A DNA stretch of 33,240 bases from Akkermansiaceae bacterium. Its GTDB lineage: Bacteria; Verrucomicrobiota; Verrucomicrobiia; Verrucomicrobiales; Akkermansiaceae. The notes beneath the pieces are model-generated. The model did no database searches, had not been told where the DNA came from, and saw only the letters and a list, made by a program, of their open reading frames with translations. Location: positions 1 to 33,240 of the forward strand of contig JANRFH010000022.1 in the NCBI GenBank assembly GCA_030725745.1. Direction: 5' to 3'. The translations under genes and the position numbers were made by a program. How positions within the stretch are numbered: position 1 is the first letter of the stretch; every line of letters begins with the position of its first letter. This document shows positions 1 through 33,240 of the stretch, piece by piece.

Positions 1-2
1 AG

Positions 3-938
3 CAGCACGTGAAGCGCGCTCTCGAGGTCGCTGCGGCGGGTGGGCACAATCTTCTGATGGTTGGGCCGCCCGGAACTGGGAAATCCATGTTGGCCAAGCG
101 CATCCCCACGATCATGCCGGATATGACGGAGGAGGACGCGATCGAGACGACGAAGATTCACTCTATTGCAGGCATGCTGGATACGAAAAAAGGTTTTCTC
201 ACAACTCGTCCTTTCCGCGCCCCGCATCATACAATTTCTGATGCGGGTTTGCTCGGCGGTGGCACAAATCCTGGCCCCGGCGAGGTTTCTCTAGCTCACC
301 ACGGCGTGCTTTTCCTCGATGAGCTGCCGGAATTCCGAAGGCAGACGCTTGAGGTCATGCGCCAGCCGTTGGAAGATGGCCATGTGACGATTTCTAGGGC
401 GGCAGGCTCGCTCACGTTTCCTGCGCGATTCATGCTGGTCGCGGCGATGAATCCCTGTCCGTGCGGTTTCTACGGTGATGTGAAACGCCAGTGCCGGTGC
501 TCAGTGCGCCAGATTGAAAACTACCGCCAGAAGATCAGCGGCCCATTGCTCGATCGCATCGACATTCACGTCGATGTCCCGCTCGTCGATTTCAAGGAGC
601 TAATATCGGATGCGGTGACGGGGGATTCCTCAGCGGTGATCCGTGAAAGGGTGGCGGCAGCGCGCAATATTCAGGTGGAGCGTTTCAAATCCATCAAGCT
701 CACCACAAATTCCGCGATGGGTGCAAAGCAGGTGCGCGACCATTGCATGCTGGATGCGGAGGGCAGGGGCTACCTCGAACATGCCATGGAGCAGATGAAT
801 TTTTCCGCAAGAGCACATGACCGTATTCTGAAAGTTTCACGAACCCTCGCAGACCTCGCTGGGAAACAAAACATCACAGGCAACGAAGTCCTCGAAGCCA
901 TCCAGTTCCGCTCGCTCGACAGACGCTTGTTTGACTGA
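3..938 (+). CDS. comM: YifB/ComM-type Mg-chelatase-like AAA+ ATPase, 5' end missing
   Basis: C-terminal part of a YifB/ComM-family AAA+ protein. The frame is open to the left window edge (residues Gln-His precede the GTG at 9), so that GTG is internal and the N-terminal Lon-like domain lies outside the window. Visible: the family lead-in [13 protein letters not shown], Walker A GPPGTGKS, Walker [10 protein letters not shown], a Cys-rich [10 protein letters not shown]...QCRCS stretch typical of the family, and the [14 protein letters not shown] segment holding the arginine-finger region. The C-terminal helical Mg_chelatase_C region ends at a TGA at 936. ComM is known in some bacteria as a hexameric helicase promoting branch migration during natural transformation; in others YifB has no assigned role. 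The family call is secure; the helicase role here is inferred from homologues. Confidence 0.93.
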
Positions 939-966
939 GGCCAATTTTCGTGTCCATGGTTCAAAA

Positions 967-1974
967 ATGCTGACTTTCCAATGCGATTCTTGTTCCTCGC
1001 CTGTTTTCTACGAAAACATCCGTTGCCTTACTTGTGGATCGACTCTCGGTATTAACCCCGGAACCTACGAGGTGCATTCGGTAAAGGCTTCCGACGGTGG
1101 AAAACTGACGGCAAAAAACGGGAAGTCCTATCGACTCTGTAAGAACTCCGTGGACTATGGCTGCTGCAACCAGCTCGTGCTAGCGGATGATGCCTCACCT
1201 TATTGCCACTCCTGCAAGTTCACCGAAATTACGCCCAACCTGACTTTTGAGAACAATCGCAAGCTCTGGGTGGCGATGGAAAAAGCGAAGCGCCGACTGC
1301 TCTTTTCTCTCTTCCGGCTGGGTCTCCATCCCGTTCCGAAATCGCAAGACTCAACCAAAGGTCTAGCATTCCGTTTCCTCGTGGACAACTCCACAGGGAT
1401 CATGACGGGACACGAGAACGGTGTGATCACCATCACACTTGCCGAGGCCGATGATGCGATACGGACAGCAAGGAAACAGCAAATGGGGGAGGGCTACCGC
1501 ACTCTCCTAGGGCACTTCCGGCACGAGATCGGCCACTATTTTTGGGATAGACTGATCGCTGACCGCGGTCGCCAGGCTGACTTCCGTTCCGTTTTTGGCG
1601 ATGAAACACAGAATTACAAAGCGGCATTGGAATCGCATTATGCGAAAGGCGAATTCAACGACTGGAGGGGCGACTTCATTTCAAAATATGCCTCAGCGCA
1701 TCCATGGGAGGATTGGGCGGAGACCTTTGCCCATTTCCTACACATGAGGGACGTTGTGGAAACATCGCACGCTGTAGGTCTCAATTCTCAGCCTGGTTAC
1801 GGTACGTCTACCGACTTCCGGCAAACGATCAATCTTTGGCTTTCCACCACTTTCAGGCTCAATGAACTGGGGCGGAGCATTGGCTCAGGTGATCTCTACC
1901 CATTCATCCTGAGCGAAAGGGTGATCACCAAAATGGAGTTCATCCACAGAGAGATCACATCCGCCGCCGAATAG
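967..1974 (+). CDS. Zinc-ribbon, zinc-dependent metallopeptidase-like protein
   Basis: Matches the putative zinc-binding metallopeptidase family made of an N-terminal zinc ribbon plus a peptidase-like domain. From the ATG at 967 (335 residues), paired cysteines CDSC and CLTC lie near the N-terminus, followed by a second Cys-rich group (YGCCNQLV, YCHSC). The HExxH motif HEIGH is at residues 186-190, and EDWAETFAHFLH downstream supplies further acidic and histidine positions conserved in the family. An upstream in-frame TTG at 931 would overlap the comM stop by 8 bases; the ATG is preferred because the zinc ribbon begins just after it. No signal peptide is visible, so the protein is probably cytoplasmic. 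Substrate unknown. It runs in the same direction as comM with a 28-base gap, so co-transcription is possible. Confidence 0.82.
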   Translation: MLTFQCDSCSSPVFYENIRCLTCGSTLGINPGTYEVHSVKASDGGKLTAKNGKSYRLCKNSVDYGCCNQLVLADDASPYCHSCKFTEITPNLTFENNRKLWVAMEKAKRRLLFSLFRLGLHPVPKSQDSTKGLAFRFLVDNSTGIMTGHENGVITITLAEADDAIRTARKQQMGEGYRTLLGHFRHEIGHYFWDRLIADRGRQADFRSVFGDETQNYKAALESHYAKGEFNDWRGDFISKYASAHPWEDWAETFAHFLHMRDVVETSHAVGLNSQPGYGTSTDFRQTINLWLSTTFRLNELGRSIGSGDLYPFILSERVITKMEFIHREITSAAE

Positions 1975-2019
1975 TTTTTCGCATAAGGACAAACAACTCG
2001 CCAGATTCTTCAAATTTGT

Positions 2020-4203
2020 TTGAATGGTGGGATGACCCTATCCAAAGACCGACTACATGTCCTTATTGGGGCTGCCTTGGCTCTTATCATCGTCGCGCTA
2101 GCAGTCGGAGAGGGTATAGCAGGCTCGGTGAAATGGGTATTGCTCGGAACTGGTCTATTGCTGCTGATGACCATGGTAGGCGCTACGGGGAACACGAGGC
2201 TGGAACTCTACGAATCCCGACAGAAGCTGCGCAAAATGCGTCGAGAAAGAGACGAGCTCAGTCATTATTTTAATGCCCTGATGGATTACGTGCCATCTTA
2301 CATCTATTTCAAAGACCGAGACTCGAAATTCCTACAAGTGAACCGAGCGATGGTAGAGCTGATGGGTGCAGAATCAGTGAAGGACATTATCGGCAAGTCC
2401 GACGTGGATTATTTCGATGCGGATCTTGCGAAGAAGAAACGCCAAGACGAGTTGGATGTGATTGAGACGGGGGAGGGGCACGAGAAATACATCGAGGAAC
2501 GGAACTCTCCGGGAGGGGGTGAACAGTGGGTGCTGAGTTCGAAACTTCCCTTCCGAGATGCGGATGGGCGTATCATTGGCACCTTCGGTATTTCCAGTGA
2601 CGTGACAGAAATGATCGAGGCGCAGCACAGCCTAGAAATGGAGCGTAACACCCTCCGAGTGCTTTTAGATAGCATTCCAGACAGCATCTATATCCGGGAT
2701 CCACATGGGAAATACACCGTAGTGAACCGTGCGCTTGCAGATTTGGTGGGTATTAAGGATCCACAGGAGGTGGAGGGCAAAACGCCCTTCGACTTTTTCC
2801 CCAAGGAAGATGCCGAAGCGTTTCTAGCGGAAGACACAAAAATCATGGAGGCTGGGAAAACCGTAACTAGTCCCGCACGTATTTCGAGGAGGGCGAATGG
2901 GGAGTACCGTCACCTCATCACCACCAAGGTACCTGTGAGGAACCGTGAGGGGAAAGTCTCGGGAATACTCGGCATCAACCGCGATGTCACCGAGCAGGAA
3001 AGGGCGCGAGAAGCAGTCCGGCGCACGGAGCACCGCATGCAAGAGATTGTGGATAACAGCCCCTCGCCGATGTATGCAAAATCGCGTGCAGGTCAGTATC
3101 TGATGGTAAACCGTCGGTATGAGGATCTCTTTGGAGTGAAGGCAGAGGATGTGGTAGGGAAAACCGATCTAGAGATTATCAAAGACGAGGAAGTGGCTAA
3201 GGGGCTTCAGGAAAACGACGCGCTTGTCTTCGAGAAGGGCGAACCCGTACAGTTCGATGAGGTGCTGAACTTGGGTGAGGGTGATCGTGCCTACGTTTCG
3301 GTGAAGTTCCCAATGCGGGATCTCGACGGAACGATCTACGCGGTAGGGGGAATCTCCACGGATATCACCGAGCGCAAGAAAGCAGAGGAAGAACTCAAGA
3401 ACCTGAACAAGGAGCTGATGGATACCTACGACAACCTCACCAAAGCCCACGAACAGCTCATCCAGGCGGAAAAAATGGAATCGGTCGGACGGCTGGCGGC
3501 TGGCGTTGCCCATGAGGTGAAGAACCCGCTCGCAATGATCGGTATGGGGCTTGAGCTCCTCGCTCGCCGCCTTCCTGATGATGATGTGAAAGGAAAGGAA
3601 ACTATCGAGCGAATGAAACGGGGCATCGACCGAGCGAAAAAAATCGTTCGGGGTCTCGTTGATTACTCATCGGACAGACGATTGGAATTTTCCCGCATCA
3701 ATCCGAATGTTCTGATTCGGGAGTCTCTGGAGCTTGTTGAATACCAGCTCAAGGAGGCTGGTATCGAGGTCATGTTTTCGAAGAATGCGGAACTTCCCGA
3801 AGTGCAGGCGGATCAGACGAAGATCGAGCAGGTGCTGGTGAACATCTTCATCAATGCGATGCACTCGATGGATGGTGGCGGAACGCTTACGGTGAAGGCC
3901 AAGCTTATGAGTATGTCAAATGTAGGTCATGACGAAGGATCGCGCCTTAGGGAACGAATGAGGGAGGGCGACAAGATGGTGAAGATCATCGTCACGGATA
4001 CCGGCAAAGGGATTCCTGAGGAAGCATTGGGCAAGCTTTTCGATCCATTTTTTACCACCAAGCCTACTGGCAAAGGAACAGGACTAGGCCTGACTGTCGC
4101 CCGGAAAATAGCCGATCTTCATGGCGGTGAAATGACGCTCACTAACCGCCCAGATGGCAAGGGAGCGATGGCGACCCTGTCTCTCCGGGTGGAAAACGAT
4201 TGA
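2020..4203 (+). CDS. Membrane sensor histidine kinase with three PAS domains
   Basis: A 727-residue hybrid-free sensor kinase. Two hydrophobic segments at about residues 14-34 and 36-55 anchor it, with almost no periplasmic loop. Three PAS domains follow (roughly 75-195, 205-325, 338-450), each ending in a DVTE or DITE PAC signature. A coiled linker leads to a HisKA domain with the phospho-acceptor His at residue 498 (AHEVKNPL). The ATPase domain has the N box (VNIFINAMHSM), G1 DTGKGIPEE, the F box FDPFFTTK and G2 GTGLGLTVA. The start shown is TTG; an in-frame ATG at 2032 removes only four residues and may be the true start, and neither has a good Shine-Dalgarno. The minimal periplasmic region suggests cytoplasmic or membrane-state sensing through PAS. 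The receiver gene 44 bases downstream is the likely partner. Confidence 0.93.
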   Translation: MNGGMTLSKDRLHVLIGAALALIIVALAVGEGIAGSVKWVLLGTGLLLLMTMVGATGNTRLELYESRQKLRKMRRERDELSHYFNALMDYVPSYIYFKDRDSKFLQVNRAMVELMGAESVKDIIGKSDVDYFDADLAKKKRQDELDVIETGEGHEKYIEERNSPGGGEQWVLSSKLPFRDADGRIIGTFGISSDVTEMIEAQHSLEMERNTLRVLLDSIPDSIYIRDPHGKYTVVNRALADLVGIKDPQEVEGKTPFDFFPKEDAEAFLAEDTKIMEAGKTVTSPARISRRANGEYRHLITTKVPVRNREGKVSGILGINRDVTEQERAREAVRRTEHRMQEIVDNSPSPMYAKSRAGQYLMVNRRYEDLFGVKAEDVVGKTDLEIIKDEEVAKGLQENDALVFEKGEPVQFDEVLNLGEGDRAYVSVKFPMRDLDGTIYAVGGISTDITERKKAEEELKNLNKELMDTYDNLTKAHEQLIQAEKMESVGRLAAGVAHEVKNPLAMIGMGLELLARRLPDDDVKGKETIERMKRGIDRAKKIVRGLVDYSSDRRLEFSRINPNVLIRESLELVEYQLKEAGIEVMFSKNAELPEVQADQTKIEQVLVNIFINAMHSMDGGGTLTVKAKLMSMSNVGHDEGSRLRERMREGDKMVKIIVTDTGKGIPEEALGKLFDPFFTTKPTGKGTGLGLTVARKIADLHGGEMTLTNRPDGKGAMATLSLRVEND

Positions 4204-4247
4204 ACTGAAACCTTGCCTGTCATCCCTGAATTTACGAACATGAGGCA

Positions 4248-4631
4248 ATGATGACAAAACCCAAGATCCTGCTGATAGATGATGAGGTGGATTTCACGGA
4301 ACTCCTCGCGGAGAACCTAGAAGAATCTGGCTATGAAGTGAGTAAGATCAACGACCCGACCAAGGCATTGACTGAGGCGAAGAGATTCCTTCCAGATATT
4401 TGTGTGATCGACCTTGTTATGCCACGTATGGACGGAGGGGACGTCGTCAGTGCCTTGCGCTCCGATCCACAGCTCTCTGGAATGCCCGTGCTAATGTTGA
4501 CTGCTTTGGTGGAGGAAAATCCCAATGATCCGGGTGAGCTCCAGATGAAAGGTGGACTGCCTTTTGTCAGCAAGACTTCCGATCTAGAAGTCATTATCAA
4601 CGGCATTAAGACCCAGCTTGGGCATCGATAG
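4248..4631 (+). CDS. Single-domain response regulator (receiver only)
   Basis: A 127-residue CheY-like receiver. The acidic pocket is D11-D12, the phospho-acceptor is D55 (ICVIDLVMP), the switch Thr is T85 and the conserved Lys is K109 (FVSKTS), so every catalytic position is present. The protein ends right after the last receiver helix and has no DNA-binding or enzymatic output domain. It follows the three-PAS kinase by 44 bases on the same strand and is presumably phosphorylated by it. With no output domain, it may act by protein-protein contact or as a phosphorelay intermediate; the final target is not in view. The ORF starts ATG ATG; either Met could be used. Its stop codon lies within a small hairpin shared with the convergent PDZ gene. 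Confidence 0.93.
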   Translation: MMTKPKILLIDDEVDFTELLAENLEESGYEVSKINDPTKALTEAKRFLPDICVIDLVMPRMDGGDVVSALRSDPQLSGMPVLMLTALVEENPNDPGELQMKGGLPFVSKTSDLEVIINGIKTQLGHR

Positions 4632-4645
4632 GAGCTAGTCTCCTA
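4629..4645. terminator. Small hairpin spanning two convergent stop codons
   Basis: TAGGAG at 4629-4634 pairs with CTCCTA at 4640-4645 around a 5-base loop. The hairpin contains the stop codon of the receiver gene (4629-4631) and that of the convergent PDZ gene (4635-4637). There is no T-run on either side, so it is not a classical intrinsic terminator; it may protect or separate the two convergent mRNAs. Tentative. Confidence 0.3.
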
Positions 4646-5555
4646 AGGTTCCGAAGCGGAAATTGAAGCCTTTTCCTGCGCCCACCCTGTCGATGCGTTC
4701 GCGGATGCCCTCCGGAGCTGCGGCTTTGTCTTCATCACTGTCCCACGGGCCTTCCCATACGATGGTGTTGTCGGTGTCACGCACGGTTACACTTGTGCTT
4801 CCGTCGCTTGATTTAATTTCTACGGAGCCTTCCTGATCCATGAGGCGGATGGTGGAGTTTTGGCTGAAACCGGAAGTGTTGCCGGATTCATTATCTAGTC
4901 CGCGCCAGAGTTGATCGCGCATTTCCCTAAAATTATTTTCAAATCCGGGTTGCATCATCCCTTCGAAATTATCGTCGCCAAAATAGCGGAGGTTTTCTTC
5001 GAGCAGTCCGCGCAAGCGATCTGCTTGGGCTTTCGGAAGTCCGTCGAGGAATGGCTGCTTCATGACCCCTGAATCCTTTTCTGTAGGACGCTCGATGAGC
5101 GTGACTTCCACCTTTGCCGGTTTTCCCTTGTGGATGAGATCCATGGCAATGCGGTCGCCGACTTTGCTGCCGCCGATGGTCATGCTGAAGTGATCTGGCC
5201 CCGTGATAACGTTGCCATCTACTGCCGTGATGATGTCGTTTACTGAGAGGCCGGCTTTTTCGGCGGGACTGCCCGGGCTGACGGTGCTGATGATTACGCC
5301 CGTTCCTGCGTCTATACCGAGGTGGTCGGAAACGATCCCTGGCACCTCGGCAGTGGCGACTCCGAGGAAAGCTGCGGATTCGCGGGCTTTTGGCGGAGTG
5401 TTGATGCCGGGCGCTTCCATGGTGTCGCCGAGAAGTGCTGCGGGCGGCTTCGATTCGTCGGGCGGAGGCTCGATGGCAAGCGCAGTTGTGAAACTGAATA
5501 CTGTCAGGCCGCCTACGATGCCAGTTGCCGAAAAGATGGTGAGTCTATTCTTCAT
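4635..5555 (-). CDS. Exported PDZ-domain protein
   Basis: A 306-residue protein. The N-terminal signal peptide has a hydrophobic core at about residues 8-27 and a probable cut after TTALA. A PDZ domain occupies about residues 60-155 (FLGVATAEVPG...GVIISTVSPGSPAEKAGL...DIITAVDG...KVEVTL). No trypsin-like protease domain precedes it, so this is not a complete DegP/DegS/MucD protein. The remainder (160-306) is charged, low in recognisable motifs, and probably includes helical and strand elements; I do not recognise a family. It is the third gene of a minus-strand set following an ECF sigma factor and a membrane protein (55-base gap from the latter), so it may take part in sensing or tuning an envelope signal. 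Expected location: periplasm. Confidence 0.82.
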   Translation of the reverse strand: MKNRLTIFSATGIVGGLTVFSFTTALAIEPPPDESKPPAALLGDTMEAPGINTPPKARESAAFLGVATAEVPGIVSDHLGIDAGTGVIISTVSPGSPAEKAGLSVNDIITAVDGNVITGPDHFSMTIGGSKVGDRIAMDLIHKGKPAKVEVTLIERPTEKDSGVMKQPFLDGLPKAQADRLRGLLEENLRYFGDDNFEGMMQPGFENNFREMRDQLWRGLDNESGNTSGFSQNSTIRLMDQEGSVEIKSSDGSTSVTVRDTDNTIVWEGPWDSDEDKAAAPEGIRERIDRVGAGKGFNFRFGTLGD

Positions 5556-5610
5556 GATTTCCTTTTATATACGATAAGCGTAGTAAAAGGCCGGAATTGT
5601 TCCGGGATTT

Positions 5611-6261
5611 TCAGTCGTTACTTACGGGGATGAGTCCGTATTGCCTGTGAAGTTGCTTCGTATTCGAGTTGTTTGCGCCTTCATTTTCATCGAAGAAAGT
5701 GGGACGCATGATGCGCTGCGGTTGCATGGGGTAGCTCCAGATGACAACCTCATCACTCGCCTCGTCTAGGGGGGTGTCAAAAGATGCGGTGGAGAGATTG
5801 ATGTTATCCATGGGCGGAACGTAAGGCACTCCTACCTCTTCGAGCGAGGTAGATGAGCTGTTGCCGGCGATGATCGGAGCGTCTCCGCCATTTTGGGGAA
5901 CCATGAACGCGGCGATGGATCCAAGCAAGGCGACTGCCGCCGCCGCTGCAATGTTGAATCGGAAGATGTTGCTTTTTTTGCTCGTTGTTCCGGTGCGGCT
6001 CTTGCCATTGAAAAGGACGATTTTTTCATCCACAGCGAAGGGTGCTGTTGAGAGGGTTTCGAGCAAGGAGGCACTAAGCGCGGAGGGAACGTTGCGCGGC
6101 TTCATGCGGCGCAGGCTGGCCTCAAAATCCATTTCTTCAGGAGACAGTTGAGCTGCGGTGCCTTCGGCGCTGGCGGTGAGTCTGGCAAGGAAGCCATCAT
6201 CGAGTGCCGCAGGCGTAAGCTTGCTGAGTTGCTGTTCTTCACTGGATGGAATTTTTTGCAT
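5611..6261 (-). CDS. Single-pass membrane protein, candidate anti-sigma factor
   Basis: A 216-residue protein with one transmembrane segment at about residues 103-121, very rich in alanine. The N-terminal 100 residues are charged and soluble and would be cytoplasmic; the last 90 are acidic and Asn/Ser/Pro-rich and would be periplasmic. That topology, and its place 36 bases downstream of an ECF sigma gene, are what is expected of an anti-sigma factor of the RseA/transmembrane type. No zinc-binding HxxxCxxC motif is visible, so it is not a ZAS-type anti-sigma factor. The N-terminal region has a DFEASLRRMKPRNVPSAL stretch that could be the sigma-binding helix pair, but this is inference. The protein sequence alone does not identify a family. 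Confidence 0.7.
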   Translation of the reverse strand: MQKIPSSEEQQLSKLTPAALDDGFLARLTASAEGTAAQLSPEEMDFEASLRRMKPRNVPSALSASLLETLSTAPFAVDEKIVLFNGKSRTGTTSKKSNIFRFNIAAAAAVALLGSIAAFMVPQNGGDAPIIAGNSSSTSLEEVGVPYVPPMDNINLSTASFDTPLDEASDEVVIWSYPMQPQRIMRPTFFDENEGANNSNTKQLHRQYGLIPVSND

Positions 6262-6297
6262 ATGAAATAATTTCGAGTGGTTGCGAGGAAAGGATTT

Positions 6298-6885
6298 TTA
6301 GATGGAGAGGTCGCCACGGCGGCGGGCGGTAGCGAGTTCTCGTTTCAAAGCTTCAAGACCATAGCGATACCGAGAGGCCGCTGTGTTTTGAGAAATTTCA
6401 AGAGCTTCGCCGATTTCGGCGAAAGTGCGGTCGCCCCAGACCTTCATGATGATGACTTCGGAGAACTTGGGAGGCAGGTTTTTGAGCGCATCCTCGAGCT
6501 GGTCGCGAGTCTCGTCGTCACCACCGTCGTTGTCGAACCACGGGTGGAAGGCTTCGAATTGCTCCGACTCGATATCGGCGGAAACATTGTCTTCACGGCG
6601 TTTGCGCCTGTCATCCTTGCGAGAGAGATCAATCGCGAGCCTGCGGATGGTGGTGTAAAGGTAGGGCTGCCATGCTTCTTGGCCGCCGACGAATTCACCG
6701 TCGCGGATTTTGCCCACGAGCTTCACAATGGCGTCTTGGAGAACGTCTTGGGCGTCTTCGTGGCTACGGGTCTGATTTCTGGCGAAAAGGAAAAGTTTCG
6801 GGGCGTGCTCCTCCAGCCACGCGCGCCATGCGGTGGCTGCCGGGGAGTCGGTTTGGGAGACTTCTATCGCTGACATTGCGGTCAA
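6298..6885 (-). CDS. ECF-type RNA polymerase sigma factor
   Basis: A 195-residue sigma-70-family protein with only regions 2 and 4. Region 2 covers about residues 25-95: the HEDAQDVLQDAIVKLV helix and the YLYTTIRRLAIDLSR stretch that contacts the -10 element. Region 4 covers about 125-185: LKNLPPKFSEVIIMKVWGDRTFAEIGEALEIS followed by QNTAASRYRYGLEALKR, the helix-turn-helix that reads the -35. Region 1.1 and region 3 are absent, as expected of ECF sigma factors. An in-frame Met at residue 4 is an alternative start. It is the first gene of a minus-strand set with a membrane protein and an exported PDZ protein, so it is probably autoregulated and held by the membrane protein until an envelope signal arrives. 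The order matches sigma / anti-sigma / PDZ effector. Confidence 0.93.
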   Translation of the reverse strand: MTAMSAIEVSQTDSPAATAWRAWLEEHAPKLFLFARNQTRSHEDAQDVLQDAIVKLVGKIRDGEFVGGQEAWQPYLYTTIRRLAIDLSRKDDRRKRREDNVSADIESEQFEAFHPWFDNDGGDDETRDQLEDALKNLPPKFSEVIIMKVWGDRTFAEIGEALEISQNTAASRYRYGLEALKRELATARRRGDLSI

Positions 6886-6920
6886 GATAACCCTTTAGCG
6901 GCACGGTGCAGCCGATTTGT

Positions 6921-7796
6921 TCAGATTCCTGAGGTCAATTTCTCGAGGTTTTTGCCGTATTCCACATAGGAGTCGTAGCACTGCGTCCAATCAACGGCGG
7001 TGGGGTCTGCGGCGTGGAAGACGGTGGCGACGTGTGGCTCGATGGCGATCCAGCCGTCGTAGCCAAGTGATTTTGCATCGGCGAGGATTTCTCGGACTTT
7101 GGCTTGGCCGAGGCCGGGCATGACGTATTCGGGTTCGACATCGTCGGAAACGGGGTTGAGGCAGTCTTTGATGTGGATGTGGGCGGTGTGTTCGCGAGTT
7201 TTTTCCCAGAATTCGAAAGAGTCCTGCCAGGGGAAGGTGCCGTCGGGTGAGGGTTTGGAGCGGTTTTTCTGAAAGACGGGGTTGCCGGTGTCGAAGATGA
7301 GTTTTAGGCCGGGGACTTCTTCGACGAGGCGGAGGGTGTGCTCTGGGGAAAACCCGCCCCAGTTCATGCAGTTTTCGTGGAGGGCGGTGATGCCGGAGTC
7401 GGAGAAACGGGAAACGATTTCACGCAGGCGACGGAAGCGTTCCTGCTCGTGCTGATCCTGACCCCATGGCTCTTGGGCGTAGGACATGATGCGGATGAGC
7501 TTGGTGCCGAGGCGGTGCATGCGCGGGATGGCGCGCTCGATCTCGGCAAGGGTGATGGCGAAATCTGAGGAGATGGGTTTCGCCCAGTTGCCGATAAGCG
7601 AGCCGAATTCTGGGACGGTGATACCTGCGGCGTCGAGCTGGTCGGCGGCTGCTTGGAACTCGTCCTCGGGAATTTCGTGGATGTTTTTGCCGCCGATGGT
7701 GCGGGTGGAGATGGCGCTCCAGCCGATTTCTTGAGTGGCGGCGATTTGTTGGGAGAGGTCGCGGGAGGCTTCGTCGGCGAATCCGGTGAATTTCAT
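6921..7796 (-). CDS. Sugar phosphate isomerase/epimerase (AP-endonuclease-2-type TIM barrel)
   Basis: A 291-residue xylose-isomerase-like TIM-barrel protein. Candidate metal-site residues of the family can be seen: Glu/His in TALHENCMNWGG, Asp in LKLIFDTGNP, His pair in HTAHIHIKDCLNP, and the terminal GWIAIEPH. Length is normal for the family. There is no signal peptide. Members interconvert or dehydrate sugars, inositols or sugar phosphates; the exact substrate cannot be read from sequence. The neighbouring Gfo/Idh dehydrogenase and a transporter upstream in the same direction suggest a small sugar- or polyol-processing group, as is common in Verrucomicrobia and Planctomycetes. An inverted-repeat element separates it from the dehydrogenase gene. 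Confidence 0.88.
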   Translation of the reverse strand: MKFTGFADEASRDLSQQIAATQEIGWSAISTRTIGGKNIHEIPEDEFQAAADQLDAAGITVPEFGSLIGNWAKPISSDFAITLAEIERAIPRMHRLGTKLIRIMSYAQEPWGQDQHEQERFRRLREIVSRFSDSGITALHENCMNWGGFSPEHTLRLVEEVPGLKLIFDTGNPVFQKNRSKPSPDGTFPWQDSFEFWEKTREHTAHIHIKDCLNPVSDDVEPEYVMPGLGQAKVREILADAKSLGYDGWIAIEPHVATVFHAADPTAVDWTQCYDSYVEYGKNLEKLTSGI

Positions 7797-7811
7797 GGGG
7801 AAGGGAATGTT

Positions 7812-7900
7812 ACCACGGAGTCACAGAGGACACAGAGGCTTTGGTTAGGGGGCCTGAGAACTTTGCAGGATTAACTCTGTGTTCTCTGTGTCTCTGTGGT
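7812..7900. repeat. Inverted-repeat element A, three-unit arms, no gene inside
   Basis: The left arm starts ACCACGGAGTCACAGAGGAC at 7812 and runs to about 7838; the right arm occupies about 7875-7900 and ends in TCTCTGTGGT. About 23 of 27 arm positions pair. Each arm consists of three CACAGAG-like units 8-9 bases apart, and about 36 bases lie between the arms. It fills the gap between the dehydrogenase stop (7902) and the isomerase start (7796). It shares the outer ends ACC...GGT and the three-unit arm design with the elements at 19983-20451, 27900-28076 and 31721-31822. A stem this long would form in the mRNA and could affect expression of the downstream isomerase gene. Confidence 0.85.
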
Positions 7901-7901
7901 T

Positions 7902-8945
7902 TTAGAGGGTGATTTTTTTGCCGTCCTGGGCGGCGGAACGGTAGATGGCCTCGATGAGGGCGACGGGTTTGCGGGCTTCGGCGGCAGACGTGATGGGTTC
8001 GCGGCCTTCGTGGATGGCGTTGACGACTTCTTCGAAGTTGCGCTGGTGCTGGTAGGTGTTGATGGCGGTGGGGTCGTTGGCACCGAGGCCTGCCTCTTGG
8101 CCTTTCATGAGTGTTGCGCGGATTTGGTCGTCTTCTGGGGTTTCTTCGGCGAAGTCCCAGGTTTCGAAGGATTCATCAGCGAGGAAGACGGAGCCCTTGG
8201 TTCCTGAGAGTTGGACGCGGGCGGGGTGGCCGTCTTTTGACCAGCAGCAGGTGGAGGCCTCGATGACTCCACGTGCGCCGTTCTCGAATTCCAGGACGGC
8301 AACGCAGTGATCCTCGACTTCGATGCGCTCGTGGGCGAGGCAGACGGTGTTCGCTTGCACGGATTTCACGGGTCCGGCGAGGTGGAGCAGGGCGTCGACG
8401 GTGTGGATGGATTGGTTCATGAGGGCGCCGCCGCCATCGAGTGCCCAGGTGCCGCGCCAGCCTGCGGAATCGTAATACGCCTGATCGCGGAACCATTTGA
8501 TGTAGGCGGATGCGGAGGCGAGGGTGCCGAAACGGCCGGCGTCTGCGGCTTTTTTGAAGGCGTTCATGCCGGGGTGAAATCGGCGGTTGAGGACGGCGGC
8601 AAGGGTTTTGCCGTTTGTTGTGGCGGCGGCGATGAGTTGGTCGACGCGCTCGGTGGTGATTTCTAGAGGTTTCTCGACGATGGCGTGTTTTCCGGCGTTG
8701 AGGGCGGCGAGGGTCGGGTCGAGGTGGGCGCCACTGGGTGTGCCGACGGTGACGATTTCCAGCTCAGGGTCGGCGAGGAAATCGTCGATGTCATAGTAGG
8801 CCTTGATGCCGAATTCTGCGGCGAGTTCGTCGGCGCGCTCTGGGCTGCGGTCGAGGACGGAGTGAAGGGTGCCGTTTGCCATGTCTGTGATGGCTTTTGC
8901 GTGGAAGCGGCCGATCATGCCTGCTCCGATGATTCCGAATTTCAT
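7902..8945 (-). CDS. Gfo/Idh/MocA-family NAD(P)-dependent oxidoreductase
   Basis: A 347-residue protein. The Rossmann fold begins at once (KFGIIGAGMIGRFHAKAI), the family EKP motif is in HAIVEKPLEI at about residue 95, and the substrate-side motif is GGGALMNQSIHTVD with the catalytic-region histidine. The C-terminal alpha/beta domain is complete (GTKGSVFLAD...ARKPVALIEAIYRSA). Family members oxidise or isomerise sugars, inositols and amino sugars with bound NAD(P); the substrate here is unknown. No Tat or Sec signal is visible, so it is cytoplasmic, unlike many Tat-exported relatives in this phylum. It lies between a transporter gene (38 bases upstream) and an isomerase/epimerase, which favours a joint role in uptake and conversion of a carbohydrate. 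Confidence 0.93.
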   Translation of the reverse strand: MKFGIIGAGMIGRFHAKAITDMANGTLHSVLDRSPERADELAAEFGIKAYYDIDDFLADPELEIVTVGTPSGAHLDPTLAALNAGKHAIVEKPLEITTERVDQLIAAATTNGKTLAAVLNRRFHPGMNAFKKAADAGRFGTLASASAYIKWFRDQAYYDSAGWRGTWALDGGGALMNQSIHTVDALLHLAGPVKSVQANTVCLAHERIEVEDHCVAVLEFENGARGVIEASTCCWSKDGHPARVQLSGTKGSVFLADESFETWDFAEETPEDDQIRATLMKGQEAGLGANDPTAINTYQHQRNFEEVVNAIHEGREPITSAAEARKPVALIEAIYRSAAQDGKKITL

Positions 8946-8982
8946 GTAGTTATAGTGTGTAGGTGTGTGTTGAGGGTCAGGA

Positions 8983-10608
8983 TCAGATACGGTTTCTTTT
9001 CACAAAGCCGGTAATTCCGATGATTGCAAGGAGGGGGAGGACGATGAGGCCGACGAGGCCGAAGTAGTGCTCGTATGGAGCAGGGTTGTTGTATTTTCCA
9101 ACGAGGCTCCAGATGGATGCGAATGTGGCGATGCCTGCGGCGATGAACATGAGAATATTGATGAGGCTACGGCGCTGCGGGAGCTCGGTGCCGAGGGCTT
9201 TCTTGGAATTCATCAAAAGGAGGAAAATGACATAAGCGATGGGCAGGAGGGTGGTGGCGATGACGGCGGCGGGGACGACGAGGGCGGTTTTTGCCTCGCC
9301 GCTCCAGAGGATGGGGGAAAGGAAACCGGTGATGGCGGGCATGGAGGCACCGAGCATGAAGAGGGTGGTTTGTCCGGGTTTTCCGAAGGCCTCTGATATG
9401 GCGTAGCCGTTCATCATCATGTGGACGATCATGGTGCTGATGGCCATAGCGAGGACGCCGATGCCGAAGATGAGCTGGGCGTTTTTCCCGAGGAATGGTT
9501 CGAGCGATGTGGCTAGATCCCTGGCATTGCGCTCGGCGAGCATGACGCCGAGGTCTTTGTCGGCTTGAGGTAGAGCTTCGCGGGCGGTGGCTTTTTCATC
9601 AGCGTTCAGTTTGTCGAATGCGGGATCTGTTTTGGTGAGTAATTTATCGACGACTTTCTCGTAGGAGGCTTGGGAGTAAACGCCGTCCTTTTTTGCATGA
9701 AACTGGGACGAGGTGGCGATGACGAGGAAGGAGGTGGCGAGGATGAATGGCACGAAGAGTCCGAGGAAGAGATCGTAGCGTGAGAGTTCGCGGTGTTTTT
9801 TCCCCCAGCCTTTTGCTTTGAGCGAGTAGGGGAGGAGGAAGGTCATGTTGATGCCGACGGCGGAACCGAAGGCACCGATGATGACGTTGCGCTGGTTGTT
9901 AGCGATGAAGCTCGTCCAGTAGTCGGAATTATTTCCGGTAGCGGAGATGGCATCAGCGTAGGTGCTGGCGGGCTTGAAAAGGGCGCTGAAGTCGGGGATG
10001 AGTCCTTGGAAAAGCGCGCCCCAGTTGACCCCGCCTTTTGCGGCGAGAACGATGACCACACCCATGAAGGCAAGGACGACGAGGGCGACGAGGCCTTTGA
10101 GGACGTAATCGATGACTTTGGATGCCTTGCCCTCGCGGCGGGAAAGCCAGAGCAGCGTGAGGCTGCCGACTGCGAAAATGGCAGTGATGGCGTAGGGAGA
10201 TTTGGAGAAGATGCTGAGATTGTTTTGCGCTGCATCTGTGCCGAGGGCGAACTGTGAGGAGCAGAAGACGATGTTTGCGATGATTGTGGCGATGAGCCAG
10301 CCCCAGGCGAGGGTGGGGGAAATGTGTTTCTTAGCGGCGACGAAGGGGCGTTCCTCGGAAGAGAGTGTGACGTATGAGATGGCGGCGAGCATAATGACAC
10401 CGCAGAGCATGGCCAGAGGCTGGAGCCACATGAACTGGTAGCCACCGATGACTCCGAGGTAGAGCGCGCCGACGAGCGAGCCGCCGCCGAGTGTTACTGC
10501 TGCTTGCACCCAGCCGGGGCCGGACATGCGGAAGTAGATCGAGAACTTTCCGAGGGCGCTTGATTTGGCGGCTTCGGAGAGGAGTTGGGATTCTTTTTCG
10601 GTATTCAA
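8983..10608 (-). CDS. Polytopic transporter resembling the Nramp (SLC11) family, divergent
   Basis: A 541-residue membrane protein with about 11 hydrophobic segments. The first segment, GPGWVQAAVTLGGGSLVGAL, resembles Nramp TM1, whose known metal-binding motif is DPGN; here the equivalent stretch is TLGGGS, without the Asp/Asn pair. The expected TM6 MPHN motif also appears replaced (GINMTFLLPYSLKAKGWG). A soluble insert of about 90 residues (roughly 300-390, containing FDKLNADEKATAREALPQ) lies between membrane segments and is not standard. The overall fold call is moderate; the cargo is unlikely to be the usual Mn/Fe and cannot be stated. It begins 137 bases from a divergent ankyrin lipoprotein gene and is followed by the Gfo/Idh dehydrogenase gene, so it could import that pathway's substrate or a cofactor. 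Confidence 0.65.
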   Translation of the reverse strand: MNTEKESQLLSEAAKSSALGKFSIYFRMSGPGWVQAAVTLGGGSLVGALYLGVIGGYQFMWLQPLAMLCGVIMLAAISYVTLSSEERPFVAAKKHISPTLAWGWLIATIIANIVFCSSQFALGTDAAQNNLSIFSKSPYAITAIFAVGSLTLLWLSRREGKASKVIDYVLKGLVALVVLAFMGVVIVLAAKGGVNWGALFQGLIPDFSALFKPASTYADAISATGNNSDYWTSFIANNQRNVIIGAFGSAVGINMTFLLPYSLKAKGWGKKHRELSRYDLFLGLFVPFILATSFLVIATSSQFHAKKDGVYSQASYEKVVDKLLTKTDPAFDKLNADEKATAREALPQADKDLGVMLAERNARDLATSLEPFLGKNAQLIFGIGVLAMAISTMIVHMMMNGYAISEAFGKPGQTTLFMLGASMPAITGFLSPILWSGEAKTALVVPAAVIATTLLPIAYVIFLLLMNSKKALGTELPQRRSLINILMFIAAGIATFASIWSLVGKYNNPAPYEHYFGLVGLIVLPLLAIIGITGFVKRNRI

Positions 10609-10713
10609 AGGGATTTGTGGGGTGAAAAGTTGCCTGCTTGGGAGGTTAGAACGAGCTTACGGAAAAAATCCAGCCCGCTTATCAGATCGTTGAGATGATG
10701 GAATTTGAGGGTT

Positions 10714-10729
10714 GAATACTTAAGTAATC
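10714..10729. promoter_or_regulatory. 16-bp dyad in a divergent intergenic region, possible operator
   Basis: GAATACTTAAGTAATC is symmetric at 14 of 16 positions, with a perfect 10-base core TACTTAAGTA at 10717-10726. It lies between the divergent transporter gene (starts 10608) and the ankyrin lipoprotein gene (starts 10746), 16 bases before the latter. An AT-rich dyad this close to a start could be an operator, but a single copy could also be chance. Confidence 0.22.
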
Positions 10730-10745
10730 CGTAGTATCCACGGCC

Positions 10746-12377
10746 ATGAATCTTATAAGGATTGTCATTTGTCTCGGGATTGTGCTCGGACTGGTCGGTT
10801 GCCGGAAGAAATCTGAGTCGACAGCAGCAGAGGTGCGGGAGGCGGGGTATGAAATGACGGCGCAGGGATGGTTTGGCGCGATTGCCGACAATGATGTGGC
10901 GGTGATGAAGAAGATGGTCAAAGGAGGTTTCGACGAAAAGACGCTGGATGCGGAAGGAAATGGGGCAATGCACGCGGCGATTGCAGCGGGTAGCGAAGAG
11001 GTCGGGGAATATTTGCTTAACCGCGGTTTTTCCGTGGATGAGGTGGGGGCGAATGGTCGCACTCCGCTGATGGTCGCTGTGCTTGAGGACAAGCCGAAGA
11101 TGGTGAAATGGCTCCTCAGGCAGGGTGCGGATCCGAAGGTCAAGGACGTGGATGGTTTCAGTCCGCTGATGCTGGCTGTGACGAAGGGCAGGGCGGCAGC
11201 GGTGGAGGAGCTAGCACCTTTCAACCGGGAAGATCTTGATTCTGCCCTGCTGCTTGCGTCGCTCGGCGGCCATGCCGAGGAGATCGATGTGCTGACGAAT
11301 TACGGTGCTTCCGTTTATTCAAGGATGGAGGACGGGCGCACGCCATTGATGTTGGCTGCGGAAAACGGTCATGGAGAGGCGGCGGCACTGCTGATGGACA
11401 TCGGCGCGAGTCGCTTCGCGACGACGGAGGACGGATCCACGGCGCAGAGCCTTGCGGTCGCAGCTGGGCACGCGGAAATTGCGGAAATGATCGCCACGGG
11501 ATTCACCGGAGATGTGCTGGCGCTAGAGTCGGACGAGGAGGTGGTCGCAGCGATGGATGATTATTTGGCAGAGCTTGATCCGTTTGAGAGCGAGGGTGAA
11601 GAAGAGGGGGCGGAGGAGATGCCAACTGATGTGATCGGTCTGGTTCCTCCCGGTGAGAACAATGCTTCAGGAGACGCGCTCGATGGGGCTTTGGTTGGAG
11701 AGGCCAGAGGTGATGGGCAAGCGATGTATGTTAAGAGTCTTGAAGGGGCAATTGTTAGCAATCCGAGTGCGCCGAAGCGTGTTCCGCTGCCGGAAGAAGT
11801 GACTGGGGAAATCGCCGGTCAAACGGGAACTGCCACTATTCTTGAAAATGACGCTGCCGATGATTCACCTGTTGTTTCTGATACAGGAGATGCACCGCAG
11901 TTGCCGCTTGTGATGCGTGTTTATCGCCAGCGTGAGCTTCCTCTGGAGGTGAAAGAAGTTTCCGGCGGTGTGGCGACATTGAATCTGTCAGGTGCGGAGC
12001 CGCAGCAGGTGAAGGTCGGCGCGGGCGACAAGATTCCGGGTTCGAATCTAGTGGTGGTGAGGGTTTTTAGCCGCACCGAGCAGGGAAAACTCAATAACTT
12101 TGAGCCGTTGGAAGTTGGTATCGTGGAGGTAGAGGATACCGGCAGCGGGCAGAAGTGTGAGTGGATCGCTGGGAGGTCGGCATCGGCGCATGATCCGGTG
12201 GCCTTGGTGGAGGATGCGGTGACAGGCGAGCGCTATGTGGCGAAGCCGGGGCAGAAATTCAGATCAGAGGATGGGCGGGAATATGTTGTCAGCGACGTGA
12301 GGCCGAGTCAGCTTGTGATCGAAGATACGACCACGGGTGAGGTGAGGACATTACGCCTTGCGGGGCCGAAGGGTTGA
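10746..12377 (+). CDS. Ankyrin-repeat lipoprotein
   Basis: A 543-residue protein. The N-terminus is a lipoprotein signal with lipobox LVGC and lipidated Cys19. Ankyrin repeats occupy about residues 40-255 in roughly six units, the clearest being GNGAMHAAIAAGSEEVGEYL, NGRTPLMVAVLEDKPKMV and DGRTPLMLAAENGHGEAAAL. An acidic linker (about 265-300) leads to a second part: about 380-543 is beta-rich, with two similar strands-and-turn blocks (LEVKEVSGGVATLNLSG and VVSDVRPSQLVIEDTTTGE), possibly a small oligomerising or OB-like domain. I do not recognise that domain. It would be anchored in the outer or inner membrane facing the periplasm; there is no Asp at +2 to suggest inner-membrane retention. 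Ankyrin repeats mediate protein binding; the partner is unknown. Confidence 0.85.
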   Translation: MNLIRIVICLGIVLGLVGCRKKSESTAAEVREAGYEMTAQGWFGAIADNDVAVMKKMVKGGFDEKTLDAEGNGAMHAAIAAGSEEVGEYLLNRGFSVDEVGANGRTPLMVAVLEDKPKMVKWLLRQGADPKVKDVDGFSPLMLAVTKGRAAAVEELAPFNREDLDSALLLASLGGHAEEIDVLTNYGASVYSRMEDGRTPLMLAAENGHGEAAALLMDIGASRFATTEDGSTAQSLAVAAGHAEIAEMIATGFTGDVLALESDEEVVAAMDDYLAELDPFESEGEEEGAEEMPTDVIGLVPPGENNASGDALDGALVGEARGDGQAMYVKSLEGAIVSNPSAPKRVPLPEEVTGEIAGQTGTATILENDAADDSPVVSDTGDAPQLPLVMRVYRQRELPLEVKEVSGGVATLNLSGAEPQQVKVGAGDKIPGSNLVVVRVFSRTEQGKLNNFEPLEVGIVEVEDTGSGQKCEWIAGRSASAHDPVALVEDAVTGERYVAKPGQKFRSEDGREYVVSDVRPSQLVIEDTTTGEVRTLRLAGPKG

Positions 12378-12396
12378 GCATCTTTGATCTAAGGCA

Positions 12397-12873
12397 ATGG
12401 ACATGGAATTCGAAAGCGATGCGGGAGTTGTCTCCGAGAGTGGATCTCCGGTGAGGCAGTTCACCGTGATGCTACCCAACCGGGTGGGCGCGCTCGCTTC
12501 GCTGGTAAAGCTACTGCGAGGCTCGGCGATCGAAGTGATCGGACTGAGCGTGCAGGACTCACGGGATGCGACGATGGCAAGGCTGGTGCTTTCCGATCCG
12601 GAAACAGCGGAGGCGATTTTCTGCGAAAAAGGCATCGCCCATGCGGTCTGCCAACTGGTGGTGATCTGCCTGAAAGAGGCGGGGCCGGGGCTGGTGCAGT
12701 GCCTCGATATCCTGATGACGGCGGAAACGAATGTGGATTTCGCGTATGCGCTGCTACCGGGGCCCGATGGCAAGGCTTTGCTCGCGATGCATGTGGAGGA
12801 TTATGATTTTGCGACCTCGGTGCTGAACCGCAGTGGATTTAAGTTACTCTATGAAGAGGATTTGATCCGCTAA
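12397..12873 (+). CDS. ACT-domain protein
   Basis: A 158-residue protein that reads as a tandem of ACT-like halves. The first half (about residues 20-85) contains VRQFTVMLPNRVGALASLVKLLRGSAIEVIGLSVQDS, the beta-alpha-beta start of an ACT domain with the ligand-loop pattern N-R-x-G-A. The second half (about 85-155) contains LVQCLDILMTAETNVDFAYALLP and ends FATSVLNRSGFKLLYEEDL. No catalytic domain is attached, so it is a stand-alone regulatory or sensor protein that may bind an amino acid. The gene starts 19 bases after the ankyrin lipoprotein gene; a second in-frame ATG at 12403 is possible. Its last four bases overlap the end of the convergent propeller/HEAT gene. Confidence 0.8.
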   Translation: MDMEFESDAGVVSESGSPVRQFTVMLPNRVGALASLVKLLRGSAIEVIGLSVQDSRDATMARLVLSDPETAEAIFCEKGIAHAVCQLVVICLKEAGPGLVQCLDILMTAETNVDFAYALLPGPDGKALLAMHVEDYDFATSVLNRSGFKLLYEEDLIR

Positions 12874-14810
12874 TGGGTGCCTCTCTTTGCCGTTTCGAGC
12901 ATGGAGAGAATGACGGGCGGCCACTCCCTCGTGCTATTTTCCAATAGCTCGGTGAGCATAGGAAATGCCTCCTTCAGGTTTAGGTCGATCACGGTGCGGA
13001 TGACCTCGTCTTGGACGGCGGGATCGGTATCGTTGAGGAAACGGACAACTTCTAGACTGCCCATGCGGCGGAGTGCAACGACGGCAGCCAGGCGGACTGC
13101 AGGGGAATCGTAAACGGTGAGCGCGCTGATCTGTGGCTCGGTGTCCACCATGTGCTGGAGGGCGTAGCTGCCAGCGTGGCTGAGGTAGGGATCTCGGGAA
13201 TTGTTTTTCGCGAGGAAATTGATGACCGCCGAATATTGGCCGAGAGCCTTCAATTTCCCGATGGCGATGGCAGCTGCGAACCTGACACGATCTGAATCGT
13301 CCAAGAGAAGCGTGCCTAGTGAGATTGAGTCGCCGGGTAACGGAGCATCGACGATGGCGCGAAGTGCCTGAACGCGGATCTCGGGGTTTGGGTCGGCCAG
13401 CAAGGGGCTGAGAAGTGATGTTGCAGTTTCACGGATGCCTTTTGCGGGAAGGGTGGTGAACTCTTCGCCGGGAGTAGGCGAGGATCCACGTCTCGCGATA
13501 ATGCCAAGGCCGTGGATAGCATGGATGCGCGCGAGAAGTTCGGTGGACTCTAGGGATTTCTTAAAAACCTCGATGGCATCCGATTTTCGGGTGAGGGAGA
13601 TCTGAGCGTGGAGGCGGACGCGTGAGTTCGGGTGACCGAGCAGGGCGGCGAGCTCCTCGGACGAACGTTGGTCGAAGCCTTCCGAGAGTAGTGTGGCAGC
13701 TTGGGAGTTTTTCTCCGGAAGATGCATGTTCTTCTCGTGATCGAGGAAAGTGAAGTTTCCTCCTTCGATATCGGTGAAGAAGAAATTGCCATCGGTGGCG
13801 AAAGCAATGCCGGAGGATTTTACGCCGCTGACGATGAGTCTTGGGTCGATGACTCGGACGCCACCGCGCGTTTCCTTGATGCCGAATGAGACGACTCCGG
13901 AGCTTGCGGTGTCGCCGGTGTCGTCGCAGACGAAGAAGCGTCCTGTTTCATTTTCGAGAAAGCCGGTGCCCGGGTGGTAGGCGAGTCCGGCGGGTGAAGT
14001 GGTGAGGTGTGCGGAGGCGGGGAGAGAAAAGGCTGGCTGGGAGTCAGTGCGTGTTTCCCACATCTTTTCGGTCATCCAGCGGGTCTCGGCGGGCTCTTGT
14101 TTTCGGTAGGAATTGTTCCAGCCGGAGTCACCGTCTTCGACGAGGCGGATGAGGCGTGCTTTGTCGCCAGTGCCTGCGGGAGCGTCGATGACGTAGGCGT
14201 CGCCGTATTCGTTGAAGGCAATGCCGGAAGGGTTGATGAGGCCTCGGTGGACGATTTCGAAGCGGGTGCCATCGGGTTCGAAACGGAAGACTGCTCCTGA
14301 ATTCATTGACTCCGCTTTGCTTCCATCGGTAGCGGTTATCGACATTCCTGAGTCGCTAAAGGTGCCGTAGATTCGCCCATCGAGGCCTAGCGCGAAGGCG
14401 ATAGCTGTGGAATCGCTTACGCCACACTTTGCAAAAATTTTAACTTTATCTACAACCCCTCCGGAGAGTTTGAAATTGGCATTGCCTCCGAGATAAATTG
14501 ATCCGCCCGAACTAAAAAGCCCGGTGGTGGAACCGGGGGATTTGATGTATCCTGAATTTCCTCCATCTGATCCGACGTGGGATATCTTCGCGGTATCAGG
14601 TGCCGCCAAGGGCAATGCAGGTAAAACGTAAACTCCGCCCTTTTCATAAAATGCGAGAGGGCCAGGCTTGTTCCCGCCTAGGTTGAGAGGACTTGAAATT
14701 GCCTTCGTTCCAGATGGGACTGTGAGGCTGTCGTTCATCGTTTCCACTGCGTGGCAGACCAGTGAGCTCAGGGAAATTAAGGTGAGAACGAGCAGGCGTG
14801 GTTTTTTCAT
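12870..14810 (-). CDS. Exported glucose-dehydrogenase-like propeller with HEAT repeats
   Basis: A 646-residue protein. The signal peptide covers residues 1-21 (cut after VCHA). A six-bladed propeller of the glucose/sorbosone-dehydrogenase or membrane-bound dehydrogenase type spans about residues 40-365, with blade signatures INPSGIAFNEYGDAYVID, TTSPAGLAYHPGTG and KSSGIAFATDGNFFFTD. HEAT-like helical repeats follow from about 385 to the end (LGHPNSRVRLHAQISL, DPNPEIRVQALRAIV, DSDRVRFAAAIAIGKL, DSPAVRLAAVVALRRM). This domain order is common in Planctomycetes and Verrucomicrobia, where a C-terminal cytochrome c (CxxCH) often follows. No CxxCH is present here, so electron transfer would need a partner or the protein may be non-enzymatic. 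Probably periplasmic. The stop overlaps the ACT-domain gene by four bases. Confidence 0.82.
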   Translation of the reverse strand: MKKPRLLVLTLISLSSLVCHAVETMNDSLTVPSGTKAISSPLNLGGNKPGPLAFYEKGGVYVLPALPLAAPDTAKISHVGSDGGNSGYIKSPGSTTGLFSSGGSIYLGGNANFKLSGGVVDKVKIFAKCGVSDSTAIAFALGLDGRIYGTFSDSGMSITATDGSKAESMNSGAVFRFEPDGTRFEIVHRGLINPSGIAFNEYGDAYVIDAPAGTGDKARLIRLVEDGDSGWNNSYRKQEPAETRWMTEKMWETRTDSQPAFSLPASAHLTTSPAGLAYHPGTGFLENETGRFFVCDDTGDTASSGVVSFGIKETRGGVRVIDPRLIVSGVKSSGIAFATDGNFFFTDIEGGNFTFLDHEKNMHLPEKNSQAATLLSEGFDQRSSEELAALLGHPNSRVRLHAQISLTRKSDAIEVFKKSLESTELLARIHAIHGLGIIARRGSSPTPGEEFTTLPAKGIRETATSLLSPLLADPNPEIRVQALRAIVDAPLPGDSISLGTLLLDDSDRVRFAAAIAIGKLKALGQYSAVINFLAKNNSRDPYLSHAGSYALQHMVDTEPQISALTVYDSPAVRLAAVVALRRMGSLEVVRFLNDTDPAVQDEVIRTVIDLNLKEAFPMLTELLENSTREWPPVILSMLETAKRGTH

Positions 14811-14907
14811 AGATCGGGAAACTAAGGAAAGATCCTGAAACCCATAGGCTGGGCGGAAGATGCTGCCAACCGGAAACCTCGCACGAGAAATGCGGAGGGA
14901 GGTGAGA

Positions 14908-15378
14908 TCACTTCGGGATTTTCAGTCTTTGGCCGATCCGGATGAGATCGCCAGAAATTCCGTTGGCACTCCGGAGAGCGCTTACAGTTACGCCGTATTT
15001 CCTGCCGATCTTGGTGAGGGTATCGCCTTTGCTAACCGTGTAATACACTTGCGGTTTTGGCTTGGGCTTAGGCTTGGGTTTCGGAGGAGTCGGCTTGGGA
15101 GTTGTGACAGTAGGCTTAGGCTGCACCACGGCGATTTCCTGTTTAGGAGGATCGTTTTTGGCGGCTTCCTCTTTAGGCTTGGACTTTTCCGAAGGAGAGG
15201 AGGGTTTGTACCACTTCTCAGGCTTGTCCACCCAGTCTTCGATGTAATTCCCACGGCTATCGAAGGGGCCGGTGACAGCGTTTGTATCAGGCGCAGAGCC
15301 TGGGCCGCATTGTGTCAGAAGCGGAATAACAAAAAGGGGTGCCAGTAAGAGAGCGGCAAAACGCATTGGGAACATCAT
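14908..15378 (-). CDS. LysM-domain lipoprotein
   Basis: A 156-residue protein. The signal peptide ends in a lipobox-like PLLTQC with Cys24 as the lipidation site. A short soluble part with an Asp/Trp-rich stretch (NYIEDWVDKPEKWYKP) is followed by a long low-complexity Lys/Pro linker (about residues 65-109). One complete LysM domain ends the protein (about 111-156: YYTVSKGDTLTKIGRKYGVTVSALRSANGISGDLIRIGQRLKIP). LysM binds N-acetylglucosamine in peptidoglycan, so the protein probably tethers a membrane to the cell wall; the Lys/Pro linker would span the periplasm. No catalytic domain is present. It starts only 17 bases from the longest reading of the divergent phosphorylase gene, so the two promoters would overlap unless the latter starts further in. 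Confidence 0.88.
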   Translation of the reverse strand: MMFPMRFAALLLAPLFVIPLLTQCGPGSAPDTNAVTGPFDSRGNYIEDWVDKPEKWYKPSSPSEKSKPKEEAAKNDPPKQEIAVVQPKPTVTTPKPTPPKPKPKPKPKPQVYYTVSKGDTLTKIGRKYGVTVSALRSANGISGDLIRIGQRLKIPK

Positions 15379-15395
15379 GAAGAAATATTTAGGTT

Positions 15396-16205
15396 ATGCA
15401 AAGCATTCTTGGGGCTTTCTTGAATTTTTCCAAGGGCTTGGTGCTTGTGGGGCGGGGGGCAGAAAAGATAGAAAGAGGAATGATTGGAATAGTTTTAGGA
15501 TCGGGATTGGGTGTATTGGCGGATCAAGTTGAGGTGGTGCGAGAGGTGCCATTCGCTGATGCAGGCTTGGCTTCTTCGACGGTGGCGGGTCATGCAGGGA
15601 AATTCGTTTTCGGGAAGATTGGTAACCAAGAAGCGATCCTGATGAAGGGACGTGTGCATCTTTATGAGGGACATGGCGCGGAAAAGGTTACGGCTGGTGT
15701 CAGGTGGATGGCGGAGCAGGGGGTGGATTCTCTGATCCTTACTAATGCGGCGGGCACGGTGAATCGTGATTTCGAACCGGGGGAATGGATGATGCTTTCC
15801 GATCACCTGAACCTCACCGGCACCTCGCCGCTGGTGGGCGCGCAGTTCGTCGATATGAGCGAGGTGTATGACAAGGCCTGGCGTGCGGAATTTCTCAAAG
15901 CCGCTTCGGAAACTGGCGTGAAGCTCAACGAAGGTGTCTATGCCGGGCTACGGGGGCCGCAGTATGAAACGCCAGCCGAGGTGAGGATGGTGCGGACACT
16001 CGGCGCGGATGCGGTGGGCATGAGTACGGTGCTGGAGGCTATTCAGGCTAAGGCGCTGGGCATGCGGGTCGCGGGTTTTTCATGTCTCACAAACTGGGCG
16101 GCGGGCATGCAGGAGACGCTGAATCACGAGGAGGTGCTGGAGACGGGTAAAGCGGCGGGCAGCGTGATGGTGGGGCTGCTGGAGAAGGTGCTGGGGAAGC
16201 GGTAG
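15396..16205 (+). CDS. Purine nucleoside phosphorylase, trimeric PNP class
   Basis: Cleaves purine (deoxy)nucleosides with phosphate to base and (deoxy)ribose-1-phosphate, in purine salvage. Visible motifs: phosphate-binding LGSGLG, TVAGHAGKFVFG, the RVHLYEGH signature, LTNAAGTVN, GLRGPQYETPAEVRM with the base-pocket Glu, and DAVGMSTVLEAI; NWAAGM replaces the usual NxAAG asparagine context. These place it in the low-molecular-mass trimeric family. The ATG at 15396 gives 269 residues, but the first 28 do not resemble the family and sit in what should be a divergent promoter region with the LysM gene; an in-frame ATG at 15480 (MIGIVLGSGLG) is an alternative that would leave a short N-terminus. 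Monocistronic; a long-armed dyad follows the stop directly. Confidence 0.93.
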   Translation: MQSILGAFLNFSKGLVLVGRGAEKIERGMIGIVLGSGLGVLADQVEVVREVPFADAGLASSTVAGHAGKFVFGKIGNQEAILMKGRVHLYEGHGAEKVTAGVRWMAEQGVDSLILTNAAGTVNRDFEPGEWMMLSDHLNLTGTSPLVGAQFVDMSEVYDKAWRAEFLKAASETGVKLNEGVYAGLRGPQYETPAEVRMVRTLGADAVGMSTVLEAIQAKALGMRVAGFSCLTNWAAGMQETLNHEEVLETGKAAGSVMVGLLEKVLGKR

Positions 16206-16302
16206 GGAGAAGAGTCCGTCCCGGCTCTAGCGGAGGATGAGTCTTTTCAAAAAGCCGATGCAAATCTGGATTCTTCGCGTGGGCTGGGACGGACCCTTCT
16301 CC
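16206..16302. repeat. Long-armed dyad after the phosphorylase gene
   Basis: The left arm at 16206-16227 and the right arm at 16281-16302 pair at 19 of 22 positions around the core GGTCCGTCCC; about 53 bases lie between. The left arm begins at the base after the phosphorylase TAG. hemW ends convergently at 16416. The dyad could stop or protect transcripts from either side, but its large loop is unlike an intrinsic terminator and more like a mobile repeat. The arms lack the ACC...GGT ends of the four elements elsewhere in the window. Confidence 0.7.
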
Positions 16303-16328
16303 TTATTCTTCTTGCGGCAGTCTTGGAG

Positions 16329-16361
16329 ATCACGCATCCGCAGGAAGGATGCGCATGTGAT
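16329..16361. repeat. REP-like hairpin between convergent genes
   Basis: ATCAC (16329-16333) and GCATCC (16334-16339) pair with GGATGC (16347-16352) and GTGAT (16357-16361), with a 7-base loop and a four-base bulge (GCAT) on the right side. The size and bulged stem resemble bacterial REP sequences. It lies between the phosphorylase dyad and the end of hemW. A single copy is visible here, so membership of a family is a guess. Confidence 0.4.
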
Positions 16362-16415
16362 TGTGGACAGGCGGATGGATGGGATTTACTCCGGTGCAGA
16401 GTTTTGAACCTGCGT

Positions 16416-17537
16416 TCAGATCAGCTCTGCGGCGATGGGATCGACGAGGGGTCTTCCTAGTGCGGTGAGGTGGAGGCGGTTTCCGGTGATGGTGAGTAAA
16501 TTTTCAGATGCGAGGTTGCCGGCTTTTTCCCGCGACTGTGAATCTAGTAGTTCGAGGGGGATGCCTGCGGTCGTTCGGAGGCCGAGGGCGATGAGCTCGA
16601 TGCGGCGCTGGGCGGGAGTGAGGGCTTCGGTCTCGTGGATGGCGTGGCCGATGGATTTTACCTGGCGGACGTAGGCGGCGGTGTCTGGGATGTTTTTCTC
16701 GCGAACTCCAGCGATGGTGGAGACGGCGGAGGGGCCGAGGCCGAGGTAGTCGCTGCCCTGCCAGTAGCCTTGATTGTGGCGAGAGTGGTGGCCTGGTTGG
16801 GCGTAGTTCGAGGTTTCGTAGTGGTCGAAGCCTGCGTCGGTCAGGATTTTCTCGGCGAGGTGGTAGTGGTCGGCGTCGTGGTCTTCGTTTTCCTTGTATG
16901 TGCCGTTCTGGAGGGAATCGAAGAAGGCGGTGTCTTCCTCGTAGGTGAGGTTGTAGGCGGAAATGTGATCTGGTTTCAGGGAAACGGCGTGGCGGAGGGT
17001 GTTTTCCCAATCGGCGAGGGACTGGCCGGGGATGGAGAACATGAGGTCGATGTTCACCGAGGGGATGCCGGCGGCGCGGAGGGTGTGGACGGCTTCGGTG
17101 GCTTGTTCTGGGGAGTGCTCGCGACCGAGGGTTTCGAGGACGTGTGGCTCGAAGGACTGGATGCCGAGGGAAACGCGGGTGACGCCGAGTGATTTGAAGA
17201 GTTCGGCTTTTTTGAGGTCGAAGGTGGCGGGGTTCGCTTCGAGGGTGATCTCGGTGGTTTCGGAGAGGTTTAGCGTTTCCTTGAGGGAGGTGAAGAGGTC
17301 GGTGAGGTGCTTTGGGGAAAGCATGGAGGGGGTGCCGCCGCCTAGGTAGATGCTGGTGGGAACATCGAACGTTGAACTTCCAACATTGAACGTTGAATTT
17401 GCGTTGGTGCGGTGTTTTGCCTCGAGGGTGAGGGCTTCTACGAATTCGCCGATGGGGGTGCTGCCGGGGGTGTGCTTGTAGAAAGAACAGTAGGGGCAGA
17501 TGCGGTGGCAGAAGGGGATGTGGAGGTAGAGAAGCAC
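16416..17537 (-). CDS. hemW: Radical SAM heme chaperone HemW-like, with in-frame repeat insertion
   Basis: A 373-residue radical SAM protein. The 4Fe-4S motif is C10xxxC14xxC17 (HIPFCHRICPYCSF), with Phe after it rather than the extra Cys of HemN; this and the length mark HemW, which binds heme and is thought to deliver it to respiratory enzymes, rather than the anaerobic coproporphyrinogen oxidase. SAM-binding GGGTPSML is at residues 66-73, followed by EITLEANPATF, VSLGIQSFEPHVL and the HemN_C domain at the end. The start is GTG at 17537. Residues about 47-59 (NSTFNVGSSTFDV) come from a tandem 19-bp repeat and look like an addition to the loop before GGGTP. A composite repeat and panB lie upstream on the same strand. 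Confidence 0.92.
   Translation of the reverse strand: MLLYLHIPFCHRICPYCSFYKHTPGSTPIGEFVEALTLEAKHRTNANSTFNVGSSTFDVPTSIYLGGGTPSMLSPKHLTDLFTSLKETLNLSETTEITLEANPATFDLKKAELFKSLGVTRVSLGIQSFEPHVLETLGREHSPEQATEAVHTLRAAGIPSVNIDLMFSIPGQSLADWENTLRHAVSLKPDHISAYNLTYEEDTAFFDSLQNGTYKENEDHDADHYHLAEKILTDAGFDHYETSNYAQPGHHSRHNQGYWQGSDYLGLGPSAVSTIAGVREKNIPDTAAYVRQVKSIGHAIHETEALTPAQRRIELIALGLRTTAGIPLELLDSQSREKAGNLASENLLTITGNRLHLTALGRPLVDPIAAELI
17361..17400. repeat. In-frame tandem 19-bp duplication inside hemW
   Basis: Two 19-base units, AACATCGAACGTTGAACTT (17361-17379) and AACATTGAACGTTGAATTT (17382-17400), match at 17 of 19 positions with a two-base spacer. Each holds the palindrome AACGTT. On the hemW strand they read NSTFNVG and SSTFDV, keeping the frame. 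The base pattern is unlike the GC-richer surrounding coding sequence and resembles intergenic repeats. Confidence 0.85.
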
Positions 17538-17538
17538 G

Positions 17539-17597
17539 AAACTTTAAGTTTTAAACTTTAAACCTCAAGGAAGAGGGCGGACTAAAGTCCGTGTTCC
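17539..17597. repeat. Composite intercistronic repeat, copy 1 (panB-hemW)
   Basis: An AT-rich block (AAACTTTAAGTTTTAAACTT, continuing TAAAC) is followed by GAAGAGG and a small hairpin CGGACTAAAGTCCG, then TGTTCC. A second copy with the same layout and about three quarters identity lies at 30802-30861 between two other minus-strand genes. Read on the minus strand, the hairpin comes first, overlapping the panB stop (17582-17584), and the AT-rich block ends one base before the hemW GTG. It may be a mobile repeat, or a leader-like element affecting expression of the downstream gene. Confidence 0.75.
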
Positions 17598-18364
17598 TTT
17601 GCGCTGCGGACGCGGGAGATGTAGGCGCTGGCGGCTTGCAAGGTGTTTTGGGAGAGGTTTGCCTCGGGTTTTGCGAAGGGGGGGACGAACCATGGGTAGG
17701 AGCCGAGGAGGTCGGTGACGACGGCGATTTCGCCATCGCAGGTGGTTTCTCCGCAGCCGATGCCGATGGTAGGGACGGGGATGGCGGCGGTGATTTTTTC
17801 TGCGGAGCAGGGGGTGAGGGATTCGAGGACGATGGCGAATACACCGGCTTCGATGAGAGCGGTGGCTCCGGCGAGGATTTCGCGGGTTTGCTCGGGCGTT
17901 TTGCCTTTTTTCCGATATCCGCCTTCTTCGAGGACGCGTTGGGGCAACATGCCGAGGTGGCCGCAGACGGGGATGCCTGCGGCGGTGATGGCGCGGACTT
18001 TTTCCGCTTGGCGGATGCCGCCTTCGAGCTTTACGGCATCGGCTCCGGCGGCGAAAAGGGTGCGGGCGGTTTCGAGGGCTTGTTCCGGGGTCGCGTAGGT
18101 ATTGATGGGAAGATCTGCGATGACGAGAGCTTTTGGCTCCGCGCGGACGACGGCCTCCAAGTGGTGGAGGATGTGGGGAAGTGTGACGTGGGTGGTGTCT
18201 GGAAAGCCGAGGACGACCATGCCGAGTGAGTCGCCGACGAGGAGGACATCAATGCCCGCCTCATCCAGCAGGCGCGCCATAGGATAATCATAGCAGGTGA
18301 GGGCGGCGATTGAGCCTGCGCCTTTCTTGCCTGCGATGGCGGCGACTTTTTCCTGGGGAGTCAC
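17582..18364 (-). CDS. panB: 3-methyl-2-oxobutanoate hydroxymethyltransferase (ketopantoate synthase)
   Basis: Transfers a hydroxymethyl group from 5,10-methylene-tetrahydrofolate to 3-methyl-2-oxobutanoate, the first step towards pantothenate and coenzyme A. The 260-residue protein keeps the family markers in order: ALTCYDYPMARLLDEAG, VLLVGDSLGMVVLG (metal-site Asp), LVIADLP (second metal Asp), YATPEQAL, VKLEGG (Glu), IPVCGHLGMLPQ, IVLESL (catalytic-region Glu) and PTIGIGCG. Length is normal. The start is GTG; no better Met lies nearby. panC and panD are not in this window. A hairpin terminator and tRNA-Glu lie upstream; hemW follows after a 44-base gap filled by a composite repeat, which overlaps the last few panB codons. 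Confidence 0.96.
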   Translation of the reverse strand: MTPQEKVAAIAGKKGAGSIAALTCYDYPMARLLDEAGIDVLLVGDSLGMVVLGFPDTTHVTLPHILHHLEAVVRAEPKALVIADLPINTYATPEQALETARTLFAAGADAVKLEGGIRQAEKVRAITAAGIPVCGHLGMLPQRVLEEGGYRKKGKTPEQTREILAGATALIEAGVFAIVLESLTPCSAEKITAAIPVPTIGIGCGETTCDGEIAVVTDLLGSYPWFVPPFAKPEANLSQNTLQAASAYISRVRSAKEHGL

Positions 18365-18390
18365 AATTGAGGTTTATTGGGGAAATGGAA

Positions 18391-18425
18391 AAGCCTCCGG
18401 GGAGCGGAGCTCTGATCGGAGGCTT
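18391..18425. terminator. Hairpin terminator downstream of tRNA-Glu
   Basis: AAGCCTCCG (18391-18399) pairs with CGGAGGCTT (18417-18425), a perfect 9-bp stem with a 17-base loop that contains a further GGAGC/GCTCC-like fold. On the minus strand the stem is followed by a short T-run (CTTTTCC), consistent with ending the tRNA-Glu transcript 15 bases after the CCA end and before panB. Confidence 0.7.
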
Positions 18426-18439
18426 ATTTTACCATGAGA

Positions 18440-18514
18440 TGGCGACCCGTAAGGGAGTCGAACCCTTCTTGCCAGGATGAAAACCTGGAGTCCTAACCGA
18501 TAGACGAACGGGTC
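18440..18514 (-). tRNA. tRNA-Glu (UUC)
   Basis: On the minus strand the gene begins GACCCGT at 18514, pairing with ACGGGTC near the 3' end to give a 7-bp acceptor stem. The D arm reads CGTCTATCGGTTAGGACT, the anticodon stem-loop is CCAGG-TTTTCAT-CCTGG with anticodon TTC, and the T arm contains GGTTCGACTCC. The discriminator is G, and CCA is encoded in the genome (18440-18442). It is 75 bases including CCA. Confidence 0.96.
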
Positions 18515-18678
18515 GTTGGTCGCGGTGCGGGCGGAAAGAAAGCTGACTGGGGAATTTGTTGCAAGGGTTTTTTGGACGGAAATGGGAAAAAGTTGCGAAG
18601 AAGGGTCTCGGGGGAGGTGGATGACGGGGACTTTGGCTTGATTAAGGGGAGTGGGTGTGCATTGTCGCGCCCCGCGCT

Positions 18679-19974
18679 ATGGCAGGACAGACATTCCAAG
18701 CATTACCAGGATTCAGAGATTTCACCCCACGAGAGTGTGCGGTGCGCAATTATCTGTTTGATACATGGCGCAAGGTCGCCCGGCGCTGCGGGTATGTGGA
18801 GTATGAAACACCGATCCTTGAGGACACCGGGCTTTATTTGAAGAAATCCGGCGGTGAGCTTTCCTCGCAGTTGTTCCGATTTGAGGATCAGGGTGGGCGT
18901 GATGTGACCTTGAGGCCTGAAGTTACGGCATCGCTGGCAAGAATTGCAGCAGCGGAGCAGCGGGCGTATCCGAAGCCGCTCAAGTGGTTCGAGATTGGGC
19001 AGTGCTTCCGCTATGAGAAGCCGCAGAAGGGGCGTGGGCGTGAGTTTCATCAGTTCAATGTCGATATTCTCGGCGAAGCAGGGCCGGGAGCGGATGCGGA
19101 GCTCATTGCGCTGGCGATCCAGACGATGCAGTCATTCGGGTTCGTGCAGGGGGATTTTGTGGTGCGTGTTTCCGACAGGAATGCGTGGGTGAAATTTGCC
19201 GAGGCGCGGGGCGTCACGGAAGAGGCGATGCCGGATTTCCTCAATTTGGTGGACAAGCTGGAGCGCGAGAAGCCGGAGGTGCTGGAGGAGAAGCTTTCGA
19301 AATTCGGCGCGACGCTGACTGAAGTGAACGATTTCGTGGCGAATCCGGAGGATGCCGAGGGGACTTTCCAGGAGATCCTGAAAGACCTCCAAGCGCGTGG
19401 ATTGGGTGGCTTCGTGGAACTCGATCTTTCGATCGTGCGCGGGCTTGCTTACTACACCGGCGTGGTTTTCGAGGTATTTGACTCGACCAAGTCGATGCGG
19501 GCGGTAGCGGGTGGTGGTCGGTATGACACGCTGGTGGGTACGATTTCAAACGGAGCTGTGGACATGCCGGCGACGGGTTTCGCGATGGGCGACTACGTGA
19601 TCCGCAACCTGATCGAGGAGACGCCGCACGCAGCGATGCAGATGGAAGTGTGGCTCCAGCGCAATGCGGCAGGCTGCGAGGCTTACATGGTGATCCCGGA
19701 TCCTGCGATGCGGGGCGAGGCTTTGCTTCTCGTGACGGCACTTCGCAATGCGGGTATTGCAGTGGATCTCCCGCTCTCGGACGCGAAGGTGAACAAGCAA
19801 TTCCAAGCGGCGGAGAAGAGCGGAGCGAGGTTTGCGGTGATCATCGGCGAGGAATTTCCGCTGGTGAAAATCAAGGTTTTGGCAAGCCGGACGGAGGAAA
19901 GCTGCGAGGCGGGTGCCTTAGTGGATTGGATGCTGGATCGGCTGATGGAGCCTGACGGGCCGCTGATTGCTTGA
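18679..19974 (+). CDS. hisS: Histidyl-tRNA synthetase
   Basis: Charges tRNA-His. A class II synthetase of 431 residues from the ATG at 18679 (MAGQTFQALPGFRDFTP, the typical HisRS N-terminus); the upstream in-frame ATG at 18655 adds eight unrelated residues and is rejected. Visible: motif 1 region with YETPILEDTGLYLKKSG, motif 2 EIGQCFRYEKPQKGRGREF, and the histidine-specific IVRGLAYYTGVVFEVF, where the usual RGLDYY carries Ala instead of Asp. Motif 3 is AGGGRYDTLVG...ATGFAMGDYVI. The C-terminal anticodon-binding domain is present (about residues 325-425). In many bacteria hisS is followed directly by aspS; here a repeat-flanked GxxExxY gene lies between the two. Confidence 0.96.
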   Translation: MAGQTFQALPGFRDFTPRECAVRNYLFDTWRKVARRCGYVEYETPILEDTGLYLKKSGGELSSQLFRFEDQGGRDVTLRPEVTASLARIAAAEQRAYPKPLKWFEIGQCFRYEKPQKGRGREFHQFNVDILGEAGPGADAELIALAIQTMQSFGFVQGDFVVRVSDRNAWVKFAEARGVTEEAMPDFLNLVDKLEREKPEVLEEKLSKFGATLTEVNDFVANPEDAEGTFQEILKDLQARGLGGFVELDLSIVRGLAYYTGVVFEVFDSTKSMRAVAGGGRYDTLVGTISNGAVDMPATGFAMGDYVIRNLIEETPHAAMQMEVWLQRNAAGCEAYMVIPDPAMRGEALLLVTALRNAGIAVDLPLSDAKVNKQFQAAEKSGARFAVIIGEEFPLVKIKVLASRTEESCEAGALVDWMLDRLMEPDGPLIA

Positions 19975-19982
19975 AGAGGAAA

Positions 19983-20451
19983 TAACCGCAGATGGACGCA
20001 GATGAACGCAGATTACCCATGCAAACAGGAAACCGATACCATCATCGGATGCGCGTTTGCCGTTTTGAACGACATCGGACATGGATATCATGAAAAACCC
20101 TACGAAAATTCTCTGGTTGTGGAGTTCGAACATCGCGACATCCCATACCTCCAGCAACCCCGCTATCCGATCACATACCGGGATAAACAGGTTGCGGAAT
20201 ACATTCCGGATCTTATCGCCTTCAATAAGGTGATCGTTGATACCAAAGTCATCGAGCGCATCACCGATCACGAAATTGGCCAGATGATTAATTATCTAAA
20301 AGTCACCGGATTGCCCGTCGGCCTCATCCTCAATTTCAAACAATCCAAACTCGAATTCCGCCGCGTCGTCGCCTCCACCCAAAATTTCATCCAACGCAAA
20401 AAGGACTGACCAAAGTTTTCATTCACGTCCATCTGCGTCCATCTGCGGTTA
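19983..20451. mobile_element. Inverted-repeat element B carrying a GxxExxY gene
   Basis: The left arm at 19983-20014 (starts TAACCGCAGATGGACGCAGA) and the right arm at 20421-20451 (ends CATCTGCGGTTA) are inverted copies that agree at about 26 of the outer 28 positions. Each arm consists of about three CGCAGATGRA units with a 10-base period. The whole element, 469 bp, fills the gap between hisS and aspS and contains one gene, a PD-(D/E)XK-like GxxExxY protein whose start codon lies inside the left arm. It shares outer ends (ACC...GGT) and three-unit arms with elements A, C and D. No transposase and no obvious target-site duplication were seen. Confidence 0.8.
20002..20409 (+). CDS. GxxExxY-family protein, PD-(D/E)XK nuclease-like
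   Basis: A 135-residue protein of the GxxExxY family (TIGR04256, Pfam PDDEXK_3 as I recall them). The name-giving motif is G28-Y-H-E31-K-P-Y34. Nuclease-like residues follow: P69-D70 (YIPDLI), then D80-T-K82 in place of the more common ExK, and the Q94xxxY98 motif that often supports the active site in PD-(D/E)XK folds. The biochemical role of the family is not established to my knowledge. The ATG at 20002 lies inside the left arm of the inverted repeat, so the first five residues (MNADY) are encoded by repeat sequence; the stop precedes the right arm by 11 bases. The gene is intact. It may be transcribed with hisS and aspS. Confidence 0.9.
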   Translation: MNADYPCKQETDTIIGCAFAVLNDIGHGYHEKPYENSLVVEFEHRDIPYLQQPRYPITYRDKQVAEYIPDLIAFNKVIVDTKVIERITDHEIGQMINYLKVTGLPVGLILNFKQSKLEFRRVVASTQNFIQRKKD

Positions 20452-20475
20452 AAATATCTTCCCTACATCACCATC

Positions 20476-22269
20476 ATGCGTACCCATCATTGCAACGAAC
20501 TTTCCGAATCCCACATCGACCAAACCGTCACCCTCATCGGTTGGGTGAACTCGGCGCGGGATCATGGTGGGGTGATTTTCATCGACCTGCGGGATCGCGA
20601 GGGTCTGACCCAATGCGTTTTCCGCCCTGAGGAGAATGCCGACGCTGCTACGCTATCTCATAATCTTCGTGAAGAGGATGTGGTGCAGGTGATTGGTAAG
20701 GTTTCGAAGCGTCTGGAAGGTGCGGAGAATGCGAAGATGGCGACAGGGGCGATTGAGATCGTGGCGTCGGATTTAAAAATCATCAACAAGGCGGACGTGC
20801 TTCCGTTCCAGCTCGACAAGGAACTTTCCAACGAAGATCTGCGGATGAAATACCGTTACCTCGATCTGCGTCGCGCGCGCATGTCGAAGAACATCCGCCA
20901 GCGCAGCAAGATCACTTCTGCAGCGCGACGTTACCTCGATGATTCCGGTTTTTATGAAATCGAGACACCGATCCTTTCGAACCCGACTCCGGAAGGTGCG
21001 CGGGATTTCTTGGTTCCTTCGCGTCTGAATCCGGGAAAATTCTATGCGCTTCCCCAAGCGCCACAGCAATACAAGCAGCTGCTGATGGTGGCGGGTGTGG
21101 AGAAGTATTTCCAGATCGCACGCTGCTTCCGCGATGAGGATCTTCGTGCGGATCGCCAGCCGGAGTTCACACAGATCGACCTTGAGGCGAGCTTTGTGGA
21201 TCAGGAGGACATCATCAAACTCGTGCAAGGCCTGCTCGGTGCGATGTTCAAGGCGGGGCTGGATGTGGATATTGCGAAGGAATTCCCGCGCATGACCTAT
21301 GCAGAAGCGATGGATGTCTATGGCTCCGACAAGCCGGACACGCGTTTCGACATTAAGATCACCGACCTTGCGGATGTATTCGCGGCCACGGAGTTCAAGA
21401 TTTTCAAAGGCGTGCTCGAAGGCGGCGGCGTGGTTCGTGCGATCAATGCGAAAGGCTTCGCGACGATCACCACGGGTCAGATGAACCGTCTCAATGAGAT
21501 CGCCGTGCAGGCAGGTCTACCGGTGAAGAACCTCGCGTTCATCAAGCTGGAGAACGGCGAATACAAGAGCCCGCTGTGGAAGATTTTCTCCGAGGAGGAA
21601 AAGGCTGCTGTCACTGCGAAGATGAATCTGGAGGAGGGCGACATCGTTTTCTTTGCAGCAGGTTCGCGTGAGAGTGTTTCAACCATCCTCGGCCGCGTGC
21701 GCTCCGAGTGCGCGGTGATGCAGGGGCTGAACGAAGGCTCGGACAAATTCAATTTCCTCTGGGTCGTCGATTTCCCGCTGCTTGCGCAGGATGAGGAAAG
21801 CGGCGAGTGGGTGGCGGTTCACCATCCTTTCACCCGCCCTCATGCCGATGACCTCGGCAAACTGGAGAGCGGAGATTTCGCGAACGTGCGTGCGCAGGCT
21901 TACGACGTGGTGCTGAACGGCTACGAGCTGGGCGGTGGATCGATCCGTATCCACGAAAAGGATCTCCAGGCGAAGATGTTCGAGGCTCTCGGCGTTTCTC
22001 CCGAGGAGCAGCAGATTAAGTTCGCCCATATTCTCGATGCATTCCGCTTCGGTGCGCCTCCGCACGGCGGGCTTGCGCTGGGTCTCGACCGCATTGCGAT
22101 GCTGGTTTCCGGAGAGGACAGCATCCGCGAGGTGATCGCTTTCCCAAAAAACAACAAGGGAGCAGATCTCATGGCGCAGAGCCCATGCGAGATCGGGATG
22201 AAGGAGCTGCGCGAGGTTTACGTGCAGAGCACCTACAAGAAGAAGGACGCGCCGATGGTGGGAGAGTGA
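20476..22269 (+). CDS. aspS: Aspartyl-tRNA synthetase
   Basis: Charges tRNA-Asp (and possibly tRNA-Asn if non-discriminating). The 597 residues are the usual bacterial length. The N-terminal OB-fold anticodon domain is clear (VTLIGWVNSARDHGGVIFIDLRDREG). Motif 1 region RSKITSAARRYLDDSGFYEIETPIL is followed by the flipping-loop/substrate region ALPQAPQQYKQLLM (most AspRS have QSPQ), motif 2 CFRDEDLRADRQPEF, the bacterial GAD insertion domain (about 280-420), and motif 3 GLALGLDRIAMLVSG. The start at 20476 is the first Met of the conserved N-terminus (MRTHHCNEL). It lies 25 bases after the right arm of element B. Whether this enzyme also serves Asn cannot be decided from this window. Confidence 0.97.
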   Translation: MRTHHCNELSESHIDQTVTLIGWVNSARDHGGVIFIDLRDREGLTQCVFRPEENADAATLSHNLREEDVVQVIGKVSKRLEGAENAKMATGAIEIVASDLKIINKADVLPFQLDKELSNEDLRMKYRYLDLRRARMSKNIRQRSKITSAARRYLDDSGFYEIETPILSNPTPEGARDFLVPSRLNPGKFYALPQAPQQYKQLLMVAGVEKYFQIARCFRDEDLRADRQPEFTQIDLEASFVDQEDIIKLVQGLLGAMFKAGLDVDIAKEFPRMTYAEAMDVYGSDKPDTRFDIKITDLADVFAATEFKIFKGVLEGGGVVRAINAKGFATITTGQMNRLNEIAVQAGLPVKNLAFIKLENGEYKSPLWKIFSEEEKAAVTAKMNLEEGDIVFFAAGSRESVSTILGRVRSECAVMQGLNEGSDKFNFLWVVDFPLLAQDEESGEWVAVHHPFTRPHADDLGKLESGDFANVRAQAYDVVLNGYELGGGSIRIHEKDLQAKMFEALGVSPEEQQIKFAHILDAFRFGAPPHGGLALGLDRIAMLVSGEDSIREVIAFPKNNKGADLMAQSPCEIGMKELREVYVQSTYKKKDAPMVGE

Positions 22270-22305
22270 CCCAAGGCATGGTGGATTTGGTTATGCCATC
22301 AGTAT

Positions 22306-22333
22306 TTGATTGCATAACTTCCTTTCGTATTCT
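22306..22333 (+). promoter_or_regulatory. Possible sigma-70-type promoter before tamB
   Basis: TTGATT (22306-22311) and TATTCT (22328-22333) are separated by 16 bases and lie 25 bases before the tamB GTG start, in an AT-richer gap after aspS. The match to the consensus is moderate, so this is a suggestion only. Confidence 0.3.
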
Positions 22334-22358
22334 CCTAAAGGTGGGCTAGCCTCCGCTA

Positions 22359-25300
22359 GTGAGCAAAGCCGAGGAGGAAAAGATAAAGGAAACGTCTAAG
22401 GCGAAGGGTGGATGCCTGAAGCATCTGGGAATCTTCCTTTTGGTGTGCCTCGGTGTGCTTTTGGTGTTCCTGACGTGGCTGAACGGGCCCGGCTATCGGT
22501 GGTTGGCTCCGAAGGTGGCGGTGCATTTTCTCGGGGAGAAAAATGTGGGGGACGGCTTGAGCTTCGGCGGGACTTTGTTGGGCGGTGTTAAGGTGTATGA
22601 TCTGGATATCCGGACGGAAGGAGCACTGGAGCGACTGGTGATTGACAAGCTAGAGACCGATTACCGGGTGCTGGAGGTTATCAAAGGGAAGGTGCGCGGT
22701 ATTTCCGGCGAGGGTGTGCATGCGGATATCCGATTGATCGAGACGCCGAAGGAAGAGGGGAAACCTCCGGTGGATTTCGCGGAGCTTGGGAAGACTTTAA
22801 ACGGGGTGCGGGAAAAGATCCTTGGGCTGGATCTCGACATCAAGGAGGTGAGTGTTTCTGTGAAGAAGGAAGGCGAGCTGGTGGTGGGGATCGCGAAGAG
22901 CGGGCTTTCGCACAAGGTGGGAGAGGATCTGATCGGGCTGGAGTTGGGCATGATTACGGATAGTGAGGGGAGGACGTTGCGGCCGCAGGATGCGAGATTG
23001 GTGTGGGATCCGGAGAAATTCTCGGTGGAGCGGCTGGATCTGTTGCCAGTGCTGGGTGTGAGGGATGTGGAGGTTTTCCTGCCTGAAAATGGCGAGATCG
23101 CGGCGAATGGGAAGGTGCGCTTGGGCGATTCAGTATTGCAGTTCGATGTCGGCAAGGGCATCAGCGATGTGCGGCTGGATATGATCGAGGGTGAGCTCGA
23201 TTTTGGAAAATTGCTGGGTGGCTTTGGGCTGGGGATACCGGTTAAGGGGAAGCTCAAGTCGCTGGCGTTGGGGCTAGAGAAAATTTATCCAGACTGGCAG
23301 CAGGGTGTGGGGACGGCGGAGCTCTATGTTGAGGATTTCTCCTATGATGAGTGGGATGTGGCGACTGCCTCGGTGGGTGTGGTGCTGGAGGACGGGGCGT
23401 TTTCTGCGAAGCTAGTTGCGGATGCCCTTGGCTCGGAAATTCGGATCTCGGCGGGTGGAGGATTCAATAGGGATTTCTCTCAAGAGATGGCGAAATACTC
23501 AGTGGAGAAAATTTCCGGGGATCTTGAGATCGCGAAGGTGGAGGAGGTGCTGAATGCGTTGGATGGGAAGTTCGACCTCGGGATGGATTTCTCGGAGTTT
23601 CCCGAAAGCAAGTTGTCCGGTGGCTGGGAGGTGGATCTGAGCGATGGCTTTCAAGGTGCGGGTGGAGATGTGACGCTCAGCGCGAAGGAGGCGGATGCGA
23701 CCCCGATCCGGGTGAATGCTTATTATGAGGAAGATCTGGCGACGCTACGCAATCTAGATGCGGATGGGATGAAGTCTTCCGGGAAATATTTCATCGCGGA
23801 GAAGAGATACGAGGCGACCAAGGTGTTTACGGATTTCGACGGCAAAAGGATGGAGCCATGGATAAAGGGTGCAGGCATAGAAACTCCGGCTACTGGCGTG
23901 CTTTCCATGAAATGGGAGGGCAGCGGCGATATCACGGCGAACACCCACCAAGGCAAGTTGAGCGGCATGAACGGTGTGGTGAATTTTAAACCGGTGGAGG
24001 GTGAGGAGACGAGGGAGCCGATTTCTCTGGCGGGCGATCTGGAGTATGCTTGGCCGGGGAAGGTGGAGATGAATGGCCTGGTGGTGCAGACTCAGGGGCA
24101 GTCATTGAAGCTGGATGCGTTGATGGATGGCGGGCAGTTGGAGCTTGAGGAATTTACTTGGCTGGATGGTGAGGAGGAGCTTGCGAGGGGAGCAGGAACA
24201 CTGCCGGTGCCTGAGGATTTTTCGAAGCTCGATGAGTTTCTCGCGAATAATACCGAGACGATGGAGCTGAAGCTCTCCACTGAGACCTTGGCGCTTTCAA
24301 AATTACGCCCTTGGGTGCCTGCGCTGGATCAGATCGATGAGAGTGCGACGGGTAAAGTAGAGATCACTTTGGCGGGGAGCATGGCGGAGCCGGAAGTAAT
24401 GACTTTGGTGGAGCTACGCGACATCAGCTCGCCGACACAGCCGGATCTGCCGAAGATGGATGTAACCCTGCGCATTGAGGCGAAGGATGATGTGGCAAAG
24501 GTGAGTGGGGAGGCGATTGCTCCAGACTATGCGCCAGCGACACTTGAGGCGGAGATGCCGTTTTTCCCGAAGAAATGGGCGGAAGATCCGGAACTTATCA
24601 AGGCGGCGGAGGTCAAAGGTGAGCTGAACCTGCCGAGGATTGAGCTTTCACGTTTCCAATCTCTCATTCCCGGAGCTGAGGAACTGGGAGGTGTGGCGGA
24701 AGGGCGGATGTCGGTTGCGGGGACAGTGGGAGCGCCTGTGATCGATGGAAATATTAGCCTCAAGGAAGGTAAATTTCGTATGGAGGGAAATACGGTGCCA
24801 GCTCTGAGTGGGATCAATCTCGATGTGCAGACAGACCTTCAGAAGGTCACGATCAAGGGCGGGATCAATGATGTGGAAGGGGGGAATCTGAAGATCGATG
24901 GCTCACTGGGCCTGAAGAACGCAGAACGCGATGGCTTGGGCGATCTGGATGTGAGCGTGAAGGGTCGCGGTCTTCCTGCGGTGAGGAATGAGTTCATCAT
25001 CGTGCGCGCGAATTTGGATTTGAGCGTAAAGGGTGGGTTCACTGATGCAAAAGTGGCGGGGGAAATCGGAATCATTGACAGTGTTTTTTACAAGGACATG
25101 GAGTTGATCCCGATCGGTAAGCCTTTCCTTGAACCCTCCGCAGCGAAGCTTCCTGCCGTAGATGCACCTGCAGAGATCGGCTCCATGGTGCCTCCGCCCT
25201 TCGATAATTGGACGGCGAATGTGGTGGTGAAAACCATCGACCCCATTCTGATCCGGGGAAATCTCGGTACGGGCAAGGTGGATGCCGCATTGCGCATCGA

Positions 25301-25859
25301 GGGCAAGCTTGGTGATCCGAAGCCAAACGGGACGGTGAGACTCTATAATGTCGTGGCACGGCTTCCTTTTTCCACACTGGAGATCCGCGAGGGAAACCTC
25401 ACGTTCACGCCGCAAACGGGTTTCGACCCTATCTTAGAAATTCGGGGAACGGCTGAACCGAGGCCATACCGAGTGGATATTTACGTCTATGGGCGCGCCT
25501 CAGATCCACAGCTCGCACTGACTTCGCAGCCGCCGCTGCCTGAAAACGAAATCATGACCCTGCTGGCTACCGGGACGACATCGTCCGGGCTGGAGGATTC
25601 TCAAGCGGCTACCTCGCGTGCGATGCAGTTGCTCATCGAGGAGGTGCGGCGCGGCAGGTTTCTTTTCGGGAAACAGCTGCGCCCGGTGCTCGGTTTGCTG
25701 GACAACGTCGATTTCAGCCTTTCGGAAAACGATCCTTATGACTCGGAGTCTTTCAACTCAGCGAGGGTCAAGCTGAGCGATAAGTGGTATATATCGGCAG
25801 GGCTGGGTGAGCAGGGCGAGCAGAGGGTGATGGCAATTTACAGGCTAAGGTTTAGATGA
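22359..25859 (+). CDS. tamB: TamB-like inner-membrane AsmA/DUF490 protein
   Basis: A very long (1166-residue) protein of the TamB class, which forms a hydrophobic beta-groove bridging inner and outer membranes and works with TamA/BamA in outer-membrane protein or phospholipid transfer. A single N-terminal membrane anchor is at about residues 22-43 (HLGIFLLVCLGVLLVFLTWL) after a Lys-rich cytoplasmic tip. Most of the chain is repetitive beta structure (KLDVSL-like alternating strands). The C-terminal 250 residues are the recognisable TamB domain: GNLGTGKVDAALRIEGKLGDP, LPFSTLEIREGNLTFTP, RGTAEPRPYRVDIYVYGRAS and LPENEIMTLLATG, ending in RLRFR. The start is GTG. The stop overlaps the tamA start by four bases (ATGA), implying translational coupling. 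Confidence 0.9.
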   Translation: MSKAEEEKIKETSKAKGGCLKHLGIFLLVCLGVLLVFLTWLNGPGYRWLAPKVAVHFLGEKNVGDGLSFGGTLLGGVKVYDLDIRTEGALERLVIDKLETDYRVLEVIKGKVRGISGEGVHADIRLIETPKEEGKPPVDFAELGKTLNGVREKILGLDLDIKEVSVSVKKEGELVVGIAKSGLSHKVGEDLIGLELGMITDSEGRTLRPQDARLVWDPEKFSVERLDLLPVLGVRDVEVFLPENGEIAANGKVRLGDSVLQFDVGKGISDVRLDMIEGELDFGKLLGGFGLGIPVKGKLKSLALGLEKIYPDWQQGVGTAELYVEDFSYDEWDVATASVGVVLEDGAFSAKLVADALGSEIRISAGGGFNRDFSQEMAKYSVEKISGDLEIAKVEEVLNALDGKFDLGMDFSEFPESKLSGGWEVDLSDGFQGAGGDVTLSAKEADATPIRVNAYYEEDLATLRNLDADGMKSSGKYFIAEKRYEATKVFTDFDGKRMEPWIKGAGIETPATGVLSMKWEGSGDITANTHQGKLSGMNGVVNFKPVEGEETREPISLAGDLEYAWPGKVEMNGLVVQTQGQSLKLDALMDGGQLELEEFTWLDGEEELARGAGTLPVPEDFSKLDEFLANNTETMELKLSTETLALSKLRPWVPALDQIDESATGKVEITLAGSMAEPEVMTLVELRDISSPTQPDLPKMDVTLRIEAKDDVAKVSGEAIAPDYAPATLEAEMPFFPKKWAEDPELIKAAEVKGELNLPRIELSRFQSLIPGAEELGGVAEGRMSVAGTVGAPVIDGNISLKEGKFRMEGNTVPALSGINLDVQTDLQKVTIKGGINDVEGGNLKIDGSLGLKNAERDGLGDLDVSVKGRGLPAVRNEFIIVRANLDLSVKGGFTDAKVAGEIGIIDSVFYKDMELIPIGKPFLEPSAAKLPAVDAPAEIGSMVPPPFDNWTANVVVKTIDPILIRGNLGTGKVDAALRIEGKLGDPKPNGTVRLYNVVARLPFSTLEIREGNLTFTPQTGFDPILEIRGTAEPRPYRVDIYVYGRASDPQLALTSQPPLPENEIMTLLATGTTSSGLEDSQAATSRAMQLLIEEVRRGRFLFGKQLRPVLGLLDNVDFSLSENDPYDSESFNSARVKLSDKWYISAGLGEQGEQRVMAIYRLRFR

Positions 25860-27874
25860 TGGGCATTTTTGAAAATACCGTGATTGGATGGTGCGGGCGC
25901 TTGATGCTCTCGTGCTGTCTGATGATGCAGGTGCCTCTCTCCGCCGAAACGGAGGTGAAGATCGTAGGCATGCAGAGCAAGAGCGAGCGTGAGGTGCTGA
26001 CGCTGATCGGAGGCAGACTTTTTTATATCAAGGGCAAGGATGCGAGCGCTTGGAGAGCGAATGATGCAGCCTTCATGGTGGAGGAAATTCTGCACAACGA
26101 CGGCTTCTATGCAGTTAGCGTGCGGGGGCGAGTCGAGGCTTCGGATCGCATCGCTCTGATCGTGGAGGAGGGGCAGCGGCTTTCCCTCGGTGAAGTGACG
26201 ATCACGGGAGACGGCGATCCGGAAGCACTCACTGAGACTTTCACTACGCCGTTCAAGTCGGACACACCTTTCGGCGCAGGATCAGTGCCTTTTCGTGAGG
26301 AAGATGTTGCGACTGGCTTGGATTTCGTGACAAGACAGCTCCAGTCTCAAGGCTATTGGAACGCGGAGGCGACCTTGTTGAAGCAGAACATCGACAGCGA
26401 GACTGGGGTGGTCGATATGCAGGTGAAAGTCGTTCAGGGGCCAAGGTTTAAGATCGCAGATCCGACCGTTCTCAGCCCCGACGGACGTGGTGTGAAACGG
26501 ACAGCAACGACGTGGCAGCCATTTATCGGACAATGGGCGAGCACGGAAAATGTGAACGGAATGCGAGCTGCGGTGGAGGAAGCTTTCACCAGCCGGGGTT
26601 ATCCAGATGCGGACATTACGATGACAAGCAGGCTTGGTTATGACAGCTACTACCCAGATTTTGTCATCAAGCTGGGTGTGCGCGTGAAGCTCCTGAATGT
26701 GAAATCCGAAGGGCTCCAGCGCACCAAAGACAAGCGCGTGAAAGAGATCATGCAGCCTCTCGAGGGAGATTGGTATGATGAGGCGGCGATGAATAAGAAG
26801 GTGAAGGATCTTCTCGCCACAGGTGCATTCCAGTCGGTGAGAGTGGAGACCTACGAGGTGGCGAACAAACGCATCGATGCGACGCTCCATTTTCAGGAGG
26901 CCAAGGCGAAAGAGATCACCCTGTCAGGTGGCGTCGCATCATTTATTGGCCCACTTTTCCGGGCGAAATATACGGATCGGAATTTCCGAGGAAAGCTGCG
27001 CGGATTTTCCTCAGGCATCGAGCTGAGTGGGCGGGGAGTGCTAGGGGAAACGACACTGACGGATACGTGGTGGCGCGGGACAGAGGTGACTCGGACGCAC
27101 CGGCTCTTTTCCTTGATCAAGGGCCACGAAGGCTACACGACCTATGAGAACGGTTATGAGAGCGGCTGGAAATGGGACATAACGGACAACTATTCGATGC
27201 AGGTCTTACTGGGTTATTCCTTCGTCTCCGTTTCCGACGATGGTTTGCCTGTTGCTTTGTTGGGTGATGACAATTACAGCCATACGCGCGTTTCATTCAT
27301 CCAGACCTGGGACTATCGGGACAACCCCGTCCTCCCAAAATCCGGCTGGCATCTCAGCGTTCCGGTGCAGATAGGCGCGGCAATTGGGAAAGATACGAAC
27401 ACCTACACCAAGCTCGGGCTGGATGGCGGTTGGTATTATCCTATTTCCGATAGCTGGTATTTTGGTGTCGGCGGCTTTGCGCATCTGGTGCTGCCTTCGG
27501 GGGATATCAATGATCTCCCGATCGATCTTCGCGTATTTAATGGCGGCGCTCGAAGCGTACGCAGTTTTCCAGAAAGGGAGTTAGGCCCCATCGCGAACGG
27601 CGATCCGTATGGCGGCGATTTCAGCTGGGTGGTGAATACGGAGCTGAGCAGGTCGATTAACGGAATAGTGCAGGCGGTAGCATTTCTGGATGCGGGTGGC
27701 GTGAATGGTGGCTACATTGCAGGCCAACAGGGCGATCTGGAGTTGGCGGCTGGGCTTGGCATACGGCTGGATCTTCCCATCGGCCCTGTGCGACTGGAAT
27801 ACGGATACAATCTCACCCAAGATCCCGGCGAACCGTCCGGCACATTCCATTTCGCCATTGGCTCGACCTTTTGA
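25856..27874 (+). CDS. tamA: Omp85-family outer-membrane protein (TamA/BamA-like)
   Basis: A 672-residue outer-membrane protein. The N-terminal signal is at about residues 10-30 (LMLSCCLMMQVPLSAET). POTRA-like domains occupy about 33-350; the clearest are the first (ETEVKIVGMQSKSEREVLTLIGG), VEEGQRLSLGEVTITGDGD and VKLLNVKSEGLQRTKDKRVKEIM. The C-terminal barrel (about 355-672) has the loop-6 motif as VRSFPERELGP (VRGF/Y in most homologues), FLDAGGVN, and the final strand PSGTFHFAIGSTF ending in Phe, the outer-membrane insertion signal. It is encoded immediately after tamB with a 4-base overlap, the reverse of the E. coli tamA-tamB order. Assignment as TamA rather than the essential BamA rests on the tamB partner and on the absence of other bam or skp/lpx genes nearby. 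Confidence 0.88.
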   Translation: MMGIFENTVIGWCGRLMLSCCLMMQVPLSAETEVKIVGMQSKSEREVLTLIGGRLFYIKGKDASAWRANDAAFMVEEILHNDGFYAVSVRGRVEASDRIALIVEEGQRLSLGEVTITGDGDPEALTETFTTPFKSDTPFGAGSVPFREEDVATGLDFVTRQLQSQGYWNAEATLLKQNIDSETGVVDMQVKVVQGPRFKIADPTVLSPDGRGVKRTATTWQPFIGQWASTENVNGMRAAVEEAFTSRGYPDADITMTSRLGYDSYYPDFVIKLGVRVKLLNVKSEGLQRTKDKRVKEIMQPLEGDWYDEAAMNKKVKDLLATGAFQSVRVETYEVANKRIDATLHFQEAKAKEITLSGGVASFIGPLFRAKYTDRNFRGKLRGFSSGIELSGRGVLGETTLTDTWWRGTEVTRTHRLFSLIKGHEGYTTYENGYESGWKWDITDNYSMQVLLGYSFVSVSDDGLPVALLGDDNYSHTRVSFIQTWDYRDNPVLPKSGWHLSVPVQIGAAIGKDTNTYTKLGLDGGWYYPISDSWYFGVGGFAHLVLPSGDINDLPIDLRVFNGGARSVRSFPERELGPIANGDPYGGDFSWVVNTELSRSINGIVQAVAFLDAGGVNGGYIAGQQGDLELAAGLGIRLDLPIGPVRLEYGYNLTQDPGEPSGTFHFAIGSTF

Positions 27875-27899
27875 CAGGGCTCCCTCGTTTTGGATTATC

Positions 27900-28076
27900 A
27901 ACCGCGAATGGACGCGAATAGACGCGAATAAGAGTGGATATTTGTACTTCAAAGGCACCAAATTCGCAAAGTTTGACCCATTGTAGGTGACGATAGTCGG
28001 GATACCGGCGTAAAGCGGACCATTCGAAGGATTCAATTGCAATCGATTTGCGTCCATTCGCGTTCATTCGCGGTTC
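27900..28076. repeat. Inverted-repeat element C, three-unit arms, no intact gene
   Basis: The left arm at 27900-27932 starts AACCGCGAATGGACGCGAAT; the right arm at 28046-28076 ends CATTCGCGGTTC. Each arm consists of three CGCGAATRGA-like units with a 10-base period. About 113 bases lie between the arms, with no recognisable gene. It occupies most of the 280-base gap between tamA and the phosphatase gene; nothing else is evident there. The architecture is the same as in element B, which carries a gene. Confidence 0.85.
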
Positions 28077-28154
28077 CTTCTTCAAAATGAGGTAGCCCTA
28101 ACCTTTTGAGCTTTGGCGCTGGCAGGCCGCCAGTTTGTGTATTTCAGTAGCCGG

Positions 28155-28622
28155 ATGAAACGTATCCTTTTCATCTGCATGGGGAATATCTGCCGCTCAC
28201 CTGCTGCCGAAATCGTTTTCAGGAAAATGGTGGAGGACGCAGGGTTGGACGACCGCTTCGAGATCGATTCCGCAGGAACGATAGGCTACCATGAGGGCAA
28301 TCCGCCGGATTCGAGGATGTGCTCGCATCTTGAGGCTCGTGGATACGAGATTTCCGGGCGCTCGCGTCCTCTGAGGGAGAGCGATCTAGGTCATTACGAC
28401 CTCCTGTTAACTATGGATGAAGAAAACCTCGCAGATACCCTGCGGCTGGATCGGAACGGCGATTTCGGAGGGCGCATCAAGCCTTTCGTGGATTATCTCT
28501 CAGAGCATGAGGCGGAGCGCATCCCTGATCCCTACTATGGCGGAGACGCTGGATTCGCCCATGTGATCGACCTCATGGAGGATGGCTGTAGGAATCTTTT
28601 AACGGAACTTTCAGAGACTTGA
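28155..28622 (+). CDS. Low-molecular-weight protein-tyrosine phosphatase
   Basis: A 155-residue enzyme from the ATG at 28155. The catalytic P-loop begins almost at the N-terminus: C8-MGNIC-R14-S (CX5R-S), with the nucleophile Cys8 and phosphate-binding Arg14. The general-acid motif is DPYYGG ([12 protein letters not shown]) near residue 125. The fold is complete. The upstream in-frame ATG at 28113 adds 14 residues with no match to the family and is not used. Bacterial members dephosphorylate tyrosine on proteins such as BY-kinases that control exopolysaccharide export; some family members act as arsenate reductases, but here the residue pattern fits the phosphatase branch. No kinase or polysaccharide gene is nearby, so its substrate is unknown. 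It follows tamA after the repeat element. Confidence 0.93.
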
Positions 28623-28709
28623 GTTCAATGCAATCGCATAAAAATGGTAAAATTTTCAAAGATTTTCATTCGCATGTCGTTATTAGGCCTTTAGTATTGC
28701 AATAACCCT

Positions 28710-30182
28710 ATGAGCATCCACGCACATTTAAGCGAAGAAGCGCAGAAACGACTAGCTGCACAGAAAAGAACTTCCACGATTTCCTCAATCGTTGTTGCGA
28801 TCATGGTGATAGTCCTAATCGCACTGGTTCTAGGCTTTTTCCTGATTCCCAACATCAGCAAAGAAGTGCCAGCGATCGTCACCTACAAATCGAACAGCAT
28901 CGATGACGATCAAGTTCAGGAAAAAAAGGTTCAGAACCAGATTCAGCGTAAGCCTTCGGCTCCTCCGAACAGTCAGGTTAAGGTGATCGCATCGACCACC
29001 CCCTCGCAGACCTCAATCCCGGTGCCGGAAGTGGAGGTTACTTCTCCTGTCGCAGAGTTTGGAGATGGCGATGATTTTGGAAGTGGCTGGGGAACAGCAG
29101 GTGATGGTCTCGGAGGCGGAGGATTTGCTTCTATTCCTGCGACCATGCGGAAGCGGTGCTCAAAAGCAGACAGGATGGCTCGTGTCCAAGAAATGGGTGG
29201 ATTACCTGAAACTGAAGAAACTGTAGAGAAAGGCCTTGAATGGTTAAAAGCGACTCAGAATGCGGACGGTTCTTGGGGAAGTAATAACAAAGCGGCGATG
29301 ACCGGTTTTGCCATCCTCGCCTATCTCGGTCGCTGCGAGACACCGCAATCAGAAAAATACGGTGAGTCTTGCCTCAAGGGCATCGTCTGGCTCGTAAATC
29401 TCGGTATGGGCAACGAAGGAAAGCTCTCTCAAAGCCTAGGGAACAAAAGCTGGCCCTACGAGCACTCAATAGCCACTTACGCCATGTGCGAGGCCACGAC
29501 CTTCTGCAAGCAGCTCAGCATCAATGTCCCGAATCTTCCTGAAGTCACGACCAAGGCCGTCGATTTCATCATCGCGAACCAGCATGAAAACGGTGGCTGG
29601 GGCTACAGTTACGACCTTTCTAGTAAGTCGCACGTCGATCTATCAGTAACGGCATGGCACATTCAGGCACTGAAGGCGGCGATGCATACAGGGATTAAGT
29701 TCAACGGCATCACCACTTGCAAGAGGGATGCTATTGAATACGCGGAAAGGATGCAAAATAGTGGGCACGGAGGTTTCGGCTACTCAAACCCCAATAGTCC
29801 GGCAGGAAAGAAGGAATACTTTTCGATGACCGGAGGTGGTGTCTTGAGCCTCCAGATGGGTGGTAAGGAAAACTCTTCGGCGGTGAGAAACGGCGTCAGC
29901 TACATCATGGACAACATGAAATTTGACTTCAAATCCGAGAATTCAGACCTGTATGCCCTGTACTATGAAGCTCAGGCCTTGATGATCCGTGGTGGAAGAG
30001 ATTGGCAGGAGTTCAACGACAGAATCAAAGGTTCGCTCATTCCACACCAGAATGCAGATGGCAGTTGGCCCGCACCCGGGGATGCATCCCATGGTACGAC
30101 ACAAGAACCATATCGCTCTTGCCTCTGTATCCTCACCCTTGAGGTCTATTACCGCTTCCTTCCGGGAACAGCTGCCAATTGA
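28710..30182 (+). CDS. Membrane-anchored protein with squalene-cyclase/prenyltransferase-type repeats
   Basis: A 490-residue protein. The short cytoplasmic N-terminus is followed by one transmembrane segment at about residues 24-46 (ISSIVVAIMVIVLIALVLGFF). A Pro/Gln/Val-rich linker (about 55-125) and a Gly/Asp-rich patch (about 118-140) follow. The rest (about 165-490) is an alpha/alpha-toroid of squalene-hopene-cyclase/prenyltransferase-type repeats with QW-like motifs: TQNADGSWGS, NQHENGGWGYS, GHGGFGYS and HQNADGSWPA. The DxDD catalytic motif of squalene-hopene cyclase is not seen, so cyclase activity is unlikely. The anchor plus proline-rich linker resembles TonB-like or ExbD-like topology, but no TonB C-terminal domain is present. 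Probably faces the periplasm; the role is unknown. Confidence 0.8.
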   Translation: MSIHAHLSEEAQKRLAAQKRTSTISSIVVAIMVIVLIALVLGFFLIPNISKEVPAIVTYKSNSIDDDQVQEKKVQNQIQRKPSAPPNSQVKVIASTTPSQTSIPVPEVEVTSPVAEFGDGDDFGSGWGTAGDGLGGGGFASIPATMRKRCSKADRMARVQEMGGLPETEETVEKGLEWLKATQNADGSWGSNNKAAMTGFAILAYLGRCETPQSEKYGESCLKGIVWLVNLGMGNEGKLSQSLGNKSWPYEHSIATYAMCEATTFCKQLSINVPNLPEVTTKAVDFIIANQHENGGWGYSYDLSSKSHVDLSVTAWHIQALKAAMHTGIKFNGITTCKRDAIEYAERMQNSGHGGFGYSNPNSPAGKKEYFSMTGGGVLSLQMGGKENSSAVRNGVSYIMDNMKFDFKSENSDLYALYYEAQALMIRGGRDWQEFNDRIKGSLIPHQNADGSWPAPGDASHGTTQEPYRSCLCILTLEVYYRFLPGTAAN

Positions 30183-30194
30183 GTAACTTTCCCG

Positions 30195-30223
30195 TTGCCT
30201 AGCTGCAGGAAGCCCGATACATC
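30195..30223 (+). promoter_or_regulatory. Possible promoter of tRNA-Thr
   Basis: TTGCCT (30195-30200) and TACATC (30218-30223) are separated by 17 bases, and the -10-like box lies 25 bases before the tRNA. The spacing is ideal but the boxes are weak, so the call is tentative. Confidence 0.35.
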
Positions 30224-30248
30224 CGTGCACCGCGCGTTTGCGTTTTAG

Positions 30249-30324
30249 GCCGGCTTAGCTCAGTTGGTAGAGCAACTGATTTGTAATCAGTAGGTCAACG
30301 GTTCGAATCCGTTAGCCGGCTCCA
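30249..30324 (+). tRNA. tRNA-Thr (UGU)
   Basis: The acceptor stem GCCGGCT (30249-30255) pairs with AGCCGGC (30314-30320), 7 of 7. The D arm is TAGCTCAGTTGGTAGAGCA, the anticodon stem-loop is ACTGA-TTTGTAA-TCAGT with anticodon TGT, and the T arm contains GGTTCGAATCC. The discriminator is T and CCA is encoded (30322-30324). It is 76 bases including CCA. Its last 13 bases overlap the end of ispF on the opposite strand. Confidence 0.96.
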
Positions 30325-30797
30325 TTCTGTCGCTCTTTGGTTAGAGCGACGGCCATTGCGGCGATGCCTTCTTTTCTGCCGACGAAGCCCATGGTTTCAT
30401 TGGTTGTAGCCTTGATGCCGACTCGGGCGGGAGGGATGCCGAGGGCGGTGCCGATGTTTTTCTGCATGGCTTCGCGGTGGGGCAATACCTTTGGAGCCTC
30501 GGCGATGAGGGTGGAATCGACGTTGACGAGTTGGAGGTTTTCCTCGGCGAGAAGGTCGCGGCATTTTTCGAGGATTTTAAGCGAGCAGATGTCTTTGCAG
30601 AAATCTTCTCCGGGTGGGAAATAGTGGCCGATGTCAGGTTTTCCCATGGCGCCGAGCACAGCATCGGCTATGGCGTGGCAAAGGACATCCGCATCCGAAT
30701 GGCCTGCTAGGCCGTGGGTGTGGGGGATTTCCACACCACCGAGGATGAGCGGGCGGTTTTCTGCAAATTGGTGGACGTCGTAGCCGATGCCGATCAT
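30312..30797 (-). CDS. ispF: 2-C-methyl-D-erythritol 2,4-cyclodiphosphate synthase
   Basis: Catalyses cyclisation of CDP-ME-2-phosphate in the MEP pathway of isoprenoid synthesis. The 161-residue protein has the zinc ligands D7 and H9 (GIGYDVHQF) and H41 (GHSDADVLCHA), the active-site stretch DIGHYFPPG, VDSTLIAEAPK, and the C-terminal nucleotide-binding ATTNETMGFVGRKEGIAAMAVA. All are intact. The last residues (QNGAG) and the stop are encoded by the antisense of the tRNA-Thr 3' end: the two genes overlap tail to tail by 13 bases. ispD is not in this window. A composite repeat fills most of the gap between its start and the upstream inositol-monophosphatase-family gene; both are on the minus strand. 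Confidence 0.97.
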   Translation of the reverse strand: MIGIGYDVHQFAENRPLILGGVEIPHTHGLAGHSDADVLCHAIADAVLGAMGKPDIGHYFPPGEDFCKDICSLKILEKCRDLLAEENLQLVNVDSTLIAEAPKVLPHREAMQKNIGTALGIPPARVGIKATTNETMGFVGRKEGIAAMAVALTKERQNGAG

Positions 30798-30801
30798 TTC
30801 T

Positions 30802-30861
30802 AAACTTTAGGTTTTAAATTTTAAACTCCAATGAAGAGGTGCCGGCTGAAGCCAGCGCTCC
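30802..30861. repeat. Composite intercistronic repeat, copy 2 (IMPase-ispF)
   Basis: The same layout as at 17539-17597: the AT-rich block AAACTTTAGGTTTTAAATTT, continuing TAAAC, is followed by GAAGAGG, then an imperfect hairpin CCGGCTGAAGCCAG and CGCTCC. Paired bases have changed together between copies: the GACT/AGTC stem in copy 1 is GGCT/AGCC here. It lies between the stop of the inositol-monophosphatase-family gene (30865) and the start of ispF (30797), in the same orientation relative to its flanking genes as copy 1. Confidence 0.75.
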
Positions 30862-30864
30862 GTT

Positions 30865-31617
30865 TTAGAGGATTTCCTCGATGGGGATTTTGCCGTTGGT
30901 GGTGACGATGGAATAGACGTCGGATTTGCCGGGCTTGAGGGTGAGAGTGACTTTTCCTCCGGCGGCCTCGACGAGGAGTTTTCCGGCGGCGATGTCCCAG
31001 AGGGAGATGGTGGACTCGACGTAGGCATCTAGCCTGCCGCAGCAGATGTAGGCCATGCCGAGGGCGGCGGAGCCCATCATGCGCATTTTGCGGGCGCGGA
31101 GGGATGCTCTTTTGAATCGCTCGATGCCGGTGGTCATTGCTTCGGTATCCTTGCCGCAGCCGACAAAGAGGATGGCTTCCTCAAGCTGCGTCCGGGTGCT
31201 GCAGGTGACGGGTTCGCCGTTGAGCAGTGGCACGCCACCTTTTTCGATAGTCCACGTCTCGCCGACCATGGGATCGTGGATGACACCGAGGACGACTTCG
31301 TCATCGACGCGGAGGGCGATGGAGACGCAGAAATGGGGGATTCCGTAGAAGAAATTTACGGTGCCATCGATGGGATCAACGATCCACTGACGGCCAGAAT
31401 CCTGATTTCCCGCGATGCCTTCTTCTCCGTAAAGGGCATCGGTGGGGCGGGCTGAGAGGAGGATTTTTGTGATGAGATCTTGGGATTCTTTGTCGAGCGC
31501 GAGCTTGAGGTCGTGATGCAGGGCTTCATCGACGACATGTGATTTGCCAAAGTTATCCCGGAGGAGTTTTCCGGCGGCGAGGGCGGCCTCTACGGCCAGA
31601 GCGAGATCGTTTTCCAT
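30865..31617 (-). CDS. Inositol-monophosphatase-family phosphatase
   Basis: A 250-residue protein of the IMPase superfamily (Li-sensitive, Mg-dependent sugar phosphatases). Metal and catalytic residues are E65-E66 (LYGEEG), D81 and D84 in WIVDPIDGTVNFFYGIPHF, and the C-terminal third metal site WDIAAGKLLVEAAGG. An MGSAALGMAYICCGRLDAYVE stretch matches the substrate-side region. Family members act on inositol-1-phosphate, PAP, fructose-1,6-bisphosphate or histidinol phosphate; the SuhB/inositol branch seems most likely because of the VNFFYGIPHFCVSIAL block, but the substrate is not certain. No signal peptide. It lies upstream of ispF, separated by a composite repeat. Confidence 0.9.
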   Translation of the reverse strand: MENDLALAVEAALAAGKLLRDNFGKSHVVDEALHHDLKLALDKESQDLITKILLSARPTDALYGEEGIAGNQDSGRQWIVDPIDGTVNFFYGIPHFCVSIALRVDDEVVLGVIHDPMVGETWTIEKGGVPLLNGEPVTCSTRTQLEEAILFVGCGKDTEAMTTGIERFKRASLRARKMRMMGSAALGMAYICCGRLDAYVESTISLWDIAAGKLLVEAAGGKVTLTLKPGKSDVYSIVTTNGKIPIEEIL

Positions 31618-31720
31618 GTCCTCTGGGTACTGGGTGGATGGGTTTAGGTCAAGGGTGGGGGGCTAATCGCAAGGCACCCTCGATTATGGATTTTATTGTG
31701 AATGAAGAGAAAAAATTTAA

Positions 31721-31822
31721 ACCGCAAAGGCGCGAAGACGCAAAGCTTGGGTTGTGGAGGTTCTTTATAGTGATCTCAAATAGTTTCATTTTGCTGGCTT
31801 TGCGTCTTTGCGCCTTAGCGGT
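31721..31822. repeat. Inverted-repeat element D, three-unit arms, no gene inside
   Basis: The left arm (31721-31745) starts ACCGCAAAGGCGCGAAGACG; the right arm (31798-31822) ends TGCGCCTTAGCGGT. Each arm consists of three CGCAAAG-like units with an 8-base period. An A-rich (left) and T-rich (right) extension continues the pairing outwards for about ten more bases. About 52 bases lie between the arms. It sits in the 249-base gap between the two minus-strand genes on either side; nothing else is evident in that gap. Confidence 0.85.
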
Positions 31823-31866
31823 GAAAAAATTTCAAAGGATCGAATTGCTGGCATTCGTTCATTGAG

Positions 31867-33240
31867 CTAATCGCCGAGGCAGTAGAGGTAACCGTCCTTA
31901 GAGCCTGCGTAGATGCGGCCGTCCCAGGCGACGGGGGTGGCATCGAACATGGGGCCAGCGAGGCGATCGAGCAGGACGAGCTTTCCGGCGGGGGTGACCT
32001 GGTAGAGATCCATGCCGTTGTCGTAGCCGATGACGATGCGGTCGCCGAGGAAGAGGGGTGTGGAAATGGAACCCTCGGGGAGTTTTACGGTGTCGAGGAC
32101 GAGCGGAGCTGGGTAAGATTTCCTACCGCGTGGGTCGGGGTTGCGGACGCCGGGCTGGAGTTTTTTGTGGTTGATGAGGGTGAGTGTGCCATCGATGCCG
32201 ACGAAGCAGGCGAGGTCTTTGGAGACGGTGGAATTGTAGCGGTGATTGACGGCAGGGCTACCGACGAGGCCGCCGTTCCAGCTATACCAGTTACAATCCG
32301 GGAGAGGGTGGAACCAACGGACTTTTCCCTCAGGGGAGAATTTCACGACGCCGCCGTGGCCGGAGATGAACTGTTTCTCGATGCCGAGCAGCAGGTGGCG
32401 GTCGTTGGTGAGGGGCATGGAGCTGTTGAGATCGCCGCCGATGTCGAGGATGGGGCTGGGGCGATCAAGGAAGGTTAGCCCGCAGGAATAGACGCGGCCG
32501 ACTCCGGCGGCGATGTAGGCTTTTCCGCCTATCATGGTGGGTGATGATTCGCAGCAGAGTTCTTTGCCGTAGGTGGAGAGATCTTGTTTTCGGAAAAAGA
32601 GGTGTTGATTGGAAATTTCCGGGGCGGGTAGGCCGTCGAAGATTTTTGCCTTACGGGCATCGGGTGAGAAAACGGTGAAGTAGCCATTTTCGAGGGGGAT
32701 GGCGGCTTTTTTGCCAACCACGACGGCTGAGGCATCGCAATCACGGCTGTTCGAGGGGGTGTCGCGCGAGCCGTGGCTCCAGAGTTTTTCCCCGGTGAGG
32801 TAGGAGAATCCGTAGAGGCTGTCTTGTTCGCCTTTTTTCAGCCCCTCGCCGGAGGCACTGCGGCTGCCGACGATGAGGGTGTAGCGAGTCTCGGGCGAGC
32901 CGCCGACATCGGCGAAGGTGGGTGTGCCTTTGATAACTTCCGGGAGGTGTGCTGACCAGATGACTGCGCCATCGGCGGCGCGGATTTTCATGAGGCGTTT
33001 TCCGAGGGTGCCTTGGATGAGGAAAAGCTCACTGCCTTCGCGGATGACGAGCGGCTGGCCAGTCCATCCCGCGCCTTTCCAGTCGAGTGATTTATCGGAG
33101 CCAAAGGTGGTGGTGCCGCTGCCGAGGTAGGTGCGCCATTTTACTTTAAGCTTCGATGGCGGGCGGTTGCCGTAGTAGTTACGCTGGTTATCGCCCAGGT
33201 AGGTGCCGATGAGTGGTGTGATATCACTCGCATTGTGGTC
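31867..33240 (-). CDS. PQQ-type beta-propeller protein, 5' end beyond the window
   Basis: The reading frame on the minus strand is open from the window edge (33240) to a TAG/TAA-type stop at 31867: 457 codons visible, 83 of them upstream of the first ATG at 32991, so that ATG is internal and the N-terminus is missing. Repeated propeller blades are visible: LKVKWRTYLGSGTTTFG, MKIRAADGAVIWSAHLP, YGFSYLTGEKLWSHGS, VKFSPEGKVRWFHPLP, FVGIDGTLTLINHK, and the closing WDGRIYAGSKDGYLYCLGD. These are PQQ-binding-like blades as in BamB and PQQ dehydrogenases; without catalytic-site or heme motifs an enzyme role is not supported. It is probably exported, but the signal peptide lies outside the window. 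The 3' end lies near element D. Confidence 0.82.
   Translation of the reverse strand, partial: DHNASDITPLIGTYLGDNQRNYYGNRPPSKLKVKWRTYLGSGTTTFGSDKSLDWKGAGWTGQPLVIREGSELFLIQGTLGKRLMKIRAADGAVIWSAHLPEVIKGTPTFADVGGSPETRYTLIVGSRSASGEGLKKGEQDSLYGFSYLTGEKLWSHGSRDTPSNSRDCDASAVVVGKKAAIPLENGYFTVFSPDARKAKIFDGLPAPEISNQHLFFRKQDLSTYGKELCCESSPTMIGGKAYIAAGVGRVYSCGLTFLDRPSPILDIGGDLNSSMPLTNDRHLLLGIEKQFISGHGGVVKFSPEGKVRWFHPLPDCNWYSWNGGLVGSPAVNHRYNSTVSKDLACFVGIDGTLTLINHKKLQPGVRNPDPRGRKSYPAPLVLDTVKLPEGSISTPLFLGDRIVIGYDNGMDLYQVTPAGKLVLLDRLAGPMFDATPVAWDGRIYAGSKDGYLYCLGD

Follow-up and report, generated by a model that had tools for sequence, protein, structure and literature searches.

On balance, we lean towards the reading that element B, located at 19983-20451 of the window (the whole analysed stretch of 33,240 nucleotides from the genome of an Akkermansiaceae bacterium), is one genetic unit: a lone, predicted RecB/Cas4-type nuclease gene lies in inverted iterated arms, the encoded protein would recognise and cut its own arms, and gene-less doublets of such arms would be non-autonomous derivatives. 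The GxxExxY family to which the protein belongs is common and has no known role, and iterated-arm repeats accompany it across many phyla; linking the two gives both a testable function. The layout suggests mobile or self-maintaining DNA built on a nuclease, not on a transposase, and the substrate of the protein is probably printed at either side of its own gene.

The GxxExxY gene of element B and its predicted fold

The features of the locus are the following.

18655..19974, + strand: hisS, left neighbour, flank of the host site of element B
19983..20013, + strand: left arm of element B, AACC followed by three CGCAGAT units spaced 10 bp apart, with the start codon inside
20002..20409, + strand: GxxExxY / PDDEXK_3 gene, 135 aa, with E31, D70, D80-x-K82 and Q94xxxY98; AlphaFold2 pLDDT 93
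20420..20451, - strand: right arm of element B, reverse complement of the left arm, strictly paired at 20426-20451, third unit degenerate
20476..22269, + strand: aspS, right neighbour, flank of the host site of element B

The neighbours, as read from their sequences, are presumably hisS and aspS. Element B carries a single intact gene between its arms, as had been read from its letters before; the arms consist of units of about 10 bp, and the gene (ORF 20002-20409) matches both TIGR04256 and PF13366. Over 26 nt, the arms at 19983-20008 and 20426-20451 show 96% complementarity, with 417 nt between them, and the CGCAGAT units of the left arm lie at 19987, 19997 and 20007. The arm score, for which the 300 nt before a gene are compared with the 300 nt after it and the best inverted match is taken, is 47 for element B as compared to a 99th percentile of 28 for 1012 neighbouring windows of other loci, one of which is a run of N. 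The start codon (ATG at 20002) does lie in the left arm, as the sequence-only reading stated; its placement of the first five codons there was too generous, since about 2.5 codons are strictly paired and 4 codons, up to 20013, fall in the three-unit arm. An in-frame ATG within the left arm is seen in 30 of 200 armed elements, and is therefore not a general feature of the family. Rfam search of the window revealed two tRNAs only, none within element B. A separate inverted repeat of the GGGTCCGTCCCAGCC type (36 nt at 78%) is present at 16203-16305 of the window, outside this unit class.

The window protein is a clear member of TIGR04256, GxxExxY (E 1.1e-35; 122.5 bits, cut-off 35) and PF13366, PDDEXK_3 (E 1.7e-32; 112.7 bits, cut-off 22), a family name without a function. 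A Pfam scan up to E 1 returned PDDEXK_3, Phage_endo_I and DUF7916, and no transposase family. The residues named earlier from the translation (P69 D70, D80 T81 K82 and Q94...Y98) are in place, and alignment of 53 proteins revealed E31, D70, K82, Q94 and Y98 to be invariant, with glutamate in column 80 in at least 90%. The motif set E, D, (D/E)XK and QxxxY marks the Cas4 / RecB / lambda-exonuclease branch of nucleases. The D ... (D/E)xK signature is conserved and the AlphaFold2 model (pLDDT 93) displays the alpha-beta core of PD-(D/E)XK proteins; the first Foldseek matches of the model are lambda exonuclease (E 3.4e-4) and SSO0001 (E 8.7e-4), which we take to be a Cas4, and VIA-align superimposes the latter with a Z of 9.0 and an rmsd of 3.9 over 104 residues. 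The Pfam Cas4 model gives weak matches in 31 of the 53 aligned proteins (best E 0.0032), as do the PADLOC Cas4 models in 29 of them. No relative of the window protein was found by sequence search of the Protein Data Bank up to E 1. We are confident of a predicted PD-(D/E)XK fold of the RecB/Cas4/lambda-exonuclease type, which shares both its modelled core and its motif set with that branch, and a predicted RecB/Cas4-type nuclease is the safe reading of the protein.

The GxxExxY protein differs from the Cas4 branch in being small, stand-alone and enclosed within inverted arms. Two cysteines, the only ones in the window protein, are too few for the iron-sulphur site of Cas4. The term 'inverted repeat' is absent from the available part of a paper on solo Cas4 proteins (PMC5704561). 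In the accessible text of the searchable literature, most subscription papers and bioRxiv preprints lying outside it, GxxExxY or PF13366 is named in passing, with no function and no link to repeats; literature search with the arm sequences retrieved only two papers, both of them on animals.

Many defence effectors share a PD-(D/E)XK-type fold. Together with the weak PADLOC Cas4 matches (29/53), this favours a defence or toxin-type nuclease for which the repeats would be decoys or regulatory hairpins, a reading we regard as very unlikely: at E 0.01, PADLOC gave no match for the window protein itself, one query gave no match in 50,697 phage records, and the gene stands alone between genes read as housekeeping.

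Inverted arms as a general feature of the family

The source genome (3.42 Mb, 57 contigs) contains seven PF13366 matches and, as read by eye, inverted arms of about three 8-11-bp units surround all seven genes. The units are CGCCAAG, CACAGAG, CACGAAG, CACGGAT (two genes), CGCGAAT and, for the window gene, CGCAGAT; one of the two CACGGAT paralogues has a second, outer pair of arms of the CGCAGAT type. These paralogues are 21-52% identical to the window protein.

A gene was counted as armed at a score of 28 or, in the set of the source genome and its phylum, at the 99th percentile of its own control, 27.9 (210 shifted windows). In the latter set 32 of 35 genes reach the threshold, one of the 36 loci (L003, at a contig edge) being left out. 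A single query gave at least 528 matches, the best 80 of which make up the multi-phylum set, and 61 of these loci reach a score of 28, which is the 99th percentile in 1012 shifted windows; by record titles, the armed loci among the best 80 are 28/46 in Bacteroidota, 15/16 in Pseudomonadota, 7/7 in 'delta' lineages, 3/3 in Verrucomicrobiota and 8/8 in others. Additional paralogues of the phylum are armed in 47 of 57 cases, after three contig-end loci of 60 were dropped. With the genus set included, the pooled count is 200 armed genes of 246, about a third of the 246 coming from other phyla; this count errs both ways, because it includes other inverted repeats (e.g. L064, L070, L106, L107 and L206) and misses some genes with degenerate arms below the threshold (L078, L122, L123 and L126).

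The sequence-only reading had asked whether GxxExxY genes are flanked by such arms more often than their neighbours. They are: against 200/246, about 1% of neighbouring windows reach the threshold, as do 13 of 246 mis-paired flanks, in which the left side of one gene is set against the right side of another. When flanks were crossed within a clade, the own pairing was better in 82% of 613 draws; this version replaced a within/between comparison of arms (97% of 1047 pairs), which was biased since the arms had been preselected as best pairs. Some genomes contain the unit pattern tens of times, and with repeats so common any gene could in principle appear flanked by chance or base composition. 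The shifted windows and crossed flanks refute this explanation and leave it a practically negligible probability. Arms are thus a general feature of the GxxExxY family.

A contrast based on the literal G..E..Y motif failed, as genes with it (193/235 armed) and without it (7/11) do not differ significantly (p 0.13). In the genus tree, a divergent PF13366 group of the same genus is devoid of arms, by reading, in 9 of 12 genes (L272, L274, L282, L284, L286, L288-L290 and L294, as against L275, L283 and L285 with arms); this arm-poor group may offer an internal comparison for function. Of the 194 genomes sampled from the phylum, 102 have PF13366 matches, with up to 12 per genome. The family is rare on plasmids, where GxxExxY was found in 8 of 72,556 records. 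An algal virus genome with an annotated GxxExxY gene (PMC12085832, Table 1, the paper being available in part) suggests that the family reaches beyond bacterial chromosomes.

The arm type tracks the protein, the other correlation that had been called for. Arm similarity between genomes rises with protein identity (Mantel rho 0.33, as compared to a maximum of 0.12 in 300 permutations) among 172 armed genes, 31 of 203 being below the threshold and excluded. Arms of paralogues within one genome, with a mean similarity of 0.31 (69 pairs), do not resemble each other more than do those of equally distant proteins of different genomes (0.27-0.35). The arm of the nearest protein is closer than the mean of the own-genome paralogues in 46 of 50 cases at protein identities of at least 70% and in 56 of 84 at 60-70%, while 21 of 36 at 50-60% is not significant; the gene pairs in these comparisons are non-independent. 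In the genus tree of 90 genes (8 fragments of 98 left out), clades mostly hold one unit type each. Arms and protein have thus stayed together over long evolutionary times, and arms differ between the paralogues of one genome. Co-inheritance of linked DNA accounts for part of this tracking; the retention of noncoding arms at only 70-80% protein identity suggests that they are under constraint.

Presence, absence and apparent movement of the unit, and its gene-less relatives

Relatives differ at one chromosomal site, where they have the full unit, an internally deleted form or no unit. Thirty hisS-aspS loci were read, 8 of them without a hisS match. The full element is present in 6 (the source genome and 5 relatives) and a short gap without the element in 11; L031, of genome G006, has arms around a remnant of the last codons of the gene, L020 a lone arm, L028 and L029 a different gene-less arm type, and L035 a long gap. 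Together with the persistence of the arms beside the protein, this supports the earlier proposal that gene and repeat form one unit. The gene at this site is under purifying selection (pN 0.11-0.22, pS 0.65-0.89, 15 pairs). Arm covariation at the same site was dropped as evidence, because the apparent difference came from the source genome; in the other five genomes, the two arms show little covariation (28.6 vs 28.3).

Among gene pairs of at least 70% identity, 148 of 229 have no flank homology and 81 have some, so movement appears infrequent, many close homologues being syntenic. L084/L081 and L088/L081 are the clearest cases of relocation; in both, the limits of DNA homology fall no more than 2 nt from the outer ends of the arms. 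Over all 49 non-syntenic pairs of at least 75% identity, the boundary is mostly blurred: 10 pairs have the left limit of homology no more than 12 nt from the outer arm end, 22 the right limit and 4 both limits, and homology runs past the arm by more than 15 nt on the left in 5 pairs and on the right in 6. There is no clear signal of target-site duplications in 162 compact elements, and direct repeats flank them in a small surplus at every length: 24 observed vs 18.3 expected at 4 bp or more and, at successively greater lengths, 10 vs 6.1, 5 vs 2.5 (at least 6 bp), 2 vs 0.8 and 1 vs 0.45 (at least 8 bp). These flank, duplication and boundary tests leave out the 46 sub-threshold genes of 246.

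The same observations bear on a household role, in which GxxExxY would be a genome-maintenance or quality-control nuclease acting on hairpins or cruciforms, its arms would be sites of binding or autoregulation, and the repeats without a gene would spread otherwise. Holliday-junction resolvases and recombination exonucleases among the fold matches, purifying selection at one site, frequent synteny, and rarity on plasmids with no match in the phage records (one query) are in its favour. A selfish unit fits better than a household enzyme with the patchiness at one site, where a gutted copy also occurs, with up to 12 PF13366 matches per genome and with arms that differ between paralogues; the maintenance role is unlikely, though a reasonable candidate.

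Three gene-less elements with arms of the kind of element B were located in the window by a unit scan; their equation with the elements A, C and D of the sequence-only reading is our own identification. None of the three, nor the transposon derivative around the second, has a strand assigned.

7810..7903: gene-less element A, CACAGAG-type arms, unit identical to that of the resident gene copy L002
27875..28101: MITE of 227 bp, terminal repeats CAGGGCT...AGCCCT, 8-bp target duplication CCTTTTGA
27900..28075: gene-less element C, inverted CGCGAAT arms, unit identical to that of the resident gene copy L006, nested in the MITE
31720..31822: gene-less element D, CGCAAAG/CGCGAAG arms

Elsewhere in the genome, the CAGGGCT MITE recurs three times in near-identical form and once as a more diverged copy (80%), with target duplications of 8-9 bp by reading. 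Its site at 27875-28101 is empty in G004 and G005, which are both of the relatives that have its two flanking genes together. Element C is nested in this MITE and owes its number of copies to an ordinary transposase, not to GxxExxY. The three elements can be retained as relatives of element B, with the qualification that one of them is carried by an ordinary transposon derivative.

Beyond the window, 16 of 19 further CGCGAAT loci (L301 was dropped of 20 stretches) show an inverted partner by reading, generally with AACC at the outer ends, 3 of the 16 being in the CAGGGCT MITE. The gene-less L305 and L313 have a common interior (81% over 122 bp). DNA folding of four gene-less doublets gave hairpins with z of -4.7 to -8.8, none of 200 shuffles being as good. 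Profile search for gene remnants in 23 gene-less elements gave no match better than E 4.4, and a remnant was seen, by reading, only at hisS-aspS in G006.

In the source genome, pattern matches are numerous for units with a resident gene (CGCGAAT 47, CGCCAAG 24) as compared to units without one (CACGAAT 1, CACGGAA 0). Among 194 genomes, 66 of the 102 with the gene and 13 of the 92 without it contain one particular arm pattern (672 vs 38 matches; Fisher p 2.6e-13, kinship and genome size being ignored). The far rarer reversed control pattern (48 matches in total, 28 of them in one genome) is likewise found more often in genomes with the gene (16/102 vs 3/92), and part of the co-occurrence may therefore reflect genome size or phylogeny. 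Within the genus, unit type is linked to the cognate gene significantly for CGCGAAT and CACGAAT and marginally for CACGGAA, which has two cognate genomes (p over the four unit types 0.006, 0.009, 0.037 and 0.14), and for CGCCAAG units there is no difference between cognate and other genomes (p 0.14); cognate genomes were assigned from the genus tree and match listings, and three broken or partial copies were counted. G015, G017 and G018 have many repeats and no matching gene in the data. Contigs C23, C159 and C331 of G019 hold head-to-tail CACGGAA arrays of about 6-11 units, and no GxxExxY match is found in that genome at E 1e-8. Gene-less copies hence depend only in part on a resident gene of matching unit. 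What had been proposed as a gene-carrying unit with gene-less relatives stands, an internally deleted derivative at the same site included, and its tie to the resident gene is clear for two of four unit types, marginal for one and absent for one.

These data also bear on whether the gene is a captured passenger, the arms and doublets being mobilised by another recombinase (DDE or HUH). Element C within its MITE with 8-9-bp duplications, at least one repeat match in 13 of 92 gene-negative genomes, and the genes L106 and L107, which lie in a block of about 700 bp ending at another inverted repeat, agree with a passenger. The occurrence of the family in arms across many phyla, the clade-specificity of these arms, and flanking direct repeats of at least 4 bp in 24 of 162 elements vs 18 expected, far below the trace of a duplication-making enzyme, speak against it and make it quite unlikely. 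Between the two loci, the L106/L107 block is 85% identical; the inverted repeat at which it ends is of a different kind (GCTACTCTTT), and L106 has TGCCCCCG at either side. The block is possibly a MITE carrying a nuclease gene.

Comparison with RAYT/REPIN and a second nuclease family

RAYTs are HUH tyrosine transposases. Element B differs from them in that its protein is a predicted PD-(D/E)XK nuclease, and since no transposase domain is matched it is not a RAYT member. In the available parts of PMC2817692 and PMC3116915, the RAYT gene lies between inverted repeats that coevolve with it, inverted doublets form hairpins and repeat abundance correlates with gene presence; RAYT corresponds to Pfam Transposase_17 (PMC2817692, likewise in its available part). 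The GxxExxY gene similarly lies between two inverted repeats (200/246) that coevolve with it, and its gene-less inverted doublets resemble REPINs as hairpins (16/19 loci with an inverted partner; 4/4 folded). In contrast to REPs, which are single palindromes, the arms mostly have 3-4 iterated units of 8-11 bp, and the abundance link to the gene, unlike that of RAYT/REPIN, is partial. By analogy, element B appears to work most like RAYT/REPIN, with an unrelated nuclease. It shares gene-less inverted-repeat derivatives with MITEs and DDE insertion sequences, but shows no clear target duplications (162 elements) and has no DDE transposase; the MITE that hosts element C is a true example of that class beside element B.

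In the favoured reading, in which the nuclease acts on its own arms, it would recognise several half-sites on one face of the helix, the unit spacing of 8-11 bp being about one turn; alternatively, its substrate may be a hairpin or cruciform formed by the arms in single-stranded or supercoiled DNA. Cleavage would occur at or near the outer arm ends, and joining would be left to host repair or replication, because the nuclease has no strand-transfer domain. The element and its gene-less doublets would thereby spread slowly and be maintained without target duplications, much as in RAYT/REPIN but with a different nuclease in charge. If true, a hydrolytic nuclease, and not a transposase, would sustain such a population of repeats.

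DUF559 (PF04480), likewise a family of small, lone, nuclease-type proteins, failed as a negative control, as it has arms of its own, different type. Arms of the CCCTC/CCCTCTCCC type, mostly CCCTCACCCC...CCCTCTCCC, are present in 16 of 30 phylum loci (30 of 34 matches listed), namely in 16 of the 17 best matches (L355-L371) and in none of the other 13, most of which are weak matches inside large ORFs; 4 of 119 neighbouring windows reach the threshold. Among ten plasmid copies (L385-L394), hand-picked from 44 plasmid records found, nine have arms scoring at least 28, two of these being of another, CCCCTAAATCCCC-like type. Since DUF559 also has arms, of its own type, a broader reading is kept, and the gene-in-arms layout may represent a wider class. 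It is quite conceivable, if still tentative, that lone small PD-(D/E)XK nucleases make up a broad, undescribed class of repeat elements of bacteria, a transposase-free counterpart of RAYT/REPIN; each family (GxxExxY and, independently, DUF559) would own and recognise a characteristic inverted arm, and cutting with host repair would both spread and maintain its gene-bearing units and large populations of gene-less hairpins. In 8 of the 17 best matches, the DUF559 core lies inside an open frame of 690-1300 aa, read as a type I restriction gene, where it is an apparent in-frame insertion.
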